Shown: positions 1 to 64,000 of the stretch, piece by piece
Position numbering within the stretch: position 1 is the stretch's first letter
How the letters are laid out: every line of letters begins with the position of its first letter
DNA from: Spirochaetales bacterium
GTDB taxonomy: Bacteria; Spirochaetota; Spirochaetia; Treponematales; UBA12059
Assembly (NCBI GenBank): GCA_016926955.1
Contig: JAFGNN010000025.1
Location: forward strand, 1 to 64,000
DNA length: 64,000 bases
Direction of reading: 5' to 3'
Notes under the pieces: model-generated
Told to the model about the DNA's origin: nothing
What the model saw: only the letters and a program-made list of their open reading frames with translations
Database searches by the model: none
Position numbers and translations under genes: made by a program

Positions 1-235
1 CCATGGCCAGACCCGCGAGCCAGCGCGCCGGCGCGGACGCGCCGCGCGCGCGCGCGGACAATGCCGACTGCGCATACGCGACGAAAAACGGCACGCAGGC
101 CAGGAAGAGGTTCCAGAGCAGGAACCCGTAGAGCCATACGCCGGTCGCCGCCGCGCGCACGACCACGAGCGGGACCGTCCCCGCGAACGCCGCCAGCGGC
201 AACCACAACGCCCGCCCGATACCACTTATCCGCAC
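1..235 (-). CDS. Partial membrane protein, DUF1361-like, truncated by the window start
   Basis: Manual minus-strand translation is open to the window edge: ...ISGIGRALWLPLAAFAGTVPLVVVRAAATGVWLYGFLLWNLFLACVPFFVAYAQ...; GTG start near 235 preceded by AGGAG. Not in the ORF track because it is open-ended. Confidence 0.5.
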   Translation of the reverse strand, partial: MRISGIGRALWLPLAAFAGTVPLVVVRAAATGVWLYGFLLWNLFLACVPFFVAYAQSALSARARGASAPARWLAGLAM

Positions 236-258
236 ATACACTCCTGATCAGGAATTCC

Positions 259-369
259 ACCACGGAGGCACGGAGGCGGGGAGAGAAGAGAAAGAGAGAG
301 GGAGTGGAAGGATCCATTCCATTTTCGATCTTCCTCCCTCCTGTCTCCGTGCCTCCGTGCCTCCGTGGT
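259..369. repeat. ACCACGGAG inverted-repeat element, copy a
   Basis: Left arm accacggaggcacggagg, purine-rich strand, then pyrimidine-rich strand ending cctccgtgcctccgtggtt; right end lies about 11 nt from the thrS stop codon. Confidence 0.9.
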
Positions 370-380
370 TGCTTCCAGAT

Positions 381-2117
381 TTACAGGTCCAGGGCCTTTT
401 CGGCGAGCTTGGCCTTGGCCCGCTCGACGAAGGCTTCCACCTTCATGGGCGGCAGCTGCTCGCCGCCGCGGACGCGCACCGCCACGGTCCCCTCCTCCGC
501 CTCGCGGCCGCCGACCACCAGCACGTACGGAACCTTCTGGTTCTGCGCGTCGCGGATCTTGGCGTTCATGCGCGAGTCGGACAGGTCGGCCTTGGCGCGG
601 AGCCCCGCGGCGCGGAGCTTGCCCTCGACCGCCTTGGCGTACTCGTCGAAGGTCGGCGCCACCGGCACCACCACGGCGTGCTCGGGCGAGAGCCACAGCG
701 GGAACGCGCCCGCGGTGTGCTCGAGGTAGACGCCGAAGAAGCGCTCGATGGAGCCGAGGAGGGCGCGGTGCACCATGTAGGGCCGCTTCTTCTGGCCGTC
801 GGAGTCGACATAGGTCATGTCGAAGCGCTCGGGCTCGTTGAAGTCGAACTGGATGGTGGTCAGCTGCCACTCGCGGCCGATGGCGTCCTTGACCTTGATG
901 TCGATCTTGGGGCCGTAGAAGGCGCCGCCGCCCTCGTCCATCTCGTACGCGAGCCCTTCCTTCTCGACCGCCTTGCGGAGGCTCTCGAGCGCGGTGTCCC
1001 ACATCTCCGGAGCGCCGACCGCGCCGTCGCCGGCCGGACGGGTGGCCAGATAGGCCTTGATGTCCTTGAAGCCGAGGGTCCGGTGCATGGAGAGGCTGAA
1101 GCGCAGCACCTCGGCGATCTCGTCCCCGATCTGCGCCGGGGTGCAGATGATGTGGGCGTCGTCCTGGGTGAAGCCGCGCACGCGCATGAGGCCGTGCAGG
1201 GTGCCCGAGCGCTCGTAGCGGTAGACGGTGCCGAGCTCCGCCCAGCGCAGGGGCAGGTCGCGGTACGAGTGCGCGTTCGAGTTGTAGATCATGATGTGGA
1301 AGGGGCAGTTCATGGGCTTCAGGTAGTAGTCGTCCTCGTCGATCTTCATCGATGAGTACATGCTTTCCTTGTAGAAGCCCAGGTGCCCCGAGGTCTCCCA
1401 GAGCCAGCTCTTGCCGATGTGCGGGGTGAAGAGGATCTCGTAGCCGTTCGCGTAGTGCTCGTCGCGCCACCAGTTCTCGAGCGCCACGCGGAAGCGGCCG
1501 CCCTTCGGGTGCCAGTACACGAGCCCCGCGCCCGCCTCCTCGTGGGTCGAGAAGAGGTCGAGCTCCTTGCCGAGGCGGCGGTTGTCGCGCTTCTCGGCTT
1601 CCTCGAGCATCTTGAGGTGGGCTTCGAGCTCCGCCTTGGACGCGAAGCAGTATGCGTAAAGGCGGGTCAGCATGGGGCGCTTCTCGTCGCCGCGCCAGTA
1701 CGCGCCGGCCACCGAGCGCAGCTTGAACGCGTCGGGGCGGATCTCGCGGGTCGACTCGACGTGGGGGCCGCGGCAGAGGTCGACGAAGCCGTCCTGCTCG
1801 TAGAGGCTGATGGTCCCCTCCTCGAGCCCCTCGATCAGCTCGAGCTTGAAGGGCTCGTCGGCGAAGAGCTTCATCGCGTCGGCCTTCGACACCTCGCGTC
1901 GCTCGAACTTCGCCCCGGAGGCGATGATCTTCCGCATCTCCTTCTCGATGGCGGGAAAGTCCTCCTCGCGGATCGGCTCGGTGAGCTGGAAGTCGTAGTA
2001 GAACCCGTCGTCGATGGCGGGCCCGATGGCGACCTTGCTGCCGGGCCGGAGGCGCAGCACGGCCTCGGCCATGACGTGGGACGCGGAATGCCGGATGGTT
2101 TCGACGTTCGCGGACAT
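381..2117 (-). CDS. thrS: Threonyl-tRNA synthetase, form lacking the N-terminal TGS domain
   Basis: 578 aa; class II aaRS motifs (MNCPFHIMIYNSNAHSYRDLPLRWAELGTVYRYERSGTLHGLMRVRGFTQDDAHIIC), HxxxH second-additional-domain motif (HSASH), C-terminal anticodon-binding domain. Confidence 0.97.
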   Translation of the reverse strand: MSANVETIRHSASHVMAEAVLRLRPGSKVAIGPAIDDGFYYDFQLTEPIREEDFPAIEKEMRKIIASGAKFERREVSKADAMKLFADEPFKLELIEGLEEGTISLYEQDGFVDLCRGPHVESTREIRPDAFKLRSVAGAYWRGDEKRPMLTRLYAYCFASKAELEAHLKMLEEAEKRDNRRLGKELDLFSTHEEAGAGLVYWHPKGGRFRVALENWWRDEHYANGYEILFTPHIGKSWLWETSGHLGFYKESMYSSMKIDEDDYYLKPMNCPFHIMIYNSNAHSYRDLPLRWAELGTVYRYERSGTLHGLMRVRGFTQDDAHIICTPAQIGDEIAEVLRFSLSMHRTLGFKDIKAYLATRPAGDGAVGAPEMWDTALESLRKAVEKEGLAYEMDEGGGAFYGPKIDIKVKDAIGREWQLTTIQFDFNEPERFDMTYVDSDGQKKRPYMVHRALLGSIERFFGVYLEHTAGAFPLWLSPEHAVVVPVAPTFDEYAKAVEGKLRAAGLRAKADLSDSRMNAKIRDAQNQKVPYVLVVGGREAEEGTVAVRVRGGEQLPPMKVEAFVERAKAKLAEKALDL

Positions 2118-2272
2118 GGGGTACTCCTTCGCCCGTTCGGGGCGATCGGATCCGGATTTTTAAAGGGGGAAGTATCCCCCTCGCTTCGAACTCCTCGCGC
2201 GAGGGCCTCGCGGCCTTCGCGCTCCGGTGTTCTCCGCTACCCCCTCTTCCGGGGGCGGTCGCCGGATCCGGT

Positions 2273-2354
2273 AAAAAGCGGAAGGCCCCTCCGGAACGCG
2301 TCCGGCGCTCAGGGGGTCTTCCCCTCTCGCGCAAGGACGAATTCCGGAGAGGCC
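2273..2354 (-). terminator. T-box-controlled intrinsic terminator
   Basis: 13-bp stem (one G-U) between complements of 2342-2354 and 2284-2296, U-run at complement of 2273-2277. Confidence 0.8.
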
Positions 2355-2735
2355 CTCGACGAGGTCCCCCGCGGCATCCGCGGTACCACCTTGCTTCGGC
2401 GCGGAACCCCGCACCGCCGTTTCCGGCGGAGCGGCGCACGCGCGCCGCACTCTTCACCGCTGTGACGGGCGCACCCGTCCTGCATTAATCCGCGGCAAAC
2501 CAAGGGCGAAACCCGGGGGCGTCAACGGGATTCCGGGGGAAACGCATCGCGGAACCTCGTTCCCGATGCCCGTTCTTCCCTCGGCGTCTCGGCGCCTCGG
2601 CGTTTTCACCCCGATCGGGGCGTTTCACGCAGGCGGCTCGGGAGTGGTTTTCGCCGGTCCGGTCGTCGGACCCTCTCAGCCTCGGGGCGCCCTCTCTGTC
2701 GGCGCCGGTTTCCGGCTACTCGTCTCCGTCAAAGC
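2273..2735 (-). promoter_or_regulatory. T-box leader of thrS (Thr specifier ACC) with intrinsic terminator
   Basis: Minus strand: GACGGAGACGAGTAG (AGTA) and AGAGAGG motifs, GGCGAAAACCACTCCCGAG with specifier ACC (complement of 2646-2648), GACGGGTGCGCCCGTC stem, canonical T-box AAGGTGGTACCGCGG (complement 2378-2392), then terminator GGCCTCTCCGGAA...TTCCGGAGGGGCC followed by CTTTTT. Confidence 0.92.
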
Positions 2736-2780
2736 CTGTACAGGAGAACATATCCCCCCGGGCCCTCTCCGTCAAGACTT

Positions 2781-2914
2781 ACCACGGAGACACGGAGTCA
2801 CGGAGGAGGGAGGGAGGAAGAAGGGAAGGAGGAACGAAGAATGAACACTAATCTTCCGTTCATCCTTTTCCCCTTCCTCTCCCTCTTTCTCCGTGTCCTC
2901 CGTGTCTCCGTGGT
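2781..2914. repeat. ACCACGGAG inverted-repeat element, copy b
   Basis: accacggagacacggagtcacggagg ... ctccgtgtcctccgtgtctccgtggt; right end about 13 nt from stop codon of the 2928-3380 minus-strand gene. Confidence 0.9.
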
Positions 2915-2927
2915 CTTCTTTTTTCTG

Positions 2928-3380
2928 TCAGGCCAAATCGGCGAGGCGGCGGGCGGCGACGGTGCGGGCGGGCAGCACCAGGAAGAGCTCGGCCAGGGCC
3001 GCGTAGAGCAGCGAGAGCAGGGCTACGGCCAAGTTGGCTCCGACCTTCTCGGGCACCGAGATGTTCGTGAGCGTCAGGACGATGCCCGAAGCCGCCGCGA
3101 AGCCCGCGTAGGCGGCGATCCATCCAGCGAGCGATCCGGTCCAGGCCAGGGCGGCGCGCAGCTCGGCGCTCGAGGCGTCGGCCCTTGCCGGCGCCCGCCA
3201 GGCGGCGAACGAGCGCTTGAAGCCGAAGCCTGCGGCGGCGCTGAGCCAGGCCAGCAAAGGCACCGCGATCAGCGAGGGCAGGTCGACGAATACGATGGCG
3301 TGGGCGAATCCGGCCGACACCGCCATGATGAAGGCGAAGTCGACGATCACGAAGATCACGGGCAGGACGATGGCGATCAT
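2928..3380 (-). CDS. Small membrane protein (weak resemblance to a MotA-type N-terminus)
   Basis: 150 aa, several TM segments (MIAIVLPVIFVIVDFAFIMAVSAGFAHAIVFVDLPSLIAVPLLAW); translationally coupled to the upstream gene. Confidence 0.6.
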   Translation of the reverse strand: MIAIVLPVIFVIVDFAFIMAVSAGFAHAIVFVDLPSLIAVPLLAWLSAAAGFGFKRSFAAWRAPARADASSAELRAALAWTGSLAGWIAAYAGFAAASGIVLTLTNISVPEKVGANLAVALLSLLYAALAELFLVLPARTVAARRLADLA

Positions 3381-3721
3381 GGGCTGCTCCTCGGGGCCCG
3401 CGAGGGCCCCGCGTTGAATGCTCCGCCGGCTGACGCGGCGAAGGTCGCGATCCGGTTTCCGGCGTCGGCCGGCCAGGATCGCGCGATGACCGAAGAAAGG
3501 CTCGCCCGGCCCATGGCCGGCGTCGCGAGCGAGGAAATCGCCACCGCGAGGGCGGCCGCGGCGCCGAGCCAGGCCGGCACGAGTCCCGCGACGGGCAGAC
3601 GCCGTCGCTCGGGCTCGAGGGCTCGCGCGTACTCCGCGATGCCGGGTTCTCGGGGCTTCACCCGCGAAAGCTCCCGGGCGTAGGCTTCGCGGAAAGGATC
3701 AGACACCTTCTCAGTACGCAT
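3377..3721 (-). CDS. Single-TM protein, putative anti-sigma factor
   Basis: 114 aa, cytoplasmic charged N-terminus plus one TM; overlaps the 3' end of the ECF sigma gene and the 5' end of the next gene. Confidence 0.55.
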   Translation of the reverse strand: MRTEKVSDPFREAYARELSRVKPREPGIAEYARALEPERRRLPVAGLVPAWLGAAAALAVAISSLATPAMGRASLSSVIARSWPADAGNRIATFAASAGGAFNAGPSRAPRSSP

Positions 3722-4292
3722 GGACGGCCTCCGGGAAAGCCGCCTCGAGGCGGCGGCGCAGGACGGATATCCGCCAGCGCACCGTGCCTGGCGGCATCGC
3801 GAGAACCCGGCCGATATCGGCCGAGGAGAGCTCCTCGTAAAAAGCGAGCACCGCGAGGCGCCGCTCTGCCTCAGGCAGGTCCGCTATGGCGGCGCGGACC
3901 CGGTCGGCGAGCTCGCCGCGGACCAGGAGTTCGTCGTGGGCGCGCGACGGATCCGCGATCGAGTCCAGCTCGCCCTCCGCGAAAGCCCGGGCCGGACGGC
4001 GCTTCGCCTCGCGCGCGAGGTCCGCGAAGCGCCGCGAGGCCACCGCGTAGACCCAGGGCTCGATGGGGCGGGCGGGATCGTAGCGCGCGAGGCCGCGGAA
4101 CGCCGCGATAAGCGCCTCCGAGACCGCGTCTTCGGAGCCCGCGCCGCCCAAGGTCTTCCAGGAACGGGCGTAGACCACGAGCCGCGCCCTGAAACGCTCC
4201 CAGAGCGATCCGAAGGCGGTCCGGGCGGCGTCCCCTCCCGCGAGCGCGGCGTCGCGGAGCGCTCGTCGCTCCGATTCAGGCATCGTATCCAT
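3711..4292 (-). CDS. ECF-type RNA polymerase sigma factor
   Basis: Region 2 (ALIAAFRGLARYDPARPIEPWVYAVASRRFADLARE) and region 4 HTH (FYEELSSADIGRVLAMPPGTVRWRISVLRRRL); likely start MDTMPESER. Confidence 0.85.
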   Translation of the reverse strand: MDTMPESERRALRDAALAGGDAARTAFGSLWERFRARLVVYARSWKTLGGAGSEDAVSEALIAAFRGLARYDPARPIEPWVYAVASRRFADLAREAKRRPARAFAEGELDSIADPSRAHDELLVRGELADRVRAAIADLPEAERRLAVLAFYEELSSADIGRVLAMPPGTVRWRISVLRRRLEAAFPEAVHAY

Positions 4293-4350
4293 CACGCTAA
4301 ATACTACGCCTCGGGCGCCCGGGGTGTTGGGGAAATCACCGCGAGAAGAA

Positions 4351-4589
4351 ACCACGGAGGCACGGAGGACAGGAGAGGGAGGGATGGAGGAAGGAAAAGG
4401 AAGGGGAAAAGGATTACAGGCATATGACTCCCATCATGCAATTCTGGTACCGTGACGTATTCCTCCCACTTCTCGCCGTGGCTCCGTGTCTGCGTGGCTC
4501 CGTGTCTGCGTGGCTTCGCTCCGCTTTCGGAGTGGAAGGATTCAGTGCCCGCGCTCCGCGCAGGCGACCTCTTCCATGGCTCCGTGGTT
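4351..4589. repeat. ACCACGGAG inverted-repeat element, copy c (long, divergent)
   Basis: Left arm accacggaggcacggagg at 4351; right part carries two tandem copies of gtggctccgtgtctgc (4478-4509) and ends ggctccgtggttt. Lies between divergent genes. Confidence 0.8.
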
Positions 4590-4760
4590 TAATTACCGGT
4601 GCGGCGGCCGCGGTCGGTGCGGCGGGCGGGCGAAGCGAGCTTGCGGGTGCCGACTGCCCGGGCGGCGGATGGAAGGGCGCGGGCGGCCGAGTTGCCCTTT
4701 CCCGAAGGGAACGGATCTTGTTTTTTAGCGCGCGGACCGGTATTTTACTTGGAAGAGCTC

Positions 4761-5072
4761 ATGGCGAACGAAGGCCGCACTGACGGCGCCGTCCTCGAAG
4801 ACGTGGACGAGCGGACCGGGGAACCCGACGAATACCGCGTATTACTCCTCAATGACGACTACACGACCATGGACTTCGTCGTAGCCGTGGTGGTGTCGGT
4901 TTTCCACCGCTCGATTCCGGAGGCCGAACGCATCATGCTCGACGTACACAGGAAGGGCCGGGGCGTCGTGGGAACCTACCCCTACGACATCGCGGCCACC
5001 AAGATCGGGAGGGTCCACGAGCTCGCTCGCGAGAACGGGTTTCCCCTCCGCTGCACCATGGAGAAGGCATAA
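4761..5072 (+). CDS. clpS: ATP-dependent Clp protease adaptor ClpS
   Basis: YRVLLLNDDYTTMDFVVAVVVSVFHRSIPEAERIMLDVHRKGRGVVGTYPYDIAATK; start at MANEGRTDG. Confidence 0.95.
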   Translation: MANEGRTDGAVLEDVDERTGEPDEYRVLLLNDDYTTMDFVVAVVVSVFHRSIPEAERIMLDVHRKGRGVVGTYPYDIAATKIGRVHELARENGFPLRCTMEKA

Positions 5073-5075
5073 GGC

Positions 5076-7622
5076 ATGAACGTCAGCCAGGAAGTCCAGG
5101 CCATATTCAACGCCGCGTACAACGAGGCGAAGCTCCGGAGCCACGAGTACCTGACCCCGGAGCACATACTCTTCGCGTCCCTGTCCTTCGAGTCGGTCAG
5201 GGTCATCCTCGAAGGCTGCGAGGCCGACATCGAGCAGATCCGCGCGGGCATGGAGTCGTACTTCGACCAGAAGATCCCGGCGGTGAAGAACCAGGAGCCC
5301 ATCCAGACGGCGGGCTTCCAGTCGGTCATCGAGCGGGCGGTGCTGCAGGCCCAGGCCGCGGGCAAGGACGAGGTCCGCGTGGCCGACGTCCTCGTGTCGC
5401 TCTTCGACGAGGAGCGGAACTACTCCGCCTACTACCTCCGCAAGTCGGGCATCAAGCGTATCCAGCTGCTGGAAGTCATCAGCCACGGCCCCGACGGCGG
5501 TACCTACGCGCCAGGCGCACAGGGCGAGGATGGCGAGGCGGCCTCGGGCCCCGATGATGCGGACGAGGCGGAAGCAGGCCCCGACGAGCTCTCCGGAGCG
5601 ACCGCGGAGGATGACGAGGAAACGGGCGAGGAACGTCCCGGTCCCAAGGCCCGCGCCTCGGTGCGCGCCGGCGCCCTCGAGCGCTTCGCCACCGACCTGA
5701 CCAGGCTGGCGCGCGAGGGCAGGCTCGAGCCGGTCATAGGGCGCGAGCTGGAGATCGAGCGAACGGTCCAGGTGCTCTGCCGGCGCCTCAAGAACAATCC
5801 CATCCACGTCGGCGAGGCCGGCGTCGGCAAGACCGCCGTCACCGAGGGCCTCGCGCAGCGTATCGTCGCCGACCTGGTGCCGCCCCGGCTTCGCGGCTAC
5901 ACCATCTACAGCCTCGACATGGGCTCGCTGCTCGCAGGCACCAAATTCCGCGGCGACTTCGAGGAGCGCGTCAAGCGCGTGGTGGACGAGCTCCTCAAGA
6001 AGGACAAGGCGATACTCTTCATCGACGAGATCCACACCATAGTGGGCGCCGGCGCCGTTTCCGGCGGTTCCATGGACGCCTCGAACCTGCTCAAGCCGGC
6101 GCTCACCTCGGGCAAGCTCCGCTGCATCGGCTCGACGACCTTCGAGGAATACCAGAAGTTTTTCGACAAGGACCGGGCGCTTTCCCGACGCTTCCAGAAG
6201 ATCGACATCGTCGAGCCGACCCACGCCGAGGCCGTGGAGATACTCAAGGGCCTCCGCACGAAGTACGAGGAATTCCACAAGGTCGCCTACGACGACGAGG
6301 CGCTCGAGCTGGCGGTCAAGCTGTCGTCGCAGTACGTGATCGAGCGCCGCCTGCCGGACAAGGCCATCGACGTGATCGACGAGGCGGGCGCCTGGGCGCG
6401 GATGCGGGCCTACAAGGAGGCGGCCAAAGCCCCGGACGAAGCTCCCGCCGATGGCCGGAAACCGGCCGAGGAAGCCGTGCTGCCGATCGGCCGCAAGGAG
6501 ATCGAGACCGTGGTGGCCCGCATCGCCCGAATCCCCGAGGCCACCGTGACGAGCGACGAGCGCGAAAAGCTCGCGGGACTCGAGGCGGAGCTCAAGGCGA
6601 GCGTGTTCGGGCAGGACGCCGCGGTCGAGGCAGTCGCAAAGGCCGTCAAGCGCGCGCGGGCCGGCTTCCGCGCCCCGGACAAACCGGTCGCCAATTTCCT
6701 CTTCGTCGGTCCGACCGGCGTCGGCAAGACCGAGCTCGCGAAGCGCCTGGCCGAACGGCTCGGCGTGGCCCTCCACCGCTACGACATGAGCGAGTACCAG
6801 GAGAAGCACACGGTGTCGCGCCTGATCGGCTCGCCGCCCGGCTACGTCGGCTACGAGGAGGGCGGGCTCCTGACCGATGCCGTGCGGAAGACGCCGCACG
6901 CGGTCGTCCTGCTCGACGAGATCGAGAAGGCCCACGTCGACGTGTACAACATCCTGCTTCAGATCATGGATTACGCGACCCTGACCGACAACCAGGGCAG
7001 GAAGGCGGACTTCCGCAACGTCATCCTCATCATGACGAGCAACGCCGGCGCCCGCGACATCGGGAAGCCCATGATCGGCTTCGGCGAGCGCGCGTTCACC
7101 GAGGCGGCCATCGACGACGCGGTTCAGAAGGCGTTCACGCCCGAATTCCGGAATCGGCTGGACGCCGTCGTGCGTTTCGCGAACCTGCCCAAGGACGTCA
7201 TCGAGCGCATCGTCGCGAAGAGCATCGACGACTTCCGGGCCCAGCTCTCGGAGAAGAAGGTCAGCGTCGAGGTGAGCGACGAGGCTGTCGCCTACCTGGC
7301 CGAGAAGGGATACAGCCGCGAGTTCGGCGCGCGGAACATCGGACGCCTCGTGGAAGACAAGGTGAAAGGCTGGTTCGTGGACGAGGTGCTGTTCGGCTCG
7401 CTCGCCTCGGGCGGCGCCGCGCGCGTCTTCCTCAAGGACGGAGACATCTCCATCGAGGCGCTCGCGGCGGCACCCCCTTCGCGGGCGAAGCGGAAACCGC
7501 CCCGCAAACCCGCGGATGCGGGCGCCGCGGAAAGCCTCGCGGAGGGCTCGTCCGAAGGGACCGGCGCGGCCGGAGGCTCCGTCTCGGCCGAGGGATCCGG
7601 CGCGGGCACGGGCGGCTCGTGA
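5076..7622 (+). CDS. clpA: ATP-dependent Clp protease ATPase subunit ClpA
   Basis: Clp N-domain, two AAA+ modules ([38 protein letters not shown]), ClpA-like length, directly follows clpS. Confidence 0.95.
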
Positions 7623-8395
7623 GCAGGTCGCCGGCGTCGCGCGACGACCCCGGCTTTCCTTGGCTCGGGGAGGCTGGGTCGTTCGAGTTCCCCGAGCCCT
7701 CGCTCGCGGATCCCTTCGGCGTCCTCTGTTCGGGAGGCAACCTGTCTCCCGGCATGGTGCTTTCCGCCTACCGTCAGGGCGTCTTCCCCTGGTTCAACGA
7801 CGACGACCCCATACTCTGGTGGTCCCCCGACCCGCGCTTCGTTCTCGTGCCGTGGGAGCTCCACGTCTCGCGCACCATGCGGCGCGTCTTCCGTTCCGGA
7901 CGCTTCGAGCTCTCCGCGGACCGCGCCTTCCGCGCCGTCATCGAATCCTGCGCCGCCCGCGAACGCCCGGGTCAGAACGGGACCTGGATAACCGGTGACA
8001 TGATCGAAGCCTACGTCCGGCTCCACGAGCTCGGCTGGGCCCATTCGGTCGAAACCTGGCTCGACGGCGAGCTGGTCGGCGGCTGTTACGGCATCTCCAT
8101 CGGCGACGCCTTTTTCGGCGAGTCCATGTTCAGCCGCGCGGACGACGCGTCGAAAGCCGCCTTCATCGCGCTGACCCTGGTCCTGCGCGAGGACGGCATC
8201 GCCCTGATCGACAGCCAGGTGCGGACCGAGCACGTGGCGAGCCTTGGCGGAAGGGAAGTGCCGCGGAACGAATACCTCGAACGTCTGCGCTCGGCGCTCA
8301 AGGCGCCCACGCGGAAAGGGTCCTGGGCCGATCGGTGGCCGGACTTTCCCCATTCCGCCGCCATGGACCGCATTCTTTCGGGCGGCCTTCCCTGA
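7619..8395 (+). CDS. aat: Leucyl/phenylalanyl-tRNA--protein transferase
   Basis: GGNLSPGMVLSAYRQGVFPWF...ILWWSPDPRFVLVP...GTWITGDMIEAYVRLHELGWAHSVETW...GGCYGISIGDAFFGESMFS; GTG start overlapping clpA stop. Confidence 0.97.
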   Translation: MSRSPASRDDPGFPWLGEAGSFEFPEPSLADPFGVLCSGGNLSPGMVLSAYRQGVFPWFNDDDPILWWSPDPRFVLVPWELHVSRTMRRVFRSGRFELSADRAFRAVIESCAARERPGQNGTWITGDMIEAYVRLHELGWAHSVETWLDGELVGGCYGISIGDAFFGESMFSRADDASKAAFIALTLVLREDGIALIDSQVRTEHVASLGGREVPRNEYLERLRSALKAPTRKGSWADRWPDFPHSAAMDRILSGGLP

Positions 8396-8470
8396 GTCTT
8401 CTGGCGCAAGCCGCCGCTTTCCCCTATAGTGGATGCCTGTCCCGAGTTCCTTCATGAAAGGTCGGATTCG

Positions 8471-10282
8471 ATGAGGATCGTGTTCGCGCAATTGCCCTTG
8501 CAGGAAAGCCTCGGCGAAGGCGCCCGGGACAACGAGCCGTACGCGGCGGGCCTACTCGTGGCCGCGGCCGAACGGGCAGGCCTGCTCCACCGGGACGAAT
8601 GCCTCATACTCGACGGCGACCTCATGGACACAGGCGGCGACGCCGCGATCTGCTCCGCCATCGCCGAGGCCGAACCCGAGATCGCCGTTTTCAGCCTTTT
8701 CGACTGGAACCTCGACCGTTCGATCTGGATCGCCCGGAAACTGAGGCCCCGCCTGCCCGGAACCGTGTTGCTGGCCGGCGGACCGGCGGCGGTGCCCGAC
8801 GACGAGGCGATACGCCAGGGTCCCTTCGACGTCATCATCGAGGGCGAGGGCGAGATCGCGTTCGCCGAATTCCTGGCGGATCGGGCGATGCGGTCGCACA
8901 AGCACCGCTACCGCGCGGCCACGCGCGTGGCTCCCGGCTCCATCGTCGATCCCTACCTGTCCGGAGTGCTCAAGGTGAACCCCGCTCGCCGCGTGCGCGT
9001 CGAGTCGGCGCGCGGCTCGCTCCAGCACTCGATGGCCTGGGTGCCGAGGGAAGGGCTCGAATGCCTGCCCCTGGCTCCTTCCCTCGCCGCCCGCGTGGCG
9101 CGACTGGCCTCCAAGGAACGGGCGGATGAGCTTTTGGTGGTGGCGCCGCTCGGTTCAGTCCAGGACCTGGAGCTTTCGCTCAAGGAACTGGCCGGCGCGA
9201 ACGATTCGGGCGTTCCCGTCGAACTCGTCCTCGATCCGGCCCTGGTTTCCGAAGAAGCGGCGCGCCTGGCCGCCGACGCCGCCGTCGAGACGGTGCGTCA
9301 CGAACTTCCCACGGTGACTCCCGCGGCGCTCGAGGCGCTCGGCGCGCGCTTCGACCGCGAAGCGTTCGAACGGGGCGCCGAAGCGCTGTGGAACTCGGGC
9401 ATCCGCACCCGTGCGGGGCTCCGCATAGGCTTGCCGGGCGAAGACTACGACGCCATCATCGACGCATTCGACTTCCTCGGCATGGCTGGCCTCGGCCAGG
9501 ACGCCGACGTGCTGCCCCTCGCCGTCGCGCCCGGAAGCCGCTGGCGCGCCGATCCGACGGGGCACGGAATCAAGGAATTCCTGGAGCGCCCGCCCTACTA
9601 TGTGCTGGAGACCGATTGGCTGGACGAGGACGACCTAATAGACGCCATCGGCGCCTTCGAGGAAAGCTTCGACGTGGCCTGGAACGTTCCGACCACCCCA
9701 AATTTCGCGCCGGAGCGCGGAGGGTTCGTCTCCTTCGCGGATCTCCGACGCGCGGGAGCCCTGGACCGGCTCGCGCTCGCGCCGGAGCGCCTCGCCAACT
9801 CGGTGACCCTCCTGCTCGGCGCGGACGATCCGGAGAACATCGCGCGCGCCGCGCGCGCCGCGCGCGAACTGCTCAAGGAGAATCCCTTCACCCTGTGGCA
9901 GATAGTCCTCTGGTCGAACTCGTCCCTGCCCGCCCGTCAGACGGTACGGAAGCTGGCCGACGCGTTCTCCGCGCCGGAACACTACTACGAGCTATCGCGG
10001 GCGTTCTCGCTGGATCCGCAACGAGGCTTCCAGGCGCGGCTCTTCTTCGCCACGAGGACCCCGTCGCTGGCTCTGGCCTCGCTGAAGGAAGCCGCCGACC
10101 TCGAGACCATCTTCGTCCTCGACAACGAGCCCGCGCGCGGCTGGGAGCGTGTCATCGAGCAGTGGCCCTTCCTCGCGTTCGACCGCGACGCGACGGGGTT
10201 CTCGCTGCTGTATGACGCCATGAACGCGTACCGCGCCTACCCCGACCTCGTGCTCGAAGCCCCGTCCGAGCTCTGGAAGTGA
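8471..10282 (+). CDS. B12-binding/radical-SAM-like protein lacking the CxxxCxxC motif
   Basis: B12-binding-like N-domain (LAGGPAAVPDDEAIRQGPFDVIIEGEGEIAFAEFL); the radical SAM cluster position reads ESARGSLQHSMAW instead of ESxRGCxxxCxxC. Confidence 0.75.
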   Translation: MRIVFAQLPLQESLGEGARDNEPYAAGLLVAAAERAGLLHRDECLILDGDLMDTGGDAAICSAIAEAEPEIAVFSLFDWNLDRSIWIARKLRPRLPGTVLLAGGPAAVPDDEAIRQGPFDVIIEGEGEIAFAEFLADRAMRSHKHRYRAATRVAPGSIVDPYLSGVLKVNPARRVRVESARGSLQHSMAWVPREGLECLPLAPSLAARVARLASKERADELLVVAPLGSVQDLELSLKELAGANDSGVPVELVLDPALVSEEAARLAADAAVETVRHELPTVTPAALEALGARFDREAFERGAEALWNSGIRTRAGLRIGLPGEDYDAIIDAFDFLGMAGLGQDADVLPLAVAPGSRWRADPTGHGIKEFLERPPYYVLETDWLDEDDLIDAIGAFEESFDVAWNVPTTPNFAPERGGFVSFADLRRAGALDRLALAPERLANSVTLLLGADDPENIARAARAARELLKENPFTLWQIVLWSNSSLPARQTVRKLADAFSAPEHYYELSRAFSLDPQRGFQARLFFATRTPSLALASLKEAADLETIFVLDNEPARGWERVIEQWPFLAFDRDATGFSLLYDAMNAYRAYPDLVLEAPSELWK

Positions 10283-10319
10283 AGCGGTCCTCCGCGCCCG
10301 GAGGCCTTCCGGAAGGCAA

Positions 10320-10730
10320 TCACTCCTCGATGGGCTTGTCCTTGAGGAAGGGGACGTAGAGCTTGTCCTCCTTCATGATGTGGGTGCCGACCCAGTCGAT
10401 GAGGAAGTTGAGGGTTTCCGAGGTCACGGTCAGCTCGCCACGAGCGTGCTTGAGCGCGATCTCCTCGACCCGCTGGAGCAGCGCCTTGTGGGCCTTGACG
10501 TGACCGGGGGCGCCGTCGTATCCGTGTGCCGCGAAGGCTTTCTCCTCGGTGGCGAAATGGTAGACGGTGTACTTCGCGAGCCCGTCGATGATGCCGCCCA
10601 GGACTTCCTTGCCCTTGCGTTGCAGCATGGCCTCGTGCAGCTGGTTGACGAAGGAGACGAGCTTCATGTGCTGCTCGTCGATGACGGGAATCCCGGTGGA
10701 CAGCTTGTCGTCCCAGTCGAAAAATGCCAT
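10320..10730 (-). CDS. Bacteriohemerythrin
   Basis: WDDKLSTGIPVIDEQHMKLVSFVNQLHEAM ... YHFATEEKAFAAHGY ... HVKAHKALL ... LNFLIDWVGTHIMKEDKLYVPFL. Confidence 0.95.
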   Translation of the reverse strand: MAFFDWDDKLSTGIPVIDEQHMKLVSFVNQLHEAMLQRKGKEVLGGIIDGLAKYTVYHFATEEKAFAAHGYDGAPGHVKAHKALLQRVEEIALKHARGELTVTSETLNFLIDWVGTHIMKEDKLYVPFLKDKPIEE

Positions 10731-10907
10731 GGAGAACCTCTCGCTGATGGGTTAAGCGAAGGGTAATGAATCCGCCCGGGAAAATCCAATCAGCCCGCTT
10801 CGTCGATCCCCAGCGTCCATCCAGGCTTTGCACTCGCATAATGGCGGCGTGCCAGGCCCACCCGTGGTCGGCCAAAATGAAGGTTCTTCGCCGCACTCAG
10901 GGGACGA

Positions 10908-11888
10908 CTAGTACGCCGCCTTCAGATCCACGCGCGTCCTGCACTCCCCGGTTTTCGCCCATTCGATGATGTTGTCCACGGTGGCTGCGGCGTTGAGGTC
11001 GATGGCCTCGTGCGTAGAACCGCCGACGTGCGGCGATATGATGACGTTCGGCAATTCATGGATGGGGAAGCGCGACGGGGCGCCCTCGGTCGCTCCGCCC
11101 TTGGGGTATGCGTACCACACGTCGATGCCCGCGCCGGCCAGGACCCCTTCGGAGAGGGCGAGCCATAGCCCTTCCTCGTCGACGACCGCGGCCCGGCCGA
11201 CGTTGACCAGGAATTTGCCTTTCATGCGGAGCAGTCGCTCCTTCGATATGAGTCCCTCGGTCTCGCCCGTGTGAGGCAAGGTGACGAAGACGAGCTCGGC
11301 GGCGTCGAGGGCGGCATCCAGGTCGGTTACGACGCGGTCGAAGCCCGTCGGGGTGCCGAGCGCGGCGCGGCGGCGGTAACCGCTCACGTCGCAGCCGAAC
11401 GCCTTGAGCAGCCTGGCGAGCTCGACGCCGATGGCTCCCGTGCCGAGGACGAGGGCCTTGCGGCGGTAGATCGAATGCCAGAAATCCTCGGCGCCCTTTC
11501 CCACCCAGAAGCCATGCCAATGCCCGCGGACGAGGTCGTTGTGGAACTCGGTGATCCGCCCGAAAAAGTCGAGGGTCATGGCAAGCGCGCGCTCGGCGAC
11601 GCTTTCCGCGTTGCCGTGGCAGTTGAAGACGGATACGCCGCGCCCGATCAGGAGTTCCGCGGGAAGGTGATTGAGTCCGACGAAGGGCACGAACAGCGCC
11701 TTGAGCGCGCCGGCGGCCTCAAGTCGCTCGCGCGGCAGGGGATTCGCGACGATGGCGTCGAAGGCGTCTATGCCTGCGACCGCCTTCTCCATGTCGGTCT
11801 CGAACTCGACCTCGGGCAAGGCGGCCTTGAGCCTGTCGACCTCGCGCCGCCACACCGCGTTCAAGGGCATGCAAAAGCCGATCTTCAT
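10908..11888 (-). CDS. D-isomer-specific 2-hydroxyacid dehydrogenase
   Basis: NAD-binding GTGAIGVELARLLKAFGCDVSGY, LPHTGETEGLISKERLLRMKGKFLVNVGRAAVVDEEGL, NVIISPHVGG. Start MKIGFCMPLN; ORF extends to 11900. Confidence 0.9.
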   Translation of the reverse strand: MKIGFCMPLNAVWRREVDRLKAALPEVEFETDMEKAVAGIDAFDAIVANPLPRERLEAAGALKALFVPFVGLNHLPAELLIGRGVSVFNCHGNAESVAERALAMTLDFFGRITEFHNDLVRGHWHGFWVGKGAEDFWHSIYRRKALVLGTGAIGVELARLLKAFGCDVSGYRRRAALGTPTGFDRVVTDLDAALDAAELVFVTLPHTGETEGLISKERLLRMKGKFLVNVGRAAVVDEEGLWLALSEGVLAGAGIDVWYAYPKGGATEGAPSRFPIHELPNVIISPHVGGSTHEAIDLNAAATVDNIIEWAKTGECRTRVDLKAAY

Positions 11889-11909
11889 GCCGACCTCCAA
11901 AACAATGAA

Positions 11910-12024
11910 ACCACGGAGGCACGGAGACGGGAGAGAAGAGGGAGGAATTTCAATAAACGGGCGCGAATCCGATACCGACCCTTACCCGTTTCCTCCTCGT
12001 TCTTTCCTCAGTGTCTCCGTGGTT
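11910..12024. repeat. ACCACGGAG inverted-repeat element, copy d
   Basis: accacggaggcacggagacggg ... cctcagtgtctccgtggtt; right end about 15 nt from the sigma-factor stop codon. Confidence 0.9.
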
Positions 12025-12039
12025 CGCTCTCGACGGTCA

Positions 12040-13062
12040 TCAGACCTCGTTCTGGTATTCGCTGAGCTGCTGGAGCTCCTTGAGCTTCTGGATGGCCTTC
12101 TCCTGGATCTGGCGCACGCGTTCGCGGGTGATGCCCAGGATGCGGCCGGTTTCCTCGAGGGTGCGCGGACCTTCGCCGTTGAGCCCGTAGCGCAGGGTTA
12201 TGATGGTCATCTCGCGCTGCGAAAGGCTCTTGAGCACCGTCCCGAGGGTGTCCTGCAGGGTCATCGAGAAGACTTCCTCGAAGGGTTCCACGGCGTTCTC
12301 GTCGCGTATCAGATCCGACAGGTGGGTGACGTTGTCCTCGTCCACCGTGGTGTCGAGGCTCGCCGTCTCCTGCGAAAGTTTCATGATCTCCTTGACCTTG
12401 CGCGCGTCCATGCCGAGCTTCTGCGCCAGCTCCTCGGGATTGGGATCCCGTCCGAGATCCTGCGTCAGCTGCTTGGCGACAAAGTAGACCTTCTTGATGG
12501 TGTTGAGCATGTGGATGGGGATGCGAATGACCCGTCCCTTGTCCGCGAGGCTCTTGATGATGGCCTGCCGTATCCACCAGGTGCCGTAGGTGGAGAAGCG
12601 GCACCCGCGGGTGTAGTCGAAGCGCTCCACCGCCTCGATGAGGCCGATGTTGCCCTCGTCGATCAAGTCGAGGAGCGAGAGGCCGCGGTGTTGGTAGTTC
12701 TTGGCTATGGACACGACGAGGCGCAGGTTGGAGGAGATCATGCGGTTCTTGCAGCGCATGAGCTCCGAGTCGACATCGGCCTTCTCGGCGAGCAGCGCCG
12801 CGTCGAGGCGCGAAAGGTCGACGCCGTCGGCCGACAGGGCCACGATCTCCTTCGAGCGGGCGCGAGTCTTCTGGATGCGCTCACCGAGCTGGAGTTCCTC
12901 CGCTGCTGTCAGCAGGGGGAAGCGGGATATCTGCTTGAGGTAGAGGGCGAGGGGATCCGTTTCCTTTTGATGTCGAGTCTTGGCCTTTTTCTTGATCGCC
13001 AGGGTGGTCCGGGGTTTTTTCTTCTTGGTCGGCGGCTGCTTCGATGCCACGTTCTCGCTCAT
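12040..13062 (-). CDS. Sigma-70 family group 2 sigma factor (RpoD/RpoS-like)
   Basis: NLRLVVSIAKNYQHRGLSLLDLIDEGNIGLIEAVERFDYTRGCRFSTYGTWWIRQAI ... RTLEETGRILGITRERVRQIQEKAIQKLKE; start MSENVASKQ. Confidence 0.93.
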   Translation of the reverse strand: MSENVASKQPPTKKKKPRTTLAIKKKAKTRHQKETDPLALYLKQISRFPLLTAAEELQLGERIQKTRARSKEIVALSADGVDLSRLDAALLAEKADVDSELMRCKNRMISSNLRLVVSIAKNYQHRGLSLLDLIDEGNIGLIEAVERFDYTRGCRFSTYGTWWIRQAIIKSLADKGRVIRIPIHMLNTIKKVYFVAKQLTQDLGRDPNPEELAQKLGMDARKVKEIMKLSQETASLDTTVDEDNVTHLSDLIRDENAVEPFEEVFSMTLQDTLGTVLKSLSQREMTIITLRYGLNGEGPRTLEETGRILGITRERVRQIQEKAIQKLKELQQLSEYQNEV

Positions 13063-13208
13063 CCGGCTTTCCCCTTTATTCCGGTCCGGGGACGAAGGAA
13101 CGCCCGGAATAGGCGCTGGCGTCCGTCCCGGGGAACGGCTAGAGTAGTTTAATGCATGCACATTCGCTTATCAAATTTTCGCAACGTTTTTATTGACATT
13201 TTTGCGTT

Positions 13209-14066
13209 TCACCGCGAGGGCTCACGCGGGGCGCTTCCCGGATCGATGGCCGCGCCGTTCCGGAAGACCATGAAGTAGGCGACCGGCCTGCGCTCGGCCA
13301 GGTCCATGCCTACCGTTCCGATCCGGGTTCCGGGCGACACCGCGTCGCCTACCTTGACCTCGAGCCGATCGGCTCCGCCGTAGACGTAGATCAATCCGTC
13401 TCCAGCCTGCACGAACGCCACCCGGCCGAAGCCGCGGAAGGGTCCCGCCGAGACGACGGTACCGGACCGGACGGCGACGATGGGGGCGGAATCCGCCGCG
13501 TCGATGGCGATGCCGAAGAGCTTTCCGTCCAGGTAGCGCTGGGGGCCCGCCGCCGGCCAGGCCCCGGCAGGCGCGGCGGGCTTTGCGGCACCCGTTCCCC
13601 TGTCCGCGGAGGCACCGACCGACGTAGCCTTTCCCGCCGAGCCCGCGGTTCCGCTTCCCGTCGTCCCGGAGGCTGCCGGAGGCGTTTCGCCGGCCTTCCC
13701 GGCGACGGCGGCCGGCACGAGCAGACGGTCGCCGGGACGGATGAGGGCATCGCTTCCAAGACCATTCAGCGCGAGCAGCTCGGCCAGCGGGATGCCGTAG
13801 CGGCGCGCTATGCCGTAGAGGGTTTCGCCCTTGTCGACCACATGGACGGCGGGAATGAGCAGGCGGGCGCCCACGGAGAGCTTGCGCGCGTCCGTGATGC
13901 CGTTGGCCTTGAGGATGGCCTCGGCGCTCACCCCATAGGCTCGCGAGAGGGAGTAGACGGTTTCACCCTTGCCGAGCACATGCCAAACGGGCTCGGCGGC
14001 GGCGAGGGGCGCGGCGGCTAGCAGCAGGGCGGCGACGAGGGCCGCGGGGGTTCGGGCGTTACGCAT
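13209..14066 (-). CDS. LysM-domain protein with degenerate LytM/M23 domain (NlpD-like)
   Basis: Signal peptide, two LysM repeats (VWHVLGKGETVYSLSRAYGVS; VHVVDKGETLYGIARRYGIP), C-terminal LytM-like fold lacking Zn ligands. Confidence 0.85.
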   Translation of the reverse strand: MRNARTPAALVAALLLAAAPLAAAEPVWHVLGKGETVYSLSRAYGVSAEAILKANGITDARKLSVGARLLIPAVHVVDKGETLYGIARRYGIPLAELLALNGLGSDALIRPGDRLLVPAAVAGKAGETPPAASGTTGSGTAGSAGKATSVGASADRGTGAAKPAAPAGAWPAAGPQRYLDGKLFGIAIDAADSAPIVAVRSGTVVSAGPFRGFGRVAFVQAGDGLIYVYGGADRLEVKVGDAVSPGTRIGTVGMDLAERRPVAYFMVFRNGAAIDPGSAPREPSR

Positions 14067-14188
14067 CCGCTCCCATCATCGGCGGGAAACACCCCGGTGT
14101 TTAGCCGGGTATTGCGCGATTCCGGGGCAAGATCGGCTCTGCGGCGGGCACCCCGCCGCGTGCAGGAAGGCCGAGGCAGGGGTCCGAT

Positions 14189-15031
14189 TCAGGCGGGCGG
14201 ATCGGCTCGCTCCTCGAAGAGCCAGCGGCCGGCGTCGTCGAGTATCTTGGAGAGGATGACCACGTGGACCTCGGTGCGGGCGCGCTCGGCCTCGCGAGCC
14301 CAGGCTTCGCTCTTGCGCCAGCGCGCTCGGAGCGCGGAGCGCTTCGCGTACGCCTTCTCGACGAGGTTCCGGGACTCGACCGGGTCGCCCAGCGCAGGCG
14401 CAGCGAGATTGGCCAGCAGGTAGGCGGAAAGCAGGCCCAAGGTGGGATCCTTCGTGTCAACGGTCTTCACGAGCTCGGGCGCGGCTTCGGCGCCACGCTT
14501 CAGAAGCACGAGCGCGAACGCGTGGAAGAAGCCCAGCCAGGCCCGGTTGTCCACGTCGCGGAAGGGCAGGAACTCTTCGCAGAACGAGAGCACCGAAGAG
14601 GGATCGTTGCGGAGCAGGCGCGGAACGGCGAAGATGACGGCATTCCGCCTCAGCATCGCGGGCTTTCGCGAACGCAACTCGGATTCGAGGCGCTCTACCC
14701 CCGACAGGTCCGCGCGGAGAAGCGAGGCGTTGACCATGAGACGGACGTACTGGCCGCGAAACGCGCCCTTGCCGTACATCCGCTCGGAGAGCAGGGAAGA
14801 AAGGGCCGCCCAGTCCTCCTTCTCCACCAGCGTGAACACCCGCCGGTTGGCCAGGAAGAAGCCGTTGAGGGCGGCGAGCGCGACGACGAAGAAGAGCGCC
14901 ATCGGCCAGTTCGCGGACCAGAATCCCGCGGAGGATCCGGCGCCGAGCACGACGAAGGGCATGAGGAAGATGAACAGGAAGGAGAAGGCGAAAACCGCGT
15001 TGAAAAGAACGAAAATAGTCGTAAACTTCAT
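14189..15031 (-). CDS. Conserved membrane protein of unknown function
   Basis: Two N-terminal TM segments (MKFTTIFVLFNAVFAFSFLFIFLMPFVVLG; MALFFVVALAALNGFFLAN) then a helical domain; start MKFTTIF. Confidence 0.7.
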   Translation of the reverse strand: MKFTTIFVLFNAVFAFSFLFIFLMPFVVLGAGSSAGFWSANWPMALFFVVALAALNGFFLANRRVFTLVEKEDWAALSSLLSERMYGKGAFRGQYVRLMVNASLLRADLSGVERLESELRSRKPAMLRRNAVIFAVPRLLRNDPSSVLSFCEEFLPFRDVDNRAWLGFFHAFALVLLKRGAEAAPELVKTVDTKDPTLGLLSAYLLANLAAPALGDPVESRNLVEKAYAKRSALRARWRKSEAWAREAERARTEVHVVILSKILDDAGRWLFEERADPPA

Positions 15032-15139
15032 GCGGATCGGCTCCAATAATAATGGAAAGGACTATAGGGGCCGTTTCGCCCCGGGTCTCGCGAAAAGTCG
15101 AGTGTACGGCCGTGGGAGCACGGGGTCAATGGGGGATGG

Positions 15140-16294
15140 ATGAACGGAGTTCCGGTCAAGGATCTCAAGCCCGAGGATTACTACAACGCGCCGGTCTTCC
15201 TTGACGACGACTACATATTGCTGACTCCCGAGACTCCCGTCACCAAGCAGCTCGTGATGGCCTTGCAGGAGTGGGATTTTCGGCAAATCCGCAGCGATGG
15301 CGTCCCCGGCGAGCGCATCGAGGTCGAATCGAACGCCAAGGCCGACGGATCGGAACCCAAGGTGGTCGCGGTCGGGGCGGTGGTCGCGGACGGCGAACGG
15401 CTCGAACGGATCCGGGTCTTCTACGAGGATTTCGTCGCCTGGGTGGAGGCGCTCTTCACCCGTTACGTCACCCGCAACGAGCTGGGTCTCAAGGAAATCA
15501 CCGATCGCTCGAAGTCACTGGTCGAAACCGTGGCCGAGAACCGGCGGCTCATGCTCCGCGTCATCGGCACGGTGCCGCCGCACTCCAACTACCTGGTCGC
15601 GCACGCGGCCCGTTCGACCGTGCTGGCCGTCGTGCTCGGACAGGCGCTCAAGCTGCCCGCCCATCGCCTCATCGAGCTCTGCATGGCCTCGGTGGTCCAC
15701 GAGATCGGCATGGTCCGACTTCCGCCCCAGCTCTACATGGCGGACCGCAAGCTGACCGATCAGGAACGCAACTCGATCTCCGCGCACCCTCTGCTCGGCT
15801 ACAAGATTCTCAAGGAGAAGCAGTTCCCGCTGGCCATCTGCCTGTCCGCTCTCGAGCACCACGAGCGGATGAACGGCGCGGGATACCCCAGGCGCGTGAC
15901 CGGCGAAAAAATCTCGCTCTACGCCCGCATCATCGCGGTGGCCTGCTCGTACGACGCCCTTACCGCGGCCCGGCCGTTCAAGGAAGCCCGTGGAGGCTCG
16001 GCGAGCATACTCGAGCTGTTGCGCAACGAGGGCAAGCAGTACGACGAAACCGTCATCAAGGCGCTCGTCTATTCGCTCTCCATCTTCCCCGTCGGTTCCT
16101 ACGTCCTGCTTACCAACGGCAAGAGCGCCCAGGTGGTGGACGTCAACACCGAGAATCCGCGCTACCCGGTGGTGCAGGTGCTCGGCGTGCGCACGCCCGA
16201 CGGAAAGGAAGTGATAGTCCAGACGAGCGAAACCGGCGTCCGGGTCCTGCGCGCGCTGACCAAGGCCGAGGCCGCGGAGCGCATGCCGACCTGA
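15140..16294 (+). CDS. HD-GYP domain protein with altered catalytic residues
   Basis: VVHEIGMVRLPPQLY, ISAHPLLGYKIL, EHHERMNGAGYPRRVTGEKISLYARIIAVACSYDALTAARPF. Confidence 0.9.
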   Translation: MNGVPVKDLKPEDYYNAPVFLDDDYILLTPETPVTKQLVMALQEWDFRQIRSDGVPGERIEVESNAKADGSEPKVVAVGAVVADGERLERIRVFYEDFVAWVEALFTRYVTRNELGLKEITDRSKSLVETVAENRRLMLRVIGTVPPHSNYLVAHAARSTVLAVVLGQALKLPAHRLIELCMASVVHEIGMVRLPPQLYMADRKLTDQERNSISAHPLLGYKILKEKQFPLAICLSALEHHERMNGAGYPRRVTGEKISLYARIIAVACSYDALTAARPFKEARGGSASILELLRNEGKQYDETVIKALVYSLSIFPVGSYVLLTNGKSAQVVDVNTENPRYPVVQVLGVRTPDGKEVIVQTSETGVRVLRALTKAEAAERMPT

Positions 16295-16375
16295 GGCCGG
16301 GCGGGGCCTTTCCGCTTCCCTTCCCGTTCGATATGCTTGCCCTCGATAGCAATACCTCCGAAAGAGGAGCAAGGC

Positions 16376-18040
16376 ATGGAAATTTCACCCCTCCAGAGCG
16401 CGCGTTACGAGTACCGCCCCAAATTGCCCGCCGTTCTCTCAGGCGCCCCGGACGCGGTCGCCGTCGAGCTCGGCGAACCCACCGTCTCCGTGGCCGACCG
16501 CGAGGAGCTCGCGGGCCTGTTCAAGGCGACTTACGGCAAGCCGATCGCGCGCTTCGTCGCCGGCAAGGCCAGCGTCGAAGCGCGGAGGCCGCTCAAGGTA
16601 GGCGTCATCCTTTCAGGCGGGCAGGCGCCGGGCGGCCATAACGTCATCGCGGGGCTGTTCGACGGACTGAAGGCCCTCAACGCGGGCTCCGCGCTTTACG
16701 GCTTCAAGGGCGGACCCTCCGGACTGGTGGACGACAAGGCTGTCGAGATCGACGCCAAGCTGTTGGCCGCCTACCGAAACACCGGCGGCTTCGACATGAT
16801 CGGCTCGGGCCGGACCAAGATCGAGACGAGCGAGCAGTTCGCCGCCAGCCTCGCGACCGCCCGGCAGCGCGGCCTCGACGCCGTGGTGGTGGTGGGCGGC
16901 GACGATTCCAACACCAATGCCGCGCTGCTGGCCGAATACTTCATCAAGGAAGGCGCGCCGGTCTCAGTCGTCGGAGTGCCCAAGACCATCGACGGCGACC
17001 TCAAGAACGAGTACGTCGAGACCAGCTTCGGCTTCGACACCGCCACCAAGACCTACGCGGAGCTCGTCGGCAACATCGAACGGGACGCCGCGAGCGCGCG
17101 GAAATACTGGCACTTCATCAAGCTGATGGGCCGCTCGGCGAGCCACATCGCGCTCGAGGTCGCCCTCCAGACCCGGCCGAACGTCGCGCTGGTATCCGAG
17201 GAGATCGAGGCCAAGGCCATGACCATCGCCCAGGTGGTCGAGGAGATCGTCCGCTCCATCGTCGCGCGCGCGGAGAAGGGCATGAACTTCGGCGTCGTTC
17301 TGGTCCCCGAGGGACTGATCGAGTTCGTGCCGGAGTTCAAGGCTCTGATCGCCTCGCTCAACGAGCTCCTGGCGCGCGAGGCGACGGCTTTCAACGCGCT
17401 CGCCGACGATTCGCTCCGGTTCGACTTCGTCCATTCGCGGCTTCCGGCGGAATCCGCGTCGCTCTACGCGAGTCTGCCGGCGGACATCCGCGCCCAGCTG
17501 GCCATGGACCGCGATCCGCACGGCAATGTCCAGGTCAGCCGCATCGAGACCGAGAAACTGCTGATCGCCCTCGTGGAGCGCAGGCTCGGCGAGCTCGAGA
17601 AGGCCGGACGCTACCAGGGCAGGTTCTCCGCGCTGGCGCATTTCTTCGGGTACGAGGGCCGCTGCGCCTTCCCCTCGAATTTCGACGCCGACTACTGCTA
17701 CTCGCTCGGGTTCGCCGCGTCCCTCCTGGCCGCCAACGGACTGACCGGATACCTCTCGTCCGTGCGCGGCCTCGAAAAGCCCGCCGGCGAGTGGGTGGCG
17801 GGCGGCATACCGCTGACCATGATGATGAACCTCGAACGGCGGCACGGCGAGCTGAAACCCGTCATCCGCAAGGCCCTGGTCGAGCTGGACGGCGCGCCCT
17901 TCAAGGCGTTTGCCGCAGCCCGCGGAGCCTGGGCGGTCGAGACCGCCTACCGCTTCCCCGGCGCCATCCAGTACTACGGGCCGGCCGAAGTCTGCGACCG
18001 CCCCACCGAAACCCTGCTCCTCGAGAAGATCCGCAGATAA
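16376..18040 (+). CDS. pfp: Diphosphate--fructose-6-phosphate 1-phosphotransferase
   Basis: [85 protein letters not shown] is characteristic of PPi-PFK. Confidence 0.95.
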
Positions 18041-18047
18041 AAAAGAA

Positions 18048-18176
18048 ACCACGGAGGCACGGAGAAGGGGAGACAGGAGGGAGGGAAAACCGTGAATGGG
18101 GAATCAAAAACCAATTTCGGTTCCGGATGATTCCCCTCACTCTCTCTTCCCTCCCGGACTCCGTGCCTCCGTGGTT
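18048..18176. repeat. ACCACGGAG inverted-repeat element, copy e
   Basis: accacggaggcacggagaagggg ... actccgtgcctccgtggttt; begins 7 nt after the pfp stop and ends about 11 nt from the convergent 18188 stop. Confidence 0.92.
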
Positions 18177-18187
18177 TGTATTTCTCG

Positions 18188-20224
18188 TTACGGTGAAAGC
18201 TTCGCGGGGTCGAGCTTGACCAGCTTGCCGCCGCGGGTGCCGATGTAGAGGAAGCCGCCGGCCAGCAGGGGCCGGGCGCTGGCAATGTCGCCGAGCGCCG
18301 CCGAACCGGTCTTCGCGGGCGGGGGCGGACCGATGCGCCAGACCACCAGCTCGCCCGAGACCGTCCCGAAGTACAGCGCGTCGCGCGACAGGAGCGGCGG
18401 AGCGGAAACGCCCCGGATGGGCTCCATCAGCTCGAGGCCGTCCGCGTCCCAGGCGCGTATGGTGTCGCCAGCGAAGGCCACCGTCCCCGAGGCGTTGAGC
18501 TCGAGCTCCGAGGCGGGGCCTTCGCTCATGCGGCGCTCCCAGCGCACCCTTCCTTCGCCCAGGTCCACGAGCACCACGAGGCCGCTCGAATCGCCGAAGC
18601 AGGCGAGACTCTCGAAAATGCGCGGAGCGGAGGGCAGCGGATTCCTCGCCGAGGTGGCAATTTCGAGCCGCTTTTCGCCCGAAGCCACGTCATAGAGCAT
18701 GAAGCGCCCGCCCTTGTCGACGACGGCGGCCAGACCCTGGAAGTGGGCCGGCGACATCGAGACCCCCCCTTCGACGCGTACCTCGCGCAGGGTCGCCGCC
18801 GTGTCGGGGTCGATGAGGTCGAAGCCCGTCGCCGAGGCCAGAAGCACGCCGTCGGGGAAGGGAGCGGCGCGGTCGCCGGCGCCGGGTTCCACGGGGCGCC
18901 TGGCCAGCTCGAGCCCGGTGGCGCCGTCGAGCACGACGAGCTCCCGCGAGCCGGAGACGTAGACCCTCCCCTTGTAGGTGACCGGGTGGCCGCCCTGGGC
19001 GCCTTCCACGTACTTCCGCCAGAGGACGGCGCCCGTCGCGTCGCTCGCGGCGAGCGAGCCGCCTGAGTCGACCGAGAGCAGCACGAAACCGTCGAGCCCC
19101 GGCACCTGCACGAGGGCTCCTCGGGCGGGCCGGGCGGAGACAGTCCAGCCCGCCGCGATGGCCGGATGCGGAAGGGCCGGAGCCCTGGCGCCGGGCTTGG
19201 GCTCGGGCGCGGGCGGAGCTTTCGCGCCGAAAACCTCCAGATCCTCGCGTGAAGCCTTGACGGGAAGCGGCAAGGAAGGCGCGACAAGGCGGCGGCCCGT
19301 GGCCAGCTCGTCCTCCGACGGGACTGCCGGGCGTTCCGATTCCGCCGGGTTCACGGCGAAGGGGTCCCAAGGGAGGCCATTGGATGGAGGAGGATTCCGC
19401 GCGACGGATGACAGCTCCAGCTCGAGGGCGCCGAGGGCCGCGTCGGCCTTGGCGGCGTCCGCGGCGCCGATCACCAGGGTTTCGCCCGCGCCGGCGCTCG
19501 GGGCCAGCACGACCAGAACGCCGAGCGCCGCGCGCGCGAGTCCGTCGGAGCCCGAAGCAGCTGCCAGCCTGTCGATGACCGGCCCCGCGTGCAGGGCGGC
19601 GACGCGGCCCTCCTTGACGACCACGCGCGTCGCGTCCCCGTCGGACACGGACACGAGGAATTCGGTGCCGCGGACGCCGCAGTACGCGTGATCGGTGGTG
19701 ACGCGGAAGGAATCGCCGCCAGCGAGGGCGCGGACCTTGGAGAGGAGCGAGCCGGCGGAAAGGCCGAGGCTCGCGCGCACTCGAACGTCGGATCCGAGGG
19801 CCTCGGCGACCGCGAGGTCGACCGAAACGGAGGAATCGGCGGACAGCCTGAGCGTCGCGACATCGCCGAGCTCGAACTCGAGGGCGGACAGAGCGCCGGT
19901 GCGAAGGGTTTCGCCGGGCGCGATCGCGTCGCCCAAGTCGAGCGGACGTTCCCCGGCCGGGCCGAAGGCACGGGCCTCGCCTTCAACGTAGACCACGCGA
20001 AGCTCGAGGGCGCTCGCGACGACAGGGGGGCGATCCGACGCGGATGGAGCCTTGGCGGACTCCGGAGCCTCGCCGCTCCGCGCGCCTCCGTTCCCGCAGG
20101 TTACAAGGAGCGTCATGGCGGCAAAGGCACCGAGGACAGCGGCCAGCGTCCGTTCCGGATCCGGGCTCGCGTTCCTTTCGCGGCGGCGAGCATCAGCGTG
20201 GAATCTCGATCGCGTGCCGTTCAT
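18188..20224 (-). CDS. FecR-domain plus PQQ-like beta-propeller protein
   Basis: N-terminal signal/TM, FecR-like region (SLGLSAGSLLSKVRALAGGDSFRVTTDHAYCGVRGTEFLVSVSDGDATRVVVKEGRVAAL), C-terminal PQQ-type repeats (GAVLWRKYVEGAQGGHPVTYKGRVYVSG..). Confidence 0.8.
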   Translation of the reverse strand: MNGTRSRFHADARRRERNASPDPERTLAAVLGAFAAMTLLVTCGNGGARSGEAPESAKAPSASDRPPVVASALELRVVYVEGEARAFGPAGERPLDLGDAIAPGETLRTGALSALEFELGDVATLRLSADSSVSVDLAVAEALGSDVRVRASLGLSAGSLLSKVRALAGGDSFRVTTDHAYCGVRGTEFLVSVSDGDATRVVVKEGRVAALHAGPVIDRLAAASGSDGLARAALGVLVVLAPSAGAGETLVIGAADAAKADAALGALELELSSVARNPPPSNGLPWDPFAVNPAESERPAVPSEDELATGRRLVAPSLPLPVKASREDLEVFGAKAPPAPEPKPGARAPALPHPAIAAGWTVSARPARGALVQVPGLDGFVLLSVDSGGSLAASDATGAVLWRKYVEGAQGGHPVTYKGRVYVSGSRELVVLDGATGLELARRPVEPGAGDRAAPFPDGVLLASATGFDLIDPDTAATLREVRVEGGVSMSPAHFQGLAAVVDKGGRFMLYDVASGEKRLEIATSARNPLPSAPRIFESLACFGDSSGLVVLVDLGEGRVRWERRMSEGPASELELNASGTVAFAGDTIRAWDADGLELMEPIRGVSAPPLLSRDALYFGTVSGELVVWRIGPPPPAKTGSAALGDIASARPLLAGGFLYIGTRGGKLVKLDPAKLSP

Positions 20225-20481
20225 GGAAGCCTCCGTGTCCGCGTGCGGACGGGAATCGTGCGGGAATCCGGGCGAGATCCTCGGGGAAGTCCAGGCTCCG
20301 GCCGGAACCTCGACGACGAAACCATATCCCGCCGCGGGATCGTCTTCAAGGCGGTGCGCTCGTCGACGTATTGCCGGGGGAGCGCCTTCGCGCTAGTATC
20401 GGCCGACCAAATCTGTATGCAGGCCATGCAAGGATCCGCCGGCGAGGGGCGTTTCCTCGCGCCTGGGGGAGCTGGGGACGG

Positions 20482-22941
20482 ATGCTCGGATTCCTGCGCA
20501 GGCTGTTCGGCGGCCGCGACCGCGACACGGGCGGTGACGGCGAACTGTGGATCGCCCCCCTCGGGGATCCCGAGTCGGCAGGCTTCCGTCTTTCGACGGA
20601 CGGACGCTACGCGGTCAGGCCTTCGGACGGAGGGATCGAGCTCGAGCTCCGGAAAGGCTCCCTTTTCGCTTGGGCGGAGGCGCCGGGGAGGGTGGCCGCG
20701 GACTTCGCGTGCAAGGCGCGTTTCCGTTTCCTCGAAGCTCCGGGACACGCAGCCGCCGGACTGATCTTCAGGGCCTCGGGCGAGCGCGACTTCGTCCATA
20801 TCCTCGTTTCGAACCGGGGCTACGCGCGGATGGACGCGATTTTCAACGGCGATCCGCGGACCATCGTGCCCTGGACCGAGCTTCCATCGGGGCCGGGCTC
20901 CACGTTCGAGCTCATGGTGACGGCGCGCGGCGCTATCTGGACGGCCTTCGTCGACGGGGCCTGGGTCTTCGAGGGGGAAGACGAGACCGCCGAATCCGGC
21001 TCGATCGCCTTCGCCGCGCAAACCTACGCCGACTGTCCGGGCGCCCGCTTCTCGCTGGACGAGCTCGCGCTCGAAACGAGGCCCGGCGAGATCGAAAAGG
21101 CCCACTGGTCATGGCTCGCCTCGATGCCCCCGGCGCTCTCGTCCCGGATCGCCCTGGCGCGCGGCCTTCACGCAGAAGGCTCCCACCTGGCCGCCCTGGT
21201 CCAGTTGCGCCGGGCCGAGAAGGACGCCCCGCTCGACGCGGACGCCTGGTTCCTGCGCGCCGAAGCCGCCATCAGGCTGGAACTCTGGGAAGAGGCGGGG
21301 TCCGCCCTCGATGCCTGCCTGGAGCTCGAACCCGATCGCAATGACGCCCGCGAGGAGCGGGCCAACCTTCTCTACCTGCGTTCGCGCTACCCCGAACTCC
21401 GCGACTTGCTCGAGGGCGATCGCGCGCGGACCGAGCTGAGTCCGCGTCTCTCCAACCTGCTCGGCCATGCGCTCTGGAATTCGGGCGACTGGGCCGGAGC
21501 GGCGGCTGCTTACGGGAGAGCCGCGGAGCTTGAAAGCGACATGCCCATCTTCGAAGCCAACCGCGCCCGGGCCCTCGAAGAGGGCGGACGCCTGGAGGAA
21601 GCGCTCGAGTCCTGGCGACGGGCTGCGCGGCTCTTCGCCGCGGAGGAGGCGCCGGACGACCTGCGCGCGTGCATCGAACGGATGGCCGCCATCGCCCCGC
21701 GCGACGGCGACCTCGCGGCGCTGCGCGCGCGGCTCCTCTACACGGAAGGCGATTTCGCCGAGGCTTCGAAAGCCCTCGAGCGCCTCGCGAAGGCCGGTAC
21801 GGAGGACTCGTCGGTCTGGTACCTTGCGGGCTTGCTCCGCTCCAGGCGCGGTGACCGGAAGGGTGCCCTACCCTACCTGGAACGGGCCGTTGAGCTCGAA
21901 CCCGACTTCGCGCCGTTCAGGTTCCGACTCGCCGAAGCCCGCTTCCTGACTGGAGGCGAGGTCGGCGACGAACTCGCGAAGGCCCTCGAACTCGCGCCGA
22001 CGGACGGCTGGATGCTGAACCTCGACGGCATGGTCGCCCAGGCCTCGGGCGAGCTCGCCCGTGCGGAAGCCAGCTTCCGCTCGGCGCTCGCCGCCCTGCC
22101 CGCCGAAGTCGACCCCGCGCTGAACCTGGCCTCCCTCCTGACGGCGTCTGGTCGGGCCGCGGAAAGCCTCGGCATTCTCGCGCCCTTCGACGAGGACGCC
22201 CGCGCCCTCAACCAACTGGGCAATGCCCTCGTCACGCTCGGTCGACTCGAGGACGCGGCGGACGCCTACGCCAGGGCGGTGCGAGCGGCCGTCGCGGCCG
22301 GCTTCCGGGCCGAGGACGCGGCGGAATTCCGCAACAACCGCGCCGCCTGCCTCGTGGAGCTCGGGCTCTGGTCCGACGCGGAGGAATGCCTCCGGGCTTC
22401 CCTCTCCGAGGCGCCCGGCGCGCGCGCCTACGCCCTGGCCGGCAGGGTCGCGGAGGAGCTCGGCGACCTGGTCCGCGCCGAGACCGCGTGGCGGGCGGCC
22501 CTCGAGCTCGAGCCCGCGGACGCGCGCACCCGCGAAGCGCTGGCGCGGAACTACCTCATACGCAGGCGCGACGCCCGTTTCCGCGAGGAGCTGGAACGGC
22601 TCGCCGGGCTCGATCCCGAGCGGGCAGCCAAGCTCGAATCGGACTTCCTGGAGGTATCAACCGAGCCGATATCCTGCTCGGGGTGCGGACGCCTCTGGCG
22701 CGTACCGCGTCCGGTTCCGCCTACCAGCGCGCGGAGCCTGCGCATTGTACCGCCGGATGAGGTTCCCGCCGGATCCTGCCCGAGTTGCGGTCGGATCTGG
22801 TGCGTTGCCTGCCGGAAGGACTCGGTCGGGGATGATGGCAGGATGACGTGCCCGGAGTGCGGTGAGGCGCTCAAACTCAACGACGAGCGGCTCCGCTACC
22901 TGGTGCACGAAGGCCTCGCGAAAGGCTCCCGGCCCGGCTGA
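20482..22941 (+). CDS. Large TPR-repeat protein with N-terminal concanavalin-like domain and C-terminal zinc ribbons
   Basis: Start MLGFLRRLFGG; multiple TPR-like helical pairs; C-terminus CSGCGRLW..CPSCGRIWCVACRKD..MTCPECGEALKLND. Confidence 0.8.
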   Translation: MLGFLRRLFGGRDRDTGGDGELWIAPLGDPESAGFRLSTDGRYAVRPSDGGIELELRKGSLFAWAEAPGRVAADFACKARFRFLEAPGHAAAGLIFRASGERDFVHILVSNRGYARMDAIFNGDPRTIVPWTELPSGPGSTFELMVTARGAIWTAFVDGAWVFEGEDETAESGSIAFAAQTYADCPGARFSLDELALETRPGEIEKAHWSWLASMPPALSSRIALARGLHAEGSHLAALVQLRRAEKDAPLDADAWFLRAEAAIRLELWEEAGSALDACLELEPDRNDAREERANLLYLRSRYPELRDLLEGDRARTELSPRLSNLLGHALWNSGDWAGAAAAYGRAAELESDMPIFEANRARALEEGGRLEEALESWRRAARLFAAEEAPDDLRACIERMAAIAPRDGDLAALRARLLYTEGDFAEASKALERLAKAGTEDSSVWYLAGLLRSRRGDRKGALPYLERAVELEPDFAPFRFRLAEARFLTGGEVGDELAKALELAPTDGWMLNLDGMVAQASGELARAEASFRSALAALPAEVDPALNLASLLTASGRAAESLGILAPFDEDARALNQLGNALVTLGRLEDAADAYARAVRAAVAAGFRAEDAAEFRNNRAACLVELGLWSDAEECLRASLSEAPGARAYALAGRVAEELGDLVRAETAWRAALELEPADARTREALARNYLIRRRDARFREELERLAGLDPERAAKLESDFLEVSTEPISCSGCGRLWRVPRPVPPTSARSLRIVPPDEVPAGSCPSCGRIWCVACRKDSVGDDGRMTCPECGEALKLNDERLRYLVHEGLAKGSRPG

Positions 22942-23090
22942 GCGATCCCCCGCGCGTATTGCATTTCGCGGCCCGGCAAGGTAGTATCCGCGCTAGCGCC
23001 GCATGCCGCGGACGCCCCAGGGCGAGCCGCGCGCGCGAGCATTCCGGCGCGCTGCCCCTCCCCGGGCGCAACGCGCGAAGGACAGCCCAC

Positions 23091-23783
23091 GTGACACGCA
23101 TCAAGCCCGCCACCATGGCCCTCTTCCTCGTCTGCGCCACGATCGCAGCCGGAGCGCAGGAGATATTGACCGCCGACAGCTTCCTGCAGCAGGTGGGAGA
23201 ACGATACGCGGCCATGTCCGATTACGAAGGCCGCCTGGTCATCACCACCGAGCGCGGCACCCAGGAGGGCACGGTGCTCCACAAGGCGCCGAACCTTCTC
23301 CGCATCGACTTCTCGGTTCCCGCCGGCCAGGTCATCTCCTACGACGGTTCCACGCTCCTGGTGTACGTCCCCGAGCTTCGCGCCATTCTGAGCCAGACCG
23401 TCCGGGCCCCCGAGGAAGGCGGCGCCGCCGGCAGCGCCGGAGTCGCCACCGCCGAGGGACTCCGTACCCTGAGGCGCAATTATTCGGCGGCCTACGAGAA
23501 GGGCCCGGATCCCGTCGAGCTCGAAGGGACGGGCGAACGGGTCATACGCCTGATCCTCAACCGCAAAACCGTCGCGGAAGGCTTCAGGACCATCATCCTG
23601 TCCGTCTCGGCCGACACGAAGCTGATCCGTCGCATCGAAGGGACCACCGTTGCCAACGAGACCCTCGTCTTCGATTTCACGGCCATCAAGACCGACCAGG
23701 GGATCGCCCCCTCGCGCTTCATCTACGACGCGCCCAACTCCGCGAACACCTATTCGAACTTCCTCTTCAAACCCGAGGAGTGA
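23091..23783 (+). CDS. lolA: Outer-membrane lipoprotein carrier protein LolA-like
   Basis: Signal peptide, FLQQVGERYAAMSDYEGRLVITTERGTQEGTVLHKAPNLLRIDFSVPAGQVISYDGSTLLVYVPE; likely GTG start. Confidence 0.8.
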   Translation: MTRIKPATMALFLVCATIAAGAQEILTADSFLQQVGERYAAMSDYEGRLVITTERGTQEGTVLHKAPNLLRIDFSVPAGQVISYDGSTLLVYVPELRAILSQTVRAPEEGGAAGSAGVATAEGLRTLRRNYSAAYEKGPDPVELEGTGERVIRLILNRKTVAEGFRTIILSVSADTKLIRRIEGTTVANETLVFDFTAIKTDQGIAPSRFIYDAPNSANTYSNFLFKPEE

Positions 23784-23832
23784 GTGACTCGTCCGGACGG
23801 CGCGACCAACAACCAAAAACGGAAGGCGGAAC

Positions 23833-25002
23833 GTGATGCTTGCGATCGGTGAGGAACTACGCGCGGCGCGCGAGAAGAAAGGCCTGAGCCTCGAGCAGGT
23901 GGCCGACGAGACGAACATTGCCCGCCGCTACCTGGGCGCCCTCGAAACGGAGGACTTCTCGGTCTTTCCCGGCGATCCCTACATCATCGGATTCATCAGG
24001 AACTACGCCGAATACCTTGGCCTCGAGGCTCGCGATTTCGTCGGCGCGTTCAAGAGCATGCGCATCCAGGAACAACCGGTTCCCATCGAACGCCTGATTC
24101 CCGCGAGGAAGAAGCCTTCGCTCCTGCTGCTCGTCGGCTTGCCCCTCGCGCTCGCCGCGCTCGGTGGCGCTGGCTACTTCGTCTTCGACGCGATCCGGGA
24201 CCGGTCCGCCGCAAGCGAAGCCAGGGCGGCGGAAGCCGAGCGCGAGGCGGAAGCCTACGAACTCGGGGCCGCACCCTTCGAGCGCCGCGTCTACCCCGGC
24301 GACTCCCTCGTGGTGGATTTCGCCGACCGCTCCTATACGGTAAGCGTCGCATCCATCACCGACCGCGTCGCCCTCGAAACCCCGGGCGGGGTATTCCGCT
24401 TCATGCTCGGCGAGGAAGGAACCATAGACCTCGACCGCGACAACCTCTCGGACCTGCTCGTCTTCGTCGCCGACTTTTCGAGCAACCAAGCCGACAAGGG
24501 CGCCCTGCTCCGCGTCGTGGCCTCCGGCGCGCTCGCCCAGGCCCTCGCCGCGGCAGCCCCCCCGGCGGCGCCGCTTCCGGTCGGAACCACGACGCCGCCC
24601 GCGGGCGCCGCGGCCGCGCCAACCGCGGCCGCTCCTTCCGCCATCGCGGAAGCGCCGCCAGCGGGCGCCAAGGTGACGGACATCTTCACCGGGAACGTGA
24701 CGACCTACCCCTTCGTCCTGACCGGCACCTTCTCGAACTACGCCATGTTCCGCTACGAGGTCGACAGGCGCGACCGCGACGAGCGCTACTACCGCAAGGG
24801 CGACACCCTGACTGTCAACGCGAACAACGCCATCAAGGTCTGGACCTCCAACGCCGGCTCCGCCCGGCTTACCGTTCAGGCATCGGGCGGCAAGACCGCC
24901 GTCCTCGAACTCGGCTCGCCCGGCGAGGTCGCGGTCAAGCGCATCTACTGGTACCGGGGCGAGGCGGGGGACTGGATCCTCGCGATGTCGGATGTCGAGT
25001 AA
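23833..25002 (+). CDS. rodZ: RodZ-like protein (HTH, TM, C-terminal beta domain)
   Basis: IGEELRAAREKKGLSLEQVADETNIARRYLGALETEDFSVFPGDPYIIGFIRNYAEYLGLEARDFV followed by TM segment. Confidence 0.85.
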   Translation: MMLAIGEELRAAREKKGLSLEQVADETNIARRYLGALETEDFSVFPGDPYIIGFIRNYAEYLGLEARDFVGAFKSMRIQEQPVPIERLIPARKKPSLLLLVGLPLALAALGGAGYFVFDAIRDRSAASEARAAEAEREAEAYELGAAPFERRVYPGDSLVVDFADRSYTVSVASITDRVALETPGGVFRFMLGEEGTIDLDRDNLSDLLVFVADFSSNQADKGALLRVVASGALAQALAAAAPPAAPLPVGTTTPPAGAAAAPTAAAPSAIAEAPPAGAKVTDIFTGNVTTYPFVLTGTFSNYAMFRYEVDRRDRDERYYRKGDTLTVNANNAIKVWTSNAGSARLTVQASGGKTAVLELGSPGEVAVKRIYWYRGEAGDWILAMSDVE

Positions 25003-26389
25003 GGCCGTCCTTTCGCGCCGCTTCTTCATCGACCTCTACGGCTGCGCCAAGAACCAGGTGGACGCGGAGGAGATCAGCACGCGCCTCGAGACGGCCGGTT
25101 GGACCCGAGTGGCCGACGCCGACGACGCCGACTTGGTCCTGGTGAACTCCTGCGGCTTCATCGAAAGCGCCAAAAAGGAAAGCATCGACGCGGTGCTCGG
25201 CCACAAGGCCGCGCGACCGGCCGCCCGCGTCATGCTGGCCGGCTGCCTCTCGCAGCGCTACCCCGACGAGCTCGGCGAGGCGCTCTCCGAGGCAGACGCC
25301 GTCTTCGGCAACGCGGACCTCTCGCGCGTGGTCGAGGCCGCGGAAGCGGCGCTCGCGGGATCGCGCCCCGTCCTCGCGCCCGCGCGCGTTCCCTACCGCC
25401 CGGTCGAGCGGAAGGAGCTCTTCGGCTGGAAGGGCTCGGCATACGTCAAGATCGCCGAAGGGTGCTCGAACCGCTGCAGCTTCTGCGCCATCCCCCTCAT
25501 ACGCGGCGACATCGACTCGCGCCCCGTGGACGACGTGGTCGCGGAGATCGAGAGCCTGCTCGGGCGCGGCGTGTACGAGATCGACCTGATCGGCCAGGAC
25601 TTGGGAAGCTACGGGCGGGATTCGGACGGCGTACAGCAGCTCCCTGCCCTGCTCGCGCGCCTCTCCGCGCTCGAAGGCGATTTCCGGGTGCGCATGCTCT
25701 ACATCCACCCCGACCGCTTCCCGATGGAAATACTCGACGCCTGCGAGCGCGACCCGCGCGTCCTTCCCTACTTCGACATCCCCTTCCAGCACGGCAGCCC
25801 GAGGGTACTCAAGGCCATGGGGAGGAAGGGCGATCCCGAGACCTACCTGGACCTGATCGCGATCATCCGCGGCCGCCTCCCGGACGCAGTGATCCGCTCC
25901 ACCTTCCTGGTCGGCTTCCCCGGCGAGACCGACGAGGACTTCGCCCTGCTCCGCGATTTCCAGGACAGGGCGCGCCTGGACTGGCTCGGCGCCTTCGCGT
26001 ACTCGAAGGAAGAGGGCACGGTGGCGGCCTCCATGAAGGGCGCGGTGCCGAAGAAAGTCGCGGAGCGCCGCAAGGCCGGGCTCGAAGCCGCGCAGGGACC
26101 GATCACCGAGGAGCGCATGCGCCGCTTCGTCGGCCGCGAGTTCGAGGTGCTGATCGAGGAGCGCATCGAGGCCGCAACTGACGGCGGAACCGCGAGACCG
26201 GCCTCGGGAGCTGACGACACGGACGCAGCGGGCGACGAGGCATTCTCGCTCGGCCGCGCCTGGTTCCAGGCGCCCGAGGTGGACGGCCTCTGCGTGGTAC
26301 GCGGCGATTTCGAGCCCGGCACGGTGGTCAAGGCGCGGACCTTCGCGCTCCGCGGCGTGGACCTCGAGGCCGATCCGGCCGGAGCCTGA
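24992..26389 (+). CDS. rimO: Ribosomal protein S12 methylthiotransferase RimO
   Basis: FFIDLYGCAKNQVDAEEI, LVNSCGFIESAKKESID, EGCSNRCSFCAIPLIRGDIDSRP, EIDLIGQDLGSYGRD. Confidence 0.95.
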   Translation: MSSKAVLSRRFFIDLYGCAKNQVDAEEISTRLETAGWTRVADADDADLVLVNSCGFIESAKKESIDAVLGHKAARPAARVMLAGCLSQRYPDELGEALSEADAVFGNADLSRVVEAAEAALAGSRPVLAPARVPYRPVERKELFGWKGSAYVKIAEGCSNRCSFCAIPLIRGDIDSRPVDDVVAEIESLLGRGVYEIDLIGQDLGSYGRDSDGVQQLPALLARLSALEGDFRVRMLYIHPDRFPMEILDACERDPRVLPYFDIPFQHGSPRVLKAMGRKGDPETYLDLIAIIRGRLPDAVIRSTFLVGFPGETDEDFALLRDFQDRARLDWLGAFAYSKEEGTVAASMKGAVPKKVAERRKAGLEAAQGPITEERMRRFVGREFEVLIEERIEAATDGGTARPASGADDTDAAGDEAFSLGRAWFQAPEVDGLCVVRGDFEPGTVVKARTFALRGVDLEADPAGA

Positions 26390-26394
26390 ACACC

Positions 26395-28578
26395 GTGGCC
26401 GACCTGCCCTCCTACCTCGAACCACTGAATCCCGAGCAGCTCGCCGCCGTCACCCACGAAGGGCGTAGCCTCCTCATCCTCGCGGGCGCGGGATCGGGGA
26501 AAACGCGCGTCATCACCACCAAGATAGCCTGGCTGATCCGCGAGAAGAAGTACGAACCCGAGTCCATCCTGGCCGTGACCTTCACCAACAAGGCCGCACG
26601 CGAGATGGCCGAGCGCGCCCGCGCCATCGAAAGCCGCTGCGAGCGGACCATGATCCGCACCTTCCACTCCTTCGGCGCCTGGTTCCTCAGGCGGAATGCC
26701 GCGGCGCTCGGACTGCGCTCCGACTTCGCCATCTACGACGACGACGACCAGGCCACCATCGTGAAGGCGATGGAGGGCGACGGCCAGCTCCGCGACGCGA
26801 AAGCCCTCGCGCGCGCCATTTCGCGGGCCAAGGACAAGGCGATGGCCCCGGACCATCCGGCCCTCGAGCGCGAGTTTCCGGAGCGGGCCTTCCGCCGCCG
26901 CTACGCCGAATACGAGAAGCGGCTCCGCGCCACCGGCAACGTCGACTTCGGAGACCTGATCCTCATGCCAGCGCGCGCCCTCGAAGCGGACGAGGCACTG
27001 CGCCGCCGCTTCCGCCAGCGCTTCCGAGTCATCCTCGTGGACGAATACCAGGACACCAACGTCGCCCAGTACGAGCTGCTGCGCGCGCTCGCCGGTCCCG
27101 AAACCTACGTCTGCGTGGTCGGCGACGACGATCAGTCCATCTACCGTTTCCGCGGCGCCGAGATCCGCAATATCCTCTCCTTCCCCGAGACCTTCCCGGG
27201 CACCGAGGTGGTGCGCCTGACTCGGAACTACCGCTCGCACCAGGCCATCCTCGACGTGGCGGGCTCCGTGGTCGCGAAGAATTCCGGCCGGCTCGGCAAG
27301 GACCTCGTGGCCGTCAAGGAAGGCGGCCCGAAGCCGACCGTCGCCGTGCTGGCCGACGCCGACGAGGAGGCGCCCTACTGCTCGCGCGTAGCCGAGCGCC
27401 GCGCCCGCGCGGGCGGCTCGTGGGCCGACGTGGCCATACTCTACCGGAACAACGCGCAGAGCCTCGCCTTCGAGAAGTTCTTCGCTCGGCGCGGCATACC
27501 CTACCGCATCGTCGGCTCGGTCCGCTTCTACGAGCGCGAGGAAGTGAAGGACGTGCTTGCCTGGCTCCAGCTCGCGTCCAACCCCCGCGACGAGGTAGCC
27601 TTCCGCCGCGTCGTCAACAAGCCCTCGCGCGGCATCGGCGACACGAGCCTCGAATTGATCGTCGAGGCGGCCGTGGACACGACGGGCGACCTCGTGGCGG
27701 CTGCGGAAGCCGCGCGCGAAAGCCTGAAGAGCGCGAAGACGCGGAACGGCATCGCCGCCTTCGTCGCCATGGCGCGCGCCTTTGCGGAGCTGCTCGGGAG
27801 CGGCTCGCCCGACGCGGCGCCGGACACGGATCCCTTCGATCCGGCCCATGACTCTCCCCGCCTCGATCCTTCCCTGCCGAAGCTCTCGACCGTGGTCGAG
27901 CGCATCGCGAAGGACTCGGGGCTCCTGGAGTACCACAAGGCGCAGGACGCGGTGGCCGCGACGCAGAAGGTCGCCAACATCGACGAACTCATCAACGCGG
28001 CCACCGACTGGCCGGCCAACCGCGAGGGACTCGCGGCCTTCCTCGAGACCATCGAGCTCGACCGCCGCATGGCCAACGCCGACGAAGCCGGGGACGCGGT
28101 CACCCTCATCACGATGCACAACACAAAGGGCCTCGAATTCCCCTGCGTCATCGTGACGGGACTCGAGCAGGGCCTCTTCCCGCGCGAGGACGACTCGGGC
28201 GAGGACCTCGAGGAGCAGCGCCGCCTCTTCTACGTCGCCGCGACGCGCGCGAAAGACGAGCTCCACCTGGTCTGCTGCCGGCGCCGGCTCTACCGCGGCC
28301 GGCCCATGGAGAACCCGCCCTCGATCTTCCTCGTGGAAATCGGGAAGGGTCTCTACGAGACGGTGGGCGGAGCGCTGCACGCGGGCGCCGTCGCGGCGGG
28401 ACCGTGGAAGCCGGGCCTGGCCGTCTACCACGACGACCACGGCTCGGGCTTCGTCACCGCGGTGAAGAGCGCGGGCGAGGCGGGCGTCGTCGTGTCTGTG
28501 CGCTTCGAGACCGGCCGCGTGCTGCAGTTCTTCCCCAAATACACGAGCAAGCTGGAAATTTTGGGGAAAACCCACTGA
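26395..28578 (+). CDS. UvrD/PcrA-family ATP-dependent DNA helicase
   Basis: LNPEQLAAV, ILAGAGSGKTRVITTKIAWLI, VTFTNKAAREM, ILVDEYQDTNVAQYELL, VVGDDDQSIYRFRGA, VTLITMHNTKGLEFPCV. Confidence 0.96.
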   Translation: MADLPSYLEPLNPEQLAAVTHEGRSLLILAGAGSGKTRVITTKIAWLIREKKYEPESILAVTFTNKAAREMAERARAIESRCERTMIRTFHSFGAWFLRRNAAALGLRSDFAIYDDDDQATIVKAMEGDGQLRDAKALARAISRAKDKAMAPDHPALEREFPERAFRRRYAEYEKRLRATGNVDFGDLILMPARALEADEALRRRFRQRFRVILVDEYQDTNVAQYELLRALAGPETYVCVVGDDDQSIYRFRGAEIRNILSFPETFPGTEVVRLTRNYRSHQAILDVAGSVVAKNSGRLGKDLVAVKEGGPKPTVAVLADADEEAPYCSRVAERRARAGGSWADVAILYRNNAQSLAFEKFFARRGIPYRIVGSVRFYEREEVKDVLAWLQLASNPRDEVAFRRVVNKPSRGIGDTSLELIVEAAVDTTGDLVAAAEAARESLKSAKTRNGIAAFVAMARAFAELLGSGSPDAAPDTDPFDPAHDSPRLDPSLPKLSTVVERIAKDSGLLEYHKAQDAVAATQKVANIDELINAATDWPANREGLAAFLETIELDRRMANADEAGDAVTLITMHNTKGLEFPCVIVTGLEQGLFPREDDSGEDLEEQRRLFYVAATRAKDELHLVCCRRRLYRGRPMENPPSIFLVEIGKGLYETVGGALHAGAVAAGPWKPGLAVYHDDHGSGFVTAVKSAGEAGVVVSVRFETGRVLQFFPKYTSKLEILGKTH

Positions 28579-28586
28579 ACAAACAG

Positions 28587-28701
28587 ACCACGGAGGCACG
28601 GAGAACGGGAGGGAAGAGGGAGGAAAAGGTTCTCGGATTTTCCTCGTCCATCGTACTGTCTCTCTCCCTTTTTTGTTCCGTGTCTCCGCGTCTCCGTGGT
28701 T
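28587..28701. repeat. ACCACGGAG inverted-repeat element, copy f
   Basis: accacggaggcacggagaacggg ... tccgtgtctccgcgtctccgtggtt; begins 8 nt after the helicase stop. Confidence 0.92.
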
Positions 28702-28724
28702 TCTTTGATTGTTGAAGGTGGATC

Positions 28725-29567
28725 ATGGACGAGTTGTTGAGGGAATTGCCGCCCGTCGGGCGGATGCGGGCCTGGCGGCTCTACGCGCGGAACGGGGACC
28801 GCTTCCTGGACCTGCGCTTTCTGGACGGCGCGGGCTTTATAGGCGCCAAGGGCCGACTGGCCGGCACCTGGGCCAAGAACGCGCTCGACCGCGCGCTGCT
28901 CAAGCCCGCGCCCGACGCCTACCAGGGACGGCTCGAACGCGAGCTCGCGAAAAAGGGCGGCGAAGGGGCCAGGGCCTTCCTCTTCCGCGACTGCGAGAAG
29001 GCGCTCGCGGCCTGGTCTCGCGCCGCGGCCGCGGAAATCCGGCGCGAAAGCCTCTTCGATCCGGCGCTTCGTTCCACGGTGGCGCCGCAGGACGCGCCGG
29101 GCGCCGTCGACCGGCCCTTCGCGGGCGGGGCCGCCCTGATGGCGCTCGCGGCCGCTCCCGTCCTGCTCTGTCCCCCCGCCCTGCCCGGCCCCCTGGGCTG
29201 CGCGGGACTCGTGGTGCGAGCCGGGCGCGGCGAGAGCGAGGCCGGTCTCGCGGCACGCATTAAAGGAGAGGTACTCGAGGGCGTTTCCACCTTCCCCTCG
29301 CAGCGCGCCCTCGACGACCGCGAGCTCATGGCGCGCGACTACTCCGACGCGCTCTACCGCAAGGTCGACCGCCGGCTCGCGCCCTTCTTCGAGCGGCGCG
29401 GCCCCTTCCTCTACGCCCGCGTCGAAGGCGCGGAAGCCTATGCGGCCTTCCGCCGCAAGGCGCTCGAGGGCGGGGCGCTGCTCTCCGCGGGTTTCGAGGA
29501 GCCGTCGATCGTCCCGCTGGACGTCGACGACGGGGAGCTCGCGAAGCTCGCGAAGGCGCTGGCGTAG
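28725..29567 (+). CDS. Conserved hypothetical protein
   Basis: 280 aa, SD gaaggtggatc before ATG; coding-like codon usage; last codons lie in structured repeat R1. Confidence 0.7.
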   Translation: MDELLRELPPVGRMRAWRLYARNGDRFLDLRFLDGAGFIGAKGRLAGTWAKNALDRALLKPAPDAYQGRLERELAKKGGEGARAFLFRDCEKALAAWSRAAAAEIRRESLFDPALRSTVAPQDAPGAVDRPFAGGAALMALAAAPVLLCPPALPGPLGCAGLVVRAGRGESEAGLAARIKGEVLEGVSTFPSQRALDDRELMARDYSDALYRKVDRRLAPFFERRGPFLYARVEGAEAYAAFRRKALEGGALLSAGFEEPSIVPLDVDDGELAKLAKALA

Positions 29568-29721
29568 AAGGCGGCGGGCAAGTCCGGAAATTACGGCGAA
29601 GGGCGTTATCAGGGCACACCGGAGCGGGGCCTGACGCGTGAAAACACAGGCCGGCTCGCGTTCGCTCGCCGTCCCGCTTTTCCGCGCGGGGCGCTTCGCC
29701 GGGTTTGCGCTATCACGCCGC
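29555..29721 (+). repeat. Structured intergenic repeat family R, copy R1
   Basis: 35-nt block ggcgctggcgtagaaggcggcgggcaagtccggaa identical to R2; 32-nt block ttccgcgcggggcgcttcgccgggtttgcgct identical to R2; cggcgaagggcgttatc and cggggcctgac..cacaggccg shared with R4. Confidence 0.85.
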
Positions 29722-29801
29722 GGTCTCCGGAAGGGGCTTCGCGGGCATGGCGAGGCTCTGAGCGGGGGCGTTGCGCGCTTCGGGGCGGGGCCTGGTGGAA
29801 A

Positions 29802-29860
29802 TCGACGAAGCCGCGCAGAGGCTTCGTCGCCGCGACCGCCACAAGCGGTCGCGGGTCGAC
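29802..29860. other. Two adjacent perfect 10-bp hairpins with flanking TCGAC/GTCGA
   Basis: cgacgaagcc(gcgcaga)ggcttcgtcg immediately followed by ccgcgaccgc(cacaa)gcggtcgcgg, upstream of the 29896 gene. Confidence 0.6.
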
Positions 29861-29895
29861 TTGACCGGAGGGCGCGCAACCCCGACTATACAAAT

Positions 29896-30462
29896 ATGCG
29901 CTTTTCAAGGTTCACGAGCCTGTCGCTCGCCGCCGCCCTCGCGCTCGCGTCCCTGGCCGCCTGCTCGAAGGGAACGGGCGCCCCTGCGGACCCCTGGCCC
30001 GACAGGATCGCCTTCGATGCGGAGCGCGGTCCCGACACGGCGCTCGAGGTATCGGGCCTCGTGAACGGAGGCAGTCCGGCCTACTTCTCGCTGGCTGCTC
30101 TCGAAGCGCTTCCGCGGACCGAGTTCACGAGCGAGGATCCCTGGGTGCCCGGGCAGGCGCGGTACCGGGGGGTGGCGCTGGCGAGCCTGCTCGACGCGCT
30201 CGCTCCCGACGCCGAAGCGCGGAAGGTCCGCCTCGTCGCGGCCAACGACTATGCGGTCGTCGTCGCGCTCGAGGAACTCCGGCGCCTCGGCTACGTGCTC
30301 GTATGGGAGGAGGACGGGAGGCGCTACGACGAGTTTCCCGACGAGCGCAACAAGGGCCCCCTGACGGTGGCCTTCCCGCACGAATCCTTCCCCGGCGTCG
30401 ACATGGAGGAGCACAAGCTCAATTACGTATGGTGGCTCGCCCGGATAGTCGTGACCGAATAG
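29896..30462 (+). CDS. Lipoprotein with molybdopterin-oxidoreductase-like domain
   Basis: Lipobox-type start MRFSRFTSLSLAAALALASLAACSKG; YFSLAALEALPRTEFTSEDPWVPGQARYRGVALASLLDAL resembles the oxidoreductase molybdopterin-binding fold. Confidence 0.65.
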   Translation: MRFSRFTSLSLAAALALASLAACSKGTGAPADPWPDRIAFDAERGPDTALEVSGLVNGGSPAYFSLAALEALPRTEFTSEDPWVPGQARYRGVALASLLDALAPDAEARKVRLVAANDYAVVVALEELRRLGYVLVWEEDGRRYDEFPDERNKGPLTVAFPHESFPGVDMEEHKLNYVWWLARIVVTE

Positions 30463-32342
30463 GCTCCGCCGCGCGCGCGGAACGGAGCGACTCCTACTGG
30501 ATCATCCTCGTCTCCATCGTCGTGCTGGCGGCGATCGGCATCGTCGCGGTCGCGTGGCAACGTGCCGAGCTCCGGCGCCGCTTCGCCCTCTTCTCGGAAC
30601 ACGCCATGGAGACCGCCTTCCACCTCCACGACATGACGCTGCGCGTCGCGGAGCTGGCCTCGGATGACTTCGCCGCGATTCCGGCGGACGAGCTCGCCGG
30701 CCGGCTCGCGTCCTACCGCGTTACCATCGCGGCTCAGTACGCCAACGTGGCCGGCTTCAAGCTCGGCTATTTCGAATCGGTCTTGGCCACCGAACGCCCC
30801 GAGACCCTGACCGCGCTTAGGGAGACCCTCGACGCCCTCGAAGGTCCGCTGCCTGCCCTGCTCCTTGTCCTTCGCGCTGAAGGCGACGCGCTCGGAGCCG
30901 GCGCCGTCCTGTCCGCCGAAGGAGCCGCGGCCCTGCGCGAAGCCGCGCTCGAGGCAATGCGCGCCGCCCGCGCCATGAACGACCGGCTACGCTATGCGGA
31001 GGCGCTCGCGTTCGTGGCGCTCCGCGACTCGCTGGAAGCCTCAGGGCGGCTTTCGCTCCTCGCCATGGCCTCCTTCGCCCTCATTTCTACCGGGGGAATC
31101 GCGGTGCTCGGCATGGCCAGGAAGGCGACGCGCGAGCGCGTGGCCTCGCTTCGCTCGGCCAAGGACGCGGCCGAGCGCCAGCTGGTCCGCGAGCGCGAAT
31201 TCCTGGCGAACACCAGCCACGAGCTCAGGACGCCGGTATCGGGCATGCTCGGCGTAGCCAGGATGCTCGCGGAAGCCGAACTCCCCGATTCCTCCCGCGC
31301 TCGCGCGCGCGACCTTCTCGTGTCCGCCGAGGACCTTTCCGAGCTCGTGGACCTGGTCCTCGGCTCCCAGGACGAGGATCCGCTCGCGAGCGAAAAGGAG
31401 ATCCGGACCAGCCTCGTACCCCTGCTCGGTCCCGTCATCGCCCGCTACCGTGCCACGGCCGAGGCCAAGGGCCTGTCCTTCGCCATCGCGGACCGTATCG
31501 GCGAACGGGAGCTCGAGCTCCGGCCCCGCGCGCTGCTCGCGGTCCTGCGGGCCGTGCTCTCGAACGCGGTCAAGTTCACCGACGCAGGCTCGGTGCGGCT
31601 CGAGTTCGAGGCCGCGGAGGGGAAGCTCTTCGTCCTCGTGAAGGACACGGGTATCGGAATGGATGCCGGGACGCTCGAACGGAGCGGCGAACGCTTCTTC
31701 CAGGCCGAGGGAAGCCACACCAAGCGCCACCGCGGACTCGGGCTCGGGCTCTGGACGGCGCACCGCATCGTGGCCGCGTTGGGAGGCAGCATCGCCATCG
31801 CCAGCGAACCGGGCGAGGGCACCGAAGTCCGCCTGGCCCTTCCGGTCGGCATGCGGGCCGGCGGGGACGGGCCGAGCGACGGCGCTTCCCCGGCCCCCGG
31901 GAGGATTCCGCCCTGGCGGGAGGATGAGGCGACGGCGCGTCCCGCGCCTGCTCGCGCGGCGCCGCCCGCGGCGGGCGGTACCGTGTTCATCGCGGAAGAC
32001 GACGCCATCAACCGACTGACCCTGGACTTCCTCCTGCGCAAGGCCGGCTACACGGTGCTCGCCGCGGCCGACGGGGCCGAGGCGATCGACATGGCCGGAC
32101 GCGAACGCTACGATCTGGCCATCCTGGACATCGCCATGCCCTTCCATACCGGCATCGACGTGGTGAAGGCCATCCGCTCGCAGGAAGCCGGCGCCGGAGG
32201 GCGCGTGAAGGCTTTCGCGCTCACAGGCCACTCCACGGCGGAGGACCGCGCGGCCTGCATGGACGCGGGCTTCGACGAGTTCATCAGCAAGCCCTACAGC
32301 CACGAATTCCTCATGGAACGCGTGCGCCTGGCGCTGGCGTAG
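30429..32342 (+). CDS. Hybrid sensor histidine kinase/response regulator
   Basis: Two TMs, H-box REFLANTSHELRTPVSGMLG, HATPase GLGLGLWTAHRIVAALGG, receiver VFIAEDDAINRLTLDFLLRKAGYTV..DLAILDIAMP. Confidence 0.93.
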   Translation: MVARPDSRDRIGSAARAERSDSYWIILVSIVVLAAIGIVAVAWQRAELRRRFALFSEHAMETAFHLHDMTLRVAELASDDFAAIPADELAGRLASYRVTIAAQYANVAGFKLGYFESVLATERPETLTALRETLDALEGPLPALLLVLRAEGDALGAGAVLSAEGAAALREAALEAMRAARAMNDRLRYAEALAFVALRDSLEASGRLSLLAMASFALISTGGIAVLGMARKATRERVASLRSAKDAAERQLVREREFLANTSHELRTPVSGMLGVARMLAEAELPDSSRARARDLLVSAEDLSELVDLVLGSQDEDPLASEKEIRTSLVPLLGPVIARYRATAEAKGLSFAIADRIGERELELRPRALLAVLRAVLSNAVKFTDAGSVRLEFEAAEGKLFVLVKDTGIGMDAGTLERSGERFFQAEGSHTKRHRGLGLGLWTAHRIVAALGGSIAIASEPGEGTEVRLALPVGMRAGGDGPSDGASPAPGRIPPWREDEATARPAPARAAPPAAGGTVFIAEDDAINRLTLDFLLRKAGYTVLAAADGAEAIDMAGRERYDLAILDIAMPFHTGIDVVKAIRSQEAGAGGRVKAFALTGHSTAEDRAACMDAGFDEFISKPYSHEFLMERVRLALA

Positions 32343-32519
32343 AAGGCGGCGGGCAAGTCCGGAAGCGCGGCGATGCGCATTTCGCGGTCCTGCGAGCGGG
32401 GGTCCTGTCGAGAAAAATCACACCCCGCTCACTGTCGTTCGGGGGCGTGCTTTTTCTCGCCACCCCCCGCGTCACATTCCGCGCGGGGCGCTTCGCCGGG
32501 TTTGCGCTTTCACGCCGCC
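32330..32519 (+). repeat. Structured intergenic repeat family R, copy R2
   Basis: Shares 35-nt and 42-nt (one mismatch) blocks with R1; hairpin core agcgggggtcctgtcgagaaaaa...tttttctcgccaccccccgcgtc shares flanks with R3. Confidence 0.85.
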
Positions 32520-32580
32520 TGCTTCGACGACTGCCTCGGGTGCGTTGCCCGCTTCGAGGTGGGGGCTATGGGGGCGGCGT

Positions 32581-33621
32581 TCAGGTTGGCGGGGGAGCGT
32601 GCCGTTCCGCGACGTGGATGAGCACCACGCCGGCGGTGACCAGGGCTGCGCCGGCGAGCGAGCGGCCGTCGAGGGTTTCGCCGAGGGTGAGCGCGGCGAG
32701 CAGCAGGGTCGCGGGCAGCTCGGCGGTGGATACCAGGCTCGCGTCGCTCGAGCCGATGCGGCGTATCGAGGCGAACAGGGTCGTGATGGGAAGGAGCGTG
32801 GCGACGAAGGCGATGCCGACGAGGCCGAGCGCGGCCCTGGGGCTCGGGACCGGCAAGCCGCCGCTCGCGAGCGAGAGGCCAGTGAAGGTCGCCGCGGCCA
32901 CGGCCATCAGGACGGCTGTTGCGACGATGGGATCCTCTCCGCGCAGCGCCTTCTCTCCCGCCACGAGGTAGGCCGCGTAGGTGAGCGCCACGACCAGGCC
33001 GAGCGCGACCCCGCCTGCCGGCCAGGCGCCGGGCCGGAGGAAGGCCAGGGCGCAGCCGGCTATCGACAGCGCGAAGCTGGCCAGCTGGGCGAGCGTGGGC
33101 TTGCGGCGGAACGCGAACGCGGCTATGACGAGCACGAAGCCCGGATAGAGGTAGAGGAGGAGCGAGGCCGCCGCGGGTCCGACCGCGTCCACGGCGAAGA
33201 AGAAGAGCCCCGCCTGCAGCGCGAAGCCGAAGCCGAGCAGGACCAGCTTCCCGAGGCGTCGCCCTCCCAGTCCCCGCGCGCGGCCCGTGGCCAGCACCCA
33301 GGCCCAGAGCGCCGAACCGGCTACGAGGAAACGCCAGGCCAGCGCCTGGAAGGGTTCGAGCCCTTCCGCGTACACGACGCGCGCCAGGATGCCGAGGGCG
33401 GAGAAGCCCAGGGCAGAAACCAGGGCGAAGATGAAGCCGGCCGCGCGCTCGGGCGTCGCGCCAGATACGTCCTTTCCCGGTTGCCCGGTCGACGAATGCG
33501 GCGACCGTCCGGGTACCAACACGTCCCGGGCGTCGCGCTCCGTCGCCCGAGCGGACCGGCGCGTGTCCGGGTCCGGCTTCACGGCGCGTCGGTGTCGAAA
33601 ACCTGTCCGCCGAGCGCCCAT
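32581..33621 (-). CDS. EamA/DMT-family transporter
   Basis: About 10 TM segments in two EamA halves (GFIFALVSALGFSALGILARVVYAEGLEPFQALAWRFL...). Real start may be internal. Confidence 0.85.
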   Translation of the reverse strand: MGARRTGFRHRRAVKPDPDTRRSARATERDARDVLVPGRSPHSSTGQPGKDVSGATPERAAGFIFALVSALGFSALGILARVVYAEGLEPFQALAWRFLVAGSALWAWVLATGRARGLGGRRLGKLVLLGFGFALQAGLFFFAVDAVGPAAASLLLYLYPGFVLVIAAFAFRRKPTLAQLASFALSIAGCALAFLRPGAWPAGGVALGLVVALTYAAYLVAGEKALRGEDPIVATAVLMAVAAATFTGLSLASGGLPVPSPRAALGLVGIAFVATLLPITTLFASIRRIGSSDASLVSTAELPATLLLAALTLGETLDGRSLAGAALVTAGVVLIHVAERHAPPPT

Positions 33622-35057
33622 TTCGACTCGTCTGCGCGCGAGCGCACGAGTGAAAGGTCGCGGAGGCGGCGCGCGGTCTCCGGGAAGCGCCAGGTGCCGT
33701 CAGCCGCCGGTTCGCCCGACCAGGCGACGGCCAGCTCCTCGACGAGCGCCGCGGGATCGCCGTCCTCCTCGGGAGGGCGCGCCGCGATGGCGGACGGGTC
33801 GACCCTGTCGGGTGACGAGAGCACGGCGCGGGCGGCGCGGCGGCGCAGGTTGGCGCGCGCGCGGCGCGCGTTGTCAGCCTTGAGGGCGAGGAAGCGCAGG
33901 GCCGGCACCGCGTAGAAGAGTATGGCGAAGAGCACCGGCACGACGCCGAGGCCGATGCCGAGCGTCGCTTGCGGATCGAGCCCGACACTCCTGACCAGCT
34001 CCGTCACGAAGCCGTAGAAGGTGTAACCCGTTTCGGCGTTCCCGAGGCTGGCGCCGGTCAGAACGGCAAACAGGAAGTAGCCGCCGAAGGCGAGGTTGAC
34101 GCCGTTGAAGGCGCAGAACCACGCGTTGGCCGAAGCGGGATTGGCGGAGAAGCGCTTGAGCGGCAGCGGTCCCGGATCGGCGGAGCTTCCCCGTTCGATC
34201 CCGGCGCTCCGCATCAGTTCGCCGAAGCTCCAGTAGACGGTGCCCTCTTCCGACACCTCCGGGCTGCCCCCGAGCTCGTATGCGAGAGAGTTCATGGCGT
34301 CGTCGGCCTCGGCGGGCGAAAGCCCGGTGAGCGCGGAAAGCTCCTCGACCGTGGCCAAGCCCTTCCGCGAGCGGACGTAGTCGGCGAAGGCGGCGCGCAC
34401 ATGCTCCGCCCGGTCGGCAGCCGGGTCCGGATCGCCGAACACGAAGCTGAAGATGGCCGTGTGGAGCGGCTTTTTCGCGCGGCGGCGCTCGGCGGCACGG
34501 AACGGATCGCGCGAGGATTTGGTGAACTCCGAGTAAAACCAGATGCGCACCACGAGCTCGATGACTCGCGTCAGCATGAAGGCGCCGCCGACGCCTCCCC
34601 GTCCCCGGCTGGAGCGGCGGTCGTCGCCTCGTCCGGAGGAATTCGCCGCGAAGCTGGCTACCAGGGCCAAGACAGCGAGCGCCACGAAAAGGGCGAAGTA
34701 GCCCACCAGCATGACCACGATCCAGATCTTGAAAAGGAAGCGCCCGACAGCGGCCGCGCCCTTCAGGAAGGCCCTGTATCCCTTTCGAAACGCGGGACCG
34801 AAGCCCCGATAGCGGCTGTGGAAGCCGCGGGGGAAGGACCAGAGGGGCTCGCCGGACTCGGTGACGCGCACGCGCGCGCCGTACTCGTCGGCCACCGCGC
34901 GGAGCTCGGTCTCCACCTGGTGGACCGGCAGGCCCGTTCGCGCCACGAGGTCGGCTCCCGTCGCCTCGCCCCGCGATTCCCGGAAGGCCCGGAGGAGCTT
35001 TTCGCGCACCGCCTCGGGTTTGTAATCGTAGACCTTGGTGTCCGTAGCACCCATCAC
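33579..35057 (-). CDS. Conserved integral membrane protein with N-terminal winged-helix-like region
   Basis: 492 aa; several TMs (FKIWIVVMLVGYFALFVALAVLALVASF), repeated winged-helix-like segments (EELSALTGLSPAEADDAMNSL). Confidence 0.7.
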   Translation of the reverse strand: MMGATDTKVYDYKPEAVREKLLRAFRESRGEATGADLVARTGLPVHQVETELRAVADEYGARVRVTESGEPLWSFPRGFHSRYRGFGPAFRKGYRAFLKGAAAVGRFLFKIWIVVMLVGYFALFVALAVLALVASFAANSSGRGDDRRSSRGRGGVGGAFMLTRVIELVVRIWFYSEFTKSSRDPFRAAERRRAKKPLHTAIFSFVFGDPDPAADRAEHVRAAFADYVRSRKGLATVEELSALTGLSPAEADDAMNSLAYELGGSPEVSEEGTVYWSFGELMRSAGIERGSSADPGPLPLKRFSANPASANAWFCAFNGVNLAFGGYFLFAVLTGASLGNAETGYTFYGFVTELVRSVGLDPQATLGIGLGVVPVLFAILFYAVPALRFLALKADNARRARANLRRRAARAVLSSPDRVDPSAIAARPPEEDGDPAALVEELAVAWSGEPAADGTWRFPETARRLRDLSLVRSRADESKWALGGQVFDTDAP

Positions 35058-36544
35058 TCATTCTCCTCGATCGGTTCGCCGCGCGCGCGCGCGATGGCAC
35101 GTTTGTAGAGCTCCAGGTATTCCGTCGCGGCGCGGTCCCACGAGAACACCCGGCCCATGGCGCGCCTGCGCATGGCTTCGATGTGTTCACCCTTGTTGTA
35201 CCAGGCCCAGACCGCCCATCCGACAGTGTCGTAGATGGCGCGCGGAGTGAGGTCGTCGAAGACGAAGCCCGTCCCCTCGCCCGTGGCCTGCTCGTAGTTT
35301 TCGACCGTATCGGCGAGCCCGCCGGTCCGCCTGACGACGGGCAGGGTGCCGTAACGCAGGGAATACAGCTGAGAAAGCCCGCAGGGTTCGTAGCGGCTCG
35401 GCATGAGGAAGAAGTCCGCCCCCGCCTCGACCACGTGGGCGAGGCGCTCGTCCATGCCCACCCGCGCCTTGAAATTCGGCAGCCGCGCGGACAGGTTCGC
35501 GAGTTCGCGCTCGCACCAGGCCTCGCCGGAACCGAGCACGGCGAACTGCAGGTCCATCTCCGAGCAAAGCGGCCAGGCTGCCCCGTACATCGGGCCGAAA
35601 AGCTCGCCGATGCCCTTCTGGTCCGCGAGCCTGGAGATCATGGCAACGAGCGGCACGTCCGGGTTCTCGGGGAGCCCGAATTCCCGTTGGAGCGCGGCCT
35701 TGCACGCGGCCTTCCCCGTCAGGTCCGTCGCGTCGTAGCGCGCGGCAATGTGCGGGTCGGTCGCGGGGTTCCAGTCGCCCAAGTCCACCCCGTTCAGGAT
35801 GCCCACCAGGTCAGCGGAGCGCCAGCGGAGCAGCCCGTCGAGTCCGAAGCCGAAGTCGGCGGTCTGGATCTCGCGGGCATAGGTCGGCGACACGGTGGAA
35901 AGGGCATCCGCCATGGTCAGGCCCGCCTTGAGCAGGTTCAGGCGGCCGTAATGCTCGAAGCCCGCCTGGTCGAAGCGGTCCGGCGCGAGCCCAAGCCGCC
36001 CGAAGTCCGCGGCCGGGTACACGCCCTGATAGCCCAGGTTGTGGATGCTCAGGACCGAGGCGGTTTTATGGAAGAAAGGCAACTCGGCGGCCCGCGCCTC
36101 CGCGACGAGGACCGCCATGAGGGCGGTCGGCCAGTCGTGGGCATGCGCCACGTCGGGTTCCCATTCCAGAAGCCGGCAGAGTTCGAGCGCCCCGCGGCAG
36201 AGGAAGGCGTAGCGCAACGGGTTGTCGCGGAAATCGGTTTCGCCCGGCACCCCGTAGATGCCGTCCCGGCCGTAGAGGTCCTCGCGGTCGAGCAGGTAGA
36301 GCGTGCCGCCCGAATCCTCCAGCAGCGCGGAATACACGACCGCGTCCGGTTCGCCGAAGCCGGCACCCACGCGGAGTCCAGTATCCTCGAGCGCCCCGCG
36401 GTCGACGCGGTAATAGCGGGGCATGACCACCTTGAGCTCGTGGCCCGCGCGAGCGAGCGCCTCCGAGAGGGCTCCGACGGCGTCCGCCAGCCCTCCGGCC
36501 TTGGCCCAGGGAGCGACCTCGCTCGATACCATGAGGATCCTCAC
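35054..36544 (-). CDS. glgA: Glycogen/starch synthase (GT5)
   Basis: MRILMVSSEVAPWAKAGGLADAVGALSEALARAGHELKVVMPRY; ADFFLMPSRYEPCGLSQLYSLRYGTLPVVRRTGGLADTV; GTG start. Confidence 0.95.
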   Translation of the reverse strand: MRILMVSSEVAPWAKAGGLADAVGALSEALARAGHELKVVMPRYYRVDRGALEDTGLRVGAGFGEPDAVVYSALLEDSGGTLYLLDREDLYGRDGIYGVPGETDFRDNPLRYAFLCRGALELCRLLEWEPDVAHAHDWPTALMAVLVAEARAAELPFFHKTASVLSIHNLGYQGVYPAADFGRLGLAPDRFDQAGFEHYGRLNLLKAGLTMADALSTVSPTYAREIQTADFGFGLDGLLRWRSADLVGILNGVDLGDWNPATDPHIAARYDATDLTGKAACKAALQREFGLPENPDVPLVAMISRLADQKGIGELFGPMYGAAWPLCSEMDLQFAVLGSGEAWCERELANLSARLPNFKARVGMDERLAHVVEAGADFFLMPSRYEPCGLSQLYSLRYGTLPVVRRTGGLADTVENYEQATGEGTGFVFDDLTPRAIYDTVGWAVWAWYNKGEHIEAMRRRAMGRVFSWDRAATEYLELYKRAIARARGEPIEENE

Positions 36545-36657
36545 CGAGAGCCTCCAATCAGCGCGATCGCGCACGTTTTCAAGGATTACAGAGGACAATT
36601 TTACCGCGCAGGCGCCCCGATCGGCAAGGGCGGCGAAGGCTTGCACCCACACCGATG

Positions 36658-36811
36658 CGGCGAGGGGCGTTATCATGGCCGGCCAGCGGGGGTCCTGTCG
36701 CGGGAAAACACGCTCCCTCCGCTGCGCTTCGGGAGTGCGTTGTCCCGCGCCACCCCCCGCGTCGCCGTTTCGACAATGCCCAGCGCCGGATCGGGTCAAC
36801 CGCACGCCGCC
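36658..36811 (+). repeat. Structured intergenic repeat family R, copy R3
   Basis: cggcgaggggcgttatc (cf. R1/R4) and agcgggggtcctgtcg...cgccaccccccgcgtc (cf. R2); 19-bp inner stem 36699-36717/36731-36749. Confidence 0.75.
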
Positions 36812-36948
36812 ATTGCGGACCATGCCCTTTTCGAGTGCGTTGCCATCAACCACGACGCTCTCGCCGGCCTGCTTGGCAGATGACGGCCCTGCCCCACGAT
36901 AACGGCACCGCCCTCGAGCGGATTACCGGCCCCGCCAAAACTCAGGCG

Positions 36949-37114
36949 GGCCGGCGTGCATGGGCTAACCCGGCGTGAGCGCCTCGCGGAAAATGGCAGG
37001 ACGGCGGGTGACGAGCGAAAGCGCGGACCGACCCCGAAGCGGGTCGGCCTGTGCTTTCGCTTGTCAGGCCCCGCCCTACAAGGTTTAGATAACGCCCTTC
37101 GCCGGTCTTCCCGC
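36949..37114 (-). repeat. Structured intergenic repeat family R, copy R4 (inverted)
   Basis: Minus strand: cgaagggcgttatc, cggggcctgacaagcgaaagcacaggccg, ttttccgcg.ggcgctcacgccgggtt, aligned in order with R1. Confidence 0.8.
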
Positions 37115-37287
37115 AATGCACTCTTGCATGCGCCGTCGACCTTTGGCGGCGCCGCGAAGAAGCAGGCGTGGCCCGAGGGGCGCGCAACGCGAGCTTCCGG
37201 GCATGGCCCGCGTTTTCCTCCCCTTCCCTCCCGAATCCCGAACGCGTAAAATCGCGGCAACGTCATCGAAGAGCGAGGAGCCGCGCC

Positions 37288-38415
37288 ATGCCCGTACCCG
37301 TCCATTTCGCCGACCTGCGTTCGCGCTCGACGCGGACCAACACCGAATCGAAGATCGCGCGCCTGTGCGACGCGGCGGGGCTGTCCGCGGCGGTCGCGAA
37401 AGGCGACCTGGTGGCCATCAAGATCCATTTCGGCGAACCGGGGAACCACACCTTCGTGCCGCCCTGGTTCGCGCGCGTCGTGGCGGACAAGGTGCGCGAG
37501 GCGGGAGGACGTCCCTTTTTCGCCGACACGAACACGCTCTACAAGGGCGGGCGCTCGGACGCGCAGGTACACCTGGAAAGCGCGGCGCGGCACGGCTTCG
37601 TGCCCGAGGTGCTCGGCGCGCCGGTGCTGATCGCCGACGGCCTGAAAGGCTCCGACTGGCGCGAGGTGCCGGTGGACGGGAAGTGGTTCAAGGCGGCGAA
37701 GGTCGCGGGCGGCTTCCTCGACGCGGACGCCATGATCGTCATCAGCCACGTGAAGGGCCACGGCATGGCGGGCTTCGGCGGCGCCATCAAGAACATCGCC
37801 ATGGGCTGCTCGCCGCCCGCGGGAAAGCGCGAGCAGCACTGCATGAAGTTCGAGGTGCGGAGCGCCAAGTGCACCGCCTGCGGCGCGTGCATCGAGTGGT
37901 GCCCCACGGGCGCGCTCGGCCGCGAGGGCGGAGACCCGTCCGACCGGAAGGCGAAGGCCCTGGTGGACAAGGCGAAGTGCATCGGCTGCGGCGAATGCCT
38001 TTTGCATTGCAAGTTCGACGCCATCGGCATGGACTGGAACGCGGACATCCCGGAGTTCACCGAGAAGATGACCGAGTACGCGCTGGCCGCCCTGCACGGC
38101 AAGAAGGGAAAAGCCTTCTTCCTCAACTTCGTGACGGACGTGATTCCCGACTGCGACTGCACGCCCTGGAGCGACGCGGCGGTCGTGCCGGACCAGGGCA
38201 TCCTGGCGTCCACCGACCCCGTGGCGATCGACGCGGCGAGCGTGGACCTGGTGCGCGCCGCTCCGGTCGCGCGCGGCTCGGCCCTCGAGGGCAAGGCGGA
38301 GGCGGGCGACGACAAGTTCGCCGCCCTGCACCCCGAGAGCCGCGGCCTCCTGCAACTGGAGCACGGCGAGAAAATCGGCTTAGGCTCCCGCGATTACGAG
38401 CTCAAGCCCCTATAA
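37288..38415 (+). CDS. DUF362 family protein with two 4Fe-4S ferredoxin motifs
   Basis: VHFADLRSRSTRTNTESKIARLCDAAG; SHVKGHGMAGFGGAIKNIAMGC; CTACGACIEWCPTGAL; CIGCGECLLHC. Confidence 0.92.
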   Translation: MPVPVHFADLRSRSTRTNTESKIARLCDAAGLSAAVAKGDLVAIKIHFGEPGNHTFVPPWFARVVADKVREAGGRPFFADTNTLYKGGRSDAQVHLESAARHGFVPEVLGAPVLIADGLKGSDWREVPVDGKWFKAAKVAGGFLDADAMIVISHVKGHGMAGFGGAIKNIAMGCSPPAGKREQHCMKFEVRSAKCTACGACIEWCPTGALGREGGDPSDRKAKALVDKAKCIGCGECLLHCKFDAIGMDWNADIPEFTEKMTEYALAALHGKKGKAFFLNFVTDVIPDCDCTPWSDAAVVPDQGILASTDPVAIDAASVDLVRAAPVARGSALEGKAEAGDDKFAALHPESRGLLQLEHGEKIGLGSRDYELKPL

Positions 38416-38423
38416 CCAACAAG

Positions 38424-38525
38424 ACCACGGAGGCACGGAGTCGGGGAGATAGGAGGGAGGAAGAACGATTCAGGGATTGTACCCCTCCTCGTTCTTCTCC
38501 CTCTTTCCTCCGTGCCTCCGTGGTT
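38424..38525. repeat. ACCACGGAG inverted-repeat element, copy g
   Basis: accacggaggcacggagtcgggg ... tcctccgtgcctccgtggtttc; begins 8 nt after the DUF362 stop and ends about 6 nt from the convergent 38532 stop. Confidence 0.92.
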
Positions 38526-38531
38526 TCTTTT

Positions 38532-41500
38532 CTACGGATTCTTCACGACGAGGACCTTGCGGATCTCGTCGAGGCCGGGGCCGACGATGCGGATGAAGTA
38601 GGCGCCGCGCGCTACCGGGTTTCCGGCGGCGTTGCGGCCGTCCCAGACGTCCGTGTAGTCGCCCGGCTGCCGCGTGCCGCGATAGAGCGCGCGCACCACG
38701 TCGCCGTCCAGGGTCAGCACCAGCACCGTCACCCGCCCCGCCTCCGCGAGCGTGTAATTGAGCCGTACCGTCTCGCCCTTTCCGGGGTCGATGACATTGT
38801 TCATGACGGTGACGCCGCCCTTCTGCGGCTCGATGTCGCGGATGCGCAGGGTGAAGGGCCGGACCAGGCGGTACCAGTCGGGCGGCAGCGCCGCGGATCC
38901 CGGCGTCATCTCGAGCCGCCCCGCGTAGAGATCCGTCGGCGCTCCGGCCAGGCGGAACCAGAAATCGAAGGTCGAGGGCGAGCGGACTTCCGGATCGCCC
39001 GCCGCGAAGGACGCGCCCCAGAGATCATCGCCGGCCGCACCCCCCGCGAAGGCGGCCGTATCGTCGAGGACGACGGGACCGGAAGGCGTTCCGCCCTCCA
39101 CAACAGTGTTCGGATACGCGGCGAGGCCCGAGAAATCGGTCTCGAGGAATTCCGGCAGCCAGATGCCCGGCGTCGCCGATACGAAGCGCGTCGCGACATT
39201 CGAGTCGTAGATGAGCTCCAGGCTGCCGAGTCCCAACGCCGGATTGGTCCTCACCGCCAGGTCCCAGTCTTGGTCCCGCAGCCACTGCGAACCGTCGAAG
39301 GCGCGCACCAGGCCGAGCGTGCTCCGCGCCGCCTCGAGGGGCGTCAGCGCCTCGTACTCCGCCGTCGTGCCGGGGAAGGCGGCCTCGTCCTTGGCCCAGC
39401 TCGGCCAGGCGAACCAGGAGTCCGGGTTGGCCGCGCTCCAGGAGCCTGCCAGGGCCGGCGTCGGCGGGACGGAGACGAGGAGGTCGGACAGGCGATGGAC
39501 GTTCTTCCCGCCGCGGCCCAGCTCGAAGGGGGGGCGCGTGATCGGGGCTATATCTGGCGCGTCTCCAAACGCGGCATACGTGTTGGGGTCCGCCAGATAT
39601 CCCGTGGCCGGATCAGGATAGGTCGGCTCCGGAGCGCCCGGATAGAGGACGCTGTACGCGGGCAACCAGAGCGGCGGCAAACCTTCGTCGCGGGTGCTGG
39701 CTTCAGCGCTCAAGGTAAAGCCTCCGCTTGCGAGATCGCCGCTCGAGCGGATGCCGAGAGAGGCTACGCCTTCGAACGCGCCGGGGCCGCCACCGTCGAA
39801 GATCGGGGTGAACGGGGATCCGCCGAAATCCGCGGCATCGAGAGTCCCGCCGGCAGATTTCACGACCTTTTCGGAGAAGCGGATGTAAGTGCCGTCGTTG
39901 CCGGGAATGCTGAGCGTATGGGCGATGATCGGCCACGCGGTGTCGCCGGGAGTCATGTAGTCGGTGTCGCCCGTTTCAAGCGTTCCGAATTGCTGGCTTC
40001 CGGTAGCTTCGTCCCTGAGGCTGACCATGAGATACTCGGGCGGAACTCTCCATCGGGGCGTGCTTCCCGTATCAAGGAAGGGCTTTTCCACCAGGTATAC
40101 ATACAAGGTAACGCCGGCCGCGGGGCGTTCGAATCCGTTCACGCCTTCCGATCTGTCGATTTCATATCCCTCGACCTCGATGTCGAAATTGGTGAAATCG
40201 TTGCCGATCGCCGCTTCCGTCGTGATGCGCAGCCTGTCGATCTTGCCGTCGTAATCGCGGTCCTCGGTATAGCTGTACAGGGCGTACAGCTTGTCGAGCC
40301 ACTTATAGTCCCACTGAGGCGGCAGCTGGTAGCCAGCCACCACGTTCGGCGGGATGCCGACGGGGTTAGACCGGGCGTTGCTGTACCAGACATCGACGTG
40401 TTCCATGTCGAGGAAGGCGCCGGGCACCAGGTCGAAGAACCAGAAGTGCTCATCGTCACCCGCCCCGGGAGCGGGTACGCCCGGCGTTCCGGCGATAAGG
40501 GTCAAACGATCGAGACGGATCGGCTGAACGAGGCTGCCCCTCACCCGGAAAATGCCTCCGGGCACGATGCGCTGTGTGATCGCCGCCGCCGTGTTCTCGA
40601 AGCGGATCTCGATGCCCGGCACCGTGCACGAGAACACGTACCATGCGTTGTTGCCGCGGACCTCGATGATGCCGGAGCTCTTGTCGAAGGCGACCGTGCC
40701 GGCCCGCGAAACGAAGCCCGCGAAACCGACGTCGTTGCGCCAGTTCCCGGAGACGGCGATGCCGTGGTCGGAGGCCGATACGTCGAGGACGCCGGACTGG
40801 ACGCGGAGATCGCTGCCGACGGCAATCGGTGCTTCCAGCGAGTGCACGCCCGCGCCCGTCCCGGCGACGCGAAGGTCGAAGTAGCTTCCTGCGGCGAAGC
40901 CGGCCGTGAACACGAGGCTCGCCGGGTCGGTACCGTAGTACTCGGTGATGCCAGAATCGACATCGAAGACGGTGAAGTCGTGCGTTGCCTGCGTGCCCGT
41001 CAGCCTGAGTACGCCGGGCGCGAGCGGCGCGCCGTTCGAGAGCGTGCCGATCGTGAAGCCCGAGGCGCCGAGGTCGACGGTCGCGCCCGAGGCGACGGCG
41101 AGCGTGCCGGCCGCGGAGTCCACCAGCGACGCGTCGATGGTAAGGTCGTTGTCGAGCGCGCCGTTCGCGTCGGCGACCGAGGCGTTGCCGCTCGCGTTCG
41201 ACACGTTCACCGTGCCGGTGAAGGCGAGCTGTCCCGCAAGGCCGGCGTTCAGAGTCAGGACGCCGCCGAGCGACAGGTCGTCGAGCTCGATGTCATGCGT
41301 CGCCAGTCCGTCCGTGCGCACGACGCCGCGGAAGAGGTTGGTCCCCGCCGCCTGCGAGCCGAGGCCGCCGCGGAAGAGGAAGTCGTCGGCATCAGCGTCG
41401 CCGAGCGTCACGGCGCCCGAATTGATGAAGTCGACGCGCTGCGCGATGTCGCAACCCGCGTTCATGGTGACGGCGTAGGCTTCCGCGAAGGTGACGAGGT

Positions 41501-44500
41501 CGTCGATGGCGACGGCTCCGGTGAACGTGACCGCGCCGGTCGCGCCGGCCGCGTTCTGCAGGGTGAGCGAGAAAGCGCCCGTCACCGCGGCGAAGCCGGT
41601 GGTGGCCGAGCCCGAACGCGTCACGGCGTCCGCGGCGAGCGTCGTGCCCGTGGCGCCGAAGTCGATGGCCGCGTTCGCGCTGCGGACGGTGCCGGCCAGC
41701 GATTTCGGGCCGGACGTAGCGGTGACGCCGCCGGTCAGCAGAAGGTCGTCAGCCGCGTCGTCGCCCAGGGTCGTCGTGCCGGTATTCAGGAAGGAGACTG
41801 GTTGGGCGACCGAGCCGCCCGCGAGGAGCCGGACCGCGTAGGCCCGGCCGAAGGTGACGAGGTCGGCCAGGTCCACGGAGCCTGCGAAGCTTACGGTACC
41901 GGTCGCGGTCGCGACGTCCTCCTGGACGGTGAGCGCGTAGGCGACCGGATCGCCTGAGACCGTGAGCGAGAAATCGGTCGCGGCGGCGCCGGATACGACC
42001 TGCGCCGCCTGGGTCAGCACCACGTCGTCGCCGAAGCTGATCGACTGGTCCTGCGTCCGGACCGAAGGTCCAAGCCTCGTCGTGCCGCCCGCGTCGGTCG
42101 TGAGGGCGCCGAGCCTGACCGATCCGCCCACCGCCTGCGCGAAGGTGGTAGTCCCGCCGGAATTGACCGTCAATCCCTGCGAGCCCGGCGCCGTCGCGTC
42201 CACCGTCTGGTCGAAGCTCACGTTCCCGGCGCCGGCCGATACGGCGATCGTGGCGCCAAGCGTGACGGGACGGTAGAAGCGGACCGGGCTGCCGGCCGTC
42301 GTGACGTTCGCGGAGATTGCGAGCGCGCCTGCGCCGATCGAGCCGAAGGAAACCGGGGCCGCCCCGCTCGCGCTGATCGTGCCGGCCGCCGAGACGGACG
42401 TGCCGCTTGCCGAATCGACGCTCACCGTGCCGGTCGCGGTCGAAACGGCGGCCGCGAGCGAGAGGGTCGAGGCCTGCGACTCGAGCGCGATGGCGCCGCT
42501 CGTTGTTGCAACCGTTCCCGAGACGACCAGGGTGCCGCCGCTCGAGCGCGCGCTCAGCGCGCCCGTTCCGGACGACAGGGCGGAACCGACGATGACGTTG
42601 CCTGAGTGGACGATGGAAAGCGGCGCGTCCGTCGTGGTGATCGTCGCGCCTGAGTTGTCGAAGCCGGTGCCCGTGGAGGAAAAGCCGCCGGGCGCCGTGA
42701 CAGGGCCGTTCAGGTCGACGGGGCCGCCCGCCGCGATGGCGACCGAGGCCGCGTCGATGCCGAAGGAGGCGACGAGCCCCGCGTTTGCGGAAAGGACCGA
42801 GAGCGCGCCGAGAGGCGTCCCGCCGACCGTGCCCGAGAAGAGCACGGAGCCTGCGCCGGCCGTGACCGCCAGGTCGTCCGCGCCCGGGCTCGTCCCGTCC
42901 AGGGTCGAGGCGAACAAGACGCCGCCCGTCGCGCCTATGGCCAGGTCGGCGTCGAGCCTCGCGGCGTCGGACACCGCGAGCGCGCCGCTCCCCAGGGCTA
43001 TCGACTGCGCGATGCCGGACCCTTCGACGAAGGCCACGCCCGCCGCTCCGGAATCGAGCGTCAGGCTCCGGTTCCCGGTCGCGGCCAGGTAGTCGTTGCG
43101 CACGAAGACGGCGCCGTCCGACAGTACTGAAAGGTCGTAGCCGTCCGCGTCCACCGCTCCGAGCGAGTTGCCGACGTGGATAGCCCCGGCGTGCGTCGCG
43201 CGGCCGAGCGTGAAGCTGCCTGCCACGATATTCGCGAAGTCCGAGTCGATGTAGACGTCGGTGGCGAGCGCAGGATCGTCCGTCGGCGCGAATTCGACCG
43301 AGAGCGCCGTCGTGCGGGGCGCTATGCTCAGATTCGCCGTGCCGGCGCTGATCGTGTTGGCGCCGCCGAGCGAAAGGCCGTCGACATAGAGCTCGATATC
43401 CCGATTGACGGTGGACGCGTCGACGCTCGCGGAGAAGGAAAGGGAAGCCGTGGACACGAACAGGTTGGTGCCCGCCGCGGCCCCCGTCAGCGTCACGTCG
43501 CCGTTCAAGGCCACGACGCCGGCGCCGTGCGTCGTCACGGAGAGCGGCTGGTTGCCGGCGACGGTCGAGGCGAAGGCGACGCCCGAGTCATTCGCGCTGG
43601 TCGCGATCGAGACGGCCCCGCCTGAGAGCGTGACCGCATTCCCGAACGACACGGCCTGATTGGAGGCCAGCGAAAGCCCGTCGAGCGTCGCGGCGCCGGA
43701 AAGCGTCGTGCCCGTGTCGCCCGCGAGGACTTGCCCGAAATTCGCGTCGCCGCGGAACACGGCAAGCCCCGGAATCGTAAAGCCGGAATTCGCGTCGACG
43801 CTGCCGGCGAATTCGACCGGGCCCGTCGTGCCCGTCGTGTCGAGCGCGGGGCCGATCCCTGAGCCGAGGTTGCCCGGGGCCGTGCCGTCGCCGACCGCAC
43901 CCGTCACGAGCACGGTGCCCGTTCCGGCGCTGACGAGCAGGTCGTGGGCGCCGCCGAGGCCGGCCAGCTGCACGGTGCCCGCGCCCGTATCCGTATCGAT
44001 GGAGGAGTCGCCCGAGAGCGCGAGGACGCCGAAGGCGACGCCCGCGTTCGCCGTCGAGAGCGCTCCGTTCAGTTCGGTGCTTCCCGCCGTGTGGGATATC
44101 CCCCCCGTGAAGACGAGCGCGTCGGCGCCGTCGCCGAGGACGAGGGCGCCGGAATTCAGGAAGGCGTGTCCCACATCGACCGTAGTCGATGCGCCGCGGA
44201 AGGCGATGGCGTAATTCGAGGAGAAGCTGACGAGGGACGCCACGGCGAGGTCGCCCGAGAAGGCGATCGCCCCGGTCTGCGTGCCGGAACCGAGCGAGAG
44301 GGCGTAGGACGCCGCGCCGTCCGTAAGGGACGCGACGGCGATGCTGCCGGAGCCGCTCCGCAGCGTCGCGTTCGCGCCCATCGTCGTCGGCCCGAGATCC
44401 ATGGCCGAGTCCGTCGTCGAAACGATTCCCGCCAGGCCGGTCGTGAACGGACCCGTCGTCGTGTCGAGGCCAGCCGCGAACGACAGCGCATCGGCCGCGC

Positions 44501-47500
44501 CGTTGCCGAGCGTAAGCGCGCCCGTGTTGAGGAAGCTCGTGTCGGCCGCAACGGCAAAGCTCGAGGAATTGACGATGACCGAATAGTCCTGCCCGGCGGT
44601 GACCAGCGACCCGAGGCTCACGGTCTGGCCGTCGGCGAAGGTGACGGCGCCCGTCGTGTCGGTGATGGTCAGCGAGGTCGCGTTGAGATTGCCTGAGAAG
44701 GCGACGCCGGCCCGCGCCTGCGTCACGATGAGCGGACCCGCTCCGCCCGACCCGGCCGCGCCGATCGCGACCGCGCCGCCTGAGTCGACGATGGAGAGTC
44801 CGCCCGCCAGGTTCACCATGGAGCCGAGGGTTATCGTCGCGCCCGCGGTCGAGCCCGAGTCGAGCGAGAGGGAATTGCCGCCCGATGTCACCGCGCCGAG
44901 CGCGATGGTTCCGGCCGGGCCGTTCCCCGAATCGAGCGTCGTCGCGGCCGCGAGCGTCAGGTCGCCGAAGGAGATGGCCGCGTCCGTCGCTGAGACGGAG
45001 CCCGCCAAGGTGACGATGCCGCCCGAGCTTTCGCCTATGCCGAGCGCCGCCGAGAACGAGTCGCCCGCGTCGTCGCCGAGGGTCAGCGCGCCGGAGTTGT
45101 CGAAGGTCGCCGCGCCCGAAATCGAGGTCGACTGCGCGGGCGCCGTGTTGAAGGAAAGGCCGAAAGCCTTGTTCGCCCCGATGGCGAAGGCGGCCGCGGA
45201 AAAGCCGGAGGAGAACGCGAGGCTGCCCCCGGTTTTCGACGCGCTTATCGTCGCGGAGCCCAGGGTCGATCCGGCGAAGTCCGCGGTCTGCGCGCCCGTT
45301 CCGGTAAAGGAGACGGCTCCGGCGCTCGAGAGCGTGCCCGTGCCGCGGGTGATCGAAGAAGTCGGACCGGAGAGGGTCAGCGGATTCGCGGCCAGGTCGA
45401 AGGATCCGGCCGAGAGGACCACGTTTCCGGAAACCGTCACGGCGCCGCTCGCGGAGAGCGTACCGGAATTGACAGTCAGCGTCGTTATGCCGGTGCCGCG
45501 CAACGCTACGACGCCGTCCGTCGTGATGGCGTTCGACACCGGGTTCGTCACCGCGATGCCGTTCGCGCCGCCGTCGATGCCCGCGCCCGTCGTCACCGTC
45601 AGGGTCGTTATGGTCGAGGCCGCGCCCGTGTTCGTCAGCGAGCCGCCCGAGACGGCGACCGCGCCGGAGAGGCCGGAATAGCCGGCGAACGAGAACGCGC
45701 TGCCGCCTACCGCGATGGTGCCCGCGTTCGTCACCGCGCCGGAGACGCTCAGGTCGCCGCCGAGCGAGAGCGTGCCCGCCGTCACCGTCAAACCGCCGGC
45801 GACGCTCGCCCCCGAAGCCAGGCTCACCGTGTCCGTCCCGAGCGATTTGGCGACTTCCAGGTCGTTGTAGGCGAAGGCGCCCGCTGATATGGCCGGCGTC
45901 GCGCCGTCGAGGAGGACGAGCGAGGCGCCGGAGTTGAAGGCGCCGGGCGTGAAGTTGCCGCCGACCGCGATGGTCTGCGCGCCGCTCGCGGACAGCGTGC
46001 CGGCTCCGCCGAGGTTTCCGCCCGCCGTCACGTCGAAGCTGGCTGCGTCGAGGGTCACGTCGGCGCCGATCGAAATGCTCGTCGCCAGAACCGGCGTACC
46101 GAGCGTCTTGATGGTCGCCGCGCCGCCCGGGACGAACGATACCGAGCCGAGGTTTTCAGGGGTGTCGGAATTCTCGTCACGGATGGTCCCGTTCGTTATC
46201 GTCGAGCCGCCGAGCGTGAGCGGCTGGCCGCTGTTCACGTACGAAGCGGTATCCTCGATGGTGAAATGACGGAGGACGACGAGCGATGATCCGGCGGTCC
46301 GGGTCAGCGTGCGTCCCGCCGGGATCGTCAGGTCGAGCAGGGTGACGGCTCCGGACATGGAGCCGCCGGTGGAAACGTCCTTGGCGTTGAATGCGAGCGT
46401 GCCCGCGTTGGAAAGGTCGCCGACGATGGCGAGGTCGCCGCCATTCGATCCCGAGTCCCAGGTTACCGTCGCGCCCAAAGCAACGTCGAGCGAGGCGAGC
46501 GTCTGGTTGCCGAGCGGCGCGTTGAGGCCGTCCTGCGTGAAGGAACCCGAGGACACCGTCATGTCGCCGGAGGCGAAGGCCAGGGCGCCGACCGACACCG
46601 CGGCGCCGGCCACGTCGAAGCTCGCGAGTCCGCCTGAGTACGCGCCGTCGAGTGTCACCGTTCCCGCCCCCGCGGAGAACGCCGTCGTCACGGTCAGCGT
46701 GTCCGCTGCCGAAAGCGTGAAGCCGCCCGTGAGCGTCTTCGAGAAATTCGCCGCCGTGAACGAGCCGTCCGTCGTAACCGATCCCGTGTTGGCGACCGAG
46801 AGCGTCGACAGCGTCGAGCCCGAAAAGTCCACCGACTGCGCGCCCGAGCCGTCGAGCAGCACCGTGCCGGTCGAACTGATGACGCCCGAGCCTCGGCTTA
46901 TGTCCCCCGCCACGGCGAGCTGGCTGCCCCCCATGGCGAGCGTGCCGGCGCCGAGGTACAGGTCGTCCGCGAGGTCCAGGACGGCGCCGCCGGGCTGGAA
47001 GGTTCCCGCGCCCGCGAGCTCCAGGTCGAAGTAGTCGACACCCGCCCCGAAATCCTGGACCGTGTACGGTCCCGTGGCGCCGTCGTAGCGCCAGGCGCCG
47101 GAGCCCGTGTCGTTCGCCGCCAGCGCCACGGTCTGCGAGCCCTCGAGGACGACGACGCCCGCGTTCGAAAGCGAGGCCGCCGAGAAGTCGTTGGCGTCGA
47201 GGTCGAGCGTCGCGTTCGCGCCGACCGTCAGCGCGTTCGCCACCGCGAGCGCCACGCCGCTCGCGGCGCTCCGCGCGAAGGTGGACGCGACCGCGGGCGC
47301 CAGTTCCAGGTCGTAATAATCCGTCGCCCCGAAATCCGCGACGACGCCGCCCGAAGCCGTGTAGCGCACGAGGCCCTGGGTCGCGTCGTTCCCGCTCGGG
47401 CGGCCGGCGCCCGTAATGATGATGGTGCCGGCGTTGGTCACGACGCCGCCGACGCTCAGGTCGTTGGCGCCGAGGCTCAAGACGGCGCCGGGCTCCAGTT

Positions 47501-50500
47501 CCAGGTCGTCGATGGACCAGTCGGCGTCGGGCAGGCGCGGCCAGGCCGGGCTGCCGGCGGCAACCAGGATCGAGGCGCTGCCGTCGTTGGGCGGAGCGAG
47601 GTCGCCGACCCAGTTGAGCCCGTCGGTCCAGTCGGACGTGAGCTGCGAGCCGTCCCATTCGTAGATAGGGAAGACCCAGCGACCGGCGCCGAGCGTGTCG
47701 TTGTTGCCGAGATTGAGCGAGTTCGTGGGCGCTATGACCATGGCGAAGGCGTCGGACACGGCCGAGTCGCGGATGCTCGCGTAGTCGACCGCGTAGGCGC
47801 CGGCCGCGTCGTCGGCGGCGAGGGTCCACTGGCTGCCCGCGACCGTGCTCTCGAGGACTATGAGGTTGCCGGCACTTCCCGCGATGCCGAAGGAATTCCG
47901 GACGGTCTGCGTCGTGCCCGCCGTGAAGCGGATGGTCTTGCCCGCGGCGCTCGACGTGAGGTCGTGGAAGTCCGACGAGCCGGAGATCGTGGTGGCGACC
48001 GACGCGTTCGCGAGGTCGAGCGCTCCCGTGCCGGGATCGAAGACGCCGGCGTTCGAGAAGTTGCCGTCGAGCGCGATGTCGTACACCCCCGCGGAGAAGG
48101 TCGCGCTCGCGGCGACGGAGAGATTGCCGGCGACCGCGACCGACGATCCGAGCGAGACGGACTTCGCGACGCCCGAACCCGCAGTCAGCGAGGGCAGGAC
48201 GTCGGCGCCGCTCGAGCTCGTCGTCAATGTCGCCGCGGCGGCGCCGTCGAGCGCGAGCGAGCTGGTCCCGTCGATGACGAGGACGGCGGTTCCCGTGACC
48301 GAGAAGTCGCCGCCAACGACGAGGGCGCGCCCCGAGGCGTCGAGCGAGCCGGCGGAGAGGATGAAGCTTCCGTTCGCGTCGAGCGGAGCTCCGAGCGTCC
48401 GCGTTCCTCCGGCGAATTCTACGTCGAAGAAGGAAGAAAGCCCCGCGAAACCCGTGCCGCCCGCCTTGTAGCGGGTCAGGCCGGAATCGGTATCCTGGGT
48501 GAAGCCCGTCAGGGTTTCGTCGCCGGTCAGTATCAGCGTGCCCGCGTTCGAGTAAGCGCCCGAGAGGCTCAGGTCCCAGCCGTTCAGGTCGAGGCTGGCC
48601 CCGCTCTGGATGCTCAAGGTCGCGACGCTCACGGCGGCGTTGAGGACGGGGTAGCGGGCCTTGCCGACCGGAATGGTGACGAAGGCCGTGCCGGCCGGCG
48701 GCACGGAGAGTCGGTCCCAGTTGCCGGCGTAGAACCAATCGGTGCTCGAGGCGCCGGTCCAGGACCAGTTGGTGGCATCGTAGGTATAGTCAGTCCAAGT
48801 ATCGGTCCGCGTGTTCCCGGTGGAATCGAGGGTGATGACCGAGAAGGTGTAGTCCGTACCGGTCGCGATGCTCGGCAAGGCGAAAGCGCGCGTCCAGGCG
48901 ACGGAGCTCGAATCGGTCGTGGCCGCATGGGTCGTGGGAAGGTCGAAGGCGCCGACCTGCCAGGCTGAGCCGTTCCAGTAGTTCGAATCGGTCTGGCGCA
49001 TGATCCGCACCCTGGTCGAATCCGCCGCGAAGCCGAAGCCGCCCGCCGCGTCGGCCACCGTGCCCGCCACCGTAGTGAGCTCCCCGAAGGGGTCGGAGCC
49101 GGGGGCTGTCAGTACGGCGACGGGCGCGCTCGCGTCCTTCTTGAACGAAAGGGGGCCTGCCACCACGTAGCTCGTGCCGTCGTAGACTCGGAGGTAGAGC
49201 TCGTGCGAGCCGTCGGGAAGCGCCGCGAAGACCAGGTCCGGCACACGGAGCGCCGCCGTATAGCTCGTGGCGAGGGTCGCGTCGCCGAGCGGCGTCGCGC
49301 CGTCCGAAGTCAGCGCGGCCCAGGCGCCGGCCGTGCCGTCGAACTGGTACTCGAGGGCGTCGATGTCGATGTCGTCGTAGAAGTCGACGTCGAGGCCGGC
49401 GTTTGCCGGGAGCGGCCCGTAGGAGCTTTGGTTGACGTTGTAGTACGGGGCGCCTGCCACGAGCGTGATGGTGGCGGCCGGGGAACCCGCCGAGACGTTG
49501 CCGGCGAGGTCGGTCGCGAAGGCGACGAGCTGGAGGGTGTCGCCGGCCACGAGGCCGGACACGGCGAAGTTGTACGACCAGGAACCGGTTACGCCGGCCG
49601 CGAGCGCTGCGTTCGCACAGGCCAACGAGATGGCGCCGGCCTGCCAGGCGCTGCCGTTCCAGTACTGGCTCGTGTTCGAGCGGTAGATCCGCACCGACAC
49701 CGTGTTGGCGCCGACTCCCGCGATGGCGTCGAGCACCGTGCCCGAAAGGTAACCGCCGGGGATCGAAGCGTAGTACGTGGCCGTGCCGCTCGCAGGCTGG
49801 GTGACCAGGACCTCGGGCGGCGTCGCGTCCTTGACGAAGCCCGCGGTCACGGTGGCGTAGGTGGTGTTGCCCAGGTTGTCTACGGCGCGGAAATGGCCCG
49901 CGTGCGCGCCGTCGCCCAGGGCGTCGAAGACGGCCGTCGGTATGCGCGCGACATTGACGTAGCTCGTGTTGGCGCCGCCCGAGAGGTCGACCGGGGTGAC
50001 GCCGCCGCCCGTGGTCAGGCTGGCCCAGGCGCCGGCCGGGTCGCCCGAGTCGATCTGGTACTCGGCGGCCGCGAGGTCGACGTCGTCGAAGAAGTCGACG
50101 TCGAGATCCGCGGGATTCGACGCGACGAGCCCCAAATCGGTCATATTGACGACGATGGTCGGTCCGGAGACCGGCGGCGCGACGGAGTCCTGGTAGACCA
50201 CGACGTTGTCCAGGTACAGGGTCGGATTGGTGGCGGTCATGGCGAACCAGACCTTGCGGATGAGGCCGGCGCCGGCATCGTTGTAGGGCAGGCCCGTCGC
50301 CGAGCCGAGCAGGCTCATGTCCGCCAGGCGCGTAACGCCGATGTCGAAGGTCCCGCTCACCTGGTCGGCGACCACCCTCACCCGGTACCAGGTGTCGAGC
50401 GCCCAGTCGGCGGTGCCGAACAGGCGCCATTCATTGCCCTCGTCGGTGCCGACGTTGCCGTCCTGCCCGGTCGTGCGGTACATGGCCTCGTTCTCGCCGG

Positions 50501-51128
50501 CCGAGTCGTCGGCGACGGTGTCCTTGTCGGAGAACTGGACGTGGATGGCCACCTTCGGCGTCGCCGAAGTCAAAGTCGCGGTCGAGTCGGAGTAGAATAT
50601 CTCGCCCGCGGGGTTGTTGATGGGGAAGGTTCCCGAAAGCAGGACGTCATACTCGACGGTGACGTAGCGCTGGGTGCCCGGGTCGAAGCCCGCGCCCAAG
50701 AGGACGCTGGTGCCCGCGGTGGTGATGCTGAACTGGAGCTTGTTGGTGGCGTTGACCGTGACGGCCGGATCCGTCGTGACGACGCTGAAGACGTTGGCGT
50801 TGGCTGCGTTGGTGAGGGAATTCTCCCAGTCCGGCGAAGCCGAGCCCGCGGGCGTCCACGGGATGGCGGACGGCGTCACCGCGCCCAGGGTTTCGTCGGC
50901 GAAATCCTCCGAGAAAAGCACGTCCACCTGCGCGAAGGCTCCCGCGCTCGTTGCGGCGACGATGGTTGAAACGAGCAAGGCCCTGGCGACGCCGGAGGCC
51001 GCGGGACTCCGGAAGGCTCCGTTCCGCCCTCGCGAAGGCGACCGAGTTGCCTTTCCCCCCCGGTCCCGTCCCGAGTTCGCGATCGTCGTGGTCGTCAAGG
51101 CTCGGCGGGAAGGGAGGGATCGGAACAT
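38532..51128 (-). CDS. Giant secreted/surface protein (about 4200 aa) with degenerate beta-rich repeats and FlgD-like C-terminal domain
   Basis: Uninterrupted ORF; signal peptide ALLVSTIVAATSAGAFAQ; repeated motifs such as FLNTGALTLGNGAADALSFAAGL; C-terminus RLNYTLAEAGRVTVLVLTLDGDVVRALYRGTRQPGDYTDVWDGRNAAGNPVARGAYFIRIV; SD GGAG upstream of MFRSLPS. Confidence 0.9.
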   Translation of the reverse strand: MFRSLPSRRALTTTTIANSGRDRGGKATRSPSRGRNGAFRSPAASGVARALLVSTIVAATSAGAFAQVDVLFSEDFADETLGAVTPSAIPWTPAGSASPDWENSLTNAANANVFSVVTTDPAVTVNATNKLQFSITTAGTSVLLGAGFDPGTQRYVTVEYDVLLSGTFPINNPAGEIFYSDSTATLTSATPKVAIHVQFSDKDTVADDSAGENEAMYRTTGQDGNVGTDEGNEWRLFGTADWALDTWYRVRVVADQVSGTFDIGVTRLADMSLLGSATGLPYNDAGAGLIRKVWFAMTATNPTLYLDNVVVYQDSVAPPVSGPTIVVNMTDLGLVASNPADLDVDFFDDVDLAAAEYQIDSGDPAGAWASLTTGGGVTPVDLSGGANTSYVNVARIPTAVFDALGDGAHAGHFRAVDNLGNTTYATVTAGFVKDATPPEVLVTQPASGTATYYASIPGGYLSGTVLDAIAGVGANTVSVRIYRSNTSQYWNGSAWQAGAISLACANAALAAGVTGSWSYNFAVSGLVAGDTLQLVAFATDLAGNVSAGSPAATITLVAGAPYYNVNQSSYGPLPANAGLDVDFYDDIDIDALEYQFDGTAGAWAALTSDGATPLGDATLATSYTAALRVPDLVFAALPDGSHELYLRVYDGTSYVVAGPLSFKKDASAPVAVLTAPGSDPFGELTTVAGTVADAAGGFGFAADSTRVRIMRQTDSNYWNGSAWQVGAFDLPTTHAATTDSSSVAWTRAFALPSIATGTDYTFSVITLDSTGNTRTDTWTDYTYDATNWSWTGASSTDWFYAGNWDRLSVPPAGTAFVTIPVGKARYPVLNAAVSVATLSIQSGASLDLNGWDLSLSGAYSNAGTLILTGDETLTGFTQDTDSGLTRYKAGGTGFAGLSSFFDVEFAGGTRTLGAPLDANGSFILSAGSLDASGRALVVGGDFSVTGTAVLVIDGTSSLALDGAAAATLTTSSSGADVLPSLTAGSGVAKSVSLGSSVAVAGNLSVAASATFSAGVYDIALDGNFSNAGVFDPGTGALDLANASVATTISGSSDFHDLTSSAAGKTIRFTAGTTQTVRNSFGIAGSAGNLIVLESTVAGSQWTLAADDAAGAYAVDYASIRDSAVSDAFAMVIAPTNSLNLGNNDTLGAGRWVFPIYEWDGSQLTSDWTDGLNWVGDLAPPNDGSASILVAAGSPAWPRLPDADWSIDDLELEPGAVLSLGANDLSVGGVVTNAGTIIITGAGRPSGNDATQGLVRYTASGGVVADFGATDYYDLELAPAVASTFARSAASGVALAVANALTVGANATLDLDANDFSAASLSNAGVVVLEGSQTVALAANDTGSGAWRYDGATGPYTVQDFGAGVDYFDLELAGAGTFQPGGAVLDLADDLYLGAGTLAMGGSQLAVAGDISRGSGVISSTGTVLLDGSGAQSVDFSGSTLSTLSVANTGSVTTDGSFTAANFSKTLTGGFTLSAADTLTVTTAFSAGAGTVTLDGAYSGGLASFDVAGAAVSVGALAFASGDMTVSSGSFTQDGLNAPLGNQTLASLDVALGATVTWDSGSNGGDLAIVGDLSNAGTLAFNAKDVSTGGSMSGAVTLLDLTIPAGRTLTRTAGSSLVVLRHFTIEDTASYVNSGQPLTLGGSTITNGTIRDENSDTPENLGSVSFVPGGAATIKTLGTPVLATSISIGADVTLDAASFDVTAGGNLGGAGTLSASGAQTIAVGGNFTPGAFNSGASLVLLDGATPAISAGAFAYNDLEVAKSLGTDTVSLASGASVAGGLTVTAGTLSLGGDLSVSGAVTNAGTIAVGGSAFSFAGYSGLSGAVAVSGGSLTNTGAASTITTLTVTTGAGIDGGANGIAVTNPVSNAITTDGVVALRGTGITTLTVNSGTLSASGAVTVSGNVVLSAGSFDLAANPLTLSGPTSSITRGTGTLSSAGAVSFTGTGAQTADFAGSTLGSATISASKTGGSLAFSSGFSAAAFAIGANKAFGLSFNTAPAQSTSISGAATFDNSGALTLGDDAGDSFSAALGIGESSGGIVTLAGSVSATDAAISFGDLTLAAATTLDSGNGPAGTIALGAVTSGGNSLSLDSGSTAGATITLGSMVNLAGGLSIVDSGGAVAIGAAGSGGAGPLIVTQARAGVAFSGNLNATSLTITDTTGAVTFADGQTVSLGSLVTAGQDYSVIVNSSSFAVAADTSFLNTGALTLGNGAADALSFAAGLDTTTGPFTTGLAGIVSTTDSAMDLGPTTMGANATLRSGSGSIAVASLTDGAASYALSLGSGTQTGAIAFSGDLAVASLVSFSSNYAIAFRGASTTVDVGHAFLNSGALVLGDGADALVFTGGISHTAGSTELNGALSTANAGVAFGVLALSGDSSIDTDTGAGTVQLAGLGGAHDLLVSAGTGTVLVTGAVGDGTAPGNLGSGIGPALDTTGTTGPVEFAGSVDANSGFTIPGLAVFRGDANFGQVLAGDTGTTLSGAATLDGLSLASNQAVSFGNAVTLSGGAVSIATSANDSGVAFASTVAGNQPLSVTTHGAGVVALNGDVTLTGAAAGTNLFVSTASLSFSASVDASTVNRDIELYVDGLSLGGANTISAGTANLSIAPRTTALSVEFAPTDDPALATDVYIDSDFANIVAGSFTLGRATHAGAIHVGNSLGAVDADGYDLSVLSDGAVFVRNDYLAATGNRSLTLDSGAAGVAFVEGSGIAQSIALGSGALAVSDAARLDADLAIGATGGVLFASTLDGTSPGADDLAVTAGAGSVLFSGTVGGTPLGALSVLSANAGLVASFGIDAASVAIAAGGPVDLNGPVTAPGGFSSTGTGFDNSGATITTTDAPLSIVHSGNVIVGSALSSGTGALSARSSGGTLVVSGTVATTSGAIALESQASTLSLAAAVSTATGTVSVDSASGTSVSAAGTISASGAAPVSFGSIGAGALAISANVTTAGSPVRFYRPVTLGATIAVSAGAGNVSFDQTVDATAPGSQGLTVNSGGTTTFAQAVGGSVRLGALTTDAGGTTRLGPSVRTQDQSISFGDDVVLTQAAQVVSGAAATDFSLTVSGDPVAYALTVQEDVATATGTVSFAGSVDLADLVTFGRAYAVRLLAGGSVAQPVSFLNTGTTTLGDDAADDLLLTGGVTATSGPKSLAGTVRSANAAIDFGATGTTLAADAVTRSGSATTGFAAVTGAFSLTLQNAAGATGAVTFTGAVAIDDLVTFAEAYAVTMNAGCDIAQRVDFINSGAVTLGDADADDFLFRGGLGSQAAGTNLFRGVVRTDGLATHDIELDDLSLGGVLTLNAGLAGQLAFTGTVNVSNASGNASVADANGALDNDLTIDASLVDSAAGTLAVASGATVDLGASGFTIGTLSNGAPLAPGVLRLTGTQATHDFTVFDVDSGITEYYGTDPASLVFTAGFAAGSYFDLRVAGTGAGVHSLEAPIAVGSDLRVQSGVLDVSASDHGIAVSGNWRNDVGFAGFVSRAGTVAFDKSSGIIEVRGNNAWYVFSCTVPGIEIRFENTAAAITQRIVPGGIFRVRGSLVQPIRLDRLTLIAGTPGVPAPGAGDDEHFWFFDLVPGAFLDMEHVDVWYSNARSNPVGIPPNVVAGYQLPPQWDYKWLDKLYALYSYTEDRDYDGKIDRLRITTEAAIGNDFTNFDIEVEGYEIDRSEGVNGFERPAAGVTLYVYLVEKPFLDTGSTPRWRVPPEYLMVSLRDEATGSQQFGTLETGDTDYMTPGDTAWPIIAHTLSIPGNDGTYIRFSEKVVKSAGGTLDAADFGGSPFTPIFDGGGPGAFEGVASLGIRSSGDLASGGFTLSAEASTRDEGLPPLWLPAYSVLYPGAPEPTYPDPATGYLADPNTYAAFGDAPDIAPITRPPFELGRGGKNVHRLSDLLVSVPPTPALAGSWSAANPDSWFAWPSWAKDEAAFPGTTAEYEALTPLEAARSTLGLVRAFDGSQWLRDQDWDLAVRTNPALGLGSLELIYDSNVATRFVSATPGIWLPEFLETDFSGLAAYPNTVVEGGTPSGPVVLDDTAAFAGGAAGDDLWGASFAAGDPEVRSPSTFDFWFRLAGAPTDLYAGRLEMTPGSAALPPDWYRLVRPFTLRIRDIEPQKGGVTVMNNVIDPGKGETVRLNYTLAEAGRVTVLVLTLDGDVVRALYRGTRQPGDYTDVWDGRNAAGNPVARGAYFIRIVGPGLDEIRKVLVVKNP

Positions 51129-51152
51129 GCGGGATACTCCTTCGGTTCCTAC

Positions 51153-51185
51153 ATTATATAGCCCGGAGCGCGGACTTCCACACGG
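51153..51185 (-). promoter_or_regulatory. Putative -10 region (TATAAT) for the giant surface-protein gene
   Basis: Minus strand gggctatataatgtagg about 25 nt upstream of the ATG, followed by GAAGGAG SD; -35 not clear. Confidence 0.35.
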
Positions 51186-51410
51186 GGGCACGGAATGCCC
51201 GCCCGGACGCGCCGCGCGCCCCTTGAATTTCGGCGGGTCGGGAGCCTTGCGCGAGCGGGTCGCGCCCGGTTCCGCTTCTTTCGCGCATCAAGGATAATTG
51301 AACCGACGCTCGTCCTTTAGTCGGACTCCGCGCGCAACTTCGGGGTATGATGGGGCGTCCAAACACGGTAGCGGAGCGCCCCGCGAGGGCTGCCCGCCGA
51401 TGGGGCGCAT

Positions 51411-53060
51411 ATGACAGACTATAGTACCTTCACCCTTCGCGAGGTTCTTGTCGGATCGGCGAAGGCTTACGGTCCGACGCCCGCCCTCGGGTGGGTCGAC
51501 GAGATCGCTTCCGGCGGCGGCATGAGCTACGCGGCCCTGCTTTTCCGCGCCCGCGCGCTGTCCGAGCGCCTGGCGGGGCTCGGCCTCCAGCGGGGCGACA
51601 AGGTGGCCCTCTTCGCCGAAAACCGTCCCGAGTGGGGCGTCGCCTATTTCGGCATCGCGGCCGCGGGCTACGTGGTCGTGCCGATCCTGACCGACTTCGG
51701 GACCGAGCAGGTCGACAACATCGTCGCGCACGCGGAGTGCAAGGCCATCGTGGCCAGCCAGAAGACGCGCGCCAAGCTCGGCCCGCGCGCCCTGGACCTC
51801 GAGCAGCTGCCCGTCGAGCAGCTCGCCGTCGGTCCCGCGGCCACCCTGACGGACGCCGAGGCGAAGACCGCCTTCCCCCCGGTCCCGGAGGATTCGCTCG
51901 CGGCCATCATCTACACCTCGGGCACCACGGGCAGCTCGAAGGGCGTCATGCTCAGCCACCGGAACATTGTCTGGGACGCCTGGGCCTGCCGCGACATCAT
52001 CGTCGGATCGCCGAAGGACCGCCTGCTTTCGGTGCTGCCGCTCGCCCACACCTACGAGTGCACGCTCGGACTCGTGTTCCCCGCCATACACGGCTGCCGC
52101 GTCGCCTACCTCGACAAGCCGCCGGTCGCCAGCGTGCTGCTTCCCGCCCTCGCGAAGATCAAGCCCACCATCATGCTGACCGTACCGCTCGTCATCGAGA
52201 AGGTTTACCGCGGCTCGGTGGCGCCTGAGCTCGCGAAGATAGGCCTTTACAGGCACGACTGGCTCAAGCCCCTCTTCCACCGCATCGCGGGAAAGAAGCT
52301 CTACAAGAAATTCGGCGGGCGCCTGCGCTTCTTCGGCGTCGGCGGGGCCGCCCTGGCTCCCGACGTGGAGAAGTTCCTCGCCGACGGCAAGTTCCCCTAC
52401 GCCATCGGCTACGGCCTGACCGAGACCGCCCCGCTCATCGCGGGCTCCGGCCCCTTCCGCACGACGCTCCGCTCCACCGGCCCCCGCCTCAAAGGCGTGG
52501 AGCTCCGCCTGGCGGACGCAAACCCGCAGACCGGCGAAGGCGAGATCCAGGCTCGCGGCCCCAACGTCATGATCGGTTACTACAAGGACGCCGCCAAGAC
52601 GGCCGAGGTGTTCACCGAGGACGGCTGGTTCCGCACCGGCGATACGGGCACCTTCGACTCGAAGGGCCGGCTCTTCATCAAGGGCCGGCTCAAGACCATG
52701 ATCCTGGGCGCCTCCGGCGAGAACATCTACCCCGAGGAGATCGAGGCCCTGATCAACCAGCACGCCCCGGTCGCCGAGTCGCTCGTGTACGGCGAGAAGG
52801 GCGGCCTCGTCGCCCTCGTGCACCTGAAGCCGGAGATACTCGAGGACATCGCCAAGGGCTTCAAGGACCGCGTGGCCGACCTCGAGCACGCGGCGACCCA
52901 GGTCCTCGAGTCCATACGGAAGGAAGTGAACGCCCGGCTCGGCGCCTTCTCGCGCATCGGAAAGGTGAAGCTGCAGCCTGAACCCTTCGAGAAGACGCCC
53001 ACCCAGAAGATCAAGCGCTTCCTCTATCCGGGGAAGAAGGACGAGGCGGCGGACAAGTAG
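51411..53060 (+). CDS. AMP-dependent long-chain acyl-CoA synthetase
   Basis: AAIIYTSGTTGSSKGVMLSHRN, YGLTETAPLI, GWFRTGDTGTFDSKGRLFIKGRLKTMILGASGENIYPEEIE. Confidence 0.95.
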   Translation: MTDYSTFTLREVLVGSAKAYGPTPALGWVDEIASGGGMSYAALLFRARALSERLAGLGLQRGDKVALFAENRPEWGVAYFGIAAAGYVVVPILTDFGTEQVDNIVAHAECKAIVASQKTRAKLGPRALDLEQLPVEQLAVGPAATLTDAEAKTAFPPVPEDSLAAIIYTSGTTGSSKGVMLSHRNIVWDAWACRDIIVGSPKDRLLSVLPLAHTYECTLGLVFPAIHGCRVAYLDKPPVASVLLPALAKIKPTIMLTVPLVIEKVYRGSVAPELAKIGLYRHDWLKPLFHRIAGKKLYKKFGGRLRFFGVGGAALAPDVEKFLADGKFPYAIGYGLTETAPLIAGSGPFRTTLRSTGPRLKGVELRLADANPQTGEGEIQARGPNVMIGYYKDAAKTAEVFTEDGWFRTGDTGTFDSKGRLFIKGRLKTMILGASGENIYPEEIEALINQHAPVAESLVYGEKGGLVALVHLKPEILEDIAKGFKDRVADLEHAATQVLESIRKEVNARLGAFSRIGKVKLQPEPFEKTPTQKIKRFLYPGKKDEAADK

Positions 53061-53110
53061 CCGTCTCCCGCGCGGGAGCCTGCCCGCGCCTCCCTCCGCC
53101 GTCTGGCGGA

Positions 53111-53150
53111 CGGCGCCCGGGCCACCTGACGGTCCGGGCGCCCGCTTTTT
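53111..53150 (+). terminator. Rho-independent terminator after the acyl-CoA synthetase gene
   Basis: cggcgcccgggcca/cctgac/ggtccgggcgcccg followed by cttttt. Confidence 0.85.
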
Positions 53151-54007
53151 CACCGCCGCTCGAGGGCAGAGCGCCAGGCGTGCAGCAGGATGCCGAAGGC
53201 GACGCCCGCGTTGAGGCTGCCCTTGGTCCCGTACATGGGGATCGAGACGCGCGCCCCGGCGCGCGCGAGGGCCTCGGGGCTGGCGCCGAGCTCCTCGGAA
53301 CCCAGGATGACGACACCGCGCTCGGGGAAGTCGAACTCGTCGATCGGCGTGCCGCCCAGCTCGAGGACGAACACCTCGCCGAGGCCGTCCAGCTCTTCGA
53401 GCGACGCGCGGCGCCAGGGCACGAGCTCCGTCGCGCCCATGGCCGAGCGGAGCGCGCGCGGGTGGAGCGGATCCGCGCAGAAGGGCGACAGGAGGAGCTC
53501 CTCGACGCCGAACGCGTCGGCGCTGCGGAAGGCCGCCCCCACGTTGAAAGGCGAGCGGAGATCTTCGAGGAAGGCGCGCATTCCCGACGCGCTCAGGCGG
53601 GCTCCGGGGACGGGGCAGGCGCGGTCGTCGGGCGGCGGCATGAGGTCCCAGTCGGCGCAGGGCAGGTCGAGCTCGGCGCCGAGATCGCGGCGGGCCCGGT
53701 TCAAGGCGGCTATCGCCCCGCCCGGTCCGGCGACGCTCCCGGCTATCGCGCCCGCGGGTGCGTCCGCCTCCACGGCGGTCCGGCCTTCAGCCAGCAACGC
53801 GAGGATCGAGCGATCGCGCTCCAGCTCCGAGCGGAGCGCGGGGCTGAGTCCGTCGTCGGAGGCGAGCAGGGCGAGCAGTGCCGCGGCATAGGACGCGTCG
53901 AACGGATGCCCGGCCCGCAACGAGCGTTCGAGGGCTTCCAGGGTGGTCGCGGCCTTGCGGCGGCGATGCCCGGGACTCAGGGTCGCGAGCTTGCGGAGGG
54001 CTATCAC
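53150..54007 (-). CDS. TrmH/SpoU family RNA methyltransferase
   Basis: LEDLRSPFNVGAAFRSADAFGVEELLLSPF, VVILGSEELGASPEAL, ARVSIPMYGTKGSLNAGVAFGILLHAW. Confidence 0.9.
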   Translation of the reverse strand: MIALRKLATLSPGHRRRKAATTLEALERSLRAGHPFDASYAAALLALLASDDGLSPALRSELERDRSILALLAEGRTAVEADAPAGAIAGSVAGPGGAIAALNRARRDLGAELDLPCADWDLMPPPDDRACPVPGARLSASGMRAFLEDLRSPFNVGAAFRSADAFGVEELLLSPFCADPLHPRALRSAMGATELVPWRRASLEELDGLGEVFVLELGGTPIDEFDFPERGVVILGSEELGASPEALARAGARVSIPMYGTKGSLNAGVAFGILLHAWRSALERR

Positions 54008-54038
54008 GCGCGCGTTGTCCGAACCGCCCGGGGAGCGG

Positions 54039-55187
54039 TCAGTAGGCGGCCTTGATGAAGTCGAAGACGTCGTCGGTGGAGACGAGGCGCGGCAGATAGT
54101 TCACGAAGTCGAGAGCGCGCGCGTTGGCGGCGGTTTCCACCAGGCGGTCGAGCTGCAGGTCGAAGTCCTTGAGCCGGCTCGGGATCTTCAGCTTGCCGAG
54201 CCGCATCCTGAGGCCCTCGACGGCGGCGTCGGCGCGTTCCGCGGCGGGAGCCTCCGCGTCGCAGTCGCCGAAGGCTGAAGCGAGGGCGGCGACCTTCTCG
54301 AGGCGTCCGCGGGCCGCGTTTTCGAGGGTCCAGGGCAGAAGCACGGCGGCCAGGCTCGACTTCGGAACGCCGAAGCGCGCGTTGATGGCGAAGGCGACCG
54401 CGGTGCCCAGCCCGGCCGAGCTCGAGGCGAGCCCGAGGGACGAAAGCAGCCCGCCCTGTACCGCTTCCTGGCGGACCGCAGGGTCGTCGGGGCGGGCGAT
54501 GATGGCGTCGAGCGCCGCCACCAGCGAAACGGCGGCGCGCTCCAGGACCAGGTCCGAGAAGAAGTCCGAGCGGGCGCTGACGTAGCCCTCGACCGCGTGC
54601 ATCAGGGCGTCGAGCACGCACGAGGCGGCCAGCTTGGCGGAAAGCCCCTCCATTACATTGGGGTCGAGTATGGCGGCCGAGCCGCGGGCGCAGGGCGCGT
54701 GCACGAGCCGGGCGGAGCCGTCCCGGGCATCGGCCAGGACAGCCAGCTCGGAGAGCAGGAAGGGGTCGCGGTACGAGGTGGGGACGGCGATGAAGGGAAT
54801 GCCTTCCTTGTCCGGCGGGGCGCCGTCCATGAGCTGGTCTATGGTTCGGCCGCCGTTGGAGAGGGCGGCTGCCACGCGGGCAAGGGACAGGGTTCGAACG
54901 CCGCCGATCCCGATGACCGCTTTCGGCCGCGAGCCCCGGGCCAGCGCCAGGCATTCCTCGGCGCGGGCGCTGGTGGCGCGGGCGCCGCCCTCGTCCCAGG
55001 CTATGGCCTTGAGGCCGCGTTCCTCGAAGAGCGCCCGCGCGCGGGCGACGGCCCGCGACTCCGACAGGGCCGGATCGACCACGAGCAGGACGCGTTCGGA
55101 TTTGTCGCCGAGCAGGAGCGGGAGCTTGAGGATGGAATCCGGACCGAGCTGGATCTCGGCACCGATACGCAAGCGAAAATCCGCCAT
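54039..55187 (-). CDS. Iron-containing alcohol dehydrogenase family protein
   Basis: GIGGVRTLSLARVAAAL, PFIAVPTSYRDPFLLSELAVLAD, DALMHAVEGYVS. Confidence 0.88.
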   Translation of the reverse strand: MADFRLRIGAEIQLGPDSILKLPLLLGDKSERVLLVVDPALSESRAVARARALFEERGLKAIAWDEGGARATSARAEECLALARGSRPKAVIGIGGVRTLSLARVAAALSNGGRTIDQLMDGAPPDKEGIPFIAVPTSYRDPFLLSELAVLADARDGSARLVHAPCARGSAAILDPNVMEGLSAKLAASCVLDALMHAVEGYVSARSDFFSDLVLERAAVSLVAALDAIIARPDDPAVRQEAVQGGLLSSLGLASSSAGLGTAVAFAINARFGVPKSSLAAVLLPWTLENAARGRLEKVAALASAFGDCDAEAPAAERADAAVEGLRMRLGKLKIPSRLKDFDLQLDRLVETAANARALDFVNYLPRLVSTDDVFDFIKAAY

Positions 55188-55232
55188 CGCTTCGAGCCTC
55201 CGCCTCGGGCGACCGGCCGTGCCCGAGGCAAG

Positions 55233-55260
55233 AAAAAGGGCGGAAGCCCGCTTCCGCCCG
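55233..55260 (-). terminator. Rho-independent terminator downstream of flgM
   Basis: Minus strand cgggcggaag/cggg/cttccgccctttttct. Confidence 0.75.
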
Positions 55261-55293
55261 TGAATGCCGTCCTATGAAGGCCTTGGGATGGGC

Positions 55294-55575
55294 CTAGAGC
55301 AGCTGGTCGAGGATGCGGTCCGCGGTCGCCTCGATCACCGCCTGGTCGATCCAGCGCGGATCGTCCAGCTTCGCCTTGAGCTCGGCCACGCGGTCGGCGC
55401 GGACCTCGGGAGCCGCCTTCGCGATCTCGATGCCCGCGAAGAGCTCGGCCTTCTCCCTGGCCTCGGCGGACAGGGCGATCGAGTCGCCGCTCCGGACGTC
55501 CTTTGCCCGTCCGACGTTCGCCGGCTTCTTCGGGTTCTGGATGGGATCCGTCGCGTTCAGTCTGTCGATAGTCAT
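55294..55575 (-). CDS. flgM: Anti-sigma-28 factor FlgM
   Basis: MTIDRLNATDPIQNPKK...SGDSIALSAEAREKAEL...VRADRVAELKAKLDDPRWIDQAVIEATADRILDQLL. Confidence 0.85.
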   Translation of the reverse strand: MTIDRLNATDPIQNPKKPANVGRAKDVRSGDSIALSAEAREKAELFAGIEIAKAAPEVRADRVAELKAKLDDPRWIDQAVIEATADRILDQLL

Positions 55576-55628
55576 GGGGCACCCCCGCCTTTCGCTGTAC
55601 CGATTATCGGCAGCGACCGCCGTTTATC

Positions 55629-56309
55629 TTATGCCTTTTTGCGTCCGCTTACAAGCACCGAGAATTCGCCGAGCTGCTCCTTGCGCCCGGAGAGCGTGGC
55701 GAGGGCGCCCGAGGCCGTATCGGCGATGATTTCCTCGTGGAGCTTCGTGAGCTCGCGGCCGATGCGGAGCTCCCGGTCCGGCTCGAGTGCGGCCAGGTCC
55801 TCGAGCAGCTTGAGGATGCGGTGCGGCGACTCGTAGACGAGGAAGGCTTCCTCGCGCGCGAGCAACTCCGCGAGCCGGGCGCGGCGGCGGCCGGGCTTCG
55901 GCGAGAGAAACCCTTCGAAGAGGGTCTCGCGGCCGGGCAGTCCCGCGGCCGAGAGCAGGGTGGCGAAGGCCGAGGCGCCCGGGATGGGCACCACCTCGTG
56001 GCCGGCCTCGCGGGCGCGGAGCGCGGCCACGGCGCCCGGGTCCGAAAGCGCGGGCGTGCCCGCGTCCGAGCAGTACGCCACGGCCTTGCCCTCGCCGAGG
56101 TGTCCGACGATTCGGGCGGCGCCCTTCTCCTCCTCGTAGGCGTAGCAGGGAACGAGGGGCTTCCGGATCTCGTAGTGGTTGAGCAGCTTGAGGGTGTGCC
56201 GCGTATCCTCGCAGGCCACCACGTCGACCTCGCGGAGCACGCGCAGGGCGCGCAGGGTTATGTCCTCGAGGTTGCCGATCGGCGTCGCGACCATGTACAG
56301 GGTGGCCAT
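55629..56309 (-). CDS. rsmI: 16S rRNA (cytidine1402-2'-O)-methyltransferase
   Basis: MATLYMVATPIGNLEDITLRALRVLREVDVVACEDTRHTLKLLNHY; YCSDAGTPALSDPGA; IPGASAF. Confidence 0.95.
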   Translation of the reverse strand: MATLYMVATPIGNLEDITLRALRVLREVDVVACEDTRHTLKLLNHYEIRKPLVPCYAYEEEKGAARIVGHLGEGKAVAYCSDAGTPALSDPGAVAALRAREAGHEVVPIPGASAFATLLSAAGLPGRETLFEGFLSPKPGRRRARLAELLAREEAFLVYESPHRILKLLEDLAALEPDRELRIGRELTKLHEEIIADTASGALATLSGRKEQLGEFSVLVSGRKKA

Positions 56310-56424
56310 GGGCGAAGTATCGCCGCCCCGAGCCGGGCGGGTCAAGCTCAGGCCGAATCCCCTTGGCCCGGAGGGACCCGCGCCCGCCTTGTCCGCCGGA
56401 CCGGCGCCGTCTATACTGCCCCCC

Positions 56425-56901
56425 ATGCCGCTCGCAATCCGCGTCGTCGCGTACGCCGCCGTCGCCGTCACCCTGCTCGCACTCGCGCTCTTCCTTTTCA
56501 GGCTGCCGGGCGGGGCGGGGTCGCGCGGCGCGAAGGCCGGCGCGGTGCCGGAGGGGAACGGGGGGACGCCGCGCGCGAGGCGCTCCAAGGCGCGCGTCGG
56601 CTCGGACGGCGTGGTCGCGCCCCGGACCTGTCCCGTGTGCGGCTCGACGCTCGCGCCCGGGGAGCGGGTCCACTCGCGGGTGTTCACGCCCAAGGGCGAC
56701 CGCATCATGCACGTGTACGGCTGCCCGCGCTGCTGGCCGGCGAACGTCCTCAATGTCCGCGTCTGCCCGGTCTGCGAGAAGGAAGTGCCGCGGGAAGGCT
56801 ATCTCGTGGCTCGGCTATTCGAGCGCCCGGACGGTTCCCGGCACGTCCACGTGCTCGGCTGCACGGGCTGCAGGGGGCCGCGCGCGGCTCCGAACCCCTG
56901 A
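56425..56901 (+). CDS. Small membrane-anchored zinc-ribbon protein
   Basis: N-terminal TM; CPVCGSTLAPGERVHSRVF..YGCPRCWPANVLNVRVCPVCEKEVPREGYLVARLF..LGCTGC. Confidence 0.75.
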   Translation: MPLAIRVVAYAAVAVTLLALALFLFRLPGGAGSRGAKAGAVPEGNGGTPRARRSKARVGSDGVVAPRTCPVCGSTLAPGERVHSRVFTPKGDRIMHVYGCPRCWPANVLNVRVCPVCEKEVPREGYLVARLFERPDGSRHVHVLGCTGCRGPRAAPNP

Positions 56902-56912
56902 GGGAGGATCGT

Positions 56913-58061
56913 GTGAGCGATGAACGGAGCGAGGGCGCGAGGGTGCACCGCGCGGTATTCCTGGTCCTGTTCGCGGGCCTCTTCCTGTTGACGGTACGGA
57001 TCTTCCAGCCCTTCCTCTCTGCCATAGTCTGGGCGGGAACGGCCTACGCGGTGCTCCAGCCCCTCTACCGCAGGGTCGCGACCCTGCCCTCGGGCGGGGA
57101 GCGGCCGAAGCTCGCGCGCTCGGCCCTGGCCCTGGCCTTCGCCTCGGGCACCCTGCTGCTGGTGGTCGTCCCGCTGGCGGTGATAGCACTCGTGCTGCTG
57201 GGGCAGGTAATCGACCTGACGCGAAGCCTCGGGGACACCCTCGGCCGGGCGGGCGACTGGTTCTCCGGCCCCGGATTCGCCGCGCTCTCGGCGCGGATCG
57301 CCGAGCTCTCCGGAGGCGCGCTCGACCCCGCTTCGATCGACCTCCGCGGCGAGCTGGGCTCGACCCTGCAGGCCCTCGGAAACGGCGCCGTTTCGATAGC
57401 CGCCGACGCGCTCGGAAACGTGGTGGAATTCGCGGTGACGCTCGCCATGTTCACCGTCACGCTCTATTTCCTGTTCGCCGACGGGCGGCAGCTGCTCGGC
57501 GCGATAGTCGACGCGGCGCCCATACGCAACGAGTACACGGTGTTCTTCATCAGGAAAGCCCGCGACACGGGCCGGGACCTCGCCGTTGGCTACATCGCCG
57601 TCGCGCTGGCCCAGGGGGCCGTCTCCTTCCTCATCTTCCTGGTCATGAAGGTGCCGGGCCCACTGCCGCTCGCCGTGCTCGTGGCGATCAGCAGCCTGAT
57701 TCCGATCGCGGGAACGGGCCTGGTATGGCTGCCCGTCGGGCTCGCGCGGATGGCGTCGGGACAGGTCGCCGGCGGCATCGCGATCATCGTCCTCTGCGCC
57801 GTCTTCGTGTCGATGCTCGACAATGTCCTCCGCCCCCTACTGCTCCGCAAGCGCATGAACCTGCACCCCCTGTTCATCTTCTTCTCGATCATCGGGGGCC
57901 TCCGGCTCTTCGGTTTCAACGGCCTGATCCTCGGACCGCTCGTGCTGGTGCTGTTCTTCGCGGGCGTCGACCTCTACGCCCGCGCCTACGGCCGCACACG
58001 CCGGCGCGACGCCGAAACCGACGACGGCCGGGCGGACCAGATTCCCGCCGAAACGAAGTAA
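56913..58061 (+). CDS. AI-2E (PerM) family transporter
   Basis: Multiple TMs; AVSFLIFLVMKVPGPLPLAVLVAISSLIPIAGTGLVWLPVGL; DNVLRPLLLRKRMNLHPLFIFFSIIGGLRLFGFNGLILGPLV; GTG start. Confidence 0.9.
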   Translation: MSDERSEGARVHRAVFLVLFAGLFLLTVRIFQPFLSAIVWAGTAYAVLQPLYRRVATLPSGGERPKLARSALALAFASGTLLLVVVPLAVIALVLLGQVIDLTRSLGDTLGRAGDWFSGPGFAALSARIAELSGGALDPASIDLRGELGSTLQALGNGAVSIAADALGNVVEFAVTLAMFTVTLYFLFADGRQLLGAIVDAAPIRNEYTVFFIRKARDTGRDLAVGYIAVALAQGAVSFLIFLVMKVPGPLPLAVLVAISSLIPIAGTGLVWLPVGLARMASGQVAGGIAIIVLCAVFVSMLDNVLRPLLLRKRMNLHPLFIFFSIIGGLRLFGFNGLILGPLVLVLFFAGVDLYARAYGRTRRRDAETDDGRADQIPAETK

Positions 58062-58065
58062 CGCC

Positions 58066-58902
58066 TCAGCGCTCAAGGCAGGCGAGGTAGGAGTCGTCTA
58101 TCTTCCGGCCCCCCGACGTACGCCCGAGGCGGCGCTCGGGGCGGCCGGGACCATGGAAGTCCGAGCCCGCGCTGACGCGGAAGCCGAACTCGCGCGCGAG
58201 CTTCTCCAGCCGCGCGCAATGGCCCTCGCGGGCGCCGGGGTGCCAGGCTTCGATGCCGTCGACGCCGTATTCCTTCCATTCCCCGAAAAGCAGCCTGAGC
58301 CGCGTCCACGACACGAACAACGACATGGGATGGGCGACGAACGCGAGCCCCCCCGCGCGCTTGACCGCCGAGACGGCCTCGTCGAGAGGCAGGCAGGACT
58401 TGGGCGACCAGAAGGGGCGGTGCTTGCCGAGGTATTTATCGAAGGCGTCCTGGCGATTTTTCGCGGCCTTGCGGGCGACGAGCCAGTCGGCGATGTGCGG
58501 CCGGCCAACCACGCCGCCGGAGGCGTCGCGCAGCTCGCCGTAGTCTCCCTCGATGCCCGCCTCGCGCATGCGGTCGAAGATGCGCTCGTTGCGCTCGTGG
58601 CGCGAGTCCGCGAGGCTGGCGCAGGTCGCGGCAAGCGGGCCCTTCCAGTCGCGGAGCTCGAGGCCGAGCAGGTGGAACTCGCCGGGCGCGAAGGAGATCT
58701 CGAGCTCGACGCCGGGCACGAGGCGGAGCCCCGAGGCGGACGCGGCCGCAAGGGCCTCGTCGACGCCGGCCACCGTATCGTGGTCGGTCAGCGCGAGAGC
58801 CGAGACGCCTTCCTTCGCGGCGCGCGCGACCAAGTCCGAGGGGGAGAGCGAGCCGTCGCTCGCGGTGGAGTGTGAGTGCAGGTCGATCACGCCCTCCAGC
58901 AT
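58066..58902 (-). CDS. PHP-domain phosphoesterase
   Basis: VIDLHSHSTASDGSLSPSDLVARAAKEGVSALALTDHDTVAGVDEA...SAGSDFHGPGRPERRLGR. Confidence 0.92.
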   Translation of the reverse strand: MLEGVIDLHSHSTASDGSLSPSDLVARAAKEGVSALALTDHDTVAGVDEALAAASASGLRLVPGVELEISFAPGEFHLLGLELRDWKGPLAATCASLADSRHERNERIFDRMREAGIEGDYGELRDASGGVVGRPHIADWLVARKAAKNRQDAFDKYLGKHRPFWSPKSCLPLDEAVSAVKRAGGLAFVAHPMSLFVSWTRLRLLFGEWKEYGVDGIEAWHPGAREGHCARLEKLAREFGFRVSAGSDFHGPGRPERRLGRTSGGRKIDDSYLACLER

Positions 58903-58939
58903 AGCGAGGGCGGGCTTCCGTGTCTCGCCGCGTGCCCGG

Positions 58940-58998
58940 TGTCACGAAGCTTCCGGGCAGGGAAATCGACGCCCCCCCATGTCACGAAGCTTCCGGGC
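58940..58998. repeat. 19-bp direct repeat pair (TGTCACGAAGCTTCCGGGC), 40-bp spacing
   Basis: Identical copies at 58940-58958 and 58980-58998, just upstream of the his promoter. Confidence 0.9.
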
Positions 58999-59014
58999 GC
59001 TGCGCAAAAACCGC

Positions 59015-59044
59015 TTGACACGGACGCCGGAGCCATGTTTCTAT
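59015..59044 (+). promoter_or_regulatory. Putative sigma-70 promoter of the his operon
   Basis: TTGACA (59015-59020), 18-nt spacer, TTCTAT (59039-59044); predicted start only a few nt before hisL. Confidence 0.55.
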
Positions 59045-59054
59045 CCCGAGCATC

Positions 59055-59150
59055 GTGAACGAACGACGTTTCGCCCTCGGCACCGCCCTCCTCCATCATC
59101 ACGGCCACCACAGCGCGGCCGCGATGCGGGTCGGCGCGTTCCGGGACTAG
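59055..59150 (+). CDS. hisL: his operon leader peptide, 31 aa, HHHGHH
   Basis: GTG start; VNERRFALGTALLHHHGHHSAAAMRVGAFRD*, 5 His codons within 6 (59094-59111), followed by attenuator hairpins and hisG. Confidence 0.85.
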   Translation: MNERRFALGTALLHHHGHHSAAAMRVGAFRD

Positions 59151-59172
59151 CGGGACGCGACAACGACCAGAG

Positions 59173-59247
59173 CGCCGGCCGGAAGGCCGGCGTTTTCGTT
59201 TCCCTGGCGGAACGGCGCCGGCTTCGAACGAGGCCGGCGCCGTTTTT
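59173..59247 (+). terminator. his attenuator: two tandem hairpins, the second an intrinsic terminator
   Basis: cgccggcc(ggaa)ggccggcg-TTTT at 59173-59196; cggcgccggc(ttcgaacgag)gccggcgccg-TTTTT at 59213-59247; the 3' arm of hairpin 1 can alternatively pair with the 5' arm of hairpin 2. Confidence 0.8.
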
Positions 59248-59296
59248 GGTTCCGCCCCTCGCTTCGGTCCTCCGGCGCCGGGAAAAGGGGAAACGG

Positions 59297-60166
59297 ATGG
59301 AAACGGGAACGAAACTCCGCATCGGCCTGCCGAAGGGCCGTATGCAGGAAGCGGTGCTCGCGCTGCTCGCCGAGGCGGGCCTCGCGGTCAGGCTCGGCGA
59401 GCGCGACTACCGGCCGACTGTGGCCGGGGGCGGCTTCGACGCAAAGCTGCTCAAGAGCCAGAACATCGTCGAAATGCTCGCGGCGGGCACGCGGGACCTG
59501 GGCTTCGCGGGCGCGGACTGGGCGCGCGAGCTCGGGGCCGAGCTCGTGGAGGTGCTCGACACGGGCTTCGACCCGGTCACCCTGGTGGCGGCCGCCCCGG
59601 CGGCCTCGCTCGGCCCCGGCGGGGAGCTGCCGCGCAAGGCCCTCGTCGTCGCGAGCGAGTACGAGGCCATAGCGCGCGCCTGGATAGCGGAGCGCGGCCT
59701 CGAGGCCGTGTTCGTGCGCTCCTACGGGGCGACCGAGGCCTTTCCGCCCGAGGACGCCGACGTGATCATCGACAACGTGGCGACGGGCTCGACGCTCCGC
59801 GCCAACCGCCTGGCGGTGGTCGACGAGCTCATGCGGAGCACGACGCGACTCTACGCGAGCCGCGAGGCCATGGCCGATCCGGAGAAGGCGCGCGACGTCG
59901 AGCGGGTGGCCCTGCTCTGCCGCTCCGTGCTGGCGGCGCGCGGCCGCGTGATGCTCGAGGTCAACGTGGGCTCCGACGCGCTCGATGCCGTGGTGGCGGC
60001 GCTGCCGTGCATGCGCGAGCCCACCGTGTCGGCGCTGCGCGGGGGCGGGGGCTGGGCCGTCAAGGTGGCCGCCCCGCGCGAGGCCCTGCCGACCCTGATC
60101 CAGGAGATCCGCGCACGCGGCGGCACGGACATCGTCGTCACCGAACCTTCATGGATCGTGCCGTGA
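59297..60166 (+). CDS. hisG: ATP phosphoribosyltransferase, long form
   Basis: KLRIGLPKGRMQEAVLALLAEAGLAVR, DLGFAGADWARE, VIIDNVATGSTLRANRL, C-terminal ACT-like domain. Confidence 0.95.
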   Translation: METGTKLRIGLPKGRMQEAVLALLAEAGLAVRLGERDYRPTVAGGGFDAKLLKSQNIVEMLAAGTRDLGFAGADWARELGAELVEVLDTGFDPVTLVAAAPAASLGPGGELPRKALVVASEYEAIARAWIAERGLEAVFVRSYGATEAFPPEDADVIIDNVATGSTLRANRLAVVDELMRSTTRLYASREAMADPEKARDVERVALLCRSVLAARGRVMLEVNVGSDALDAVVAALPCMREPTVSALRGGGGWAVKVAAPREALPTLIQEIRARGGTDIVVTEPSWIVP

Positions 60167-61287
60167 GCGCGGCGTACGCGCTGCCCTCGGGCGCGGCCCT
60201 CGTCCCGCGCGCCGACCTGCCCGAGGCCTACGTGCCGCCACTCCGTGCGGACGGCGTCGACCTGGCGCTCGACGCGAACGAGGGAGGGAAGCCGGAGGCG
60301 TTCGCCTCGCTGCTCGGCGATCTCCCGGCCTGGCGCGCGCGGGCGGAAAGCGCCCTGAGCCTCGCGCGCGCGTATCCGGACGCGCGTGAGCTCGAGGCGG
60401 CGATCGCGCGGCGCTTCGGCCTCGATCCGGATTCCTGCCTGGCCTGCTGCGGCTCCGACGACGCGCTGTCCCGCTCGCTCCGCGCCTTCGCGCGGCCGGG
60501 CTCCCGGGTGCTCGTCCTCGAGCCGGGCTTCGCCATGTTCCGCGTCCACGCGACCCTCGCGGGAGCGGAGGCGCTCGGCGTCCCCTGGCCCGAGGGCACG
60601 GAGTTCCCGCTCGACGCGGTGGCGAAGGCCTTGCGCGATGATCCCGGCATCGGCGCCCTCTGCCTGGCCAGCCCCGCCAACCCGACGGGCGCAGCCATCA
60701 CGGAGGAGGCTTTCGACAAACTCGCCGGGCTCTGCCGGGGACGCCTGCTCGTGGCGGACGGCGCCTACGCGGAGTTCGCGCGCTTCGACCTCCGCGCGGC
60801 GGCCGCCCGCCTGATCCGCTCCGGCCGAGCTGACGTCGTGGCGCTCGGCACCTTCTCCAAGGCCTACGGCTTGGCCGGGCTCCGCGTCGGCTACGCGCTC
60901 GCGGCGCCCTCCACGATCGGGGCCCTCCGCGCGGCGGGCCTGCCCTACCCCGTCGGCGGCCTCGCGGCGGCCATCGCGCTCGAGGCCCTGGGGAACGAGG
61001 CTGCCCTCGCCCGCTCGGTCGCCTTCGCCCGGGAGGCGCGCGGCCGGATTTTCGCCTCGCTCGCGGCGGCCGGCGCGGAAGTTTTTCCCTCGGAAGCGAA
61101 TTTCGTGTTCGCCCGCCTGCGCGACGCTCGCGCTTTCGCGGCCGCGCTCGCCGGCCGCGGCATCGCCGTCCGTTCGTGGCCCGAGGGAAGCGCCCTCGCT
61201 GACGCGGTGCGCGTCGGCTGCCCGCCCGACGACTGCTCGCTCGGGCGCCTCGAGGCCGCCATCGCCGCGGCGGGAGGTTTCGCATGA
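60151..61287 (+). CDS. hisC: Histidinol-phosphate aminotransferase
   Basis: LDANEGGKPEAF, CGSDDALSRSLRAF, LASPANPTGAAI, GTFSKAYGLAGLRVGYALA. Confidence 0.95.
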   Translation: MDRAVSAAYALPSGAALVPRADLPEAYVPPLRADGVDLALDANEGGKPEAFASLLGDLPAWRARAESALSLARAYPDARELEAAIARRFGLDPDSCLACCGSDDALSRSLRAFARPGSRVLVLEPGFAMFRVHATLAGAEALGVPWPEGTEFPLDAVAKALRDDPGIGALCLASPANPTGAAITEEAFDKLAGLCRGRLLVADGAYAEFARFDLRAAAARLIRSGRADVVALGTFSKAYGLAGLRVGYALAAPSTIGALRAAGLPYPVGGLAAAIALEALGNEAALARSVAFAREARGRIFASLAAAGAEVFPSEANFVFARLRDARAFAAALAGRGIAVRSWPEGSALADAVRVGCPPDDCSLGRLEAAIAAAGGFA

Positions 61288-61922
61288 GCGTCATCGCCTC
61301 CACCCCGGCGTCGGGATCCGTTTCCCGCGCGGCAGCGATCGAGCGGGTCACGCGAGAGACGCGCGTCGTCGCCTCGCTCGTCCTCGAACCCGGAGCGGTG
61401 AACGTCGCGACCGGCGTCGGCTTCCTGGACCACCTGCTCGCCACCCTGGCCTTCCACGCGCGCTGGACGCTCGAGCTCCGCGCGGACGGCGACCTCCAGG
61501 TCGACGAGCACCACACGGCGGAGGACTCCGCCCTCGTCCTCGGAACCCTCCTCGACCGGGCCCTCGGCGAGCGCGCCGGCATCAGGCGCTTCGGCTCAGC
61601 CCACGCCTGCCTCGACGAGGCGCTCGCACGCGCCGTGGTCGACCTCGGGGGCCGGCCCTGGTGCGAAACCTCGCTCGAGCTCGTCCGTCCCGCCATCGGC
61701 GCCCTGGCCGCCGAGAACATCGCCCACGTCGTCCGGAGCTTCGCGACAAACGCGCGCGCGGCCGTCCACCTCGACGTGCTCCGCGGCGGCAACGACCACC
61801 ACAAGGCCGAGGCGGCCTTCAAGGCGCTCGCCCTCGCCCTGCGCGAAGCGCTCGCCCTCGATCCCATGGACGCCGCCGGAGGCGCGGCGCGCGTCCCCAG
61901 CCTGAAAGGAACGCTCGCATGA
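61284..61922 (+). CDS. hisB: Imidazoleglycerol-phosphate dehydratase
   Basis: TGVGFLDHLLATLAFHARW, DLQVDEHHTAEDSALVLG, LDVLRGGNDHHKAEAAFKALALALREAL. Confidence 0.97.
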   Translation: MSVIASTPASGSVSRAAAIERVTRETRVVASLVLEPGAVNVATGVGFLDHLLATLAFHARWTLELRADGDLQVDEHHTAEDSALVLGTLLDRALGERAGIRRFGSAHACLDEALARAVVDLGGRPWCETSLELVRPAIGALAAENIAHVVRSFATNARAAVHLDVLRGGNDHHKAEAAFKALALALREALALDPMDAAGGAARVPSLKGTLA

Positions 61923-61951
61923 AGGACGCTCGCATGAAGGACGCTCGCATG
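61906..61951 (+). repeat. Tandem 15-nt repeat duplicating the hisH RBS/start region
   Basis: AAGGAACGCTCGC-ATG-AAGGACGCTCGC-ATG-AAGGACGCTCGC-ATG; ATGs at 61919, 61934 and 61949, all in frame. Confidence 0.95.
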
Positions 61952-62686
61952 AAACATGACGAAACGCCGCCGCGGGGCTCCACGCCGGTCGTCGTGGCGC
62001 GTACCGGGGTGGCCAACCTCGCCAGCGTGCGCGCCGCCTTCGCCCGGCTCGGCCGGGAGACGGCGCCCACGTCCGACCCGGAGGCCTTCGCGCGCGCCCC
62101 GCTCGCGGTGCTGCCCGGCGTCGGCGCCTTCGGCCCCGCCATGGAAACGCTCCGCGCCACCGGCCTGGACGAGGCCGTGCGGCGGCGCCTGGCCCGGGGA
62201 CTCCCGACCCTGGCCATCTGCCTGGGCTTCCAGCTCCTCCTCGAAGGGAGCGAGGAGGCACCGGGGCTCGCGGGCCTGGGACTCGTGCCGGGCGTCGCGC
62301 GCCGCTTCGGCGAAGGGGTGCGGATTCCACAGCTCGGCTGGAACCGCGTGGCCCCGGAAGCGGACGACGGATCGGCTCTCGTTGAGGAGGGCTGGGCCTG
62401 CTTCGCCAACTCCTACAGGCTCGACTCATGCGATGCCGCCCTCGCGCGCGCCGCCGGGTGGCGCCCCGCCCTCGCGGAATACGGCGGCGCCTTCGTCGCG
62501 GCCCTCGAGCGCGGAACCGCGCTCGCCTGCCAATTCCACCCCGAGCTCTCGGGCGCCTGGGGCGCGGCCCTGCTCCGGCGCTGGCTCGAGCGCGCCGACG
62601 CGGCCGTAACGGGCGGGCGGGGGACAGGTCCCGACGGGCGGCGGTCCCTTTCGGAGGCCGTAAGCGTGGCGGGAGCTTCGCGATGA
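61919..62686 (+). CDS. hisH: Imidazole glycerol phosphate synthase glutaminase subunit
   Basis: VVARTGVANLASVRAAFARLG, VLPGVGAFGPAMETLR, LAICLGFQLLLEGSEE, CQFHPELSG; start may be any of three in-frame ATGs. Confidence 0.95.
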   Translation: MKDARMKDARMKHDETPPRGSTPVVVARTGVANLASVRAAFARLGRETAPTSDPEAFARAPLAVLPGVGAFGPAMETLRATGLDEAVRRRLARGLPTLAICLGFQLLLEGSEEAPGLAGLGLVPGVARRFGEGVRIPQLGWNRVAPEADDGSALVEEGWACFANSYRLDSCDAALARAAGWRPALAEYGGAFVAALERGTALACQFHPELSGAWGAALLRRWLERADAAVTGGRGTGPDGRRSLSEAVSVAGASR

Positions 62687-63570
62687 GCGCCCTCCGCGTC
62701 ATACCCTGCCTCGACGTGAAGGCCGGCCGCGTCGTGAAGGGCGTGCGCTTCAGTAAGCTCGCCGACTCGGGAGACCCCGCCGCGCTCGCCGCGCGCTACG
62801 AGGACGAAGGCGCCGACGAGCTCGTGCTGCTCGACGTGTCCGCGACGCTCGAGGACCGCAAGGCGGCGCTCGGCGCCGTACGGGCGACGCGCGCGGCCCT
62901 CGGCATCCCGCTCTGCGTCGGCGGCGGCGTGCGGAGCGCCGACGATGCGGCGCGCCTCCTCGAGGCCGGAGCCGACAAGGTGGCCGTCAACTCGGCCGCG
63001 CTGAGGAACCCGTCCTTGATTGAGGAAATCGCCGAGCGTTTCGGCAGCCAGTGCTGCGTGCTCGCGGTCGACGCGCTCCGGGCTCCCACAGTCCCCGAGG
63101 CGGCCGTCGCGTGCCGGGAGCGGTTCCCGGCTGCCTTCGCCGCCGCGCGCGAGTTCGCCGCGCGCGCCCTGGAGCGCCCGGGCTCGGTGAAAGCCGTGCC
63201 GGCGGGCATGCGCGCGGCGGCCGCCTGGGAAGCGGTGGCCGACGCGGGCACCCTCCGAACCGGCGCGAGCGCCCTCGGTTGGGCGCTCGCCGGAACGGAG
63301 CTCGGCGCGGGCGAGATCCTCCTCACCTCCATCGACCGCGACGGCACGGGTTCGGGCTACGAGCTCGAGCTCGTCGCCGCCGCGGCCGGCATACTCCCGG
63401 TGCCGCTCGTCGCTTCAGGCGGCGCGGAAACCGCGGAGCACTTCCTCGCGGGCGCGCGCGCCGGGGCCCGGGCCCTGCTCGCGGCCGGCGCCTTCCACGC
63501 GGGTCGGCTCACGATCCGCGACCTCAAACGCTCGCTCCTGGCGGGCGGTCTGGAGCTCAGGCCATGCTGA
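62683..63570 (+). CDS. hisF: Imidazole glycerol phosphate synthase cyclase subunit
   Basis: RVIPCLDVKAGRVVKGVRF, YEDEGADELVLLDVSAT, LCVGGGVRSADDAARLLEAGADKVAVNSAAL, GAGEILLTSIDRDGTGSGYELELV. Confidence 0.96.
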   Translation: MSALRVIPCLDVKAGRVVKGVRFSKLADSGDPAALAARYEDEGADELVLLDVSATLEDRKAALGAVRATRAALGIPLCVGGGVRSADDAARLLEAGADKVAVNSAALRNPSLIEEIAERFGSQCCVLAVDALRAPTVPEAAVACRERFPAAFAAAREFAARALERPGSVKAVPAGMRAAAAWEAVADAGTLRTGASALGWALAGTELGAGEILLTSIDRDGTGSGYELELVAAAAGILPVPLVASGGAETAEHFLAGARAGARALLAAGAFHAGRLTIRDLKRSLLAGGLELRPC

Positions 63571-64000
63571 TTCCTTCAATCGATATCATGGGCGGCCGCG
63601 CCGTCCAGCTGGTCGGCGGGGCGGGAGCTCCGCTCGACTGCGGCGACCCGCTCGAAATCGCCACGCGCTTCTCGCGCGTCGGCCCTGTCGCCGTCGTCGA
63701 CCTCGACGCCGCGCTCGGGAGGGGCTCGAACCGCCCCCTCGTGCTCGAGCTGGTCAAGCGCCACGACTGCGTGGTGGGCGGCGGCGTGCGCACCGAGGAC
63801 GACGCGCGCGCCCTGCTCGACTCGGGCGCCCTCCGCGTCGTCATCGGCACCGCCGCGAGTCCGGACTTCCTGGCGCGCCTGCCGCGCGAGCGCGTCATGG
63901 TCGCCCTCGACGCCCGCGACGGCGAGGTGCTCGACTCGGGCTGGACGCGCGGCACGGGCGAGACGGTCGAGGAGCGCCTCCGCCGCCTCGCGCCCTATGC
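63564..64000 (+). CDS. hisA: HisA isomerase, truncated by the window end
   Basis: MLIPSIDIMGGRAVQLVGGAG...VAVVDLDAALGRGSNRPLVLELVKRHDCVVGGGVRTEDDARALLDSGALRVVIGTAA. Confidence 0.9.
   Translation, partial: MLIPSIDIMGGRAVQLVGGAGAPLDCGDPLEIATRFSRVGPVAVVDLDAALGRGSNRPLVLELVKRHDCVVGGGVRTEDDARALLDSGALRVVIGTAASPDFLARLPRERVMVALDARDGEVLDSGWTRGTGETVEERLRRLAPY

Follow-up and report, generated by a model that had tools for sequence, protein, structure and literature searches.

The hisGCBHF operon in the analysed stretch of DNA (64,000 nucleotides, below called the window) is very probably controlled by a ribosome-mediated transcription attenuator. This reading follows from a conserved His-rich leader ORF and a conserved terminator, from the pairing of leader segment 2 with its cognate segment 3, from covariation, from computed folds and from the his genes that lie downstream. 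A second terminator follows the first in the window and in part of the related genomes. The more far-reaching proposal, according to which this is a leaderless spirochaete amino-acid attenuator where one stalled ribosome, loaded at the 5' end, opens two serial terminators by 2:3 and then by 4:5 pairing, is put forward tentatively, with the balance tilting against it.

The leader precedes five genes whose neighbours overlap or abut (Table 1). The loci nearest by HisG (96–98% identity) come from Spirochaetes bacteria, which settles the nature of the host, left conditional in a sequence-only reading of this DNA. The same reading had recognized a His-codon leader of 31 codons before hisG, and this was confirmed: the ORF is the only one with at least five His in eight codons among ORFs of 8–70 codons on both strands of 345 kb of the genome, and for ORFs with at least four His in eight codons the background is 0.0026 per 450 nt on each strand. 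The Rfam model RF00514 (His_leader) gave no match at the leader, neither at the gathering threshold nor up to E=5, and no T-box was found upstream of hisG, near position 59000, at E≤5. Elsewhere in the window, where the earlier reading had placed a T-box, there is a weak match to RF00230 (2331–2741, minus strand, 38.5 bits, E 5.4e-5); its location immediately before an ORF resembling threonyl-tRNA synthetase (381–2117, minus strand) speaks for that assignment, while its score against a gathering threshold of 93 bits speaks against it. Within the operon, the HisF-like protein exceeds its family profile by about 40 residues (297 aa versus 254 positions), which is probably due to a mid-protein insertion.

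Table 1. Elements of the leader region, the his operon and the neighbouring gene in the window
Feature	Positions	Strand	Description	Evidence
Phosphoesterase-like gene	58066-58902		opposite direction to the his operon	
Predicted sigma-70-type promoter	59015-59043	+	TTGACA (59015-59020), 17 nt, TTTCTA (59038-59043)	sequence, scoring
Alternative -10 register	59039-59044	+	TTCTAT	sequence, scoring
hisL-like leader ORF	59055-59150	+	GTG start, 30 codons, TAG; peptide MNERRFALGTALLHHHGHHSAAAMRVGAFRD	
Regulatory codons	59094-59111	+	CAT CAT CAC GGC CAC CAC (HHHGHH)	read from sequence
Segment 1	59097-59106	+	within the His codons; predicted partner 59117-59126 (1:2 protector)	RNAfold
Segment 2	59116-59127	+	within the ORF; predicted partner of segment 3 under stalling	folds, permutation, covariation
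Hairpin over leader stop codon	59129-59168	+	enclosed by the 2:3 antiterminator	RNAfold
Segment 3	59172-59181	+	5' arm of terminator 1 and first loop base	folds, permutation, covariation
Terminator 1 (3:4)	59173-59201	+	CGCCGGCC GGAA GGCCGGCG then TTTTCGTTT; hairpin 59173-59192, stem 59173-59180 with 59185-59192	in 39/39 leaders of families f1 and f4; covariation
Segment 4	59185-59192	+	3' arm of terminator 1, complementary to segment 5	pairing energies, folds
Terminator 2 (5:6)	59212-59247	+	ACGGCGCCGGCTTC-GAAC-GAGGCCGGCGCCGT (59212-59243) then TTTT	in 19/39 leaders of f1 and f4
Segment 5	59212-59225	+	5' arm of terminator 2	pairing with segment 4
hisG (long form), first operon gene	59297-60166	+		TIGR00070, 135.5 bits (cut-off 75.75); TIGR03455, 68.9 bits, over cut-off
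hisC-like	60151-61287	+		NCBIfam match below family cut-off
hisB	61284-61922	+		NCBIfam match below family cut-off
hisH	61916-62686	+		NCBIfam match above curated cut-off
hisF	62683-63570	+		NCBIfam match below family cut-off

The region upstream of hisG was surveyed in 110 genomes from four families (f1, f3, f4, and f5) of the host's order, and a His-rich leader ORF was present in 65 of these regions: 16 of 16 in f1, the family of the host, 23 of 23 in f4, about 15 of 33 in f5, and 11 of 38 in f3. The conservation in relatives, proposed by the earlier reading as a check, was thus found in f1 and f4, where all 39 leaders retain the His run and carry a U-tract terminator 15–40 nt past the leader stop. 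Apart from their His runs, peptides of different genera are unrelated (compare MSNDLFVQFSHLHHHGHAHAVAMIVIP, MNRNFSVPMGSKALHHHHGHHRREAGAL, and MTEIKLHSHHHAFSSFSA), as expected if the codons and not the peptide matter. In the large genera g23, g16, and g28 most members have hisG without a His-rich leader, which suggests either loss or a different control. In genus g19 the distance from the leader to hisG is 337 nt in L062, L064, and L065 and 158 nt in the fourth genome, L063, so that about 180 nt of something separates attenuator and hisG in the three.

In other orders of the class a convincing leader was found in 11 of 40 regions, belonging to families f7, f8, f9, f13, and f22, and the terminator of these leaders differs from the type seen in the host's order. 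Seven of them (L163–L167, L170, and L172; f7, f8, f13, and f22) look like a second, unrelated design of his attenuator, with the start codon 6–8 nt past the −10 box. In the leaders of f7, f8, and f22, inspection by eye shows a segment resembling GAAGTGCG opposite CGCATTTC in the terminator arm.

The predicted promoter of the window is closely followed by the leader ORF: the GTG is the only start codon in frame from the −10 box to the His run and lies 10–11 nt past that box, too close for a Shine-Dalgarno sequence. A TTGACA-like box with a spacing of 16–19 nt is found in nearly all relatives' leaders, and of the order's 65 leaders, 64 have their first start codon in frame 5–10 nt past the −10 hexamer, the promoter being of the TTGAC type; in the exceptional one (L046) the promoter was misplaced by scoring, and the arrangement is the same by eye. 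By chance an in-frame start would occur in such a stretch in roughly 9% of cases (a rough estimate from two codons at 3/64 each). The same short distance is present in 9 of the 11 leaders from outside the order. The start codon is ATG in nearly all leaders of the order and GTG in the window. Transcription begins about 6–8 nt after the −10 box, so a 5' UTR of about 0–5 nt is predicted, in which no Shine-Dalgarno sequence fits, and translation of the leader is probably leaderless or nearly so. These observations suggest that leaderless initiation is the norm for the spirochaete leader peptides, and with such a start the ribosome would be loaded immediately when the RNA emerges from the polymerase. 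Leaderless initiation is best studied in mycobacteria. Some spirochaete genomes also have leaderless genes, and in those genomes their share was about 4% in one survey (PMC3160421).

In the RNA that follows, two U-tract hairpins lie between the leader and hisG. According to the sequence-only reading the first hairpin was the 1:2 pause structure, the second the 3:4 terminator, and the pairing between them the 2:3 antiterminator. The complementarity itself is real, since the 3' arm of hairpin 1 forms with the 5' arm of hairpin 2 a duplex of −18.9 kcal/mol, and the stem of hairpin 2 is the stronger of the two. However, hairpin 1 possesses a U-tract of its own, missed in that reading, and is thus terminator-like itself; it starts some 60 nt after the His codons, so that a ribosome stalled there could not mask it. 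In addition, all 39 leaders of f1 and f4 possess hairpin 1, while hairpin 2 is missing from about half of the relatives in which leader and hairpin 1 are kept, and better segments 1 and 2 were found inside the ORF. The proposed 2:3 pairing therefore corresponds to 4:5 in the present numbering. The comparison with relatives led to the rejection of this assignment of segments, and as a version of the mechanism it is very unlikely; what was retained is the more general proposal of a ribosome-mediated his attenuator.

The 1:2 helix folds in most leaders (RNAfold), and when the His region is masked and arm 4 is not yet made, 2:3 forms in the window and in nearly all relatives. A hairpin occurs at the same place over the leader stop in the relatives, its sequence being unrelated to that of the window. 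Once arm 4 is present, the equilibrium in the window favours 3:4 over 2:3 by about 12 kcal/mol, and consequently the switch must act kinetically. Kinetic switching is usual for attenuators.

The 2:3 and 3:4 complementarity is genus-specific. Segment 2 prefers its own segment 3 (−19.7 kcal/mol) to the segments 3 of other genera (−16.5 kcal/mol; 18 genera, permutation p=5e-5), and restricting arm 3 to its switch part gives p=2e-5 overall and p=1.4e-4 for f4 by itself. For f1 by itself the permutation of 2:3 was not significant (p=0.16), because the sequences there are nearly identical. Through the changes seen between relatives, the alignment positions of segment 3 remain able to pair with segment 2 as well as with segment 4, and in the f1 alignment the covariation scores of 3:4 and of 2:3 were each matched by 0 of 500 shuffles. 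Statistically the weakest helix is 1:2 (permutation over genera, p=0.04), which gave no covariation within f1 and is constrained by codons anyway.

These data also bear on the question of whether the region might be a product of chance or a set of unrelated elements, namely ordinary GC-rich terminators or a bidirectional terminator of the phosphoesterase-like gene. High-GC DNA folds readily, and 29 terminator-like hairpins, these two included, were found in 345 kb; nevertheless the His run, the spacing, the terminator, and the 2:3 complementarity are conserved over 18 genera. The phosphoesterase-like gene points away from the leader, so that its own terminator would sit at the other end. An origin of this kind is barely credible.

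The preferred reading, a his attenuator with terminator 1 as its 3:4 hairpin, may be described in the following steps. Transcription would start at the GTG of the leader or few bases from it. With ample His-tRNA the ribosome would reach the stop codon and cover segment 2, 3:4 would form, and transcription would halt before hisG. With scarce His-tRNA the ribosome would stall on HHHGHH and mask segment 1, which would allow 2:3 to form, block terminator 1, and let the operon be transcribed; in genomes with tandem terminators the antitermination would be helped by 4:5. Without translation 1:2 would form and 3:4 would terminate by default.

Stalling might instead alter the folding around the hisG ribosome-binding site, making the control translational. 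In four genomes of genus g8 that have no second terminator (L025, L026, L027, and L034) the motif CCTTC.CGAG could indeed form a pairing with CTCGGAAGG, located at the Shine-Dalgarno sequence of hisG. This pairing is inconsistent across the g8 genomes, and the U-tract of terminator 1 is universal in f1 and f4, so such control is considered highly improbable. Sequestration of the hisG Shine-Dalgarno sequence as a candidate element was dropped on account of the same inconsistency between genomes.

Attenuation at terminator 1 leaves the role of the second hairpin to be explained. Tandem terminators are present in 19 leaders of f1 and f4 from eight genera, the window included. The DNA from terminator 2 to hisG shows no evident promoter; hence expression of hisG requires terminator 2 to be passed, either because it is relieved or because it is leaky. 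In a relay extending the core model, segment 4, freed by 2:3 pairing, would pair with segment 5 and disarm terminator 2 in the manner of a domino. One stalled ribosome would then open both terminators, and in the repressed state terminator 2 would catch leakage past terminator 1.

Several observations are consistent with the relay. The 4:5 pairing is cognate-specific (−17.8 versus −15.9 kcal/mol; 8 genera, p=0.0066). With segment 5 out and segment 6 unmade, 12 of the 19 tandem leaders fold as 2:3 plus 4:5 at minimum energy, and in 11 of these 12 the fold was 3:4 before segment 5 was added. In the window 0.8 kcal/mol separates the 2:3 plus 4:5 fold (−63.5 kcal/mol) from the fold with 3:4 (−64.3 kcal/mol), the gap being about 12 kcal/mol without segment 5. 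In a control that covered 345 kb of the host genome, none of 27 other sampled terminators matched terminator 2 in pairing with segment 4, although this control is small and the best of the others reached −18.1 and −17.8 kcal/mol against −18.9 kcal/mol. On the other side, the GCCGGC core is common to most genera, the minimum-energy fold stays unswitched in the window and in six other tandem leaders, and the idea was formulated after the data had been seen. Furthermore, if terminator 2 arose as a copy of terminator 1, the duplication would yield the same 4:5 complementarity automatically. For this reason the relay stays at the level of a hypothesis that seems possible, somewhat short of an even chance; if confirmed, it would be a simple way to tighten repression while induction is kept.

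Other parts of the genome were also considered. Family searches of the genome gave no match for trpE and only matches below cut-off for leuA- and ilvB-like genes, and in the upstream regions inspected for these no leader rich in Leu or Ile was seen. When 345 kb were scanned for a promoter with an immediate short ORF and a terminator, two other candidates were returned, in neither of which an amino-acid run was found. The window also contains strong palindromic stretches at 257–373 and 2775–2925, to which several microRNA models match spuriously; their translations include words like TTEARR.GE and PPCLRG, which suggests a dispersed palindromic repeat.

The logic described here is that of enteric his attenuation, and the his attenuators so far known outside Proteobacteria are candidates from Firmicutes. 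No report of his attenuation in spirochaetes was found in the literature searched, and an earlier mention may exist, for example in the broad survey by Lopatovskaya et al. (2010); with this proviso, classic his attenuation is extended to a bacterial class for which no published report was found, with very wide phylogenetic support. The spirochaete leader resembles the enteric attenuator (hisL; RF00514) in having a His-rich leader before hisG, the 2:3 and 3:4 pairings with a putative 1:2, and a U-tract terminator. In contrast to enteric hisL, it is unrelated in sequence and without Rfam match, its His run is broken (HHHGHH), its start codon is predicted to coincide with the transcript's 5' end or lie close to it, its antiterminator encloses a hairpin, and a second terminator is present in many genomes.

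Candidate his attenuators are known in Firmicutes (PMC9413887, PMC2965389). Those of the Bacillus cereus group, Peptostreptococcaceae, and Erysipelotrichales are likewise comparative predictions, with three to five successive His codons before his operons (PMC9413887), but they belong to another phylum; the text of that source does not name spirochaetes, and the passages considered mention neither a leaderless start nor tandem terminators. The rimP-leader (PMC2965389) likewise combines tandem terminators before a gene, and a potential antiterminator accompanies one of them; it precedes a different gene, has no amino-acid leader peptide, carries its second terminator upstream, and is described in the passages considered without a 4:5 relay. 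The probable leaderless start finds its counterpart in the poly-cysteine short-ORF attenuators of mycobacteria (Canestrari et al. 2020, as cited in PMC9094748). According to the citing paper, these are leaderless regulatory short ORFs, rich in the sensed amino acid, that control downstream genes; they use cysteine and belong to Actinobacteria, whereas the spirochaete leader uses histidine.
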